Positions 1 to 64,000 of a stretch of DNA of 64,000 bases are shown here, piece after piece. Positions within the stretch are counted from its first letter, which is position 1. The number at the start of each line of letters is the position of its first letter. A program made the position numbers and the translations under genes. A model generated the notes under the pieces. It saw only the letters and a list, made by a program, of their open reading frames with translations. It was not told the DNA's origin and did not search any database. Source of the DNA: Lycium barbarum (lineage: Eukaryota > Streptophyta > Magnoliopsida > Solanales > Solanaceae); the NCBI RefSeq assembly GCF_019175385.1, contig NC_083348.1:44600950-44664949 (forward strand), given 5' to 3'.

Positions 1-2012
1 TGATTGGCTAATGTGAATGTGAATTCTCTTGAAGGTAGAAACGTGAGCATTGAAGGAGAACAACCAAGCGATGGAAATTGTTAAACGAAAGAGGTATGTA
101 AGGCTAGTACTTTCTTTCTAAGGCATGAATCATATGGTATGAATCCTTCTATCTCTCTATCATTTTCCTACATATTGGGAACTATGAATCTACGAGTATA
201 AAGAACTTCATATGAGATAAAGAAAAGAGATACGTTACGAACATGACGATTCCGATGATTAATCTAAGTCTAGAAGTCATAAAGCTCATGATATGATATT
301 CCTAAGAAGCTGATGATCCTGATATGATTCCTATGATAGTTTTTTCCTTACCTCTCCATGACTTCCCTACCGTCCGGAAAAATAAGAGCCTATGTTTATG
401 AATAGCCATATGGGATAAGATAAAAGGTATGTTACGAATGCGGTAATGATGATGATGAGTCTAAGTCTAAGGATTATAAGGCCAATAATATTATGGTTCG
501 ACAAGGCTAATGATCTATATGCTAATTCATTCAAGGTGAGGCATAATGCTTATGAATGCTCTATAATGGAATCATGGGTTCTCGACCTTATGTCACCCCG
601 ATATTGTTATTGATTGTCTATATGCTCTAATACATGTTCTATGACCAATGTTCCGAAAAGTTACGAGCCTACGTTCATAAGGGGTTCCATATGAGATTAA
701 GGTAGGAGATGTTCCATCGATACGATGATGGTAATGATGAGCCTTAGTTAGAGATTATAAAGTTTGTTATGCGACATATTACGAAGTTCATGCTACAAAT
801 ACGATACGACTCTCATAGATTGTCTTTAAATCCAAATGTATGCTCTATGAAAGACTATGATAAGTTATGAGATATATGTGATGATATTGATGATGATGTT
901 AATAGTGATGATGATAATAATGACGATGATAATAGTGATGACGCTAAAGATATTTATGGGCTTCTATGTATATATCTATGTTTCTATGTGTGACTATTGC
1001 GAAACCTCGAGCTTATATGGCCGGGAAGAATGTATATGAATATGTATATACTTATGTAACGCGCGCGTACCTCTGTAGCTGGGTATGGATAACCCTGAAG
1101 CCTTGGTAGGGCTAGGTAGAGATAACCCTGAAGCCTTGGTAAGGCCAGGTAGAGATAACCCTGAAGCCTTGGTAAGGCCAAGTATGTATAACCCTGAAGC
1201 CTTAGATGGCCAAGTATGTATATGATATAAATATGTATATGATATATGAATATGTATACGATATGGATATGTACATGATATATATAGGTATATGATATAT
1301 GTAGGAAAAGCCCGGAAAATATGTATGTGATATTGTCTAGCCACTACATGGCCGAATGTGGATAACGTTAATGTGTATGAGCAGATACGGTATTATAATA
1401 CATGTGTGATACGATGATGTATGCGCTATGATGATACATGTATCATGATAATAGAGGATATAGGCATGAAAGGTATCCTCCTTTAAAAGTTATGCAGCTT
1501 ATGTTTTCATCTTATGTCCTATGATTTCTCTAATATGTTCATTTCATTCATGCCTTACATACTGAGTATAATATTCGTACTGACGTCTATTTTCTTTGGA
1601 CGCTATGTTCATGCCCACAGGTAGACAGGGAGGCGACCCAGATTTATAGAAGCCGATAAGCAGAGTTTTTAAAGCACTCCATTATTCCGGAGGTGCCATT
1701 GATTTACCATTTTATGTACATGTATGTTTCAGGCACGACGGGGTCCTGTCCCATCCATATGTCTAGTATTCTAGTAGAGGCTTGTAGATACGTATGTGTG
1801 GGTAGTAGGGTCTCACGATTTTGATAAGTGTATATATGCATATAGGCATGTGTGTATTATTTTGATAGCCGAAAGGCTTATGTATATAAAAGTGATTATG
1901 TTTTCAATTGAGTAATGATTTTCTTATTATATGAGTATAATAAGTAAGGGAAAGAGCGGTGCTCGGTGGATAGCCCCGGGTACCCGTCATGGCCCCTAGT
2001 CGGGTCGTGACA
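1..2012 (+). mobile_element. Element B, 5' LTR (left-truncated by window edge)
   Basis: This stretch matches the complete LTR at 39106-42316; base 1 corresponds to about 40283. It ends in GGGTCGTGACA and is followed at once by a primer-binding site, so it is the 5' LTR of a plus-strand Ty3/Gypsy-type retrotransposon whose 3' LTR closes 40 kb away. About 1.2 kb of its start lies outside the window. It contains a GATGAT-rich simple repeat (about 880-950), four tandem repeats (about 1077-1215) and the conserved hairpin block (about 1558-1620). The two LTRs differ by substitutions and several indels, for example bases 764-787 are absent from the right copy. No coding region is supported; the short ORFs here are repeat-derived. 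Confidence 0.9.
1077..1215. repeat. Tandem repeat, ~33-bp unit x 4, in B LTR
   Basis: Four head-to-tail units each contain AACCCTGAAGCCTT followed by a GGTARGGCCARGTA-like tail. The same array is in the right LTR at about 41385-41520. Minus-strand ORFs over it read as short repeated peptides and are not taken as genes. Confidence 0.9.
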
Positions 2013-2016
2013 AAAG

Positions 2017-2028
2017 TGGTATCAGAGC
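2017..2028 (+). other. Primer-binding site of element B (initiator tRNA-Met)
   Basis: TGGTATCAGAGC lies 4 nt after the LTR end at 2012. This is the complement of the 3' end of plant initiator tRNA-Met, the usual primer site of many plant LTR retrotransposons. Confidence 0.92.
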
Positions 2029-2073
2029 AGTTCAGTCCTAGGAAATGTCTACGAGCCGTGTCTAGTAGAGTCT

Positions 2074-2108
2074 TGTTTATGGTGTGTTGCGCGCCACATC
2101 TATAAACA
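2074..2108 (+). other. Leader stem-loop of B with GCGCGC loop (candidate dimer initiation site)
   Basis: TGTTTAT GGTGTG pairs with CACATC T ATAAACA, leaving the 8-nt loop TTGCGCGC. The loop carries the palindrome GCGCGC at 2089-2094. Position, stem and loop size match the leader stem-loops of I, G, F and A. The function is inferred. Confidence 0.72.
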
Positions 2109-2581
2109 GGAGGCTATAGGGCATTTAGGAGGGTTACTCTTCTTTCATCTCTAAGATCGTGCGATAGTGCTAAGCCATAGGAAATGAGATTCCTTATACT
2201 AACCCCTGATTGCAGCAGAAGAATGGTAATGATAGAAGAAAGTGATAGATGACATTGAAAGCTACGGAGGTAAGCCCCTTAGTTGAGGCTACGTTATCGA
2301 AATATGTAATTATATGATGATAAATTGATTATCGTGAAAGTAAGTCAGTGCTCATATGATAGAAGAATTGTCCCTGTGAGGCATTGTTGGTATTTGCTGT
2401 GTGCAGGTTTTGAGATAGTAAGAAATATAGAGGAAACTCTGCCAAAATTTTCCTAGAATCTAAAGGAGATAAGATATAAGCTTGCAATATGTCCTAATGG
2501 GAAAATATGTTGTGCAAAAAGTAAAGGCAGGACGAGATTAAGTTAGGAGTATCATTGACGATTATAAGAGATGAGGTAAAT
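2109..2581 (+). mobile_element. Element B internal region, left part (non-coding)
   Basis: Untranslated leader and interior of B. It includes the conserved AGATCGTGCGATAG motif (about 2154-2167), also found after the leader hairpin of the other elements, and a stretch (about 2363-2450) resembling part of the interior of G (about 19655-19740) and of LTR H (about 35745-35840). No gag reading frame is recognisable. It ends at the TSD TAAAT (2577-2581) of solo LTR E. Confidence 0.7.
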
Positions 2582-5500
2582 TTTTATGTCCCGTATTTTC
2601 ATACGTCGGGACGTTTTAAAATAAGCGCGACGAGTTAAAGGCAAGACTATCTTAAGATATGAAGTAGAGATTTTAACTTCCGGTTTCGTGTCGAGTCACA
2701 ATTTATTCACAATTCACGTGTGGCATTAAACTAGTAATGGAAAATTGGGATTAAACTAACCATAATTGGATTAATAAATGGGATTGGAAAGACCAAAAAT
2801 CAGTCCATTTAAATGGACATAGCTAGTCGTGCACTATAGTGCCTTGGTCAAAGAATATTGACCCAAGTTAGTGTGATACACATGTCCAAAGCATTGAGGG
2901 AGTGTATATACAAAATAATCTGATTCATATCTCACTACATTACACCATTTCAACACTACAAAGTGAGAGAACACTTAGAGAGAGAGAGGGAAACTCTCGG
3001 CCAAGAGCTAGCCGAGAGTGAGGTCCAAAACTCTGCTCAAAATTCCAGTTTTTCTCCATCAAAACTATCCCTCATCTAGTGTTTAAGAAAGTGTATTAGT
3101 TGTTGAAGAGAAACAAGAAAGTGAAGCACCCAATAGAGTTGAAAATTCGGCCAAGTGAAGCACAAGATTGAAAGGTAAGAATGTTTGTTGTTTCTTGTGT
3201 TGCATGATGATTTGAATGTATAGTTCATGCATGTTGTTGTTGGATTGTGGTTGTAGTTGAAGTAGAGAGTGAGCCGTGTGTGAGGTGAGTTTATGACTGA
3301 TTTCATTGTGCATGTATTGTTAGTGAATTGAATATGTATCAACATATGTAAATGAACAAAGATTGTGGGAGTTTGGTTGTGATGTTGCATGTTGGCTATT
3401 GGACTGTTTTTGCTCGAATTTAAAATGAATCATGTGTTGAAGATTCTGATGAAGTCATGCTTAATCTTGTTGAACATGTATTGGAAATGAATTGAATGCA
3501 TTGTAGTTGGATAAACGAATGAAAATCATGAAGTTGGAGTAGTTGTGATGAAACCGGGTAGGGGGCTGTTTTGGACGAATTCATGGACTGTTTTGGGCTA
3601 TAATTTGATTGTTGTTGTTGTGGACATTGTAGTGTATTGTATGCATGTTGAATATGTAAATTAAGGTGTTTAAGAAACGAATTATGTTGAGGGGTAGGGG
3701 CAGTCCAAAAACAGTGGACAGTTTTAGGGATTAGAAGTGAAATTGTGTGTGTTGAATGTTGGTTTTTGTTGCAAACGTGTAGTGAATGTAAAATGCCATG
3801 ATTCAAGTTAAAACTGAACTGATTGTGGGCTGTTGTAAGAGTGAAGATGATGCTAAAACAGTTCCAAGATTTCATGAAAGTAAAGTCATGAAAAGTGTTG
3901 TGTTGTTGCAAGTTAAAACTGGAAAATTGCTAAGTAAGAATGGAAATGATGTGTGTGTTGGGTTGCCGTGTGTATGAGACTATTTTGGGTGGTGTAGGGA
4001 CTGCCCAAGTTCCCTAAGTCATGCTTAAACAAGTTTTGATCAATATATGAAAGAACGACTAGCCATGTTAGCTTGTAACGCTAGTTGGGTTAAATGCGAA
4101 CGAAACGTCGTTTAATTGTTAGAAAGGAGTTGTGAATGTCACAATACGTGTTGAATGCCCTTGTAGACTAATTGTAGTTCTTCACATCTTGATATAGGAT
4201 AAGTATTGTTGGGCAGCAAGTACAAGTTAGAATACAACTAAACGCAAAAGGTATGTAAAGCCTATTCCTTCTTTCTTTTGGCATGTCCTAGACGTAAGAA
4301 TGAAACGATATGAATTTTGGGGTAAATTCTATTCTCTAGTTTCATGTATGGCTTATGAATCTATATTTCACTAATGTTATTGTCATGTACCTACAGTATG
4401 AGTGACTAATGAACGATGCATGAAAGTTCCTATACTTAAAGAATTGCACAACTAAAGACATACTTGACTTCCAAAAGCTATACCATATTAAAGTGACATA
4501 TGTACATGAAGTCTAAAACGTTTCTTGTAATAGTTTGTTATGAGACTTGAAATGAACTGATGGTGAACATTATTTTGACACTTAGAGCGGGTTAGTTGCT
4601 TATCCCTTGAGTCTAAAAAGATGATTTGCATATATGTGGTTGCTTATTATTCTGCTCGTGCTTACCGCTATATCCTTCACTGAGTCCCGGGCCAGGGTAC
4701 GTTTTCGTGCGCACATTTATTATATTAATCACCGATCCCCTCACTAGAGGGCCGGGACACGTTATGTATATATATATGATGATGATATGATGATGTGATG
4801 ATGTGATGATATGATGATATGATGATATGGAGATGATGGTGGCCAGGAGGGCATATTCCTTATTACCGAGTCCCTCAGGAAAGGGCCGGGACACGTCTAT
4901 GTTTATGTTATGATGCTATGATTTTAAATTACCGAGTCCCTCATAAAAAGGGCCGGGACACGTCATGTATGTTTTATACAGAATGATTATGCAGCTTTGA
5001 CTACAAAACTCTATAATAGCAATGATATGAGAATGATACAGATGAAATATGTTCAAAGGCAAGTTTTATGAAATTCTGTTGTTGCAATGCATCCTATGTA
5101 CTGTGTCTCAATATAAGTCTATACTATGTTTCAAGCTTTACATATTCAGTACATATTCCGTACTGACCCCCTTCCTTCGGGGGGCTGCGTTCATGCCCGC
5201 AGGTACAGACGCTCGTTTTGGAGATCCGCCAGCTTAGATCATCTTTCAGCTATTTTGGACTGCTCCTTTGTTCCGGAGCTAGCTTGTGGTATAACCTCCT
5301 TATGTTGTGCTCGTATGTGTTTGTTTGGGTACGGCGGGGCCCTGTCCCGTCACATAATACGGTCATTACTCTTAGAGGTCTGTGGACATCGGTGTGGGTC
5401 TGTTTACAGTTGTTGATGCGTTTTATGTTTTGACTTAAGTTTGGGGCGTACCCAGTCGTAATGGCAGCCTTGTCGGCTTGCATATGTGTGTATATTTGGT

Positions 5501-5747
5501 ATTTTGTATATCGTGGCAGCCTTGTCGGCTTGCTTAGGAATATATATAAATGTTGTTGTTTGATAAGTGCAACTCCTTGGGAGATGGATGACTAAGGCAT
5601 ACAGAACTTGACAAATCTAAATAACTCACTATCTTCTTACATACAAATGAGATCATGACATGCTAATTATAAATTATTAGAGTTAACAGATAAATATGAG
5701 TGTCCAATTCGGGCACAAGTCACGGCCTACGGGGTTGGGTCGTGACA
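2582..5747 (+). mobile_element. Solo LTR E, Ty3/Gypsy type, TSD TAAAT
   Basis: A complete LTR of 3166 bp flanked by TAAAT at 2577-2581 and 5748-5752. Related LTRs here begin TGTTAYRTCCCG and end GGGTCGTGACA; this copy begins TTTTATGTCCCG, so the second base of the usual TG has mutated. No primer-binding site follows and no interior or second LTR exists, so it is a solo LTR left by LTR-LTR recombination. The conserved three-hairpin block is at 5146-5202. ATGATG simple repeats occur at about 4778-4830. Confidence 0.88.
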
Positions 5748-7700
5748 TAAATGTTGCTGAATTGATAGTAATGGCAGTTATAAGAGCGACATTGATACGG
5801 TAAAGAGAAATGCTAGAGTAAATTTAGGAGATTGGTAGCACTAAAGCATGACATAGAAGAGAAAGGGTAATTCCAATAGAGTGTGATACTGAAGTATTGA
5901 TTGGACGGATAAGTACAAGTAAGATACGACAAGTCTATTAGCAAAATGAAGTAACAAATTGACTAAGGAAGGGGTACGACGAATGTGAATCCATTGGTAA
6001 AACAACTTATATGGTAAAGTGTAAGAGGGTCGATTAGAAAGAGTAACGGGTTGAGTATACTTACTTCGTAAGGTTTAAATTATTTTTTGAGCAGGCTTGC
6101 GAACGAGGTAAAGAAGTATCACTCTATAGCGTTGGTTATGATTAAGGTATGATGAGAGCGTGGCAAGAACTGTGATATAAAGTATAGCAAGGAAACGACT
6201 AATGAAATGACATGTTCTATATGAATAAAGAGTGAACGCAAGTATGAAACCAACAAGCGAGCCATGAGGCGTAGATGAGAAAGCTTATAAGACCTTGTTA
6301 AGGGGAAGTCCAGCATAGAGGTTCCTCAATGACAGAAATGATAGCAAGCAATGACAAAGGGGGGAAGTCAACTTGAAAGGAAATTAGGGAAATGTGATAT
6401 GGTAAAGTAGTAGTAGTTTGTGATTTGTATAATCAAGGGTATAAGTGATATCTTAAGCTGGATGTAAAAGACCAAGACTACCGAAAGATGAATAACGAAA
6501 TCGGACGATTGTTAGAAAAGGATCAACACAATAAGGATGAGAGGGGATGATCAGAATGAACAGGATAAGTTTTGATGCAAAGAATGGATTGTACAGAGGT
6601 AGTATATTCTAAAGGACAAAGTGGTGCTAAGTTGAGAATAGGGTTCCTCGTGCGAAGAATCAAGGATTGATTATAAATCGGAAGGAAATAAGATAAATTG
6701 AGAAGGAAGGAATGTAAAAGAACAAGAATGGGATTAGAAAGAGAAGGAAATGCGCCACCAAGTACGCGCACTTAAGAAGTAGTCGTGTTATGATTAAAGG
6801 AAGATGCATCTCCTACGAATATCCTATACCAAGTTAGAACGAGTAGAGTATATGAGGTAATAAGTTGAAAAGGAAAGATGATCATGAGTTATGAAGTTTA
6901 TCATACGACGATAAAACGATAGAATAAAGCTATCACCAACGAAAAACGCAATATGATTATGGTTGGTTTTGAAACCAATGTTGAGTGCAAAACAAGAGTA
7001 AAAGAGTATGAGGCATAAGGAGTATTAGTTTCACATGAGACTTAGGTCACGGAAAACAAAGATGACGTTACAAGTGAACTTTGAGCACTGAAGAAGAGGG
7101 CAAGTGACATTATATGGATGGTGTGGATAACTAGACCTACTACTATTGTGAGCATCCCTATAGGGCAAAAAGTTGTTAATTGGAGTGCATTTAAACATTG
7201 ACTTATAACTACCAAATGAGTTAAGTAAAATACATTCTTGTTCGGATTGATATGCCGGTTGTATTACTTGATTACAAAACTGCAAGATGAGTATGTAGAG
7301 ACCTCCCACATGAATTATCGTAGTTATAAATTATGGGAAACGACATGAATAAGATGTATTATAGTGAGGGATCTATGAATTCAAGATTTGAAGGTGAGGC
7401 AACGGATTTGAGAACGGTACAAGTAAAACCCTTAAAGGGGGGAAGCGAGTAAAGAGAATACGAGTGTAGAGATTGAAATGATGGACTCTAAGATGTGACA
7501 GATATAGACTCTAAAACAAAGAGTGAGAGTTATGCAGAAATAAGTCTAATGACTGGTAAATAAACGAATACGAATTGAGTAAGCATCTGAGACAGTACGG
7601 GAAATCATTCATGAAGACCTTGAACCACGTGACATTGAGAGCAAATACCTCAAAGGGTATTGTAAAGGATGGCGATGTGATACTAGAATGGAGGCAACTG
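5748..7700 (+). mobile_element. Element B internal region, middle part (degenerate, non-coding)
   Basis: A purine-rich stretch between solo LTR E and element F that belongs to the interior of B. I find no recognisable gag or pol motif, and the short ORFs on the minus strand look spurious. At about 7425-7450 there is an internal polypurine tract-like motif (CTTAAAGGGGGGAAGCG) that recurs in the interiors of G (about 21472-21490) and F (about 30755-30790, minus). Confidence 0.6.
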
Positions 7701-10264
7701 TGTCACACCCCGACTTTACTAGGGTGTGATGGGCACCCGACCTCATACTCGGAGCCGAGCGAACCCGCTGACTCTTATTACGTACTTAATTTCCTTAGAC
7801 TCTTACATTAATAAGAAACGAAAACGTAGTAAAACCTTCAGATTTTTTTTTTGTACTCAATTCAAACAAAATCTGTAATTATATGAAACTTATATTATAA
7901 CCCGTATGAGACATCGGCCGGTGGAGCCGCTTACTGAACTGACAACCAATAACCACAACTCTGTTTGCAAAGTCTCTAACTTCGAACATGACATCATAGC
8001 ATAGTACGCTGTCTCGGCTACACTCCAGGGAAAATGGAGCTTGCCAACTCCGCTGAAACATCTTCTATAATCGCCTCTATTCACCTGGGTGTACCTGCGC
8101 GGCATGAAACGCAGCCCCCGAAGAAAGAGGGGTCAGTACGAGCAATGTACTGAGTATGTAAGGCATTAATAGTAACATAGTAAGGAATATAAATATGAAC
8201 AGTAACAGAATGGAAATGTAGAGCATATCATGAAGTAAAAGAGTAACCTGTACATCTGAGTGCCACTTAGGCGGATACCCTGCATGCTTAGCTTTCTTTG
8301 AAAAACATTTCTCGTTCATATACATGGAAAATAGAACATGTCATATTGCCGAGGCGTCGGCTCCGATCCATTTAACCCTATATATATATCATACTTTACT
8401 TTCTTTGAAAACATTTCTTTTTCATATATATAGAAAATAGAACATATCATATTGCCGAGGTGTCAGCAGCCGATCCATTTAACCACCTATCCCGCGTCCG
8501 GGACGATATCATATTATACCAACTGATCAGGTGGCTACGCGTATATAACGCTCTGACCTTTCCCCTTACCCCATATGCATATACATGTACATATATCAGC
8601 GTCTATAGCGCTCTGGCCCTTTTCCCCATCTTCCCCATATATATATATATCATATATCATATAGCAGCATGCAGGAGAGCCCAAAGAAAGTCATGTATCC
8701 ATCGGAGTGACGTAAGGTCGGTAACCTCCGATTACATTATGGAATAACCATGGTCGTTTTGTCTCACCTTGAAGGAACAATTTTTATAAGATGAGACGAG
8801 CAATGAATAACAGCATACGTAAACCGACTCTGAAGACTCAAAAACAAGTTTCGGGTCAATCCGATTTAGTATAAGAAAGTTATGAGCGTTTAAAGTATAG
8901 AACTTTCTACGATCATTTCAGAAGCCATTTTTGGAAAATCATTCTTGTCATGGTCTTCTTAAAAATATTCTCATCCTTAATATCATCAATATCGTCGTAA
9001 AACATATCTGTTGTTTTTGTCATAAAAGCTTACAATACCACAAACCTTTGTTTTGGAGAAATTCGAACATTTTTAGAAAACATTGACGGGTTATCGAAAA
9101 AGAGAATTATGCCTTGGAACCATAAACATCTAACTTTTGAAAAACAAGTAAGATATGGAAACAATTAGGTACTCATACCATCGGGATCATGCCTTGAAAG
9201 AAAGGGACGAGCCTTAACATACCTGTGCCACGCCTTACTAGCTACGCTTATTCGTCCAACTTGTTAGTCTACATTCAAGAAGATCGACGCAATCATTAGA
9301 TTCATTACCACACACACCTTTCTTAGTATCTCAATTAAATTCACTTATGACCTGCCGAAATTTTGGCAGCATCTCCCCTGTAAATACACCATCCCCGAGA
9401 ATCTAACTCGGCCCAAATCGTCAACCAACAATCCGAGAATTTAACTCGGTCAAACTATCAACAACAATACCATAAATCATACCAACGACATCAACAATCA
9501 ATTCAAGACGCATTCTAATATTAACAACCTTTATCATACAATTCAATTCATATAACACTCAAAGCACCCCATCAACGTACTACTTCATCCGACACCTTCC
9601 AAATTTAACAATAACAACTTAATTCCTTCTTTCAAATTTAATCACCACAACCTAACTTACAACCTTCCAAACAAATGTCTCACTTCCAAGTTCATGCATT
9701 ATATTTATAACCCACACATTATCAATATCATTCTTACAAATATAAGAAGCCACACCAAAGTCACACTAACTCTTTCCATAATCCACAAACAAGCACAACT
9801 TCATTTCTAACCCATTAAATTCTCATTTTACATCATGGACTCCACAACACAACAATTAAATTACTAAATAAAAATTAACTCATAATCTCTACACAACACT
9901 ATGCCATTCGGCCACCACCCATACACTTACATATTTCATGAATTTCATTCATTTCCACATGCTACAACATACATAAATCATCTATATACATGTGAAAGAA
10001 GATTGAAGCTTACCTTTCTCCACTTATCTTTTTACTTAGCTAGGGTTGGTAAATCATCCAAATAAATGCTTGGCTTGCTCCAACAACCACTTCATGTTGA
10101 TGAGGACCTTCCAATTGGTTGAAATACTAGAAGAAACTAATTTTCCTTGATCAATTTCCATGGACACATTTTGTCCACTTTGGCCGAACCCCTTTCTCCT
10201 CTCTCTCTTTTTTTTTTTTTTGTTCTTTCTTTCTCTCCAAATGTCTTGAATTAAAAAGATGACT

Positions 10265-10310
<46 letters not shown>

Positions 10311-10531
10311 CTACAAGCATGTGAGGGGCACATGCCCTTCTCTCCATTTTTCTAGAATTTTCCCCCTTTTTCTTGAAATTTTCTTAAAATAAAATATGAA
10401 TTAATATCTTACCATTTACACTTTGGTCCATATATATTCATCACATGGCCATAAAAGAGTGGGGCCCACATAGCCACACACACACATACTTGCACGACCA
10501 ACTTGGCCCTTTCAAAAATTTTCTTGAACAC
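7701..10531 (-). mobile_element. Element F, 3' LTR, first part (minus strand)
   Basis: Begins TGTCACACCCC on the plus strand, which is the 3' end of a minus-oriented LTR, and matches the right-hand LTR at 32591-38549. It is interrupted at 10531 by element G and resumes at 30214. The three-hairpin block lies at about 8093-8153. A short (AT)7 tract (8637-8650) and an (AT)n tract (10269-10307) have counterparts in the other LTR. The rest (8650-10500) is non-coding LTR. Confidence 0.88.
10269..10307. repeat. (AT)n microsatellite in F LTR
   Basis: About 39 bp of AT dinucleotides, matching 38021-38071 in the partner LTR. Confidence 0.95.
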
Positions 10532-12179
10532 TGTTATATCCCGTGTTTTGTGCGTTCGGAAAATTAGAAATGTTTTTTGACTTGAAAGAAATAAGGCTAT
10601 GTTTTATTTTATCTAACATGTGTGTGATATTCATGAAAAATATTGATGTGAAAATACGGAGGAAGGCCAAGGGCAAAATTGGAATTTCGGAAATTGGTTT
10701 CATGAATTACCAAAAATATGGGCTAAGTGGTTGGGCTTGGAAAAAAAATCAAAAAAAAAAAAGAACAAGGAGACCCAACCCAATAGGGTGGCCGGCCATG
10801 GCTTGAAAAAAAGAAAAAAAAAAGATCCAAGCCCATGGAATTAATCATGTGATAAATTAATGAAAGGGTCAATTATTCATCAAAATCTCCTAGAACTTTC
10901 AAGACAAGTGAGAAGGAGAAAAACAAAGAAAACAAGAGGAGCAAAAGAGAAGGCCATTCGGCCATAGCTCCAAAATTTTGTCCCTCAAAAATCATGTTCC
11001 AAAAATTATTTTCTTGTTGTATTCCCACTAATTCAAGGGTCCTCTACAAGTTGGTGTAGTTGTCTTGGAGCATAGAGTACTTGTTTCATCAATCTCACAC
11101 CTTGGTCAAGTGAAAAAGTAAGGAGGAAAGGGTAAGAATTAATTTCTTTTTAGTATGTTATGAAGGTTTGTCTATGTTGTAGTATGTAGAAATGAGTAGA
11201 ATTTATGAAAATATGAAAGTTTGCATGTTGGGTGTATATATATGCATGTAGCCGTATATGTGTATTGATGTATAGGTGAGATGAGTTGAATTTTATGTAG
11301 TATTCTAGTTGTGGTTATTGTGGACTTCGTATTGGAGATGAAAGTTGAATGAAATTGGTTGAAGTGAAAAAAATGGGGTGTTGGCCGTGTGGTGCATAGT
11401 GGTGGAATGGAAAAGGATTAATTTTGTTTAGTATGCTAGTTGTGTTGTTGTGACCCTTATAATGTAAATGAAGGTGAAATAGATTAAGTTGGCATGGAAA
11501 TTGATTGTAGGAAATTATGTCATTTTAATGTGATTTTATGATATTATGAAAATAAAGTTATTAAAGTGTAGATTATTGTTGTTGATTATGAAATTGTAAG
11601 TAGAAAATGTGTGGTGATGGTTTTGAAGCATAAGTAGGAACTTTGGATGGAATATGGAATTGTTGGGCATTGGATATATGGCTTGGAATATTCTTGGTAT
11701 ATGTTTGGATAATCTTAAATTAGTATAGAAACATGAAAATATTGATATTGATTTGAGAATGCAAAGTTAGATTGGGAGTTGTTGCATTATTTGGAAAAGA
11801 AGACTATTTACGTTAGAATGCATTTCTAGCCGATTGTTGATATTGTTGAGATTGTTGTTGGTATGGTTGCTGCTATTTTGGCCGAGTTTAAATCTCGGGG
11901 ATGTTATATGTATAGGGGAGATGCTGCCCAAATTTTTGTAGACAAGTATTGGTTGAGATTGTAATCTTAAAGCCTTACAATTAACATTTAGTAATTGTGA
12001 CCAAATTGTAGATTTTGGCGAACTTGAGATTTGATTTTGGAGACGTGTAGGAAGCGGAAAAAGGTATGTAAAGCTATTCCCTTTCCTTCTCTTGGCATGT
12101 CCTAGGTATACTAGGTTTGGATTTGAGCCTCGGGGGTTATTCTGTTCATAGAAATCCGAGTCTGATTTTGGGTACTATT
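10532..12179 (+). mobile_element. Element G, 5' LTR, first part
   Basis: Starts TGTTATATCCCG and is nearly identical to 27044-28685 of the 3' LTR. It is interrupted after CTATT (12175-12179) by element I; the LTR resumes at 17612. Short poly-A tracts occur at about 10740-10830. Confidence 0.92.
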
Positions 12180-14916
12180 TGTTACGTCCCGTATTTTATA
12201 CATTGGGACAATCCGGATTAACTATGATAAGTTAGGGCCAAGACCATTCCGGGACATGAAGTCGGGACTTTTTACCTTCGATTTTATTTTGAGACATAAG
12301 TTGTACATGAAATTGTGGGCATGGAACACTTAGGAAAAGTTGGGACCAAAAGTCATATACTTAGAAGTTGAAAATCATGCAAAAATAGGCCCTTTGGCCG
12401 TGTGGCTTTGAAATTGGTCCCACACATTTTGTGGCCAATTTTAAATGGTCCAACACATGTGTGGGCCATGGACACTTGGAGGGTTCATCTAGGAGCTTAA
12501 AAGATGACTTCTAAGTCATCTTTTATCATTCTACACTTAGAAAAAAAAATCAAGAAGTTGAAGAGCAACAACAACAACCTCTCGGCCAAACCCAAGAAAA
12601 TCCAAGTCCAATTTTAGCCATCCCAAAAATATTTATTTGGTGCAAATCCACTAATTGGAGGTCCCTAAGTAACGTGGAAGTGTTGTTAGAGCGATCAAAC
12701 CATCCGTCTAGTAGATCGCAAACCCTAGCCTATTTGTGGAGTTGAAGAAGAAAGGTAAGATTTGATCTTGTTTTATGTGTTGTGAATGTTTTATGAATGT
12801 TGTAGTATGTTAATATGGATGAAATTTGTGAAATATAGTAAGTTGGAGGTGAGCCGTGTATGGTGTGTATGGTCGTGTAGATGTGTGTGTTGTGATTGGG
12901 TTGATGAATTGATTCTATGTAGCATATTTAGTTGTGTAGTGTGGAGAAAAGAATAAGAATCATCAATATATGTATATGTGTAGTGTGGCCGAATGTAGGT
13001 CATATTGCATGACAAGAATGGGTTATGGTTGTGTTCTCGGGTTTCGGACTGTTTTCGGGAAAATTGGAGCAATTGTTGGATTGTTGGAAATATTGTGTAA
13101 ATTGTTTAAAATATCCTTGAATATTGTTGGTATGGGTTCGGGTTGGTATTTGAATGTATGAGCGGCGATGTGGCTTGAATGTAAGCCGTCGAATTGAATA
13201 TTATGAATGTTGTTGAATGATGTAAAAGAGAGTTATTAATATTATATTGCCTTTCGGATTGGTTATTGTTGTTGTTGTTGTTGATTTGGCCGAGTTAAAT
13301 TCTCGGGGTTGGCCTATTTACAGGGGAAATGCTGCCCAAATTTTTGTAGAATTGAGTGTTAGTTTGGAATAAATTGCCTAAGTGCCTATGGCTAATGTTT
13401 GATATTCGTTGACGTATTTGTAGACCGTGGGGAGCCCGAGGCATAGGTTGGGATTAGCTTGAGTTGGGCTAGCTTGGAGTGCGTACGAGGTATGCAAAGC
13501 TCAAACCTTCCTTCTTTTGGCATGCCTTAGTTATAAATAGGCTATGTCACGAGCCTCGAGGAAATTCTAAATTCGCAATCCGAGCACGTTATGACTCTTA
13601 TATATATATTTCTTGGCATTCGTATGTTTGATGTGACGAAATACAAACCCTTATGTCTTCGAAATAATTGATTTCCAAATGTTGCACAAAAAGTTTTGTT
13701 TTAAAGAATTCCGTAACTATGGACGTCGTATCTTTCACAGAAAGGCTCGGATTGCTACGATATTTTCGTAGGAGTTTGCATGGCGTATGATGAGTATGTT
13801 TTCCATAGGCGGGCCCGGCTCAGGTCGATACCCGTCTGTGGGTCTCGCGACTTTCCTTTATGTAATTCAGAGGACTCTTGAAAGAATTTGGTATGACTAT
13901 TATTTCGATTCTCAAGTATGGTCATTTTACTTATAATTGAGTCCATGATAATGATTTTATGCATATGGTTACTCACGACTTTGCTCGTGCGTTTTGTTAT
14001 ATCTTTTGCCGAGCCCCGGGCCGGTTCTGTTGTCGTGCGCACTTTGATATACTCCGGTGTTATGCTGTGTTTATGGTTCACCGAGCCACTCGCTAGAGGG
14101 TCGGGTTCCACTTATATTTGGCGTTATGTTGTGTATGGCGTTATGCTGTGTTATGATGTGTGACGGGGATACGGAGATTTGAAACCTTCTGGTGTTATGC
14201 TGTGTTATGGCGCCATCGACGGGTGGGCGACCATATTTTCTGTGCCCTATGCATGACTTATATTTCGAAAGTAAACATTTTGATATTTTGGGCTTGCACT
14301 AATTTTCTGTACTTCTATTTCGTTTATGCCTCAGATTTGTTTTCTGTATCTTCTGCTTTGCATACTCACTACATATTTCGTACTGACCCCCTTTCTTCGG
14401 GGGGCTGCGTTTCATGCCCGCAGGTACAGACGCACAGTTTGGTGATCCACCAGTTTAGGACACCCTCTTCTGCTGTTTGGAGTGCTCCTCTTTTTCCGGA
14501 GCCTACATTTTGGTATATATATTCGTTCGTTGCATATGTATATATTTGTTCAGGGGTACGGCGGGGCCCTGTCCCGCCATATGATTCGGTTGGTCTGTTT
14601 AGAGGTCTGTAGATGTATATGTGGGTTTGTGCCTACTTCTGTACAGGTGTGTTTGTATGATCCCACTCGCCATGGCAGCCTTGTCGGCGTGCATTTGTAT
14701 ATGTTTTGGGCCATTGCGCCATTTGATAGCCCTGTCGGCTTCTGATATATATATATATGGTTGTGTTGAAATGTGTCTGAGACAGTTTGATATAATTTGA
14801 GGCAGCGTGTGATATTTGTGCCCGTATACGCTATCTGTATGTGATTCAGATTGGATGAGTGTGTTCGGGTGCCCAGTTCGGGCACTAGTCACGGCCTACG
14901 GGGTTGGGTCGTGACA
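12180..14916 (+). mobile_element. Element I, 5' LTR
   Basis: Begins TGTTACGTCCCG and ends GGGTCGTGACA. The three-hairpin block is at about 14366-14423. The ORF at 14160-14612 lies wholly in the LTR and recurs in the partner copy only because the LTR is duplicated. Confidence 0.93.
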
Positions 14917-14920
14917 GAAG

Positions 14921-14932
14921 TGGTATCAGAGC
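14921..14932 (+). other. Primer-binding site of element I
   Basis: TGGTATCAGAGC, 4 nt after the 5' LTR end at 14916; complementary to initiator tRNA-Met. Confidence 0.93.
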
Positions 14933-14975
14933 AGTTCGTCCTCGGAATGTCTACAGGCCGTGTCTCGTAGAGTCT

Positions 14976-15011
14976 TGTTTTTCGGTGTGTCGTGCACCAC
15001 ATCTATAAACA
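14976..15011 (+). other. Leader stem-loop of I with GTGCAC loop
   Basis: TGTTTTTCGGTGTG pairs with CACATCTATAAACA around the loop TCGTGCAC (palindrome GTGCAC at 14992-14997). One stem base is changed relative to the other elements (TGTTTTT for TGTTTAT). Confidence 0.72.
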
Positions 15012-15120
15012 GGAGGCTACAGGACATTTAGGGTATTACCTTTCTTTGAATCTTAGATCGTGCGATAGAGCTGTGCTATTAGGATGACTCTTTTCTGACC
15101 GGTTGTTGTGTTTTTCAGTG

Positions 15121-16260
15121 ATGCCTCCAAAGAAGGCAACGGCTGCCCAGAAGGGCAAGGCGGTGGTAGGAGAGACTAGTCAGGTGCAGAGAGTTACCCG
15201 GGCTCGTGCTCAGGATTTGCCCGATGTTGTGCCCCAGTCAGAGGGTTCTGCTACACCACCGGAGGAGCCAGGAGCAGGTCCATCATTAGCTCCAGACGCT
15301 CCAGCGCCCGAGCCTCCAGCTCCTCAGCCAGGGTGGAGGATAGGACATTGAGGGAGGCAGTACAGTTGTTGACGACTTTGGTGGTGGAACAGGCTCGCAG
15401 ACGCAGGCCGAGAGGTGATGATGATGATGACAGGCGTGATAGCCTCAGGGTTCGTGATTTTCTGACATGTAGTCCCCCATAGTTTTTCGGGTCTAAGCCC
15501 GATGAGGACCCCCACGACTTCATTCGGGGGATGAGGCGCTCATTGGGATTGGTCAGGGCTTCAGAGACCGAGTCCGTTGAGTTAGCCTCGCACAAATTAC
15601 GAGATGTTGCGGCTAATTGGTATGAGTCTTGGGAGCTGTCCAGAGGTGAGGGTGCTCCCCCAACTACATGGGACGAGTTTGTGGCCGCTTTTCTCTGCCA
15701 CTTTTTGTCCCCGGAGTTGCGGAGGGCGAGGGATGACATATTTTTGCAGCTGCGGTAGAGAGGTCGGAGTGTTCGTGAGTATAATTTGGAGTTTGATTCT
15801 TTGGCTCGATATGCACCTGCTATAGTAGCGGATATGGCCGACCGGATGCACCGGTACGTGATAGGGTTGGACCGCTACCTAGTTGACAGTTGTATGGCGA
15901 TGGCATCGCAGACTGATATGGACATCGCCCGGTTACAGGCCTACGCGCAGGGTATGGAGGACCGGCACAGAGAGGACCGATCGGGCAGAGATCGTGATAG
16001 GAGGCCGCCCAAGCGGGCTAGATCAGCAGGGTATTCTGGAGATTTTCGAGGCGGACAGCCTCAATCACAGCAGTTGGGCAGATATGCTCCTCCGTCCGAC
16101 TGGGGTACACAGTCCGCTGGTAGACGATTTGATGGTGCAGGACCGTCTGGGGCCGGTCAGAGTTCCAGAGCATCAGGTTCGCAGACGACCAGGGGTTCTA
16201 GCCAGTCCAGACCACCCAGGCCCCGTTGTTCTTATTGTGGGAGATCGCACCCAAGGGAGC
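15121..16260 (+). pseudogene. gag pseudogene of element I
   Basis: Gag would form the retrotransposon particle and bind its RNA. The ATG at 15121 opens MPPKKATAAQKGKAVVGE, the same N-terminus as gag of element A (MPRKKATAAQKGKG). The first frame is lost near 15345 and the protein continues in another frame through the retrotransposon-gag domain (about 15480-15790, with ANWYESWELSRGEG and FLSPELRRARDD) and a basic, S/G-rich tail to the start of a zinc knuckle (CSYCGRSHP at about 16228). In-frame stops lie at about 15481 (probably PPQFFG before) and 15757. The frame is cut at 16260 where LTR sequence is joined, so the second half of the knuckle is missing. Not functional. Confidence 0.88.
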
Positions 16261-17606
16261 GCAATCCGAGCACGTTATGACTCTTATATATATATTTCTT
16301 GGCATTCGTATGTTTGATGTGATGAAATACGAACCCTTATGTCTTCGAAATAATTGATTTCCAAATGTTGCACAAAAAGTTTTGTTTTAAAGAATTCCGT
16401 AACTATGGATGTCGTATCTTTCACAGAAAGGCTCGGATTGCTCCGATATTTTCGTATGAGTTTGCATGGCGTATGATGAGTATGTTTTCCATAGGCGGGC
16501 CCGGCTCAGGTCGATACCCGTCTGTGGGTCCCGCGACTTTCCTTTATGTATTTCGGAGGACTCTTGAAAGAATTTGGTATGACTATTATTTCGATTCTCA
16601 AGTATGGTCATTTTACTTATAATTGAGTCCATGATAATGATTTTATGCATATGGTTACTCACGACTTTGCTCGTGCGTTTTGTTATATCTTTTGCCGAGC
16701 CCCGGGCCGGTTCTGTTGTCGTGCGCACTTTGATATACTCCGGTGTTATGCTGTGTTTATGGTTCACCGAGCCACTCGCTAGAGGGTCGGGTTCCACTTA
16801 TATTTGGCGTTATGTTGTGTATGGCGTTATGTTGTGTTATGATGTGTGACGGGGATACGGAGATTTGAAACCTTCTGGTGTTATGCTGTGTTATGGCGCC
16901 ATCGACGGGTGGGCGACCATATTTTCTGTGCCCTATGCATGACTTATATTTCGAAAGTAAACATTTTGATATTTTGGGCTTGCACTTATTTTCTGTACTT
17001 CTATTTCGTTTATGCCTCAGATTTGTTTTCTGTATCTTCTGCTTTGCATACTCAGTACATATTTCGTACTGACCCCCTTTCTTCGGGGGGCTGCGTTTCA
17101 TGCCCGCAGGTACAGACGCACAGTTTGGTGATCCACCAGTTTAGGACACCCTCTTCTGCTGTTTGGAGTGCTCCTCTTATTCCGGAGCCTACATTTTGGT
17201 ATATATATTCGTTCGTTGCATATGTATATATTTGTTCAGGGGTACGGCGGGGCCCTGTCCCGCCATATGATTCGGTTGGTCTGTTTAGAGGTCTGTAGAC
17301 GTATATGTGGATTTGTGCCTACTTCTGTACAGGTGTGTTTGTATGATCCCACTCGCCATGGCAGCCTTGTCGGCGTGCATTTGTATATGTTTTGGGCCGT
17401 TGCGCCATTTGATAGCCTTGTCGTCTTCTGATATATATATATATATATGGTTGTGTTGAAATGTGTCTGAGACAGTTTGATATATTTTGAGGCAGCGTGT
17501 GATATTTGTGCCCGTATACGCTATCTGTATGTGATTCGGATTGGATGAGTATGTTCGGGTGCCCAGTTCGGGCACTAGTCACGGCCTACGGGGTTAGGTC
17601 GTGACA
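16260..17606 (+). mobile_element. Element I, 3' LTR lacking its first half
   Basis: From CGCAATCCGAGC onward this matches 13574-14916 of the 5' LTR almost base for base. The first ~1394 bp of the LTR are absent. It ends GGTCGTGACA before the TSD. The hairpin block is at about 17051-17108. Confidence 0.92.
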
Positions 17607-17611
17607 CTATT

Positions 17612-19178
17612 CATTCAATGTAATTGAACTATAATCGTTATGTTTTGTTGGAAAACTGTTCAAACATCCATAACTTGCACAAACGTGATAGAATCGCTTT
17701 GAAACTTTCATGGATAACTCCATAGAGTCTAATGTTCGTAATTTATGTCCGCCACCTCGACTTGACCCGAGGTGGGCCCACTAGTCCCGAGACTTCCTTC
17801 GTTTGTCTTACTTGATCCATTTTTGTATGATATAAAAAGGGGACTTTTGCCTATGAATTTAAGGCTCCGTTTGATTTGCTCCATAAGTTATTTGAAAGCT
17901 CCTTAATGTGAATGATACTAAATTCTCAGAAAATGGCTTATGAGGTATTTTTCGAAAGTTTTGTAAATCTAAAGGCTCATATCTTTTGTATACTAATTCC
18001 GACAGACTCGATACTTACTTTGAGCTTTTTAATCTCAATATATATATGTATATGTATTTATTTGTCGAGTCTTGGAATTTAATTGTCTATATGCATATGG
18101 TTTCCGCACTACTCTGCTCGTGCCTATTACTATGATATCGTTCGCCGGTTCCCGGGCCAGTTTTGTGATCGTGCGTATTATGACATATTCGGCAGTATGA
18201 TGTGTTACGGTTCCCGAGACCTCGCCATAGGGCCGGGTACCGTTTATGGAGTTATGCTGTGATATGGCTTATGATATGCTTTGATGATATGATATGTTGT
18301 GATGATATGTTGTGTTCGGGGTTGTACGGAGATTTGAAACCTTCTGGAGTATGCTGTGTTGTGGCACCAGCGTCGGAGTGGTGACCACGTTCCTGAGCCT
18401 TATGCATGATTTTCTGTTTACATTATGTACATGTGTCTTCAGTACAAATTTTGATATATTGACACGGTATTCTCTCTCTGTACCCTTCACTTCAGTTATG
18501 GTTTGGATTTCTGTACTTTGTGCCTTACATACTCAGTACATCTTTCGTACTGAACCCCTTTCTTCGGGGGCTGCGTTTCATGCCCGCAGGTACAGAGGTT
18601 CGTGATCTGTCAGTGTAGGCCACACATTCTGCTATTACAGAGTGCTCCTTTTGATCCGGAGCCCATATAGTGGTACATATCTTTTGTGATGTATATGCTT
18701 CTGTATATTTGAGTATTTGGGGTACGGCGAGGCCCTGTCCCGCCATATGATTCTGTTATGGTGTGTAGAGGCCTGTAGTCATATATGTGGGTCATGGGTC
18801 ATGTGTGTGTTCGCTTATCTATGTTCTGCGTCTTAATGCGGTCCTGTTTGCTATTATGGCCAAAACGACCTAATTGTCTGTACACGTGTATGTATCTGGC
18901 GATGTATATTCCGCCAATCTATCAGATTTGGATGCGGCCTAAATGGCCTGTATATCTGTATATGTGCATATATTCGGCGATGTGTATTCCTCCGCCTCTG
19001 TTGGTTCCGATAAGATGTTTTGTACGCGCGACCGCTTAAGATAATAATCGCTTCCAATCTGTTTAAAATGATTAATATGAAATCTGAGATAAATTAGAAA
19101 ATGACGAGTTAGCATGTGAGTTTGTTTGGGGTGTCCAAATATGGCACCAGTCGCGGCCCACGGAGCTGGGTCGTGACA
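17612..19178 (+). mobile_element. Element G, 5' LTR, second part
   Basis: Continues the LTR after element I and matches 28686-30208. The hairpin block lies at about 18533-18590. It ends GGGTCGTGACA at 19178. Confidence 0.92.
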
Positions 19179-19182
19179 AAAG

Positions 19183-19194
19183 TGGTATCAGAGC
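19183..19194 (+). other. Primer-binding site of element G
   Basis: TGGTATCAGAGC, 4 nt after the 5' LTR end. Confidence 0.93.
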
Positions 19195-19237
19195 GGTTTG
19201 TCCTCAGAATGTCTACAGGCCATGTCTCGTAGAGTCT

Positions 19238-19273
19238 TGTTTATCGGTGTGTTGTGCACCACATCTATAAACA
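19238..19273 (+). other. Leader stem-loop of G with GTGCAC loop
   Basis: TGTTTATCGGTGTG pairs with CACATCTATAAACA (one C/T mismatch, one G.U) around the loop TTGTGCAC; palindrome GTGCAC at 19254-19259. Confidence 0.74.
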
Positions 19274-20081
19274 GGAGGCTACAGGACATTTAGGGTGTTA
19301 CCTTTCTTTGGATCTTAGATCGTGCGATAATGCCGGCCGTAGGAAACAAATTCCTTTCTACTAACCCTTAATTTCAGTTGGAGAACGGCATTGACAAAAG
19401 ACAGTGATTGATGATATTGGAAGCTACACAGTATACAGGTAAGCAATGGTATGGAAGATGTATGTTGGGGAAGTCATTTGAAGTATGATTGAAATATAAA
19501 GTTGAAGATCGAAAAAGGAAAATAAACAGGAAAGTGTAACAGGTGCAGTTTGAGTTGGACATGGGAGGTAAGTCTCGACATCTTTATGCTTTTATTTGTA
19601 ATTATTAGCCCTGTGTGGCTATGATACGATATGATACGTATGTATATATATATGTTGGCCCTGTGAGGCATTGTTGGTATTTCTACGTGCAGGTGTTGGG
19701 ATAGTAAGAAGTACAGAGGAACCTCTGCCCAAATTTTTTCCAAAATTATAAAAAGGAAAATGGGATATAAGTTCTTAACATGTCTTGAAAGTCGATACCG
19801 ATAGAGTAAATCTATTATGTTAGATTAAAGTTTAAGAGATACCCTCCATGTCATTCGTAAGAAGCACCATCCTTATTTGGGAAATTTTTATTTCGAGAAA
19901 ACATATATGACCAGCAAATTCGTAATTCATTTAAACGGACCAAAATACGTTCCGACCACACTTTGCTTTAGAAAAGTCTATGTTGAAGGGCAAAAATGTC
20001 CAGCGATTAAGTTTCACCTTATTGGAAGAATACAAAGCGTATGACAAGCAGTCGGGAATTAAATGGTTCGCTCACGACTCA

Positions 20082-20084
<3 letters not shown>

Positions 20085-20156
<72 letters not shown>
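20085..20156. repeat. (AT)36 microsatellite
   Basis: 72 bp of uninterrupted AT dinucleotides. The YIYIYI peptide it yields is an artefact. Confidence 0.97.
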
Positions 20157-20158
<2 letters not shown>

Positions 20159-20508
20159 AGGTAATTATGTGAATTAAGTACTAAGAAGTTCTGCGATGTT
20201 TGTCGGACTCCAGTTTCCTTCTGCTGGTAGTTGGAGAAGGCCTTACAGTAATATTTTATCGGTTCTCATCGACTAATTGGAGATGGAATTTGTGGAATAA
20301 AAATTTACACTTGTGGATTGTTTAGAATTAGATATATAGACGAAGGTAAATATTGAGGATTTAAAAAGGGGCGACACAGTAATTATATAGTAAGAAAAGT
20401 AAAAGAATCCTCTCTAGATCGGGGTGGGACCCGCTACGAGAACGTTTTGGAAGTTGTTAAGACCCCGACTTGCCTAAAATTACGTTATAAAGGTCGTGCG
20501 GGGCAGTT

Positions 20509-20612
20509 GATGTGATTATACCGGCCTTAACGCACCTAAATGCATTAAAGTTTTAAGGTTAAGCGTGCTAGGGCTAGAGCAATTTTGGGATGGGTGACCC
20601 CCTGGGAAATGT
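20509..20612 (+). other. 5S rRNA-like sequence within the interior of G
   Basis: From GATGTGATTATACC to CCTGGGAA the order of conserved 5S rRNA blocks is kept: a GTGATTATACC start, a TTAACGCACC-like block, then GGTTAAGCGTGCT (A box), GGATGGGTGACC and CCCTGGGAA (intermediate element and C box). Diverged bases occur between the blocks, so it is not a functional 5S gene copy by sequence. It lies in the sense strand of element G, 1.3 kb after the primer-binding site. A related block is in element F (31894-31997, minus). Confidence 0.85.
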
Positions 20613-21544
20613 ACTAAAATTTTCACGAATATAGATATTAGAGATAAATAGGAAATTTGGGGCAACCTAAAGGGAATTAGAGTATGTGGAATGGTTAGAG
20701 ACCTTATAGAGGTCGCGTGGGCTGAGACGAATTAGATTAGTAAAAAGGGAGAAAGAGCAACACAGCTCTAGAATTAGAGTAAGTTTGAACAAGTGATTGC
20801 AGATGTCTTGTAAAAGAAATGACAGTGATATATATATGTATGTCTAGGACCCCCTTTTTATGACTATATTGATCGATAGGTGAACTCTAATAGCTAGTGT
20901 TGTAATATATTAAAGGCATTAAGTGGACAGAATTTATGAGACCAAGCGAAAGTATGGTACAGATGTTACGAGATGAATTGATATTCATTTTACTACCGGT
21001 TGAGATTGGAAAATTCTAATACGACGATATTTGGAAAGAAAAGAGAGTAATTGAGCGGAATATAAGAAGATCAAAATGTCAGGAAAGTGAAAAGTAAGAA
21101 GCGTAATTAAGCAGAGCCTCAAAAAGAGCCGACGGGCAAAGCACGAAATTATTTGCGAAAAGGAACTGGAATGTAATAGTGCAGGGCAAAAGGAAAACCT
21201 ATGGTATGGAATGATGAATCATGTGAATATCAAGTAATTCGATTATCGAGAAAACAGAACGACAGATAAGGAACGGGTATGAAGGATGGATATGGTTACT
21301 AAAAGATAAATTTCTACATTAATTACATTTACTTGAGGGCCAACTATCAGATAAGATTTTGTACTATCTAATCGGGAGTTCTCATCGTCTCGTGATTTTA
21401 TTAAGGTCTCGTACGAAGCTAATCAAGTTATAGATTATAAAGAAAAGGCATGAACATGGTATGAGTGCAACCCCAAAGGGGGGGAGCGGATGAAAGTAAA
21501 GTAAAATAAGTATAAATGGAAATAATTGACACACAAAAGATCGG

Positions 21545-22730
21545 AGCAATAAAGAATTGGCCTAGGCCTTCGACATCGACTGAGGTACGCAGCTTTCTTG
21601 ATTTGGTCGGATATTACAGAAGATTTGTGGAGAACTTTGCTTCTATTACGGCACTATTAACGGAGTTAACTCAGAAGGTAGTGAAATTCTAGTGGATCGG
21701 TATTTGTGAACATAGTTTATTAATTACAGCTCCAGTTCTAGCCCTTCCCGAAAGGCCAGACGGGTAGATTATTTATTGTGATGCTTTTAGTATTCGAACA
21801 GGTTATGTATTGATGCAGTACAGTTGAATTATAACCTGTACTCCCTGGCAGTTCCGATCGCACGAGAGAAATTATCCCACACATAATTTGGAATTAGCTG
21901 CGGTGATTCATGCTTGGAAGTCGTGGCGGCATTACTTATATGGGGTCCACGTTGAAATTTATATGGACCATAAGAGCCTCCAGTATATTTTAAGCAAGGA
22001 AGGAGCTGAATTTGCGACAGAGAAGATGGTTTGAATTATTGAAAGAGTATGACGTCGATATTCTGTATCACCCTAGAAAAGCTAATGTTGTGACAGACGC
22101 ATTTAGTCGCAAACCTGTGGGCGGTTTGACTGGCGCGCATCCAGAAATAAGGAATTGATTCTTGAAATTCATCAGTTAGCTAGCCTTGGAGTCCGTTTGG
22201 ACGATTCTGGAAATATTGGGGGTTCTGTCCAAGAAGTTACTGAATCATCGATTATGGAAAAAAAAAAGGTAAAGCAGCGTCAGTTCGAAGATCCTGTTTT
22301 GGCACAGTACAGAAATGTGGCCCTCAATAAAGAAAAGACATCATTCGAAATTTCGCCTGAAAGGGTATTATTATACGGAGGTAGATTATATGTGCCTGAC
22401 GCCGCAGGGCTGCGACGACCAATTATGGGTGAGGCACGATACTCAGTATTCTGTTCATCTTGGATTCACTAGAATATGTTACGATCTCAAATGCTTATAC
22501 TAGTGGGATGGTATGAAAAGAGACATTGCAGAGTTCGTTGGCAAATGCCCAAATTGCCAGTGAGTCAAGATCGAGCACCAAAAGCTCGGCGGATTGCTAC
22601 AGGGAACGAAAATTTCATTTTGGAAATGATAAACGATTAACACGGACTTCATTATAGGTTACCGCGCACTCCACACAGGTACGATTCTAATTGGATTATT
22701 GTCAAAAGATTAACGAAATCAGCCCATTTC
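21545..22730 (+). pseudogene. pol pseudogene of G: RT end, RNase H, integrase zinc-binding region
   Basis: Reverse transcriptase would copy the element RNA and RNase H would remove the template. Frames here read [21 protein letters not shown] (21560-21622, typical RT/RNase H junction of Ty3/Gypsy), then an RNase H-like segment (AAVIHAWKSWRHYLYG, about 21898-21945), a degraded integrase HHCC zinc-binding region (CPNCQ at about 22546) and the integrase lead-in KRLTKSAHF just before the insertion of solo LTR J. Several stops and frameshifts are present, for example after LTQKVVKF and after CPNCQ. The RT catalytic YXDD part is not seen; upstream pol is missing or unrecognisable. Not functional. 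Confidence 0.87.
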
Positions 22731-25700
22731 TGTCACGACCCAACTCCGTAGGCCGCGACTAGTGTCCGTGCTGGACACCCAAACGTACCCAATAACCCAA
22801 ATTAGCAAACGGCAGAATATTTTCAAATATAAACGTCACTTGGCGTTAGTAATGATCATAAATGAACCGACACAGTACATGGAAGCCGGTGAGGCTGTCA
22901 CAGATCATATCATACCCAAACATATACAGAACCCACACAAGTATGTCTACAGACCTCTACAGAACATGACAGACTCATGAGACGGGACAGGGCCCTGTCA
23001 TACCCCTGAATAGTATACATATATATAATAGCGGCAGACTGTACCAATATACCAGCTCTGAACAAAAGAGCGTTCCCAATATAGTAGAATAGATGTCCTA
23101 GGCAGGCGGTCAGCAAATCTGTCTTCTGTACCTGCGCGGCATGAAAACGCAGCCCCCGAAGAAAAGGGGTCAGTACGAAATATGTACTGAGTATGTAAAG
23201 CACAGAACGTAGTAAACCAAGTCATAATCAAAGCAAAAGGTACAGAAAATGGACAGAATATCCAGATTAGCAAAATACTGATCATAAAGCATAAATAGTA
23301 TTTGTTGAAAACATATGTCGTACCTGGTCCCATTGCGGAACAAGATTTTAACCGAAACAGAACTTACAGAGAAGTGAGTGTGACGTCCGAAGTATCAAAT
23401 GCATATTTTCAAAACATGAGGAGTGTGTACAGAAACATATATCATATCATATCCGGCCCCTGCCAAGGGGCTCAGCAAACAGAACGTGGCCACCCCCCGA
23501 CGCTGGTGCCACCATACATAAGGAACAAAGTAGGGGATAACCCCGTCACATAACATATCATATCAGATGGCCATATCAGATCATATCATATCAGAATGTG
23601 TGTACATGGCACAGCATACTCCAAAACCCATGTACATATATACCTGCCCCCTCACATCGAGGCACGGCGAACAATGCAGTGGAATACGCTTGACAACATA
23701 TCCTGGCCCGGGCTCAGTGTGAGAAACATTGAGGCATCCACGAATGGAGTAGTGAGAGACTAAATGCAATAAAAATATCATAGATTTTCAGAGACTCAAT
23801 GAGGCATATCGAATGACAAATCAAATCAATGAAGTCGGACGGAATCATAGCAAGTGTATGTCATATGTCATAATGAGTTACGGAAGAATAGTCCTCCTGA
23901 AATCTTTTTCATATTCCAAAATGGCTTACCAAACTCGAGGGAGTCAGTAAATGATTTTCCTTAGTAGTTGAAAGGATAGTTAAAACATTTTATTTTATAT
24001 TGTTCGAAAATAAGGCAATAGTACAATAAGAGAGCAAAGCGGGAATAGCAGAGCTAAACGTAATACAAAATATTGTACCTTTACGGAGACTCAATATAGT
24101 ATCCAGAATAAGTATCATTAGTAGTTGGAAAAGTAGTTAAGACGTTTTCTTAAAAATCGCTTGAAATCAAGTTACAAATCGTCATAAGGGTAAAATCAGA
24201 AATAGTGGGCCCGCCTCGGGACAAACAAGGCGGCGGGCTCAATTTGCGTATTTCAAACTTATGGGGTCACCTACAGAGGTCTTAGGGATGTTCCATAACT
24301 TTCTAGGCAATTTGGAGAAGTTTGCATAATTTTTCAATAAAGTATACTTAAAGGGGTCAATACTATTGAACGAAAAAGTGATAATTTCAAACGCGGATTC
24401 CGACGGGCAGAATATCTTCCGAGGCCCGAATCCGCTCCTAGTATACCTAGGGCATGCCAAAAGAAGGATCGGGTAGCTTTACATACCTTTCAAGCTCCTT
24501 ACGCCTTTCCAAGCTCACTTCCCGTTTCGTCAAAAATCTGCAAATGGTCATATTTACCAATTGTGAGTTATAGATTCTACGAATTCAACTTAACTCATAT
24601 TTGTCTACCGAAATTTCGGCAGCACCTCCCCTATACATATAGCACCCCCGAGAATTTAACTCGGCCAAAACAATCAACAACAACCCAACAACAACATCAA
24701 CAACAACAACAATCACACTAAACACAATATAACACAACTAGCTATCTTTCCAACACAATGTCATAACCTTCACTTCAACCTTAAATTCCAAACTAATCTC
24801 AATGGTTTCACATTCATCATCAATCTAGAGCATCACAACATAATTTAGAAGCATTTCATATCGTTTCCTCAAATTATACACACGATATACATAATATACA
24901 AACTTTCCGCCAAAGTCATAATTCATCCAAAACTTCTAATCTTTGGCATGCATATTCATAACATGTTTCCATCTTCCAAACCCATCAATGATCATCATAA
25001 TTTGTACCCTAACAACTTCATTTTCATAATGTCATAAAATCGTACTAAAACGACATAAGCTTCTACATTCCATTTCAATGCAAACTTATATCATTTTATC
25101 TTCATTTACATTGCAAGCATCACAACAACACAACTACCACATTAAACAAAATTAATTCATTGGCATCCTACCAACACCATACCACACGGCCAAACACCTA
25201 TTTTTCAACTTCAACCAAATTTATTCAACTTTCATTTCCAATGTGCATTCCACCTTAACCACAACTAAAATACAACATAAACTTCAACACATTATAGGTA
25301 TACACATACATGTACACACGGCTACATGTATATATATATATATATATACCCACTTGGTAAACTTCCATATTTCCATAGTTTCTACTCATTTCTACATACT
25401 ACAACACAAACAAGACTTCATAACACAATAAATAGGGATGAATTCTTACCTTTCTCTCCAATCTTCTTTACTCAAACATGTTGTCATATTGAAGAAACAA
25501 GTGCTCTATTCTCCCAAACAATTGCACCAAGTTGTAGAGGACACTCAATTTAGTATAAATACCACAAGAAAACAATTTTGGAAGCAAGATTTTAGGGGGG
25601 TAAAATGGGAGGGGCTGGCCGAAACCCCTCCTCACTTGCTCTTTCTTGTTCTCTTGTTTTTCTCCTTCTATTCTTTCTCTTTGTTTTTCTTGAATCTTCC

Positions 25701-26025
25701 ACTCTATTTAAGCCAATTAATCACATGGAAATTTAATTAATTCCCATGGGCTTGGACCACCCTATATGGCCGGCCACCCTTGGCTTTGGGCCTTAATTTA
25801 GTTAAAATTTTTCCAAGCCCAATTGGTCAAATTCTTATTTTGTAATTCCCGAAACTAATTCCCAAAATTCCAATTTTTCCCTTGGCCTTCCTCCGCACTT
25901 CCACATCAATACTTTTTCATGAACAACACACACATATATTAATTCAAATCAACATATAACCTTATTCCTTTCAAATCAAAATTATTTCAAATTTTCCCGA
26001 ATACGCGAAAATACGGGATATAACA
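22731..26025 (-). mobile_element. Solo LTR J (minus strand) inserted in the integrase of G, TSD ATTTC
   Basis: A 3295-bp LTR reading TGTCACGACCC on the left and CGGGATATAACA on the right, flanked by ATTTC at 22726-22730 and 26026-26030. No primer-binding site or interior is present. The sequence is related to the LTRs of G. The hairpin block lies at about 23128-23192. It splits the integrase exactly between SAHF and LPNRTTYS. ORFs inside it are not supported. Confidence 0.92.
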
Positions 26026-26030
26026 ATTTC

Positions 26031-26905
26031 CTTCCGAATAGAACTACTTATTCGGCTGAGAATTATACCAGATTGTATATTAAAGAGATAATAAGACTAC
26101 ACGGGATCCCTGTATCTATTATAACCGACAGAGGTGCTCAGTTTACAGCGAATTTTTGGAGATCATCCCAGGAAGGATTGGGGACTCAGGTGAGTCTTAG
26201 CACAGTATTTCATCCTTAGTCCGACGGACAGGCTGAGCGCGCTATCCAGACGCTAGAAGATATGTTGCGGGTCTATGTTATTGATTTCAGAGGTAGCTGG
26301 GATGACCGTTTACCGCTTATTTAATTTTCCCATAATAATAGTTATCATTCCAGCATTTAGATGGCACCGTACGAAGCCCTATATGGTATGCAGGTCTCCG
26401 ATTGGTTGGTTCGACGTGGGCAAAACTAAACTAATTGGGCCAGATGTGATTCAGCAAGCAGTTGATAAAGTGAAATTTATTCGGGAACGGTATTGGCTGC
26501 CCAGAGTCGACAGAAATCATATGCAGGTAAACAACGTCGACCGTTAGAGTTCCAGATTGGCGACTAGGTAATTCTGAAGGTGTCGCCTATGAGCTAGACT
26601 TATCATCTGATTTGGAGGCAGTACATCTGATATTCCATGTATCCATGTTCCGTAGATGGGTTGGTGATCTTTCCAGAATATTTCCATAGGATGATATTCA
26701 GGTGACGGAGGAATTGTCTTATGAAGAGCAACCTGTAGCTGTTCTGGATCGTTAGGTGAGTAGGTTGCGTACCAGAGACATACCCTCTGTTAAGGTCTTA
26801 TGGCGAAACAGTAATAGAGAAAAAATGACCTGGGAAGCAGGGGACAAAACGAAGAAGAAGTACCCTCACTTGTTCTTTACACTTACAGGTAATCTAAATT
26901 TCTAA
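26031..26905 (+). pseudogene. pol pseudogene of G: integrase core and C-terminus
   Basis: Integrase would insert the cDNA into the genome. Continuing from the left half, the reading gives LPNRTTYSAENYTRLY, then IKEIIRLHGIPVSIITDRG with the second catalytic Asp in TDRG, then FHPxSDGQAERAIQTLEDML containing the catalytic Glu, with a stop replacing a residue before SDGQ. The C-terminal part (about 26600-26900) reads FHVSMFRRWVGD, ELSYEEQPVAVLDR and VKVLWRNSN, the familiar tail of plant Gypsy polyproteins. Frames shift around 26330 and 26540, and stops occur at about 26690 and 26755. Not functional. Confidence 0.88.
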
Positions 26906-27008
26906 ATTTGTTACATTGATTGGTAAGTAATTGATAAGTAGTTGATATGTGCTATTCATAAAAAGAAACTCCCCCGAAATGCTTGTGGGACTCTATAGGG
27001 CCAATCTG

Positions 27009-27026
27009 ACATTCGAGGACGAATGT
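27009..27026 (+). other. Hairpin just before the polypurine tract of G
   Basis: ACATTCG AGGA CGAATGT is a perfect 7-bp inverted repeat with a 4-nt loop, ending 3 nt before the polypurine tract. The same 18 bases precede the tract of element B (39071-39088). Confidence 0.75.
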
Positions 27027-27029
27027 TCT

Positions 27030-27043
27030 AAAGGGGGGGAGAA
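27030..27043 (+). other. Polypurine tract of G
   Basis: AAAGGGGGGGAGAA directly before the 3' LTR; the plus-strand priming site. Confidence 0.85.
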
Positions 27044-30000
27044 TGTTATATCCCGTGTTTTGTGCGTTCGAAAAATTAGAAATGATTTTTGACTTGAAAT
27101 AAATAAGGCTATGTTTTATTTTATCTAACATGTGTGTGATATTCATGAAAAATATTGATGTGGAAATACGGAGGAAGGCCAAGGGCAAAATTGGAATTTC
27201 AGAAATTGGTTTCATGAATACCAAAAATATGGGCTAAGTGGTTGGGCTTAAAAAAATCAAAAAAAAAAAAGAACAAGGAGGCCTAACCCAATAGGGTGGC
27301 CGGCCATGGCTTGAAAAAAAGAAAAAAAAAGATCCAAGCCCATGGAATTAATCATGTGATAAATTAATGAAAGGGTCAATTATTCATCAAAATCTCCTAG
27401 AACTTTCAAGACAAGTGAGAAGGAGAAAAACAAAGAAAACAAGAGGAGCAAAAGAGAAGGGCATTCGGCCATAGCTCCAAAATTTTGTCCCTCAAAATTC
27501 TTGTTCCAAAAATTATTTTCATGATGTATTCCCACTAATTCAAGGGTCCTCTACAACTTGGTGTAGTTGTCTTGGAGGATAGAATACTTGTTTCATCAAT
27601 CTCACACCTTGGTCAAGTGAAAAAGTAAGGAGGAAAGGGTAAGAATTAATTTCTTTTTAGTATGTTATGAAGGTTTGTCTATGTTGTAGTATGTAGAAAT
27701 TAGTAGAATTTATTGTAAGTTTCCATGTTGGGTGTATATATATGCATGTAGCCGTATATGTGTATTGATGTATAGGTGAGATGAGTTGAATTTTATGTAG
27801 TATTCTAGTTGTGGTTATTGTGGACTTCGTATTGGAGATGAAAGTTGAATGAAATTGGTTGAAGTGAAAAAAATGGGGTGTTGGCCGTGTGGTGCATAGT
27901 GGTGGAATGGAAATGGATTAATTTTGTTTAGTATGCTAGTTGTGTTGTTGTGACACTTATAATGTAAATGAAGGTGAAATAGATTAAGTTGGCATGGAAG
28001 TTGATTGTAGGAAATTATGTCATTTTAATGTGATTTTATGATATTATGAAAATAAAGTTATTAAAGTGTAGATTATTGTTGTTGAATATGAAATTGTAAG
28101 TAGAAAATGTGTGGTGATGGTTTTGAAGCATAAGTAGGAACTTTGGATGGAATATGGAATTGTTGGGCATTGGATATATGGCTTGGAATATTCTTGGTCT
28201 ATGTTTGGATAATCTTAAATTAGTATAGAAACATGAAAATATTGATATTGATTTGAGAATGCAAAGTTAGATTGGGAGTTGTTGCATTATTTGGAAAAGA
28301 AGACTATTTACGTTAGAATGCATTTCTAGCCGATTGTTGATATTGTTGAGGTTACTGTTGGTATGGTTGCTGCTATTTTGGCCGAGTTTAAATCTCGGGG
28401 ATGTTATATGTATAGGGGAGATGCTGCCCAAATTTTTGTAGACAAGTATTGGTTGAGATTGTAATCTTAAAGCCTTACAATTAACATTTGGTAATTGTGA
28501 CCAAATTGTAGATTTTGGCGAACTTGAGATTTGATTTTGGAGACGTGTAGGAAGAGGAAAATGGTATGTAAAGCTATTCCCTTTCCTTCTTTTGGCATGT
28601 CCTAGGTATACTAGGTTTGGATTTGAGCCTCGGGGGTTATTCTGTTCATAGAAATCCGATTCTGATTTTGGGTACTATTCATTCAATGTAAATGAACTAT
28701 AATCCTTATGTTTTGTTGGAAAACTGTTCAAACATGCATAACTTGCACAAACGAGATAGAATCGCTTTGAAACTTTCTTGGATGACTCCATAGAGTCTAA
28801 TGTTCGTAATTTATGACCGCCACCTCGACTTGACCCGAGGTGGGCCCACTAGTCCCGAGACTTCCTTCGTTTGTCTTACTTGATCCATTTTTGTATGATA
28901 TAAAAAGGGGACTTTTGCCTATGAATTTAAGGCTCCGTTTGATTTGCTCCATAAGTTATTTGAAAGCTCCTTAATGTGAATGATACTAAATTCTCAGAAA
29001 ATGGCTTATGAGCTATTTTTCGAAAGTTTTGTAAATCTAAAGGCTCATATCTTTTGTATACTAATTCCGACAGACTCGATACTTACTTTGAGCTTTCTGA
29101 TCTCAATATATATATGTATATGTATTTATTTGTCGAGTCTTGGAATTTAATTGTGTATATGCATATGGTTTCCGCACTACTCTGCTCGTGCCTATTACTA
29201 TGATATCGTTCGCCGGTTCCCGGGCCAGTTTTGTGATCGTGCGTATTATGACATATTCGGTAGTATGATGTGTTACGGTTCCCAAGACCTCGCCATAGGG
29301 TCGGGTACCGTTTATGGAGTTATGCTGTGATATGGCTTATGATATGCTTTGATGATATGATATGTTGTGATGTTATGTTGTGTTCGGGGTTGTACGGAGA
29401 TTTGAAACCTTCTGGAGTATGTTGTGTTGTGGCATCAGCGTCGGAGTGGTGACCACGTTCCTGAGCCTTATGTATGATTTTCTGTTTGCATTATGTACAT
29501 GTGTCTTAAGTACAGATTTTGATATATTGACCCGGTATTCTCTTTCTTTGTGTTTTACATACTCAGTACATCTTTCATACTGAACCCCTTTCTTCGAGGG
29601 CTGCGTTTCATGCCCGCAGGTACAGAAGTTCGTGATCTGTCAGTGTAGGCCACACATTCTGCTGTTACAGAGTGCTCCTTTTGATCCGGAGCCCATATAG
29701 TGGTACATATCTTTTGTGATGTATATGCTTCTGTATATTTGATTATTTGGGGTACGGCGGGGCCCTGTCCCGCCATATGATTCCGTTATGGTTTGTAGAG
29801 GCCTATAGTCATATATGTGGGTCATGGGTAATGTGTGTGTTCGCTTATCTATGTTTTACGTCTTAATGCGGTCCCGTTTGCTATTATGGCCAAAACGGCC
29901 TAATTGTCTGTACACGTGTATGTATCTGGCGATGTATATTCCGCCAATCTATCAGATTTGGATGCGGCCTAAATGGCCTGTATATTTGTATATGTGCATA

Positions 30001-30208
30001 TATTCGGCGATGTGTATTCCTCCGCCTCTGTTGGTTCCGATAAGATGTTTTGTACGCGCGACCGCTTAAGATAATAATCTCTTCCAATCTGTTTAAAATG
30101 ATTAATATGAAATCTGAGATAAATTAGAAAATGATGAGTTAGCATGTGAGTTTGTTTGGGGTGTCCAAATAGGGCACCAGTCACGGCCCATGGAGCTGGG
30201 TCGTGATG
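27044..30208 (+). mobile_element. Element G, 3' LTR
   Basis: A 3165-bp LTR uninterrupted by other insertions. It starts TGTTATATCCCG and ends GTCGTGATG, with terminal CA mutated to TG. It corresponds to 10532-12179 plus 17612-19178. The hairpin block is at about 29563-29620. No genes are supported in it. Confidence 0.92.
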
Positions 30209-30213
30209 AACAC

Positions 30214-30457
30214 TTTGGTCCCTCAAGAACTTTCTGGAACACCTTGTGAAATTCCCATTTTGCCCCTAGCCTTTCTACAATATTACCGTGAACCATTTTG
30301 CGAATTTCCCTCTTTACCCTTAACCTTTCTCAGTATTTCCATACAATAATATTCATAACCAATTTGTACGTTAAAATAATTTTGGAAGATGGTCATTCCC
30401 TTAACTTTGCCACGACTACCTTGAAATCTCCGAACGTATAAAATACGGGATATAACG
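30214..30457 (-). mobile_element. Element F, 3' LTR, remaining part
   Basis: Continues F's LTR after element G and matches 38300-38549. It ends CGGGATATAACG, with one base changed from the usual ACA end. Confidence 0.88.
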
Positions 30458-30473
30458 TCCTCCCCCCCTTTAG
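30458..30473 (-). other. Polypurine tract of F (minus strand)
   Basis: TCCTCCCCCCCTTTAG on the plus strand is CTAAAGGGGGGGAGGA on the element's sense strand, next to the 3' LTR. ATTCAAGGACGAATGT just upstream is a degenerate form of the pre-tract hairpin. Confidence 0.82.
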
Positions 30474-31893
30474 AACATTCGTCCTTGAATTTCCAACTGA
30501 TCTTGTGGGGTGTCATAATACTTCGGGAGGGTCCCTTTTATAGTCGTTCTTCTCTTCGTGCTCGTTCCTTGTCCTTCACCCTACTTTCTTTATGGTCGAA
30601 CTCCTCGGTCTTTACATGAGTCCTCATTCCGTGTCATAGGTTTTCTAATCCACTGCTCCCACTCGTTTCTACTTCTTTCATGTGTCCTCTTGATAGGCCG
30701 ATATGCTTTGAACTCTGGCTCCAGGCTAATAAGTTTCCTTCCTTTGGACTTGAAGCCTATAATATGTTCGCCCCCCCTTTAAGGGGTTCCTTATATGCCA
30801 ACAGTCCTTTTATGAAGTCTTCGTCTATACCTTATTCCTCACATCCTTTCCAACTCTGTGCCTAACATATCGAAAACTTCTTACCCTAAGTTTTCCTTTT
30901 ACTTTCTGTCTATGTCCTCATTTGTCCACAATTCCACTCCCTTCCTTCTACTATTCATCCTTTCACTTGCTTAGCTCACTTGCTCGTAATTCTTCCTTAA
31001 CTACGCGTTTGTGTTATAGCTGTGCGTCCATTTTCCTTAAGCGTTTTGCTACTTTGCTCTTAACACAGAATCCTTACAAATTTTCACTCTCCCTATCCTT
31101 ATTCATCGAACCTCTAACTATATTAATATAGCTACGCATCTATTCTCTTATATATCCCTCACCTTAACATCACCGCAAGGCCTAAGCATTCTTTCTCTTA
31201 CTTCACATTCCCCTATCCTGGTCACTATTCCTTTAGCCCCACTTATTGAAATCAGTTCTCGAAACTCATACACTCCTCTCACTGTTTCTTTTTACCACAC
31301 TCTATCTCTTTTCACACGTCTAACTCGAGTTCTTACCCAAATAGTCTCGTGCTTAGCCGGTAGTTTCTCTCGGGAGCTTCCCTTACTGAGGTTTCTTACA
31401 TTTCACCTCTTTCTAACACTTTGATCTCTTCGTTTTCCATCTACGCACTCCCTTTCTTTTCCAAATATCGTTATACTAGAATTTCCAACCTTAACCTATA
31501 GTAAAAATAATAGCAGTTTACCTGGTAACACTTGTACCATTTATTTTTGCCGTCCCTCGAACTTCGGTACCCTTACTTGATCAATGCCTTCCTTACCGTA
31601 GCACCGGTTGCTAGAACTCACATGTCTACCGATACAATCATACGTGGGATATCCTACGCATTCATATATATATGTATCTTTACTATCAACTAGCCCACAA
31701 AATACTTCCATACGCTATTCAAGCCTATCCTAATTCCCGAGCTGTGGCGCACTCTCTGTCTCTTCACCGATCTAGTCTTCCTCATCCTACGCGTCTTCTT
31801 ATGATCTCCAACCATCCCATACACTCTAGTTTCCCTTAGGCTACCCTAACTTCACATTTGCCTCTCATGTCTCAATTTATAGAATTCTTGCAT

Positions 31894-31997
31894 ACTTCCC
31901 AGGGGGTCACCCATCCTAAAATTGCTCTCACCTGAGCACGCTTAACCTCGAAACTTCGACAGAATCTGGTACCTTAATGCTGATATAATCGCGTCCA
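31894..31997 (-). other. 5S rRNA-like sequence within the interior of F
   Basis: On the minus strand the block reads GACGCGATTATATCAGCATT at its start, then a region close to 5S helix sequence including TCGAAGTTTCGAGGTTAAGC, CGTGCTCAGG, AGGATGGGTGACC and CCCTGGGAAG. The order and spacing agree with plant 5S rRNA over about 100 nt. It is closer to 5S at its 5' part than the copy in G. It lies in the sense strand of F, about 580 nt after the primer-binding site. Confidence 0.87.
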
Positions 31998-32494
31998 CTT
32001 CCTCGCATGACCTTTATTACATGTTCTGGAGCAAGTCGAGGTCTTACAAATTCCGAGACACTCTCGTAACACGTCCCTTCTTTTGCAATTACCATTTTAC
32101 CCTTTTCAATTCCCAGTTCTCACCTTTCATTCACTTGCATAATTATCTTTCGTCCTGGATTTCCAGAATCCCGATGGTAGCGATCACACCTTCGTCGCCA
32201 TGCAAAATCCATAACCTTTTTGAAACAACACATCCCACTTATTGCCTATTTACAGTATTTCCTTTCCATGCTTCCTCCTGTTAGGCGTACCCATTCTGAT
32301 AGAACCTCCTTTACCATTCTTACTGTTCAAAGTCTCTGTGACTTGTCATATCCTCACTCACCTTCTTCCGTCGATACTAGGCGGCTGCGGAAATCAACGA
32401 TTAGCATAAGGAATCTTATTTCCTATGACTTGGCTCTATCGCACGATCTAAGACAGAAAGAAGGTCAACAATTCCTAGATGCCCCGCAGCCTCC

Positions 32495-32530
32495 TGTTTA
32501 TGGATGTGGCCGGCTTCACACCCATAAACA
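32495..32530 (-). other. Leader stem-loop of F with GCCGGC loop
   Basis: On the minus strand TGTTTATGGGTGTG pairs over all 14 positions (one G.U) with CACATCCATAAACA around the loop AAGCCGGC. The palindrome GCCGGC is at 32509-32514. The G-C pair next to TGTTTAT replaces a mismatch seen in G and I. Confidence 0.74.
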
Positions 32531-32575
32531 GGACTCTACTGGACACGACTTTGCAGACAACCCCTAGGACGACCT

Positions 32576-32587
32576 GCTCTGATACCA
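32576..32587 (-). other. Primer-binding site of element F
   Basis: GCTCTGATACCA on the plus strand is TGGTATCAGAGC on the minus strand, 3 nt from the LTR at 32591. Confidence 0.92.
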
Positions 32588-33034
32588 CTTTGTCACACCC
32601 CGACTTTACTAGGGTGTGATGGGCACCCGACCCCATACTCGGAGCCGAGCGAACCCGCAGACTCTTATTACGTACTTAATTTCCTTAGACTCTTACATTA
32701 ATAAGAAATGAAAACGTAGTAAAACCTTCGGTTTTTTTTTACTCAATTCAAACAAAATCTGTAATTATATGAAACTTATATTATAACCCGTATGACACAT
32801 CGGCCGGTGGAGCCGCTTACTGAACTGACAACCAATAACCACAACTCTGTCTGCAAAGTCTATTACTTCGAACATGACATCATAGCATAGAACGCTGACT
32901 TGGCTACACTCCAGGGCAAATGGAGCTTGCCAACTCCGCTGAAACATCTTCTATAATCGCCTCTATTCACCTGGGTGTACCTGCGCGGCATGAAACGCAG
33001 CCCCCGAAGAAAGAGGGGTCAGTACGAGCAATGT

Positions 33035-35960
33035 TGTTATGTCCCGTGTTTTCGCATATTTGGAAATCGAGAAAAATGAATAAGACTTGTGTGTTATAAG
33101 GAAATATTTTGATTCTAGATAATATGACTATGTTGGTTGCGAAATTATTGGTGTAAATACATTGGGGAAGGCCGAGGGTAAATTTGGAATTTCGGAAATT
33201 AGTTTCGGGAATTACAAAACGGGATTATAATGAATTGGGCCAAGGAAAATTGAACAAAAATTTAGGCCCAAAGAGGTGGGGTGGCCGGCCACTAGGCTTG
33301 GTCCAAGCCCACTTTTAAAAGTCATGTGTTATGCACATGACCTTTATGTGGATATATATCAATGAATTCATTTGGAATTATCAAGAAAAAAAATCATAAC
33401 TCAACTTTGAGCTCAAAAGCTCACTCGGCCGAACCTCACTTTGCCAACCAAAAACAAAATTCTCCAAGCCTTGATTTTGATCCAAAAGTTTTGTTCTTTC
33501 CATAATTGTAGAGTACTCAAGACGCTCTTCAACGGGGTACAATTAGTTTGGTGAAAGGAGCACGTTCGCGGCAAGTCAGAAATTCAAGAAAAGGTAAGAA
33601 TTTTGCTATTTTAATGTTATGGAATTGGTATGAATGTGTTAAGGATTGAGAATAGACGAGAATTCCGTAGTATTGATGTGTGAATAAAACCGTGGGTGTG
33701 TGTATATATGTTGTTGTGGCCGTGACTTATATGGTTTGGAAAGGAAGGCGAATCGAATTCTATTTAGTTCGTTAGTTGCGTCGTTGTGACCTTTATAACG
33801 TAAATGAATGTTTAACGAATTGAGTTGGTGTTGAAAATGATTGCGGATTATTATGGGAAAGTATATAATTTCGGTATATTTGTGTATATCGTTGTATAAT
33901 TATGATATTAAGGCTTTTAATGTGATTTATGGTTGTTGTTAATGAATTTGGAATGAAACAATGCGAGTTAGTACGTTCGTCGTAAGTGTTGATGTTTTGG
34001 ATGAAATATGGAAAGTAAGGAACTTCTTGAAATTATGTATAGTGTGTGGAATATAATTGGGATGTGTTTGAATGACCTTGAATGGGTGAATGAATACAAT
34101 AAGGTGAACATTAGTTTGGTATTGTGAAGTTTGAATGAAAGTTGTCAACTTATATAGTAAGGAAGAATATTGAAGTTAAAGTGCTTTAGTTGTGGTTTGT
34201 GTTGTTTGTGATGTTTGGGTTGTTGTTGATGTATTTTGAGCCGAGCTAAGTCTCGGGGGTGTTAGATATATAGGGGAAATGCTGTCGAAATTTCGGTAGG
34301 CAAAAAATGAAGTTAATGGGATTTTTAAGCTTAAGAATCTCTAATAGGTAACTTTGACCATTTGCAGATTCTGGACGAATCGGGATTTGAGTTTGGGGTG
34401 AGCATAAGACGTTTATAAGGTATGTAAAGCTTCCCACTTCTTCTTTTGGCATGTCTTAGTATGTTAGGTTGATATCGGAACCCCGGGAGCATTTCCGCTC
34501 CTCAAAATCCGATCTATAGAATGGCTACTATTCATTCAATTCAATTGAAGCCTAATGTTCCTATTTTGGCTAGAAAGCAATCAAACGTCCGAAACTTATG
34601 AAAATGCAATCGGATTGCTTTGAAATCTTTATGTATGATCCTATAGACCCGAAATGCTCATAAATTATGTTTGCCACCTCGACTTGACCCGAGGTGGGCC
34701 CGCTAACCCCGAGATGTCTTATTTGTCCTACTAGGCTCTTTTTTTTTTTTGATAAGCTTCGATAAAGAATCTTCGAATTTGGAATTTATCTTTTATGAAA
34801 TAATGTTTTGAACACCATGAGATACTAAGTTATGTTTTGAGCCATATGTACCACTTTGGAAATATTTTGTGAAATAGACTTTCGTACTAATTAATTATTT
34901 GACTATTTTGGTTAATGAATTGACTTATGAAGTAATCAAGTTTTGAAAGGCTATTTTGATATACAAATTGCATTGTTTGCTCACGACTCCGCTCGTGCCT
35001 TATTATGACTTCGTTCACCGGTTCCCGGGCCGGTTATGATTCGTGCGCTCTATGATGATTCGGCCGTATGTTGTGTTACGGTTCCCCGAGGCCTCGCCAT
35101 AGGGCCGGGTTCCGTTTGGAGTTATGCTGTGATATGGCTGTGATGTGATACACTCATATGTGTGTGTTCGGGGATGTACGGAGATTTGAACCTTCTGGTG
35201 TTATGCTGTGTGTGGCACCAGCGTCGGAGTGGTGACCACGTTCCTGAGCTTTGCATGATTTTGTTTGCATTATGTATATATGATTTTGATAAACATTTTG
35301 ATATACTGTTCGGCATTTCTCTCTTTGGTATTCTGTTCGCTTTCAGTTGCGGCCTATATTTTTGTACTCCATGCTTTACCTGCTCAGTACATCTTTCGTA
35401 CTGACCCCCTTCCTTCGGGGGGGGGGGGGGGGGCTGCGTTTCATGCCCGCAGGTGCAGACGCCGGTGATCCACCACTGTAGGCTTCACTTCTGCTATTTC
35501 AGAGTACTCCCTTGATTCGGAGTCCACTTTTGGTATATATATCTTTCGCCATGTATATATTTTTGCATATCTGACTATTTGGGTACGGCGGGGCCCTGTC
35601 CCGTCATATGATTCTGTCGGTTAGTTTAGAGGTTTGTGGACATGTTTGTGGGTTATGGTCTGTCTGTATGCTTATGTGTATATGCTGTTTGGGCGATTCC
35701 ATACGCCGAGGCGGCCGGTCCGCATATGTTTGTGCATTGCTTTGATTAGCCCTGTGTGGCCTCTGTTGGTGTTTGCTGTGTACAGGGTTATTCTGGTTAG
35801 TCCGAAAAACAAAGGAAACTCTGCCGAAATTTTTCTGGAAATTATCTGTATTTGGAATATAGCCTTGTCGGCTTCCGCTATATATTTGAATACGTTTGAT
35901 AGATGGGTTTGGGTGCCCAGATCGGGCACTAGTCACGGCCTACGGGGTTGGGTCGTGACA
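33035..35960 (+). mobile_element. Solo LTR H inserted in F, TSD AATGT
   Basis: A 2926-bp LTR, TGTTATGTCCCG to GGGTCGTGACA, flanked by AATGT at 33030-33034 and 35961-35965. No primer-binding site follows. It belongs to the same subfamily as LTR D at 63201. Its own hairpin block (about 35384-35453) contains a run of 17 G. The insertion point lies inside the first hairpin of F's hairpin block. Confidence 0.93.
35417..35433 (+). repeat. G17 homopolymer in LTR H
   Basis: Seventeen consecutive G where sister LTRs have five or six. It expands the right arm of the middle hairpin and could form a G-quadruplex, or be a sequencing/assembly length error. Confidence 0.9.
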
Positions 35961-36304
35961 AATGTACTGAGTATGTAAGGCATGAATAGTAACATAGTAA
36001 GGAATATAAATGTGAACAGTAACATAATGGAAATGTAGAGCATATCATGAAGTAAAAGAATGGAAATGTAGAGCATATCATGGAAATGTAGAACATATCA
36101 TATTGCCGAGGCGTCGGCAGCCGATCCATTTAACCACATATCCCGCGTCCGGGCATCCCGCGTCCGGGACGATATCATATTATACCAACTGATCAGGTGG
36201 CTACGCGTATATAACGCTCTGACCTTTCTCCTTACCCCATATGCATATACATGTACATATATCCGCGTCTATAGCGCTCTGGCCCTTTTTCCCATCTTCC
36301 CCAT

Positions 36305-36312
<8 letters not shown>

Positions 36313-36392
<80 letters not shown>
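36313..36392. repeat. (AT)40 microsatellite in F 5' LTR
   Basis: 80 bp of AT repeats. The same site in the partner LTR (8637-8650) has only 14 bp. Confidence 0.95.
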
Positions 36393-36394
<2 letters not shown>

Positions 36395-38020
36395 TATAGC
36401 AGCATGCAGGAGAGCCCAAAGAAAGTCATGTATCCATCGGAGTGACGTAAGGTCAGTAACCTCCGATTACATTACGGAATAACCATGGTCGTTTTGTCTC
36501 ACCTTGAAGGAACAATTTTTATAAGTTGAGACGAGCAATGAATAACATCATACGTAAACCGACTCTGAAGACTCAAAAACAAGTTTCGGGTCAATCCGAT
36601 TTAGTATAAGAAAGTTATGAGCGTTTAAAGTATAGAACTTTCTACGATCATTTCAGAAGCCATTTTTGGAAAATCATTCTTGTCATGGTCTTCTTAAAAA
36701 TATTCTCATCCTTAATATCATCAATATCGTCGTAAAACATATCCGTTGTTTTTGTCATAAAAGCTTACAATACCACAAACCTTTGTTTTGGAGAAATTCG
36801 AACATTTTTAGAAAACATTGACGGGTTATCGGAAAAGAGAATTATGCCTTGGAACCATAAACATCTAACTTTTGAAAAACAAGTAAGATATGGAAACAAT
36901 TAGGTACTCATAACATCGGGATCATGCCTTGAAACAAAGGGACGAGCCTTAACATACCTGTGCCGCGCCTTACTAGCTATGCTTATTCGTCCAACTTGTT
37001 AGTCTACATTCAAGAAGATCGACGCAATCATTAGAATCATTACCACACACACCTTTCTTAGTATCTCAATTAAATTCACTTATGACCTGCCGAAATTTTG
37101 GCAGCATCTCCCCTGTAAATACACCATCCCCGAGAATCTAACTCGGCCCAAATCGTCAACCAACAATCCGAGAATTTAACTCGGCCAAACTATCAACAAC
37201 AATGCCATAAATCATACCAACGATATTAACAATCAATTCAAGACGCATTCTAATATTAACAACCTTTATCATACAATTCAACGACATACATTTATATTCA
37301 ATTCAATTCATATAACACTCAAAGCACCCCATCAATGTACTACTTCATCCGGCACCTTCCAAATTTAACAATAACAACTTAATTCCTTCTTTCAAATTTA
37401 ATCACCACAACCCAACTACAACCTTCCAAACAAATGTCTCACTTCCAAGTTCATGCATTATATTTATAACCTACACATTATCAATATCATTCTTACAAAT
37501 ATAAGAAGCCACCCCAAAGTCACACTAACTCCTTCCATAATCCACAAACAAGCACAACTTCATTTATAACCCATTAAATTCTCATTTTACATCATGGAAT
37601 CCACAACACAACAATTAAATTACTAAATAAAAATTAACTCATCATCTCTACACAACACTATGCCATTCGGCCACCACCCATACACTTACATATTTCATGA
37701 ATTTCATTCATTTCCACATGCTACAACATACATAAATCATCTATATACATGTGAAAGAAGATTGAACCTTACCTTTCTCCACTTATCTTTTTACTTAGCT
37801 AGGGTTTGTAAATCATCCAAATAAATGCTTGGCTTGCTCCAACAACCACTTCATGTTGATGAGGACCTTCCAATTGGTTGAAATACTAGAAGAAACTAAT
37901 TTTCCTTGATCAATTTCCATGGACACATTTTGTCCACTTTGGCCGAACCCCTTTCTCCATTTTTTTTTTTTTTGTTCTTTCTTTCTCTCCAAATGTCTTG
38001 AATTAAAAAGATGACTTCTC

Positions 38021-38071
<51 letters not shown>
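38021..38071. repeat. AT-rich microsatellite in F 5' LTR
   Basis: About 51 bp of mostly AT/TA dinucleotides matching 10269-10307 in the partner LTR. Confidence 0.93.
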
Positions 38072-38073
<2 letters not shown>

Positions 38074-38549
38074 CTACAAGCATGTGAGGGGCACATGCCC
38101 TTCTCTCCATTTTTCTAGAATGTTTCCCCTTTTTCTTGAAATTTTCTTAAAATAAAATATGACTTAATATCTTACCATGTACACTTTGGTCCATATATAT
38201 TCATCACATGGCCATAAAAGAGTGGGGCCCACATAGCCACACACACACATACTTGCACGGCCAACTTGGCCCTTTCAAGAATTTTCTTGAACACTTTGGT
38301 CCCTCAAGAACTTTCTTGAACACCTTGTGAAATTCCTATTTTGTCCAGCCTTTCTACAATATTACCATGAACCATTTTGCGAATTTCCCTCTTTACCCTT
38401 AACCTTTCTCAATATTTCCATACAATAATATTCATAAATAATATTCATAACGAATTTGTACGTTAAAATAATTTTGGAAGATGGTCATTCCCTTAACTTT
38501 TCCACGACTACCTTGAAATCTCCGAACGTATAAAATACGGGATATAACA

Positions 38550-39088
38550 TTATGTACCAACGATAAAGTTGTAAGTAATGATATTGCGATTTATAAGAGA
38601 CAATTGAGAAGGGACTTAAGGTTTTCTACAGTAGGATGTAAGATATGATAATCAAGGGAAAAATAATGGAAGGAAGAGAGCATGACGAGATAAGTTACTA
38701 CAGATAGACAAAAGAGTTTTAGTATATGTAATCACCGAGCCTAGCCATGGTCGGGCAAGCGAAACACCTTCGTGGTCGGGCATGCTATGTGAGTGATATG
38801 CATAAAAATATGACTATGGATACGATAAGTAAATGAGTATGATTATGAATACGGATACGGATGTGGATACTTGTATATGTATAGCAATGTACGTACACGA
38901 ATCACGCAAGAACGATTATGTAACTTGCAAGTATTTATGCATCGCCGATGAAACCAAGGGGGTACTCAAAAAGATGAGTAAGAGGTAAGCAAGAATAGTG
39001 TGGCCATGATATTTTGGTTCAGTTAAAGGAAAATATATGGCGAAATTTTTGTAGAATCCCGGATAGCTTAACATTCGAGGACGAATGT
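38550..39088 (+). mobile_element. Element B internal region, right part
   Basis: The end of B's interior after the F insertion, with no supported coding region. It closes with the hairpin ACATTCG AGGA CGAATGT at 39071-39088, identical to that of G, immediately before the polypurine tract. Confidence 0.72.
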
Positions 39089-39089
39089 T

Positions 39090-39105
39090 CCCAAGGGGGG
39101 AAGAA
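39090..39105 (+). other. Polypurine tract of B
   Basis: CCCAAGGGGGGAAGAA next to the 3' LTR start at 39106. Confidence 0.85.
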
Positions 39106-39450
39106 TGTTAAACCTCAAAAAAAATTTCGTTCATGCACAGTGAATAGACTGACGAAGGGCGCGACATATACAATATTTTGATAAGTAAGAAATAACATTT
39201 GATGGTTCTAAATGAGATTTCAAAGACATTCGAAGTAAGAGAAGAAAGTTTGCCAAGAAGAGGCAAGACATACGAGATGTATCGGAAAAGAATTTATGAG
39301 TAACGAGTTAATGACGATTCAATGAGGCTCGGGAAAAGAGTTATAACATCCCCTAAATAGTTAATGAAGTGATAAACAAGTGTCAAGAAGGTTCCATAAG
39401 GATTGGAGATCAAACGAGTCGACAAAAATGATTTTCAGAAAACTGTGGAT

Positions 39451-39600
39451 TGCACGGTCCATTATACGGACCGTACAAAAGATACGGACCGTAGATCTGG
39501 ACGTATAACCTGTCCAGAGAAGAGACTCCACTGGAACCATTATACGGTCACACATACGGACAGTATAAATTGTACGGACCGTATGTGTGTCCGTATAAAT
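39451..39600 (+). promoter_or_regulatory. Cluster of TACGGACCGTA palindromes upstream of a TATA-like box in B LTR
   Basis: Three perfect copies of TACGGACCGTA lie at 39465-39475, 39483-39493 and 39573-39583, with variant half-sites between them (ACGGTCC, TACGGTCA, TACGGACAGTATA, GTCCGTATA). The cluster ends about 20 bp before TATTAAAAAG (39621-39630). The arrangement suggests U3 binding sites for a transcription factor; the factor is unknown. Confidence 0.6.
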
Positions 39601-41384
39601 GGGTCGGGACTGATTTTGTGTATTAAAAAGGGGATCCAAGTTCATTTCATTTCATTTTCCCTTCACACCCCTTCTCTCTAAAACATCTTTCTATACTTAT
39701 CCAACAAGAATTCAAGGGGTATTTGTGATCAATTACATCAAACAAAGTTAATCAAACGTAAGAAACTCATTAAAGTTCATCCAAGATAAGGAATCCAAGT
39801 GGAGGTGAAACTAGGGTTTTGCTCAAGTGAAGTGTTTGAAATCAAGGTTCATTCCTACACCATCTAAGGTAAGTTTTATGGTATTTACATGATGTTTAAG
39901 GTATTTGAAAGTTGAAACACTTGGATTGTAAAACGATATAGGAAATGGGTCATAAACATGAGAATAATGAGATTTTGAGTAGTAGTTGGGAATGAGTTAT
40001 GAATTTTGATATGTTGTGATTATAAGTATGTTATAAATGTTATGAGAACACAGGATAGGTATTATATGCAAGAAAACGCACTAGTATACTATGACCATGA
40101 TTATGGATAAATTGAAGTGGAATTGTGAAACGAGGGTAATGTAGATGAATGAAGATTGTTGGTTATGATATTGTGAACGTTATTATGAATGTTTGGGAGT
40201 TGATATACAATGTGGGAAAGGTTGTATAAACAAAGAAAATGCTGCCCAATTTCCTCTAGCTTTAGTAAGCACGTTCATATAATTGATTGGCTAATGTGAA
40301 TGCGAATTCTCTTGAAGGTAGAAATGTGAGCATTAAAGGAGAACAACCAAGTGATGGAAATTGTTAAACGAAAGAGGTATGTAAGGATAGCCCTTTCTTT
40401 CTAAGGCATAAATCATATGGTATGAATCCTCCTATCTCTCTATGATTTTCCTACATATTGGGAACTATGAATCTACGAGTATAAAGAACTACATATGAGA
40501 TACAGAAAAGAGACGTCACGAACATGACGATACCGATGATGAATCTAGGTCTAGAAGTCATAAAGCTCATGATATGATATTCCTAAGAAGCTGATGATCC
40601 TTATATGATTCCTATGATAGTATTTTCCTTACCTCTTCATGACTTCCCTACCTTCCGGAAAACTAAGTGCCTATGTTTATGAATAGCCATATGGAATAAG
40701 ATAAGAGGTATGTTACGAATGCGGTAATGATGATGATGAGTCTAGGGATAAGGATTCTAAGGCCTATAATATTATCGTTCTACAAGGCTAATGATCTATA
40801 TTATGATCCATTGATGTTGTTCATTGACTGCACTCACCTTATATGCTAATTCCTTCAAGGTGAGGCATAATGCTTATGAATGCTCCATAATGGAATCGTG
40901 GGCTCTCGACCTTATGTCACCCCGATATTGTTATAGATTGTCTATAAGCTCTAATACATGTTCTATGAACAATGTTCCAAAAAGTTACGAGCCTACGTTC
41001 ATAAGGAGTTCCATATGAGATTAATGTAGGAGATTTGCCATAGATACGATGATGGTAATGATGAGCCTTAGTTAGAGATTATAAAGTTCATGCTACGAAT
41101 ATGATACGACTATCATAGATTGTCTTTAAATCCAAATGTATGCTCTATGAAAGACTATGATAAGTTATGAGATATATGTGATGATATTGATGATGATGTT
41201 GATAGCGATGATGATAATGATGACGATGATAATAGTGATGACGCTAAAGATATTTATGGGCTTCTATGTATATATCTATGTGCCTATGTATGACTATTAT
41301 GAAACCTCGAGCTTAAATGGCCGGGTAGAATGTATATGAATATGTATATACTTATGTAATGCGCGCGCACCTCTGCAGTTGGGT

Positions 41385-41520
41385 ACGGATAACCCTGAAG
41401 CCTTAGTAGGGCCAGGTAGAGATAACCCTGAAGCCTTGGTAGGGCCAGGCAGAGATAACCCTGAAGCCTTGGTAGGGCCAGAGGTATGTATAACTCTGAA
41501 GCCTTGGATGGCCAGGTATG
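41385..41520. repeat. Tandem repeat, ~33-bp unit x 4, in B 3' LTR
   Basis: Four units with AACCCTGAAGCCTT (the last reads AACTCTGAAGCC); counterpart of 1077-1215. Confidence 0.9.
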
Positions 41521-42316
41521 TATAAGATATAAATATGTATATGATATATGAATATGTATACGATATGGATATGTACATGATTTATATATAGGTATATGAT
41601 ATATGTAGGAAAAGCCCGGAAAATATGTATGTGATATTGTCGAGCCATTATGTGGCCGAATGCGGATGACGTTAATGTGTATGAGCAGATACGATATTAT
41701 ATTACATGTATGATACGATGATGTATGCGCTATTATGATACATGTACCGTGATAATAGAGGATATAGGCATGAAAGGTATCCTCCTTTAAAAGTTATGCA
41801 CGTTATGTTTTCATCTTATGTCCTATGATTTCTCTAATATGTTCATTTCATTCATGCCTTACATACTCAGTACAATATTCGTACTGACGTCCGTTTTCTT
41901 TGGACGCTGTGTTCATGCCCATAGGTAGACAGGGAGGCGACCTAGATTTATAGAAGCCGATAAGCAAAGTTTTGAAAACACTCCATTATTCCGGAGGTGC
42001 CATTGATTTTCCATTTTATGTACATGTATGTTTCGGGCACGACGGGGTCCTGTCTCGTCCATATATCTAGTATTCTAGTAGAGGCTCGTAGATACGTATG
42101 TGTGGGTAGTCTGGTCTCACGATTTTGATAAGTGTATATATGCATATAGGCATGTGTGTATTATTTTGATAGCCGAAAGGCTTATGTATATAAAAGTGAT
42201 TATGTTTTCAATTGAGAAATGATTTTCTTATGATATGAGTATGATAAGTAAGGGAAAGAGCAGTGCTCGGTGGATAGCCTCGGGTACCTGTCATGGCACC
42301 TAGTCGGGTCGTGACA

Positions 42317-44349
42317 GTACTGGTCCTAATAAAATCCCTCAACTGCTCATTCAATTCTTTCAACTCTGCAGGTGCCATTCTATAAGGTGGAATAGATATT
42401 GGCCGAGTATTTGCCAATAAATCGATAGTGAAATCAATCTCTCGCTCTGACGGAATGCCTGGAAGCTCATATGGAAATACCTCTGGGAACTCATTAACTA
42501 CAGGGACAGACTGAAGGGTCGGTGACTTTGCTTGTAAGTCCTGAACCCGAACCAAGTGATAAATGTACCCCTTTTTAATCATCTTCCTTGTCTTAAGGTA
42601 GGAAATAAACCTACCCTTCGGCAAAGCAGCCTTGCCCTTCCACTCAAAGACTAGCTCGCTCGGAAAGTGGAATCATAGTATCTTCATTTTGCAATCAATA
42701 TTAGCGTAACAGGAAGCCAACCAATCCATACCCATGATCACATCGAAATCAATCATGTCAAACTCAATCAAATCTAGTAAGGTACGGTGATTACAAACTA
42801 TCACTACACAACCTCGATATATCCGCCTAGCTATGACTTGATCACCAACTGGTGTCGACACCTCAAACGGTTTAATCGATTCAGGTTCTATCCTAAACTT
42901 GTTGGCGACAAATGGAGTAACATATGATAAAGTGGAACCTAGGTCAATCAGTGCATACACATCATAGGAGGAGACTGATACTATACATGTGATGACATCA
43001 AGAGATGACTCACGATCCTGTCTAACGGCTAGTGCATATACGCGGTGCTGAGGACCGCTCAAGCTGGAGGCTCCACTCCTCCCTCTACCTCATCCTGCTG
43101 GTGTCTGGAAAACCTACCCTGAAGGGCGTACCGCAGAAGAAGAACTAGCCATAAACCCTATAGGCTGAACCATACCTCCACTATCTCTCATCGGACACTA
43201 CCGCATCCTATGACCTGGCTGGCCATAAGCATAACAAATATCTGATCCCAGCTGACACTGACCTGCGTGTAACTTGCCACACTAGGCACAACGTGGCAAA
43301 GGGGCTCTCATCTGGCCTAACTCCGGTCTATGCTGAGAACCCGAAGCTCTAGAACTCTTACTCGCTCCGGAATAAAAATACCGATCAAATCTCGGACTTG
43401 AAAACCACGGAGGTGCACTCCCAACCGAATGGAATGGATATCGGGGATACTGCTGTCTCTGTCCTTCCCTGGACTCACCCCTGATATCCAAAGATCTGGC
43501 CCTCTTTCCATAGCCCCGGTCATGGTCACGCTCTGTCCTCCGCTGACGCTTGCGGTCCTCCAAATTCTGTGCATATGACTGTTTATGGGAGATATCCATG
43601 CCCGGCTGTAATGTGGCTGTCATATAAGCATCTATCAAATGCGGCCCTAAATCCACCACAAAAGGATGAACTCTGTTCTCCATCCCAGCCACCATGTCTG
43701 GGGCATATCTAGCCATAGAATCAAAGTACACACAAAACTCCTGGATACTCATACTGCCCTGCTCGATACGCAGAAACATTTTTTCTCGGGCTCGTCTGAC
43801 TTTTGGAGGTAAGTAATTGCGAATAAAAGCATCTAAAAACTCTCGCCAAACAGCTGGAGAGGCATTCTCTCCCCTAGATAGCTCCTAAGTTTGATACCAC
43901 TGTACTGCAATATCCCGAAGCCTATACGAAGACAACTCCACTGACTCGACCTCATCCGCGTGGATAAACCTCAGGGTACTCTGCATACCATCAAAGAAGT
44001 CTTGGGGGTCCGCATTTTGCTTTATCACCGAAAACTCTGGAGGGTCTAATCCGAGGAAAGTCTTAACCCTTGAACTACCAGCCCTGTATGCCTGATCAAC
44101 ACCAACCCCCTGCCATTGAGCCTAGGTGGCTACCAATCTAGTCAATAACTGTACAGCATCCCGCACATCCTGGCCCGGTGTATCTGGCTGAGGAACTGGG
44201 GCAGGTACTGGAGGCGGGGTATGTGAAGTCTGAGATGGTCTCTCACTCTAAACCTCATCCTGAGTCCTAGTAGCCCGCTGGATATGGCTAGTGGCCTCAT
44301 CGGAAACTCCCTTGCCCTTCTGGGCAGCTGTAGCTTTCTTGCGAGGCAT
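42317..44349 (-). pseudogene. gag-protease-RT pseudogene of element A
   Basis: A Ty3/Gypsy polyprotein on the minus strand that stays in one frame for about 2 kb. It starts at ATG 44349 (MPRKKATAAQKGKG) and runs through the gag domain (to about 43620), a basic S/R-rich linker, zinc knuckle(s) near 43290-43200, an aspartic protease (ALIDLGSTLSYV at about 42950, where DLG replaces the usual DSG, and IMGMDWLASCYA) and the start of reverse transcriptase ([34 protein letters not shown]). Seven in-frame stops interrupt it (about 44248, 44131, 43888, 43284, 43200, 43090, 42672). Each looks like a single C-to-T type change. The RT is cut at 42317 by insertion of element B. Not functional. Confidence 0.9.
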
Positions 44350-44551
44350 CGTTGAAATCAGAACAAATCATTAGACGACGAACTTTTGACACATGGCTCT
44401 ATCGCACGATCTAAGAGAGAAGGAATGACAATGTCCTAAATGTCCTACAGCCTCTTGTTTATAAGTGTGGTGCACAACACACCCATAAACAAGACTCTAC
44501 TAGACACGGTCTGTAGACAACCTTAGGATGGAACTTCCCTGATACCATTTC
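44350..44551 (-). mobile_element. Element A leader with stem-loop and decayed primer-binding site
   Basis: Untranslated leader between LTR and gag. It includes the ATCGCACGAT motif (44401-44410, minus-strand ATCGTGCGAT), the leader stem-loop (44456-44491) and TGATACCA at 44540-44547, a partly mutated initiator-Met primer site (TGGTATCAGGGA instead of TGGTATCAGAGC). Confidence 0.82.
44456..44491 (-). other. Leader stem-loop of A with GTGCAC loop
   Basis: On the minus strand TGTTTATGGGTGTG pairs with CACACTTATAAACA (all 14 positions, two G.U) around the loop TTGTGCAC; palindrome at 44470-44475. Confidence 0.74.
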
Positions 44552-44983
44552 TGTCACGACCCAAACCAATGGGTCGTGATGAGTGTCTGACCTCTATTGA
44601 TCAAACGCCCCTGTACTCATGTCAGAACCACACTAAACATCAAGGGCCCATAAGTAACTTAAACTGATCTCATACTTCCTCATGAAGGCATGACATCATC
44701 AACTCTGTACATTTACATAAATACAAGCTGAAAGAACAGTGCAAGCCAACTAGGCCGCTACATATACTGTACAAAAAAGAAGATGAGCCGACAAGGCCAC
44801 ATCATCTAACATATACATACACCTGTCTACAGACCTCTAGTGGAATAGAAAACTGTAGAAAAGACGGGACAGGGCCCCATCATACCCATATGCATATACA
44901 TCACAAAAAGAATGACATACCAAAATAGACTGCAGCTCTGGATCAAATAGAGCGCACCAACTACTGATGAATAAAGGTCCTAC
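44552..44983 (-). mobile_element. Element A, 5' LTR, first part (minus strand)
   Basis: Begins TGTCACGACCC, the 3' end of a minus-oriented LTR. It is interrupted by the CACTA element after TAC (44981-44983) and resumes at 62428. Confidence 0.88.
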
Positions 44984-45180
44984 CACTACAAGAAAATAGA
45001 CTTTTAACGACCAAGTCTTAACGAAGGGATATGAATCCGGTCATTAAAAGTGCATTTATAGCGACACAATTTTTTTCCAGACGTTAAAAGACTACTTTCA
45101 ATTTAATATTCACGACAGAATAATATTTAGACATTAAAAACATTAATATCCGGTCGTCAAAAATTAAAAAAAGGGCGCTA
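44984..45180 (+). repeat. CACTA left terminal inverted repeat and subterminal repeats
   Basis: The TIR is followed by TTTTAACGACC (about 45001), inverted copies such as ATCCGGTCATTAAAAG (about 45034) and ATCCGGTCGTCAAAA (about 45150). In En/Spm such subterminal motifs bind the TnpA protein; that role here is by analogy. Confidence 0.8.
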
Positions 45181-45515
45181 AATTTTCCCTCTTTATTTTC
45201 ACACCCACGTCTCTCCCACCACCCCCTTACCCCACCCCTCCTCAAACAGAGATAAACTCAAGCAACGTCTTTCGGTTCTGGTTAGAGAAAAATCAGCGAG
45301 CAGAGATACACTAAGCGTGCATCTCTCCCAATTTGTTCACGAAAAATCAGCCGTACGTCTCTATTCCAGCTTTTTATAAGGAAATCAGCCTCCCTATGTC
45401 TCAAAACACATTCCAATTTTTCTTTCAAAAGAAAATCAATCTTTTCTTCTTATTACTCTCTTATTGCTGTGTCTATAGTATCCGGACAGATTCTTGGAGT
45501 TTCCATCTCATCAAG
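45181..45515 (+). other. Probable 5' exon of CACTA transcripts
   Basis: A pyrimidine-rich stretch follows the subterminal repeats and ends at CAAG|GTAAGT (donor at about 45515), a strong plant 5' splice site. A similar CTCATCAAG|GTTAGTTTCT occurs at about 49235. An ORF of 81 codons (45333-45578) reads through the donor and is not convincing as protein. It may be the untranslated first exon feeding the transposase genes downstream. Confidence 0.45.
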
Positions 45516-46196
45516 GTAAGTTTCTATTGTTTCAACTATGAATTTCTTTGTGGAAAGCCTAATTTTTCCCAATTCTGAGTTTACACTGTATGATTCCATC
45601 TAGGGTTGTTTTCTTTTTTTCTTTTTTGGTGTTCTACAAATTTATAGATTTTTTTTTAAATGCTAATATCTTTGGTGTCATTATTTGTGTTTTCTAGAAG
45701 AGATTAGTATGTTTAAGAGCCATATCATGGGATAGATACTAAAATATGTATCTCAATTATAGAAGAGGTACTTGCTATGAGTTCTTAAGCGGCAGAAGAC
45801 ATTTCCTTTAAGTTTTACCTGGTATGGCTGTACCAAATTTAGGCTTTCTATGATACATAAACTAGCTTAGATGGGTTTGGGTTCCATCAGTGTGCTTTTT
45901 CAATTAGGAAGTCATGTAGCTTGAAGTTGTTGCTGTAAAAGATAGATTGTTTTTACAAAATTCTTCCCATATAATTTTTGTTGGTAATAAGACTATGTCA
46001 GTTTTGTCTCTACAGTTCTATTAGTTGTTTGGTACTTTTAGTACAACCCTTGACAGATTTATTTACTACTTGTGATGATTTAAGTTTGGGTTCGCTGGTG
46101 AAAACTTTTAGCTATTGATTAGTGATTTGGGACTTTTTAGTGATTAATCTGCTTTTGGCTTATTTTTTCCCCTTGTTTTGAGTTTAGAAAACTCTG

Positions 46197-47975
46197 TTTT
46201 TTTTTTATTTTTTATAAAGTCCACTAGACTTGTGGGCCTAGGGCTAATTTTATAAATTTTCTAAAAAGCAGGGAAAAAACCCCAAAGGGAGAGTACAAGT
46301 AAGGGGGACTAAGCCTTACCTTACTAATCCTATGAGGCGAAGAACCTCTAATCTAACAAGAATGTAGGAAATATGAACTAGAAATGATCAAATAATCTAT
46401 GATCATCAAAGAGTATAAATCACACTCTGTGATGATATTACACATTATAATGCTAAAATAATGAGAAAATAATACAAGAATAAAGATACAATCCTTAATC
46501 TTTGAACTTGTAAAATCTTCTATATTCATTGAATTTTCCACCTTGTCTTGTTCTTCATGCCTTTCCAAAAAGTCTTGAAACTTTATCATTTCTTCTTGGA
46601 TATTGCGGATTTAGTTGAAGTGGTAGGAGATGCCATAGTATTCTTTGCTTGTCTCATTGGTATCTGCCTTGGGACAAATTCTTCAGTCATTTTACCATCC
46701 CACTTGCCCTTCCTTGCATGAGTTTTGTGTCTTTTTCCACTTTGCACCTATCTAGGAGACAAGTCCCCATCCCTTGCAGCATTGAGAAAATTATGTGCAG
46801 TTGCTCTTCATCAAGATCAATTCTTCTTTCCTCACCCGCAACTGCTACTTGTAAATTTATGGTGTTCTTTTGTACGTTGACAACTTGAGTTTGCACAGCC
46901 TGGCTATGCTTTCCTCCTGAATTTAATGTAATATGTTGCTGCTGAGTTTCCTGCACATTTGTATTGCCTTTGCCACCTGATTTTCCATGGGTAGAAACAC
47001 TAGCAGGTTTCTTAATACCACTCTTCTGTTTCTGTTGTGAACCAGATAAGATTAGTCCAGAATCTTTAACTGTATACTGCTGCTGCTTATGATTATTAGC
47101 CTTTGGAGTCACATTAGTTTGAAGTTCTTTGTCTATTGCTTGCCTTGTTTGTAACTCAACACCCTTCAAATGAGATGGAGTAACTGAAGCACTCATAGTA
47201 GCATGAACTTGTTGCTGGTTGTGAACTATTTCCTCTGCCAACTTCTCAGCACTCATATCTACCTCTTGGCTAAATTTCTACATATTGCCACTTGAGATTT
47301 GCAAATCTGTACCAAAGACCTGTACTTTAGTGCCAGTTTCACCATCAATTTGCACCTGCTTCTGAGTGTCTCTAGCTATACCATATGTACCCTTGCCAAA
47401 CATGACATGAACTGGCTCATGTAATGAATTTGAAGAATTATCAGATTGGTCAAAAACTTCATCCTTTCCTCTTGAAATTTCACCTTCTTCCATGTCTTCT
47501 TCCACTTGATCACTCCATAATATCCTCTCACCACTGTTGCCTTTATCTGAAGCAAAAGTAGTTGAAGGGGCATCTTGGCAGGCCATATTAGTAGTAATTA
47601 TCTCCTCAACTGGTTTTGAGAAAGAAGATTCAACCCATTACTCAGTAGGAGATTGTTTCTTTCTCCCAGGAGTGAATATAACTGCATTAATACTCAAAGG
47701 TTTTTTCACACCTTTAGCTACCTCTACAGCCTGTTGAACATCTGAAACAACTGGTGCTGCAACCAACTGTTTCTCTAAAGCTTCAACCTCATGTACCTCA
47801 ACTAGTTGCTTTCCTGCAGCACCTAATTCTTTTACATAATCCCCAGTAGCAGCAGACTTATTAGTAGTTTGATTATAGTTTTCATCTGTTGTCCTAACTT
47901 GGCCTTTGTGCACTTGCAATGCTGAAGCATTTTCTGCAATTGCACCAGAATTTGCATTAATTGAAAGCAGTTTCT
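46197..47975 (-). pseudogene. LINE-like insertion with decayed ORF1-type reading frame
   Basis: On the minus strand a single frame runs from about 47975 to 46687 (about 430 codons) with only two in-frame stops (47638-47640, 47278-47280). The product is Q/K/V-rich and low in complexity, with the recognisable stretch ILWSDQVEEDMEEGEIS; I associate this with the C-terminal part of ORF1-type proteins of solanaceous LINEs, but tentatively. The minus-strand 3' end is a ~45-bp tail (rc of ATAAAGTCCACTAG...) followed by an A-tract (T-run on plus at about 46197-46210). The same tail closes a second insertion at about 59498. No endonuclease or RT is present. Confidence 0.5.
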
Positions 47976-50325
47976 CTGCTCTGGTTTTATACTATATGAT
48001 ACCATCTAGTTTTTTTTTTTGGTGTCCGAGCATTATGTTCGTCATCATCATATCATGTGTGTACTGATGTGAACACTTCTGCTAGTAGCGTTTCTTGAAA
48101 ACAAAAGTAGGTGCAACGATGATTATTATTGAATAAATTTGTTAAGCTGATAACTTATAAGGACAAAATCCTCATCATCCTTCAATAGTGTCATTTTACT
48201 TTATAATATGATACAAATATTTGGTGTGAACTGTATCATTTAACGTTCCTCATTCCTGCTTTTCTCTATTTCTTTTCTTGTCAGGACAAGTTTTTCAATC
48301 CTTTGCCTAAGATGTGAATGTAGGATTGCAATTTTATTATTTGGAGGAAAAGCTTTGTTCTAACAGCTATATGCGTTTTCTTGATGTTTTCTTTTCCTTG
48401 AGAGCCAGAGAAGAATATATATATATCAGTCCACAGTTACAAAATTTGGTTAACTAGGGTCGAAGACAACAAAAATTGGTAAAGATTTCATTTGTAGGCT
48501 TTTTACATAAGTTAACAAATCTTGCATGACAAGAGGAAAAAGCTAAGGCAAAGGTTTTAAGCTCTAATCTGAACTTTAATAGCCGGTCCTTTCTCTACAC
48601 AAACAGTCATAATTCACTATTTATACCCCTGCTACAACTAGTCCCTTTATTTGCTTAGAATTGGCATCCGTATTAACTTTGATCAATTGATTTTTAGGCT
48701 TCTTTGAGACACCACATCACTTTTTATTAGATTGTTTACTTATCTGCTGCATAGTGCTTACAGTTGTTGCTTCTTGCCTTAGCTTCTGGACTATTGTGAC
48801 ATGTATTGTTGTTTTAACTTGATAGCTTTGGCTTAGTGCTTACAACTGCTACTGGCTTCCTTCTTTAGCCAATGATAAAAGTATTGCACTTGGACAGTTT
48901 GTTGCCTTAGTTGCTGCTAACAACTGCTGGCCTGCTGCTGTTACTTCAGCCGCTGCTAACAGCCGCTGAAGTGCCAGCATAAAGCCCTTAGGTGTTTTGC
49001 TGCTGCTGGATAATAATGTGTTATGTACCGTCTTCTTTTGTTAATTGTTATGCATTTAAGAAGAAAATGAGTAGATTGTTAAAAGTTGGGAATTTATTTT
49101 GCAGTAGAAAAAAACATAGTTGTGTTAAAAAAAGAACTCCAGGCATCGCTCATCAAACCTGCTCGTCTGTTGGTCTGGCTCTTGTGAACTGCTACTTATA
49201 AAAAATTTCATTCTTAGAGTGTTCTTCTCATCAAGGTTAGTTTCTGCTTTTATACGTGGATCAATGAATTTGGTTCTATGGTGCATCTTATTTTTTTTAC
49301 TTATATTATTGGTGTTGCTAACTAATTAAGCATCGAGGGAGTTTCACGAGTAAGTATTGTTTATCACCTTATCCAGTTTCCGCCGAACTTTTTGCCAAAG
49401 GAGTTTTTATTTAATTCTTTGCCCAAGTCTTTCAGTTCTTTTGTACCTTAAGTGAAGGAAATTTTTGTTTGTTGTTATAGTGTCCCTGGAGTGTGTTCAT
49501 TGATTCTTAAATTTCTTTGTTGAAGTGGTCCGTTAGTTGTAAAACACATAAACATAAGAAGATCTTTTTTCTTCACAAGGAATGAGCTAAGCAACTACTG
49601 ATTTTAGCATTTGAGGATTAGTTACTTACTAATGGTATGTTAGGTGTTGGAAATTGCAGTTCGTTATGGTTATGACCCAGAGTAAACAGATACAATTTAG
49701 CAGCAAAGGCCTAAGGACCTAGTTAAGTCCTGAAAGGCAATCTACAAATAGTAAAGAGTTCTGATAAACTCAAGAGAAATCTCATGAACCTCCTATCTGG
49801 AAGAGAAATAATTTTAAGATACATATTTTGTTTATGCCTTCATTTTAGTTCATATATAAATGGGTTGGAGTTTTCGTTAGTCTACTGAGGAGCTTTTATT
49901 TTATTTTTTGATTGAGTTTAATACTTTTTCCTTCTTATGTTTTTTGATTTAGCTCTCTGTAGGTTTTAGTGGGTTTTCTCTTAAATGATTATTATTCTTA
50001 ACTTGTTTGCTTAGTTAAATTAATTTAATATATGATGAGATATAGGCTTATCCATTTAATTGATTTACAAGCCACTGTTTGTTGGTAGCTGAAAGTTAAC
50101 AGAAAGAATCTGGTTTTCCTTTCTTTACCATGTCCTGCAATATTTACATTGTCTTATATTTGGTTTCAGTGAAAAACGAATAGATTTTTACTTTCTTCAA
50201 TTTCTTAGTCCTAAAGTTATAAGTACTTCTGTCCCTTTGTAAACAAGATCTGCAATACTAGCAAATGGGTTTGATGTGGTTCTGTGACATTTTTTTTTCT
50301 TTTTCTTGGAATAGAGATATGGTTC
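47976..50325 (+). other. CACTA non-coding region (intron-like)
   Basis: AT-rich sequence with T-runs and no supported gene. It includes a CTGCTGC-rich stretch (about 48890-49010) and the first copy of an internal direct repeat (about 49291-49527). A short stretch at about 47984-48030 resembles 45581-45633 (TATGATWCCATCTAG). It probably belongs to a long 5' intron of the transposase transcript. Confidence 0.5.
49291..49527 (+). repeat. Direct repeat copy 1 in CACTA
   Basis: About 235 bp sharing ACTAACTAATTAAGCATCGA and GTGTTCATNGATTCTTAAAT with 50326-50558. The copies differ by substitutions and small indels. Confidence 0.9.
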
Positions 50326-50558
50326 TTATTTTTTACTTATATTGTTGGTGTTACTAACTAATTAAGCATCGAGGGAGGTTCACGAGGTAGTATTGTTTAT
50401 CACCTTAGCCAGTTGCCGCCGAACTTTTCCAAAGGAGTTTTTATCTAACTCTTTGCCCAAGACTTTCAGTTCTTTTGTACTCTAAGTGAAGTAAATTTTT
50501 GTTGTTGTTATAGTGTCCATAGAATGTGTTCATGGATTCTTAAATTTGTTTGTTGAAG
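50326..50558 (+). repeat. Direct repeat copy 2 in CACTA
   Basis: Partner of 49291-49527, about 1.0 kb downstream in the same orientation, ending 420 bp before the transposase start. Confidence 0.9.
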
Positions 50559-50980
50559 TGTTCATCGCTTGTTGTTATATGTCTTCAGATGTATCAATGA
50601 AAATGCAAAAATAGAAAAAGAAGAGAATATTTCACTTCCCAATTAAACAGAAGATCATTATTAACTTTTATAAATTACATGAAATAGAACTTCTTAGTTA
50701 TGATTGGAGTAATCACTAAGCAAAAATCACTAATTAAGAATCATTTTTTTTGAAGAAAAAAATAATTAGTTTTCTGAAACTTACCTAGAATCTTTCCAGA
50801 AAGACGTCTTCTTTAACTTCTGAACATTAAAAGTAGCACTTAAAGTCGAAGGATAAAATGGTTACTTAGTTTTTAAAGGATAAATTAGTAATTCAACTTT
50901 TGAGTTGGGATGTTCCCACTTTTACTCCTTTTGGTTGTAGTACTAATATATTTCTTATATATTTTTCCCGATTCAAGATT

Positions 50981-53900
50981 ATGGCACCTAATAAGGAATG
51001 GATGCAACTTGTTCAAGATCGAGTTGATAATGCTTACATACTTGGGGTGGAGACATTTTTGGATTATGCTTTTACAAGATTGAGAGAAACGCAAGAAATA
51101 CGTTGTCCATGTGTCAAATGTTGTAATGCATCTTCAAGAACTCGTAAGATGGTTAGGTCACATTTAATAGTATATGGAATAATCGAAAGTTATACTTTTT
51201 GGTATCATCACGGGGAGAGGTTAGGTGAGCCGCAGTCAGATTCTGAATTTGTGGACGATAATGACATTGAAAAGGATGATGATGAGGATGAGGATGAGGA
51301 TGAGGATGAAATACCTGAGATCTTAAGGGATTTATACCCCGCTTTCAATGGAGATAATATGAACACCGGTAGTGATGATTTTGTTGAGGAGGAACCAAAT
51401 CCTGAAGCAAAACGATTCTATAGCCTGTTAAAGGATTTTGAGCAACCATTATACGAATGTTCAAAAGCTTCTAAACTTTCTGCTATGGTTAAATTGCTTC
51501 ATATTAAAAGTATTGGTCATTGGAGTAATGCATCATTTACAATGTTGTTGAAGATGTTGAAGGAAGATTTATTACCTGATGGATCAAACTTGCCAGGTTC
51601 ATATTACGAGGCAAAGAAGATAATTCGGGACCTTGGTCTTTCTTACAAGAAGATTGATGCGTGTAAGAATAATTGCATGTTATATTGGAAGGATGATAAA
51701 TTTCTTGAGTCTTGCAAAGTTTGCGGCGCATCTAGATGGAAGGAGGATAAACGTAACGGGGAAACAAAATCTAAATGTGGGAAAAAGATACCATGCAAGA
51801 TTTTACGTTATTTTCCTCTAATGCCCAGACTTCAAAGATTGTTTATGTCCTCGAAAACAACTTCTTTGATGAGATGGAATTTTGATGAAAGAGTTGATGA
51901 TGGAATAATGAGGCACCCGGCTGATTCGGTAGCATGGAAGACACTTGATGAACTTCACCCATCTTTTGCCACCGAGCCTCGTAATGTTCGACTTGGACTT
52001 GCTAGTGATGGTTTTCAACCATTTAAAAGTTCCAAAACTCCGTATAGCATTTGGCCTGTGGTACTTATTCCTTATAATTTACCACCTTGGTTATGCATGA
52101 AGCAAGAGAATTTTATTTTATCGATGCTTATTCCTGGTCCTGAAAGTCCCGGAGATGCAATTGATGTTTATCTCCAACCTTTGATAGAGGAATTGAAGGA
52201 ATTATGGGAAACTGGAGTTGAGACCTTTGATACGTCAACTAGACAGAATTTTATGTTACATGCAGCTTTGTTATGGACCATTAATGACTTTCCAGCATAT
52301 GCAAATTTTTCGGGATGGAGTACCAAAGGAAAATTGGCTTACCCATGTTACAATAAAGAAACTCTTTCAATTAGGTTGGAAAATGGTAAAAAGCAGTGTT
52401 ATATGCGCCATAGACGCTTTCTTCCTCTTAATCACAATTGGCGGAATGATAAAGATTCATTTGATGGCACTAAGGAGCGGAAAAAACCACCAAAAATTCT
52501 ATCTGGTAATGACATACTTGATCAAGTGGCTGATTTAGATGGGATAACACTATCAAAAGATCCAAAGAAGAAGACCAAAATATCACATGATAGTAGGGGT
52601 GATAATTGGAATAAGAAGAGTATTTTCTTTGATCTTCCATATTGGAAAACATTACTGTTGCGACATAATTTAGATGTGATGCACATTGAGAAAATTATAT
52701 GTGATAATATTTTGGGGACAATCTTAAATGTGAATGGAAAAACCAAAGATACATTGAATTCTCGGATGGATTTGCAAGCAATGAACATAAAGAAAGAATT
52801 GCATCCGATAAAAAGGGGGGATAAATATGAGTTACCAACTGCATGTTACACATTGTCTCCTGAAGAAAAGCATAAGTTTTTCACTTTCTTAAAGAATTTA
52901 CAGGTCCCAGATGGATTTTCATCAAATATTTCTCAATGTGTCAACCTGAAAGATCGCAAACTTTCAGGCTTGAAAAGTCATGATTGTCATGTTATTCTAC
53001 AACATTTACTCCCACTTGCGATACGCGGTATGCTCTGCAAATCTGTGCTTGAACCACTTATTGAGTTGTCTATATTTTTCAACATGCTTGGAGCGAAATG
53101 CTTAAGAGTAGATGAGCTAGAGCAAATAGAAGCCCAAATTCCTATAACTCTGTGCAAGTTAGAAAAGGTCTTCATTCCTGCATTTTTTGATATCATGGTC
53201 CACTTGCCAATTCATTTAGCAAATGAAGCTAAGATTGCGGGACCTATTCAATATCGATGGATGTATCCAGTGGAGCGATGGCTATACTTTTTGAAGTCTT
53301 TTATTCGTAATAGGGCTTGCCCAGAAGGCTCCATTGCAGAGGGATATTTAGCAACTGAATGTATGACCTTATGTTCAAGGTATTTGCATACGATGGAAAC
53401 AAAATTTAATCGCAATGAACGGAATTATGATGGTGGTGCTATTGAATCTGATGGAGGTTTAGCAGTTTTTTCTCACCCTGGAAAATTTTTAGGCAGTGTC
53501 GACATAGCGGGCGTTCTTGATTCACCAGAATTTGAGCAGGCACATTTTTATATTTTGAAGAACTGTGATGAAATTCAACCATTTCTCGAGTATGTAATGA
53601 CTCATTCAAATAATTTACTTTTACCTTTTCCATATTTTCTTACTAAAACTGACATGTTATACTTCAAATTCTTTGCAGAGAATTTTCACAAATTCCAGTT
53701 GATACGTCTAAAAACAATTCAGATATCGAATGGAATAGACAATTCGTTAGTTGGTTAAAAATAAAGGTGAGCAATTATGAATTTTTGTTTTTCAAACCGA
53801 TTTGTGAATAGTAGTAGCTAAACTATGTACTTTATTGTGATAGGTTGAGGAATTGCACAAACACGATGATAGTAAGAAAATAAAAGATTTGCACTCATTG

Positions 53901-54374
53901 TCACGTGGTCCTCTGCCATATGTGACAAGTTTCAAAGGCTATGTTACTAATGGATATAGGTTTCACGTGAAAGACCATGATATAGGTTTGAGAACTCAAA
54001 ATTGCGGGGTGGTTGTAGTTGGTGAAACTGATGAAGAGAATAAAAATATTGATTACTACGGAGAGTTAACTGAGATTCTGGAATTACAATTTACTGGGGG
54101 AAGAAGAGTGGTGTTGTTTCGATGTTTGTGGTTTGATGTGTTTGACCAAGAAAGGGGAATTAAAGTAGATAAATATGGCTTCGTAAGTGTTAACCGCCAA
54201 CGGTTTTTGAAAATAAATGAGCCTTTTGTATTAGCAAACCAAGCATCACAGGTATTCTATGCTAACGATCTTTCGAATAAAGGCTGGCATGTTGTACGAA
54301 AGGTTCAACCTCGTGATTCTTTTGATGTTGGGGAAAAAGAGGAAGATGATTTAGAGGAGCTACCAGGAATCTAG
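50981..54374 (+). CDS. TNP2-type CACTA transposase (three exons, ~1075 aa)
   Basis: This enzyme should cut and join the element ends. I place the start at ATG 50981 (MAPNKEWMQL), preceded by an acceptor-like TTCAAG, rather than the in-frame upstream ATG at 50900. Exons are 50981-53589, 53679-53766 and 53844-54374. The introns begin GTATGT and GTGAGC and end GCAG and ATAG, and the lengths keep frame; without splicing the frame would stop at 53758. Domains in order are a Transpos_assoc-like N-terminus with cysteines (RCPCVKCCNA, about residues 47-56), an acidic linker, Transposase_21 with GLASDGFQPF (Asp 343), NDFPAYANFSGW (Asp 436) and LDVMHIEK (Asp 565, Glu 570), a DUF4218-like region, and a DUF4216-like C-terminus in exon 3 (LFRCLWFDV). 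The family is certain; the catalytic assignments follow the conserved family positions. No internal stop is seen. Confidence 0.93.
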
Positions 54375-55489
54375 GAAGCAGTTGGGTGTGGAATAGCTAG
54401 CTGAAGAAATTACTAGGAGGGTTGTTAGTATCTCACAAATAATTCATTGGGGTCGATGGAATTTATTGATTTTACAAGTTTCAGTTTATGATTTGCAGTA
54501 AAGGATATTTTATTTGGTCACTATGTACTCATGTTTGGTTTCTAAGTTCTCATTTTTTTTTTTTACTATGGTGTTAAGTTGGATCCTAAAAATACTCATG
54601 TTTTGATTTATATTTTCAAGTGCTTCCTTCACGGTTCTCTGACTGGTTTCTATTACTGAAGTGCGCTATAATCATTGGCTGTAATGATTTTTGCCTCGGC
54701 TATATTTATTTGTTTGGTGGATTAAACATATGATGTATGCTAAGTTAAACAATAACAGTAAGATATTGTTGGCAGTAAAGGTATGAGTTATTTCCTTTAT
54801 TATCAAATATAGATGACGCGCTTCAGTCTGCATATTCCTAAACCTTATTTGATTGATGTTGAACTGTTTTTTTTTTAAATGGAGTTGTTACCTGTTTTAA
54901 CTAATGAATCTGTAGCACTATATACTTCATGGCATCAACTATGTCAAAGGCTAGAAGGAACTATAGAGCTTTAAACTTACGTAAGACATGTAGAACAACT
55001 ATCAGAAACCTTCTTATAGTTTCACTGGTCATAAAGAAAACAGAAAACATGTATTGAACTTCACTTCCCTAACATTTTGCTTGTTGACACTGGAGTATCA
55101 GTGTATCGTGATGTGCATAGGCACTTCAGATCTATTGGATCAGGTTAACTTGATCAAGGCATTAGTCTATGATCTTTGCTATTTCACTCTAGTCTTCATT
55201 CAGTTGTTTAAATGGAAAGTTTGTCAAAGCTTTTTTAGCAACGTGGTCCTTCTTCTGTAAAGAGTTGTTTGAATGGTGTAGGGATGTTCCCATGGCTTTT
55301 CATTATTGCCTCAATTTTTAGGTGGCTCTAATTTTAGAATTTTAATTGCAAATATATCGTGTAAAAATTCCAGGTGATTTCTCGTAAAATAGGAGTTGGT
55401 GTTTAATTTAGTGTTGAAAATTTGGTGAATGATTTTTCTCTTGTTAGGTGAAACTTACAATTACTCTGCCATTTTTGTTTTAGGTTGAC
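54375..55489 (+). other. CACTA spacer between the two transposase genes
   Basis: AT-rich sequence with no convincing gene. It ends with a polypyrimidine tract and TTTTGTTTTAG|GTTGAC just before ATG 55490, an acceptor implying an upstream untranslated exon for the second gene. In En/Spm the two proteins come from alternatively spliced transcripts of one promoter; this spacing permits the same. Confidence 0.5.
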
Positions 55490-57336
55490 ATGAATCCATC
55501 AAAACTTGAGAACTCTGGAATGGGATCAACTTTCAAGACTAATAAGCATGCATACATTCGACCTGGTGCCTTAGCAAGTAGACGAGGGAAAAGCTTAAAA
55601 CCTTCGGGCTCCGTAAGAGTAATGGTTGAACAAAGAACTCCAATTGGCCAAAGTAAAATTTTTAATGCATCCACATCTTATCAACATGAGCCAGCACAAA
55701 ATAATATCCTTGTACCTCCTGGTTTTGATCAAATTGAAGATGATGTTTCCCTCTCTACAGAAGTTGAAGTGATGCAAGATACTCAGACAAACGAAACAAG
55801 TATTTTTCTTGTCTCGGATTATATTTTTGTTGTTGTTAGTGTAATGAAACTCTATTTTATATCTGACATAAATTAAGTTGTAGGTCCTCGTGAATCGGAG
55901 AAAGCAAAAAAGGTGAGAGGAAAGAACATTTGTAAAAATGTTGCAAGACTCAAACCTGGAGAAAAGTTGAGCGTCACTTTTTACCAGAATCGAGCTGTTG
56001 GGAAGCATGCTACCTCGTTTGTGAGACACTTAGGTATTTTAGTTCGTGATCGTAATATGTGCCCATTGAGGGTACACTCCTGGAAGGACATCGAAGAAGA
56101 TAAGCTAGAACACATGTGGAATGCTGTTACTGTAAGAATTTAGAGCACTGCTTTTTTTTAATTTTTTCAAGCTAGATGATGGTGATATGTTGACTATTTG
56201 GTTCTGCACATAAGGTGAAATTTTATCAACTGAACTGTGACAGACATAGTTATCCAATTGTGCCGTGACAGTAGTTTTCATGCTTTAATACTTTTAATTT
56301 TCATGAAAACTACTTGAACCGCGTAATCCATCCTTTATGATAGCATGGAAATGATACTTGTGAAATATTTTAGGATAAATTTGTCTGTGACAACATGAAT
56401 GATCAAAAAGAACATGTCTTACAACATATGAGAAGGTTATGGAATAACTGGAGAGGATCACTGCACAATAATATGAAGGCTAAGCCATTCCGCGATGCTC
56501 TAAAAGATGTGCCAAGGGAGATAAACGAAAGTGATTGGGAATGGCTGGTTAAGGAGCATTTCTTAAGTGACAAGTTTAAGGTATGGCTTAATAGCTGCTA
56601 TTTATTAACATGTTATTTTTATGGCTGACTATAATATTGATGGTGTGTTGTTAATATAGGAAACAAGTACAAGAAACTGCGTCAATAGGTCTAAGTTGAG
56701 AATGCCTCATCGTACGGGTAGTAAGCCTATTAGACAGATAACATATGAATTGGTAAGTAAATCTTGAAATCCTTTAAGAAGCTCCTTCTTTGTTAAAATG
56801 ATTGCTTTTACCTGTTTGTTCATATGTGAAGGGAGGTAAAGATGGTAAACCACCAAGCATGGATACTATGTTCTTCCAGACTCATAAGAAGGATAACAAG
56901 CTTGTCGAACCTGAAACAATTGCAAAATATGTATGTTTAGTGATAAATTTCATTTTACATCATTTTACTTGATGTGCTGTATTATTTTATTTTTTCTTTT
57001 ATGTTATAGGATGAAATCCAAAAATTGGTTCAATCTGATTCGTCACTTACAAATATTGAAGTCGTAGAAAAGTGCTTTGGACCTCAACGTAAGAGTCATG
57101 TAGTTGGATTTGGTGGTGGGATAACCGCTAAAGAGTTGAAAGGTGGTAACTCTTCAAAGGCTGCCTTGTTAGATAAGTTGAATGCAAGTGAAAAAGAAAA
57201 TGAATCACTAAAAATACGCATGGATGAGTTAGAGAATAAATGTGAACGCATGGATGAGCTAGAGAGTAAATATGAACGGCTTGCAAGTGCAGTGTTTGGT
57301 CAGCCTTCATCACCATCATCTTCAAATGATCAATAG
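55490..57336 (+). CDS. Transposase_24 / TNP1-like CACTA accessory protein (six exons, ~427 aa)
   Basis: I derive exons 55490-55799, 55884-56131, 56374-56580, 56660-56752, 56832-56930 and 57010-57336. All introns are GT-AG and the summed length is 428 codons including the stop. The protein has a basic N-terminus (SRRGKSLKPSG), then a domain resembling the plant Ptta/En/Spm Transposase_24 family: VTFYQNRAVGKHATSF in exon 2, WNNWRGSLHNN and WLVKEHFLSDKF in exon 3, RSKLRMPHRTGSKP in exon 4, and FFQTHKKDN in exon 5. A Glu/Lys-rich coiled coil with two MDELE repeats (exon 6) follows, with an S/P-rich end. By analogy with En/Spm TnpA it would bind subterminal repeats and assist the transposase; that is inference. 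No stops or frameshifts are seen. Confidence 0.85.
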
Positions 57337-57761
57337 ATTGAATCATTTAACAGGTTAGTAGATTGAATGTATTTTTTTTTGTGTGATGAAATTATTGCAA
57401 TGCTATATGAAATTATTTTCATTAGTTAGAAATTTTTAGGGAAATTTCGTTAATTGTAGCTAAATCTTCTGCTAGTTATAACTAACACTTATGTTGCCTA
57501 TGCTTCAGAATGATTCCAAACCAAGCAATATAACCTTAGCCGTTAAACACTAAAGTGAGAATACATGTGTGTATGTGTGCAAGACACACGGCTTGCAGTT
57601 ATCAGTTTGGTGTAAACACTAGGTGCAAGTAAATGTATGTAGGAGTCCTGTTTATTTCAGCGAGACACATAATTTGTTCGGAAATCATAGAAGGTCTATT
57701 GCTTTTAGGTTCAAACTCTTGTGATATTACCCCTTGTAGAGTTTTCTGAGAAAGTACACAC
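57337..57761 (+). other. CACTA sequence after the TNP1-like gene
   Basis: A putative 3' untranslated region followed by the junction with the captured receptor fragment. A minus-strand ORF of 60 codons (57602-57784) is without recognisable similarity. Confidence 0.4.
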
Positions 57762-58666
57762 TTAGCCTCTCTGGTGAACCTCATCCTTGAAAAGCCATTC
57801 TTTTAAAGATCCATTTTCCATGAACTCAAAAACAAGATAGGATAGTTGATGATGCTTACATACACCAGTGAGGCTGATTAAATTGAAATGATTGATATTT
57901 GCATGGAATTTATCCTCTTTAGATATATCTGTCCTCATCTCCTTGATGGCCAGCAGTTTTCCTCTAAGGACCCCTTTATAAACATAATTACTAAGTCTTC
58001 TTCGCGAGCTGAAGTTTTCAGTTACAGCCACCAGTTCTTCAAATTAATAGACTTTAATCAGTTGATCCATACTAACTATATTTTCCAGGAAATGTTCTGG
58101 TAAATTCCAGTTTTGTTTCCCTTCTCTTCCTTTCCCAAGCACTTCACATCTTTCGTTCTCCTTTTTGTGTTTTAAGACAATGAACCAGGTAAAACAGAGG
58201 ACTGCAAGGGAAACACCAATTCCTACCCCAATAAAAAGACTGATGTATGATATTTTGTGCTTAGAAGGGTAAAAGATTTCAGTCTGTGCTCTCTTAATAG
58301 TCCTTGTTTGGAAGCTTGAAGGTTCTTTTGGTAGAGGAATCAATATAGTTGTGAACGGATTAAGAACTGAATTTTCAGATAATCCATTTGCATATGCTGT
58401 ACTTTGACTATTGACACTGAACTGCGCGCTAATGGTAGAAACGTTGCCCCCCCAAGTAACCAAATAAGTTACCAGATATTTCACACCATTTCTTGTTTGA
58501 TCCCTTATAGGACAGGCACATCTGAGTGGTACCCGCAAATTTAGACCCAGAACCAGATCCATTGAGTTGATATCTATAGGCCCTTTATGATCCCCGGATC
58601 TGCCTTGATGCAGGGGTATAATTTCTCTTAACTGTGCACATTCAGCGTACTTGTAGGAGCAGGCCT
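57762..58666 (-). pseudogene. LysM receptor-like kinase fragment (LYK4/LYK5-like) captured in CACTA
   Basis: LYK4/5 proteins are plasma-membrane co-receptors for chitin or related glycans in plant immunity. On the minus strand one frame runs from about 58666 to 57762 with a single in-frame TAA at about 58044, after MDQLIKVY. It gives LRVPLRCACP and KYLVTYLVTWGGNVSTISAQ (LysM region), PFTTILIPLP, a transmembrane segment (ISLFIGVGIGVSLAVLCF), a juxtamembrane basic stretch, and the kinase N-lobe with AIKEM (the ATP-binding Lys), NHFNLISLTGVC and YLVFEFMENGSLKEWL (hinge). The rest of the kinase, including the HRD and DFG motifs, is absent, as are the signal peptide and the first LysM units. No start fits. 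It lies antisense to the transposase genes. A transduplicated host fragment is the best reading. Confidence 0.87.
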
Positions 58667-58781
58667 TTCCTCATATCTGCTAGGCTCTTGTGTTGTATTC
58701 CTTAACTTAGGTAAGGGTCTATCATACTTCTCAACCACTGATGCCTATCACAATAGACAGGAATTAACTACTTATTATCCT

Positions 58782-59388
58782 TTTTTTTAACACTGTAAAT
58801 ATTACCATTGACTAAACAAAAAGATTGAAAACCTAAAGAGCACCTACAATCACCCCCACTTGGTAGTGACCTTAAGCCTCCAGCAGAACCAGCAAACTAA
58901 TTACACAAGTATTTTATGCATAATTCCTCTACATCTATGCAATTTCTTATACAAGTAAGGTAAAGTTAATCTATCAAATATTTCCTTCTTTATCTGTGTT
59001 ACCACTCCCTCTGTATGTACATGTGAGCCTTGAAAAAATTTCCCATTCCGAGCCATCCAAGTATGGCAAATCATTGCCCTCCAAACTGCAGCAACAACTT
59101 CCTTTTGCATTTGCTTCCAATGCTACCTTTTTATACTGGCAAAAACTTTGATTAACAGGTCCATGCTGCAGTTGAATGCCAACCCATTGTAACAAAGCCT
59201 ACCTAATAGTCTTGAACCAAACACACTCAACAAACAAAAGTGTTGTGAAGTCTCCGAAGTAGCAGAATTACACAAGCAGCAGTTTAAATCATCCACTGGA
59301 ATGTGCAACTTTAGGAATCTTCCTTTAACAGTCGACCACACAATAAACCTATGTTTAGGTTGTGCTCCAAATCAGTTCAGCAGCATCC
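58782..59388 (-). mobile_element. 5'-truncated LINE with 15-16-bp TSD
   Basis: AACTACTTATTATCCT stands at 58766-58781 and again at 59389-59404. Between them on the minus strand is the end of a LINE ORF2: a zinc-finger RVT-type segment (CCLCNSATSETSQHF at about 59275-59230) and its usual tail (AAVWRAMICHTWMARNGKFF at about 59090-59030), in broken frames. The 3' A-tail appears as a T-run at 58781-58788 on the plus strand. The 607-bp length shows strong 5' truncation, typical of target-primed reverse transcription. Confidence 0.85.
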
Positions 59389-59497
59389 AACTACTTATTA
59401 TCCTGATATATGTCTTCTTGTAGAAAATACAAACTCTCATATTGACCAAAACAAAGAAATATTCTGAATAATGAAAAACAAAGGCTTAGTTGGATAG

Positions 59498-60190
59498 ATT
59501 TTTTTTTTTAATAAAGTCCACTAGGCATTTTGGTGCCTAGGGATAATTTTATAAAAATTCTCTCCAAACGAATCCGAAAGTCTTTACAAATTTAGCCAAA
59601 AAGGCTAATGAAAAATGATGCTCTTTTCTTTGTGTATCTCTGTAGCTGTCCTCCTCAAAATTGCCCTGAACTCACATTTTGTGCCTTTGTGAATTCCCTT
59701 GTATAGTCTAGTTGCTGCAAATCTTGGAAAACAGCTGCTTGCAACCTTTGCTTCCTCTTGTGTTGGCAAATCATCTATTCCCATATCCTTTCCTCTAGAT
59801 GTTAGATCAATGGGAAGATAACCTGCTCCAGCCTGCACCACATCATTTTCTAATTGGATAGAATCAATGGAATCAGTTGTGTTTTCAAAGTCAAAACAAG
59901 TTTGCACCACATCAGTGATACATGGTTGCTTCAAGTTTCCTGGTTTTCTGCAGAATCTCCATACAGACCTTAGCCCTGCAAAAAATAAAACATTGTTAGT
60001 GAAATTTTTTATCACCATACTCTCCTCCCATAGGACTTGAGTATGATAGTAAGTTCTTAATTTCATCCCATTACCAACAACCATCTTCAGAACCAACAGG
60101 ACAAGGTTCATTCTCCCCATAACCCAACTTCTCAACCAATGCCTGCTGCAAGAAGCAGGATTTCTGCATACTCTCTATAATTCCACCTTA
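59498..60190 (-). mobile_element. Second LINE-tailed insertion with an unidentified ORF
   Basis: A T-run at about 59498-59511 is followed by AATAAAGTCCACTAGGCATT and GCCTAGGGATAATTTTATAA, nearly the same tail as at 46197. On the minus strand an ORF of 176 codons (60135-59605) shows no family I can name; LPIDLTSRGKDMGIDDLP is its most distinctive stretch. Imperfect copies of ACAAAGAAATATTCTGARTAA flank it (about 59451-59471 and 60314-60334), too diverged to call a TSD. It may be a non-autonomous LINE relative or an ORF1 remnant. Confidence 0.45.
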
Positions 60191-61989
60191 GAACTAGCAG
60201 ATCCTATCTCCACACCAGTAGACACCGGATTATACTGCCTCTCAGCATAATCACCAGAAATTAATTGTATATCAAATGACTATATAAAAAAAAAACTCTT
60301 ATATCGACCTAAACAAAGAAATATTCTGAGTAATTAGAACCACATACTTGGTTGGACCGAAATTTATTTGTCAATATATCAAAAGGCTATCAAAACCATA
60401 GAGCTAAACATATATGAATCTATATATGCTGTTAGACCATCCTACTTGAAAGAATACTTGAAAAATAAGCAGTTATAGTTTATTAGAGTAAATGAAAGCT
60501 TTATTTACCTAATCCACTTTTAAAAGTTTAGGTGGAATACATTCTTATTTGCAATGGATGCAACATTTCATTAAGCTTAATGTTCTTTCCAGTTCTAGCT
60601 CTTGAAAACCAGGTTGCTTTTTTTTATTTTTTTATTTTTTATCTTTTATGAAAATAATTTGTTCACAAAGTTTGCACCTTCAGCTTCACATAAACACATA
60701 GTAGCGAGTCTTACAGTTTTAAAAGTTGATCAACGTTGTCTTCTAAGAATTGCATTATTTAGATATTTAGGAAATAAGTTGGTGTTTCTCTGTTCATTCT
60801 CATGTGATAGCTTTCTTGAACGTCCAGTAGTTTAGGCAAGAAGCACGACTCCCAAAGGTTATTTACACCTAGATGACAAAATGTCCCAACGATATGAAAA
60901 GCAGTGACATCAATATGAGCTCACTATTATTTTTGTTTATTATCAACAATGAGTTTAACTTCTATGCATTTTTACCAATGTCTAACTTTGTTGACACATG
61001 ATATAATTAAATATAACAAGCATACATATTTTTGCAACATCAGTTTTGTGGCTTACTGTTGTTTTGTTGACATACACACAGGATTTCTATTGTCTTCCAT
61101 TTTGTTTTGTTGCTAACAATCTTCATAGGATTTATCAAAAGCAGTTTTCTCCTATCTTCAAAATATCTCATCACAAGAAATTTTGTTTTTTGTCTTTAGA
61201 TTGTTGCTTCCATGTCACTGTTGTTGCATTTGCCTATTGAAATTCACATGTATTAATTCATATTCTCTTGAAGCTAGAATTATTAACTTGTACTAGGAGA
61301 TTAAATTTTTGTTCTTTCACTTTTAGAGAAATTTAGATATTCGGAGGTCGTTCTCTCAGTTTCCATATTTTACCTATATTTACTCATATTTATCCATATT
61401 CTTACCGGTCAAATTTGAACTGAAGCCAAATTTTACCCATTTAAAATATCACTCCCCAAGCTATTAAAACATGAGGGGCTGGATAAATATGGGCTCATTT
61501 TTCCGGCACTGTCTAGGACACATTTCTCTGTCTTTATTTTAGGAAAATTTTGTTGAACTATCCGGAGGAAATATAAGTTATTGTTCACGTGCTTTTTAAA
61601 AAATTTAATGTTTTGCATCCTTTCCGGTAAATATATTGAGGTCTTATGTTTCTTCTTTGGAGTTTATTCTTTGCAATTTCGTACATTGAACTTTTTTTTT
61701 TTACAGCTCAAGAATTTGAAGGATGAAGAGTCTATCGTTCAAGAAAGGAGCAAGTTGAAGTACAAGGCGACTTTTATAATATTAGGGGTGGTTTACAGAC
61801 AATATCTTATGTATAAATACTGCAATTTTTATCTTTTAGGAGTTGATAAAAATGGTATCCTAAAACTTGGATGGTATAGCTTTTTTTAATTCTTTGTATT
61901 AACAATAGAGTTTTATATGAATATTAATTATTTAGTATATTTTTGGATGTGTCTGTGTATTATTCAGTTGTATATTTTTTTTTACAACA
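60191..61989 (+). other. CACTA 3' region without recognised genes
   Basis: AT-rich sequence. TTTTTTTTTACAG|CTCAAGAATTTG near 61707 looks like a 3' splice site before a possible terminal exon (about 61708-61890, KNLKDEESIVQERSK in one frame). The ORFs here are short and show no family. Confidence 0.4.
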
Positions 61990-62039
61990 GTAAATAGAAA
62001 TGTGGTCTTTGTAGCTCTTTTACTATTGGTTTATAAGAT

Positions 62040-62424
62040 GGTGAAATGGCCATTAGCGATGGGAAATTTGGTCGTTAAAAGTATTACTGTTGAATGTAAC
62101 ACACAATTAACGAAAGGAATTTCGGTCGTTTAAAGTACTTGTATTGATGGATTAGTAGTTGTTGTGAAAAACATTTAACGACCGGCTGACATATTAGCGA
62201 AGGTAAATCTGGTCGCTAAAAAGGACATATAGCGATCGGATTTTTGGCCGTCGTTAATGTTCTTTTAACGACCGGACTGAAATCCGGTCGTTCACTTTTA
62301 ACGTCGAGGCTTTTAACGACCGGCGACGACCGGATAAAATCCGGTTGTTATTGACTTTTAACAACCGGATTTGGACTTTTAACGACTGCATTTCCCCTAG
62401 CTAAAGATCTTTTCTCTTGTAGTG
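62040..62424 (+). repeat. CACTA right subterminal repeats and terminal inverted repeat
   Basis: A dense array of TTTAACGACCGG and inverted CCGGTCGTT/CCGGTTGTT motifs (for example at about 62174, 62268, 62286, 62311, 62340 and 62358) precedes the terminus CTCTTGTAGTG. Head-to-head copies, such as ACGACCGGACTGAAATCCGG TCGT, can form hairpins. Confidence 0.85.
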
Positions 62425-62427
62425 TAC

Positions 62428-63200
62428 TAAGTGGATCCGCTTGTCTGTCTACCTATACCTGCGGGCATGAACGCAGTCCCCCAAGTAATAGGGGAGTCAG
62501 TACGGAAAATGTACTGAGTATGTAAGGCATAAGAGTAACATAAGTATAAGTATAAGAAACATGAACAAAATCTGGAACTCAAAGCTAAACTGACTGTCTG
62601 CGTAGATTTGTATGAACAAGTATCTGTATAACTGACAATGCCTCTGTGGACATATAATCTACATGCTCTCAATGATAACCATCCCCGTGTATATAAATAT
62701 AGGTCATAGTGCTGAGGAACGTTCAACCCGATCCATATTCGATATAATAGTGCTGAGGAACGTACGGCCCGATCCATATATCATCTAATAATGCCGAGGA
62801 GCGTACGGCCCGATCCATATATCATCATCAAGGTACAGCAGCTGATCAGGTGGTAATGCATATCTATTTTCCCATACCCCATGTACATATAATATACGCG
62901 TATATAACACCTTCTGGATATGGGTCAATATGCATATGTATATGAATGCAATGCATAACTGAAATGTTTACATAGAACTCTCGGAGTGACATAAGGCCAT
63001 ATTACCTCCGATGGACAACTGTTGAGCTAACATCATCAACACAAGTAATCTCAAGACCCATGAACACAAGGAACAATCATATGGGGTATAGGGACATCAA
63101 AGACTGAAATACTCCTAGTGCTTCTAAGAGTAAAGTAATATGGAATCTTATTTAATTGCTTGTTGGCTCATAACATAAGATCATACCAAAAGGAAGAAGG
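62428..63200 (-). mobile_element. Element A, 5' LTR, second part (minus strand)
   Basis: Continues the LTR broken by the CACTA element. The hairpin block begins about 30 bp in (about 62457-62517). It is itself interrupted at 63201 by LTR D. Confidence 0.85.
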
Positions 63201-64000
63201 TGTTATATCCCGTAATTTCGCATAATTGGAAAGTCTTGGAAATAATTAGAACTTGTATGTTATAAGGCAATATTTCGATTTTTGTTAATAGGCCTATGTT
63301 GTTTGTGGAAGTATTGGTGCGAAGACATCGGGGAAGGCCAAGGGCAAATTTGGAATTTCGGAAATTAGTTTCGGAAATTACAAAACGAGAATTTCAACGA
63401 ATTGGGCCAAGAAAAATTTGAAGAAAAATTCAAGCCCAAGACCATGGGGTGGCCGGCCATAGGCCTTGGCCCAAGCCCCATTTTAAATGGTCATGTGACT
63501 TACATGTGACATGGATTAAGATATATACTCCTTTGTACCTTAGAAACTTCAAGAAAGACAACAAAAATTTGAGAGCAAATCAAAAAGGGCCTTTCGGCCG
63601 AACCATATAGAAGAGAAAAAAAAATTCTAGCTTTGATTCTATCTTTAAAATCTTGTTCTTCTCATATTTGTAGCAAGTACAAGACACTCTCCGACGTAAT
63701 ACAATTTGTTTGGCGGAAGAATCACGTTTGCGGCAAATCGGAATTTTAAGAAAAAGGTAAGATTTTTATGTTTTATGTTATGGAATGGATATACATGTTA
63801 TGGTGATTAGAGTTGCATGAAGATTTTGGGAGTGTGGTGTATTTGTGTGTGGCGTGTGTGCGTGTGAAGGGTGTGTTTGGCCGAGAGCCATAGTGTAGTG
63901 GAAGGGAGGTGAATTTTATTTTGTTTAGCTTGTTAATTACGTCGTTGTGACAATTATGACTCAAATGAATGTTTACCGAGTTGAATTGGCATTGAAGTTG
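63201..64000 (+). mobile_element. LTR D, start of a plus-strand Gypsy-type element (runs off window)
   Basis: Starts TGTTATATCCCG and follows the sequence of solo LTR H over its first 800 bp. The candidate TSD is the preceding GAAGG (63196-63200); its partner is outside the window. Whether this is a solo LTR or a full element cannot be told. Confidence 0.85.

What the first reader, a model, noticed from the sequence alone, without database searches (positions are those of the whole stretch)
2074..2108. Kissing-loop-like dimer initiation site in the leader of five plant LTR retrotransposons
Directly seen: the leaders of B (2074-2108), I (14976-15011), G (19238-19273), F (32495-32530, minus) and A (44456-44491, minus) all carry a stem of about 14 positions, about 45 nt after the primer-binding site, with an 8-nt loop. 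The last six loop bases are always a self-complementary palindrome, but not the same one: GCGCGC in B, GTGCAC in I, G and A, GCCGGC in F. Stem positions also covary, for example G-C in F where G and I have C/T. HIV-1 dimer initiation loops use GCGCGC or GUGCAC, so the resemblance is striking. Conservation of the palindrome property rather than the sequence is what loop-loop RNA dimerisation predicts. The function is inference.
Basis: partly seen in the sequence, partly recalled or inferred. Interest (0 to 1): 0.92.

Follow-up and report, generated by a model that had tools for sequence, protein, structure and literature searches.

The report
Palindromic kissing-loop hairpin in plant retrotransposons
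Plant Ty3-type jumping genes carry, just after the site where their copying starts, an RNA hairpin whose loop can in most copies pair with another copy of itself even though its letters differ between families, which is what a signal for joining two RNA genomes should look like.

Summary
All five leaders carry the hairpin with an 8-nt loop whose last six bases are palindromic. Genome-wide, 21,418 places match flanking motifs chosen without regard to the hairpin. Of the 100 listed, 86 loops are exact palindromes; shuffled loop halves give 45.6 on average and at most 61. Divergent families carry three further palindromes at the same place, GGCGCC, GAGCTC and GACGTC, making six; the middle pair takes all four Watson-Crick forms. 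The two central, adjacent bases are the most strongly covarying of 1,176 column pairs. Adjacent bases cannot pair within one strand, so the constraint must act between two molecules. The hairpin is the tip of a longer conserved stem with an AG/GG internal loop, 43-45 nt after the primer-binding site and, in elements that have one, upstream of a gag ORF, mostly with a zinc knuckle. Best reading: a dimer initiation site, like those of HIV-1 and yeast Ty3. Dimerisation itself is inferred.

The parts
2074..2108 (+). Element B: apical hairpin, loop TTGCGCGC (palindrome GCGCGC)
2058..2124 (+). Element B: whole stem with lower helix and AG/GG internal loop
   Evidence: fold; pair counts on related leaders
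2017..2028 (+). Element B: primer-binding site TGGTATCAGAGC
   Evidence: match to tRNA-iMet recalled, not tested
14976..15011 (+). Element I: apical hairpin, loop TCGTGCAC (palindrome GTGCAC)
14960..15027 (+). Element I: whole stem with AG/GG internal loop
14921..14932 (+). Element I: primer-binding site
19238..19273 (+). Element G: apical hairpin, loop TTGTGCAC (palindrome GTGCAC)
19222..19289 (+). Element G: whole stem with AG/GG internal loop
19183..19194 (+). Element G: primer-binding site
32495..32530 (-). Element F: apical hairpin, loop AAGCCGGC (palindrome GCCGGC)
32479..32546 (-). Element F: whole stem with AG/GG internal loop
32576..32587 (-). Element F: primer-binding site
44456..44491 (-). 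Element A: apical hairpin, loop TTGTGCAC (palindrome GTGCAC)
44440..44507 (-). Element A: whole stem (lower helix weaker in this copy)
44536..44547 (-). Element A: primer-binding site (TGGTATCAGGGA, two differences from the others)

Best explanation
It is an RNA element of Ty3-type plant LTR retrotransposons: a long irregular hairpin, 43-45 nt after the primer-binding site in the window, whose 8-nt loop ends in a six-base self-complementary sequence. Two copies of the genomic RNA meet by loop-loop (kissing) pairing of this palindrome; the zinc-knuckle part of Gag then probably helps them to form a stable dimer that is packaged and reverse-transcribed. Shown here: the structure, its conservation, and a constraint for self-complementarity rather than for one sequence. 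Inferred: RNA-RNA dimerisation, the role of Gag, packaging.
For: Leaders picked by flanking motifs only: 86 of the 100 listed (of 21,418) have exact palindromes. Leaders picked by a changed stem pair, loop free: 66 of the 100 listed (of 308), with GTGCAC 25, GGCGCC 18, GCGCGC 13, GACGTC 4, GAGCTC 3, GCCGGC 1, GCATGC 1, TTATAA 1 (the TTATAA place was not examined and resembles L081, which is not a leader). Shuffling loop halves gives 45.6 (at most 61) and 18.5 (at most 33) for these two samples. Loops restricted to GRSSYC: 97 of 100 listed (of 101) and 48 of 51 distinct hairpins palindromic, where 4 of 16 letter combinations are. Pair counts on 35 leaders: 95.0% of cells paired (shuffled 90.3%, slid at most 54.9%), covariation 0.270 against at most 0.103 when slid and 0.179 when shuffled. 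The adjacent central bases rank first of 1,176 column pairs and the middle pair seventh. The first six loop bases are palindromic in 0 of 300, the middle six in 4 of 300. Gag: Retrotrans_gag in 7 of 7 ORFs tested, zf-CCHC in 6 of 7. Gag identity between bearers falls to about 43-50%, and to about 35% over some 90-120 residues for the GGCGCC and GACCTC copies.
Against: Dimerisation not observed. 14, 37 and 34 of 100 loops in the three samples not selected on the loop are not palindromes; 12, 32 and 22 of these are one step from a family palindrome, as decay would give. GTGAAC recurs in 3 of the 100 rows (read on the antisense strand), possibly a small non-palindromic subfamily. The outermost palindrome pair is nearly invariant G-C and gives no covariation (rank 201). 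The count of pairs changed on both sides is 8, but one slid version reaches 9 and 9 of 500 shuffles reach 8. GCGCGC to GTGCAC alone could arise from CpG decay. Samples were partly chosen by pattern, listings show only the first 100 places, and copies are related.
Confidence: 0.86

Rival explanations
1. The palindrome is a DNA site for a two-fold symmetric protein such as a transcription factor, acting just downstream of the LTR promoter.
For: Self-complementarity is also what a dimeric DNA-binding protein needs; GACGTC resembles a bZIP site (recalled).
Against: Six unrelated palindromes at one position do not fit one sequence-specific protein, and the flanking stem shows compensatory changes.
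Confidence: 0.06
2. No selection for self-complementarity: one ancestral palindrome was inherited, and variants come from CpG decay.
For: GCGCGC contains two CpGs; decay of both can give GTGCAC or GCATGC. 81 of the 100 listed leaders carry one of two palindromes, GTGCAC or GCGCGC.
Against: GCCGGC, GGCGCC, GAGCTC and GACGTC need transversions at both partners. GAGCTC occurs in 21 distinct hairpins and GACGTC in 7, so they are not single accidents.
Confidence: 0.03
3. The hairpin is kept for another job (Gag binding, control of translation or splicing) and the loop pairs with a second site in the same RNA.
For: It lies between the PBS and gag, where packaging and translation signals sit, and parts of the lower stem and the AG/GG internal loop are among the most conserved columns.
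Against: A loop pairing in cis would be complementary to the distant site, with no need to be self-complementary. No search for such a partner was made.
Confidence: 0.05

Closest known systems
HIV-1 dimer initiation site, stem-loop SL1
   Same: Hairpin in the 5' leader; palindrome in the apical loop; an internal loop (loop B) below it; kissing interaction (passages of PMC516450).
   Different: Loop is 8 nt with two 5' bases of varied type (TT, AA, TA, TC, TG, CA, AT, AC) and none 3' of the palindrome; internal loop is 2x2 AG/GG where HIV-1 has a 1x3 loop (title in the reference list); no Rfam match.
Yeast Ty3 PAL6 dimerisation site (PMC11381356, passages read)
   Same: Ty3-type retrotransposon; six-base palindrome (CUGCAG) in the apical part of a short hairpin near the 5' end; proposed kissing-loop dimer.
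   Different: PAL6 lies at nt 391-396, by its number among the three palindromes the authors place in the GAG ORF; one element, one sequence. Here the site is in the leader before gag, with six palindromes across families.
Yeast Ty1 kissing loops (PMC5454406, abstract and outline)
   Same: Kissing-loop start of retrotransposon RNA dimers.
   Different: Two hairpins with complementary 7-nt motifs nested in a pseudoknot, rather than one self-complementary loop.
Barley BARE2 dimerisation and packaging signals (PMC3735527, passages read)
   Same: A plant LTR retrotransposon for which conserved dimerisation and packaging signals are stated, with a gag-defective member packaged by its partner.
   Different: Copia-type rather than Ty3-type (recalled). 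The words 'kissing' and 'palindrom' occur 0 times in that text, and the passages seen give no structure; the source paper for the signals was not seen.

Membership tests
Retroelement dimer initiation site (kissing loop) | Stem-loop in the 5' leader, near the PBS and upstream of gag | tested here: met
   three of five window elements (B, G, F) show no gag match within 1.5 kb downstream
Retroelement dimer initiation site (kissing loop) | Self-complementary apical loop | tested here: met
   5 of 5 in the window; 86 of 100 listed leaders
Retroelement dimer initiation site (kissing loop) | Self-complementarity kept while the sequence changes | tested here: met
   six palindromes; covariation
Retroelement dimer initiation site (kissing loop) | Element encodes a nucleocapsid-type RNA-binding domain | tested here: met
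   zf-CCHC at E <= 0.001 in 6 of 7 gag ORFs; chaperone activity itself not tested
Retroelement dimer initiation site (kissing loop) | RNA dimerises through the loop | not testable with these tools
   needs in vitro transcripts
HIV-1-type SL1 | Purines on both sides of the palindrome in a 9-nt loop (flanking purines; loop size recalled) | tested here: not met
   8-nt loop, TT before the palindrome in 77 of 100 and AA in 13, nothing after it
HIV-1-type SL1 | Purine-rich internal loop below the upper stem | tested here: met
   AG/GG; of columns 17, 18, 61 and 62 of A1, 17, 18 and 62 are invariant and 61 is nearly so
Any Rfam 15 family | Match at gathering score | tested here: not met
   0 in 64 kb; 1 chance-level hit in 601 bases around B, not at the hairpin
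Ty3-type LTR retrotransposon | Ty3-type Gag | tested here: met
   Ty3_capsid matched in 7 of 7, above its curated cut-off in 5 of 7; Retrotrans_gag above cut-off in 7 of 7
Ty3-type LTR retrotransposon | Reverse transcriptase and integrase in Ty3 order | tested here: inconclusive
   downstream of gag on the element's strand, L092 has a single open stretch of 75 aa or more (77 aa, no Pfam match) and L093 none of 120 aa or more; only these two places were looked at

The most novel reading that the evidence does not exclude
The loop palindromes form a set of compatibility codes: at least six dimerisation classes coexist in one genome, each pairing best with itself, so that the loop decides which element RNAs are packaged together and recombine; gag-less elements are mobilised by keeping the code of a gag-bearing family.
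Probability: 0.3. Interest if true: 0.87.

Novelty: new variant of a known kind. Interest (0 to 1): 0.74.

Why it matters
How plant LTR retrotransposons, which can make up most of a plant genome, pair and package their RNA is little known. Here more than twenty thousand matching leaders in one genome act as a mutational record: they point to selection for a loop that pairs with itself, name the bases, and supply natural loops of six specificities for direct tests of dimerisation, co-packaging, recombination between families and mobilisation of gag-less elements. It would also extend the retroviral and yeast kissing-loop theme to plant Ty3-type elements.

Tried and rejected
Scan of the window for palindromic-loop hairpins without masking: swamped by TA repeats, redone with a complexity filter. 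A pattern for changes at the outer loop pair caught nearly only antisense copies, because the hairpin is close to its own reverse complement; used only for anecdotes. Rfam: no match. Viral contigs: no match to the leader pattern. Of 20 ORFs or open stretches of the window searched with Pfam none gave a retrotransposon domain. A gag tree included several ORFs that are probably not gag (L028, L034, L036, L077) and 11 open forks of 25, so it is not used for counts. Palindromes TTATAA and CTATAG in the stem (16 of 34 rows at column 49) and CTGCAG and CTATAG at column 63 (10 of 35) lie in the paired arms and are taken as by-products of the stem; this was not tested further. A loop pattern for GTCGAC, patterns for single changes at each loop position, one for the outer loop pair in sense orientation, and one for a free loop with a changed stem pair 10/37 did not complete.

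Literature: searches were answered and their listings showed no description of this hairpin; some searches failed. Seen: passages of PMC3735527, PMC12786077, PMC4974528, PMC11381356, PMC516450 and PMC1950507, and abstract and outline of PMC5454406. So 'not found in print' rests on seven listings of open-licence papers and these passages only.

Full report
What is there. Folding 170-nt leaders from the PBS puts the hairpin at the tip of a longer stem in all five: a lower helix (GTGTCY with RGGACAY), a one-base mismatch, four pairs (GTAG with CTRY), an AG/GG internal loop, then the upper stem of up to 17 pairs; the lower part is weaker in A.

How common. The pattern PBS, 108-138 bases, AGATCGTGCGATA does not mention the hairpin. 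It matches 21,418 places in the 1.67 Gb genome, and its reversed control none. The first 100 places are listed: GTGCAC 60, GCGCGC 21, GCCGGC 5, and 14 others. A second pattern fixing part of the 5' arm, chosen to leave out the commonest form, has 5,274 matches; its first 100 give GCGCGC 34, GCCGGC 19, GTGCAC 10, and 37 others. Most of the others are one step from a family palindrome (12 of 14 and 32 of 37), as decay of old copies would give.

The key test. A third pattern asked for leaders in which one stem pair had changed from G-C to A-T, leaving the loop free. It has 308 matches and no control match. Of the first 100, 66 loops are exact palindromes, and new words appear: GGCGCC 18, GACGTC 4, GAGCTC 3. 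Of 12 loci fetched, 11 have a PBS-like sequence before the hairpin and one (L081) does not look like a leader; the GGCGCC copies L074 and L084, the GACCTC copy L076 and the GACGTT copy L080 have a PBS-like sequence, the hairpin and the internal loop. Intact GACGTC and GAGCTC loops in the same setting are in L085-L090. A fourth pattern limited the loop to GRSSYC, in which 4 of 16 letter combinations are palindromes: 101 matches, 100 listed, 97 palindromic (GGCGCC 66, GAGCTC 23, GACGTC 8); over distinct hairpins, 48 of 51. The binomial P treats related copies as independent and should not be quoted as a probability.

Why this means pairing between two molecules. In the 35-leader alignment the middle pair of the palindrome is UA 15, CG 14, AU 2, GC 2, UG 1, other 1, and the central pair GC 28, CG 6, other 1. 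The two central bases are neighbours and cannot pair with each other in one strand. Yet they are the top covarying pair of 1,176 column pairs in 187 distinct hairpins, with the middle pair seventh. That set mixes rows; one search was selected on stem pair 17-30 (second in rank, so not evidence) and on loop letters, though neither pattern forces complementarity in the loop. The outer loop pair is almost always G-C and says nothing. Independent of sampling, six palindromes carried by families need at least five changes from one palindrome to another, each altering both partners; only GCGCGC to GTGCAC is explained by CpG decay.

Stem. Compensatory changes occur: columns 24-55 UA 29 and GC 4; 26-53 UA 31 with CG 2, GC 1 and GU 1; 33-46 GC 24 and AU 11, but 10 of those 11 AU rows came from the pattern that selected that pair, the eleventh being L013. 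The structure as a whole pairs 95.0% of cells against 90.3% when shuffled and at most 54.9% when slid, and its covariation score is 0.270 against 0.179 and at most 0.103. One measure is less clear: 8 pairs change on both sides, while a version slid by one column reaches 9.

Elements. ORFs downstream of the hairpin carry Retrotrans_gag (7 of 7), Ty3_capsid (7 of 7 matched, 5 above its cut-off) and zf-CCHC (6 of 7). Gag identity between bearers falls to about 43-50% (16 ORFs), and to about 35% over some 90-120 residues for L084 (GGCGCC) and L076 (GACCTC), so the hairpin is better conserved than the protein. In the window, I and A have gag-like sequence within 1.5 kb of the hairpin; B, G and F do not (where the query set included some ORFs not checked by Pfam). 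No pol was found in two 4.7-kb stretches downstream of gag.

Mechanism. The most likely function is dimer initiation. The position between PBS and gag, the palindrome at the tip, the purine internal loop and the zinc-knuckle Gag all match retroviral practice. Closest relatives are HIV-1 SL1, yeast Ty3 PAL6 and Ty1 kissing loops. For plants, only a statement of conserved dimerisation and packaging signals in BARE2 was seen. Nearest-neighbour energies make each of the six words pair best with itself, although GCGCGC with GGCGCC (-7.5), GCGCGC with GTGCAC (-6.6) and GCCGGC with GGCGCC (-6.0) are not negligible. So separate dimer classes are possible but not shown. Gag-like sequence follows 21 of 28 GTGCAC, 6 of 20 GCGCGC and 2 of 2 GGCGCC leaders; 0 of 3 GCCGGC rows (two of them the same place), 0 of 3 GACGTC and 0 of 3 GAGCTC, though one-step variants GCCGGT (L061) and GACCTC (L076) have it. 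The compatibility-code idea is thus unsupported for GACGTC.

Scores. That the loop is kept self-complementary between molecules: about 0.95. That the job is genomic RNA dimerisation: about 0.86. The kind is known; the setting, loop geometry and coexistence of six specificities in one genome are new as far as the seven answered literature searches show.

Noticed in passing
window 2154, 15055, 19317 (+), 44412, 32449 (-): A 13-base motif AGATCGTGCGATA follows the hairpin by about 45 nt in all five leaders and is half of the pattern with 21,418 genomic matches; it is altered in several divergent families. Function unknown.
   Followed up: partly
window 50900-54374 (+): A 952-aa ORF with Transposase_21, DUF4218 and Transpos_assoc, followed by a DUF4216 ORF: looks like a CACTA-type DNA transposon with an open frame (type recalled).
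   Followed up: no
window 58044-58562 (-): ORF with a LYK4/5 LysM3 domain, probably an exon of a LysM receptor-like kinase gene of the host.
   Followed up: no
window 14921-16260 (+): Element I has a gag-like sequence in an internal region of only about 1.3 kb between its repeats: apparently a gag-only element.
   Followed up: partly
G000 C1:25236271-25264397: Six leader copies in series at spacings of about 5.2-5.7 kb, five with GCCGGC and one with TCCGGC loops, as if elements were arranged in tandem.
   Followed up: no
G000 C4:132211254-132285308: Five GGCGCC leader copies clustered within 75 kb at irregular spacing.
   Followed up: no
G000 C1:12753575, 40848197, 42208372: Three copies with the non-palindromic loop GTGAAC, perhaps a small subfamily.
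   Followed up: no
G000 C7:22123417-22123465: One copy with the main-family stem (TGTG/CACA) but loop TTGAGCTC, possibly an independent origin of GAGCTC.
   Followed up: no
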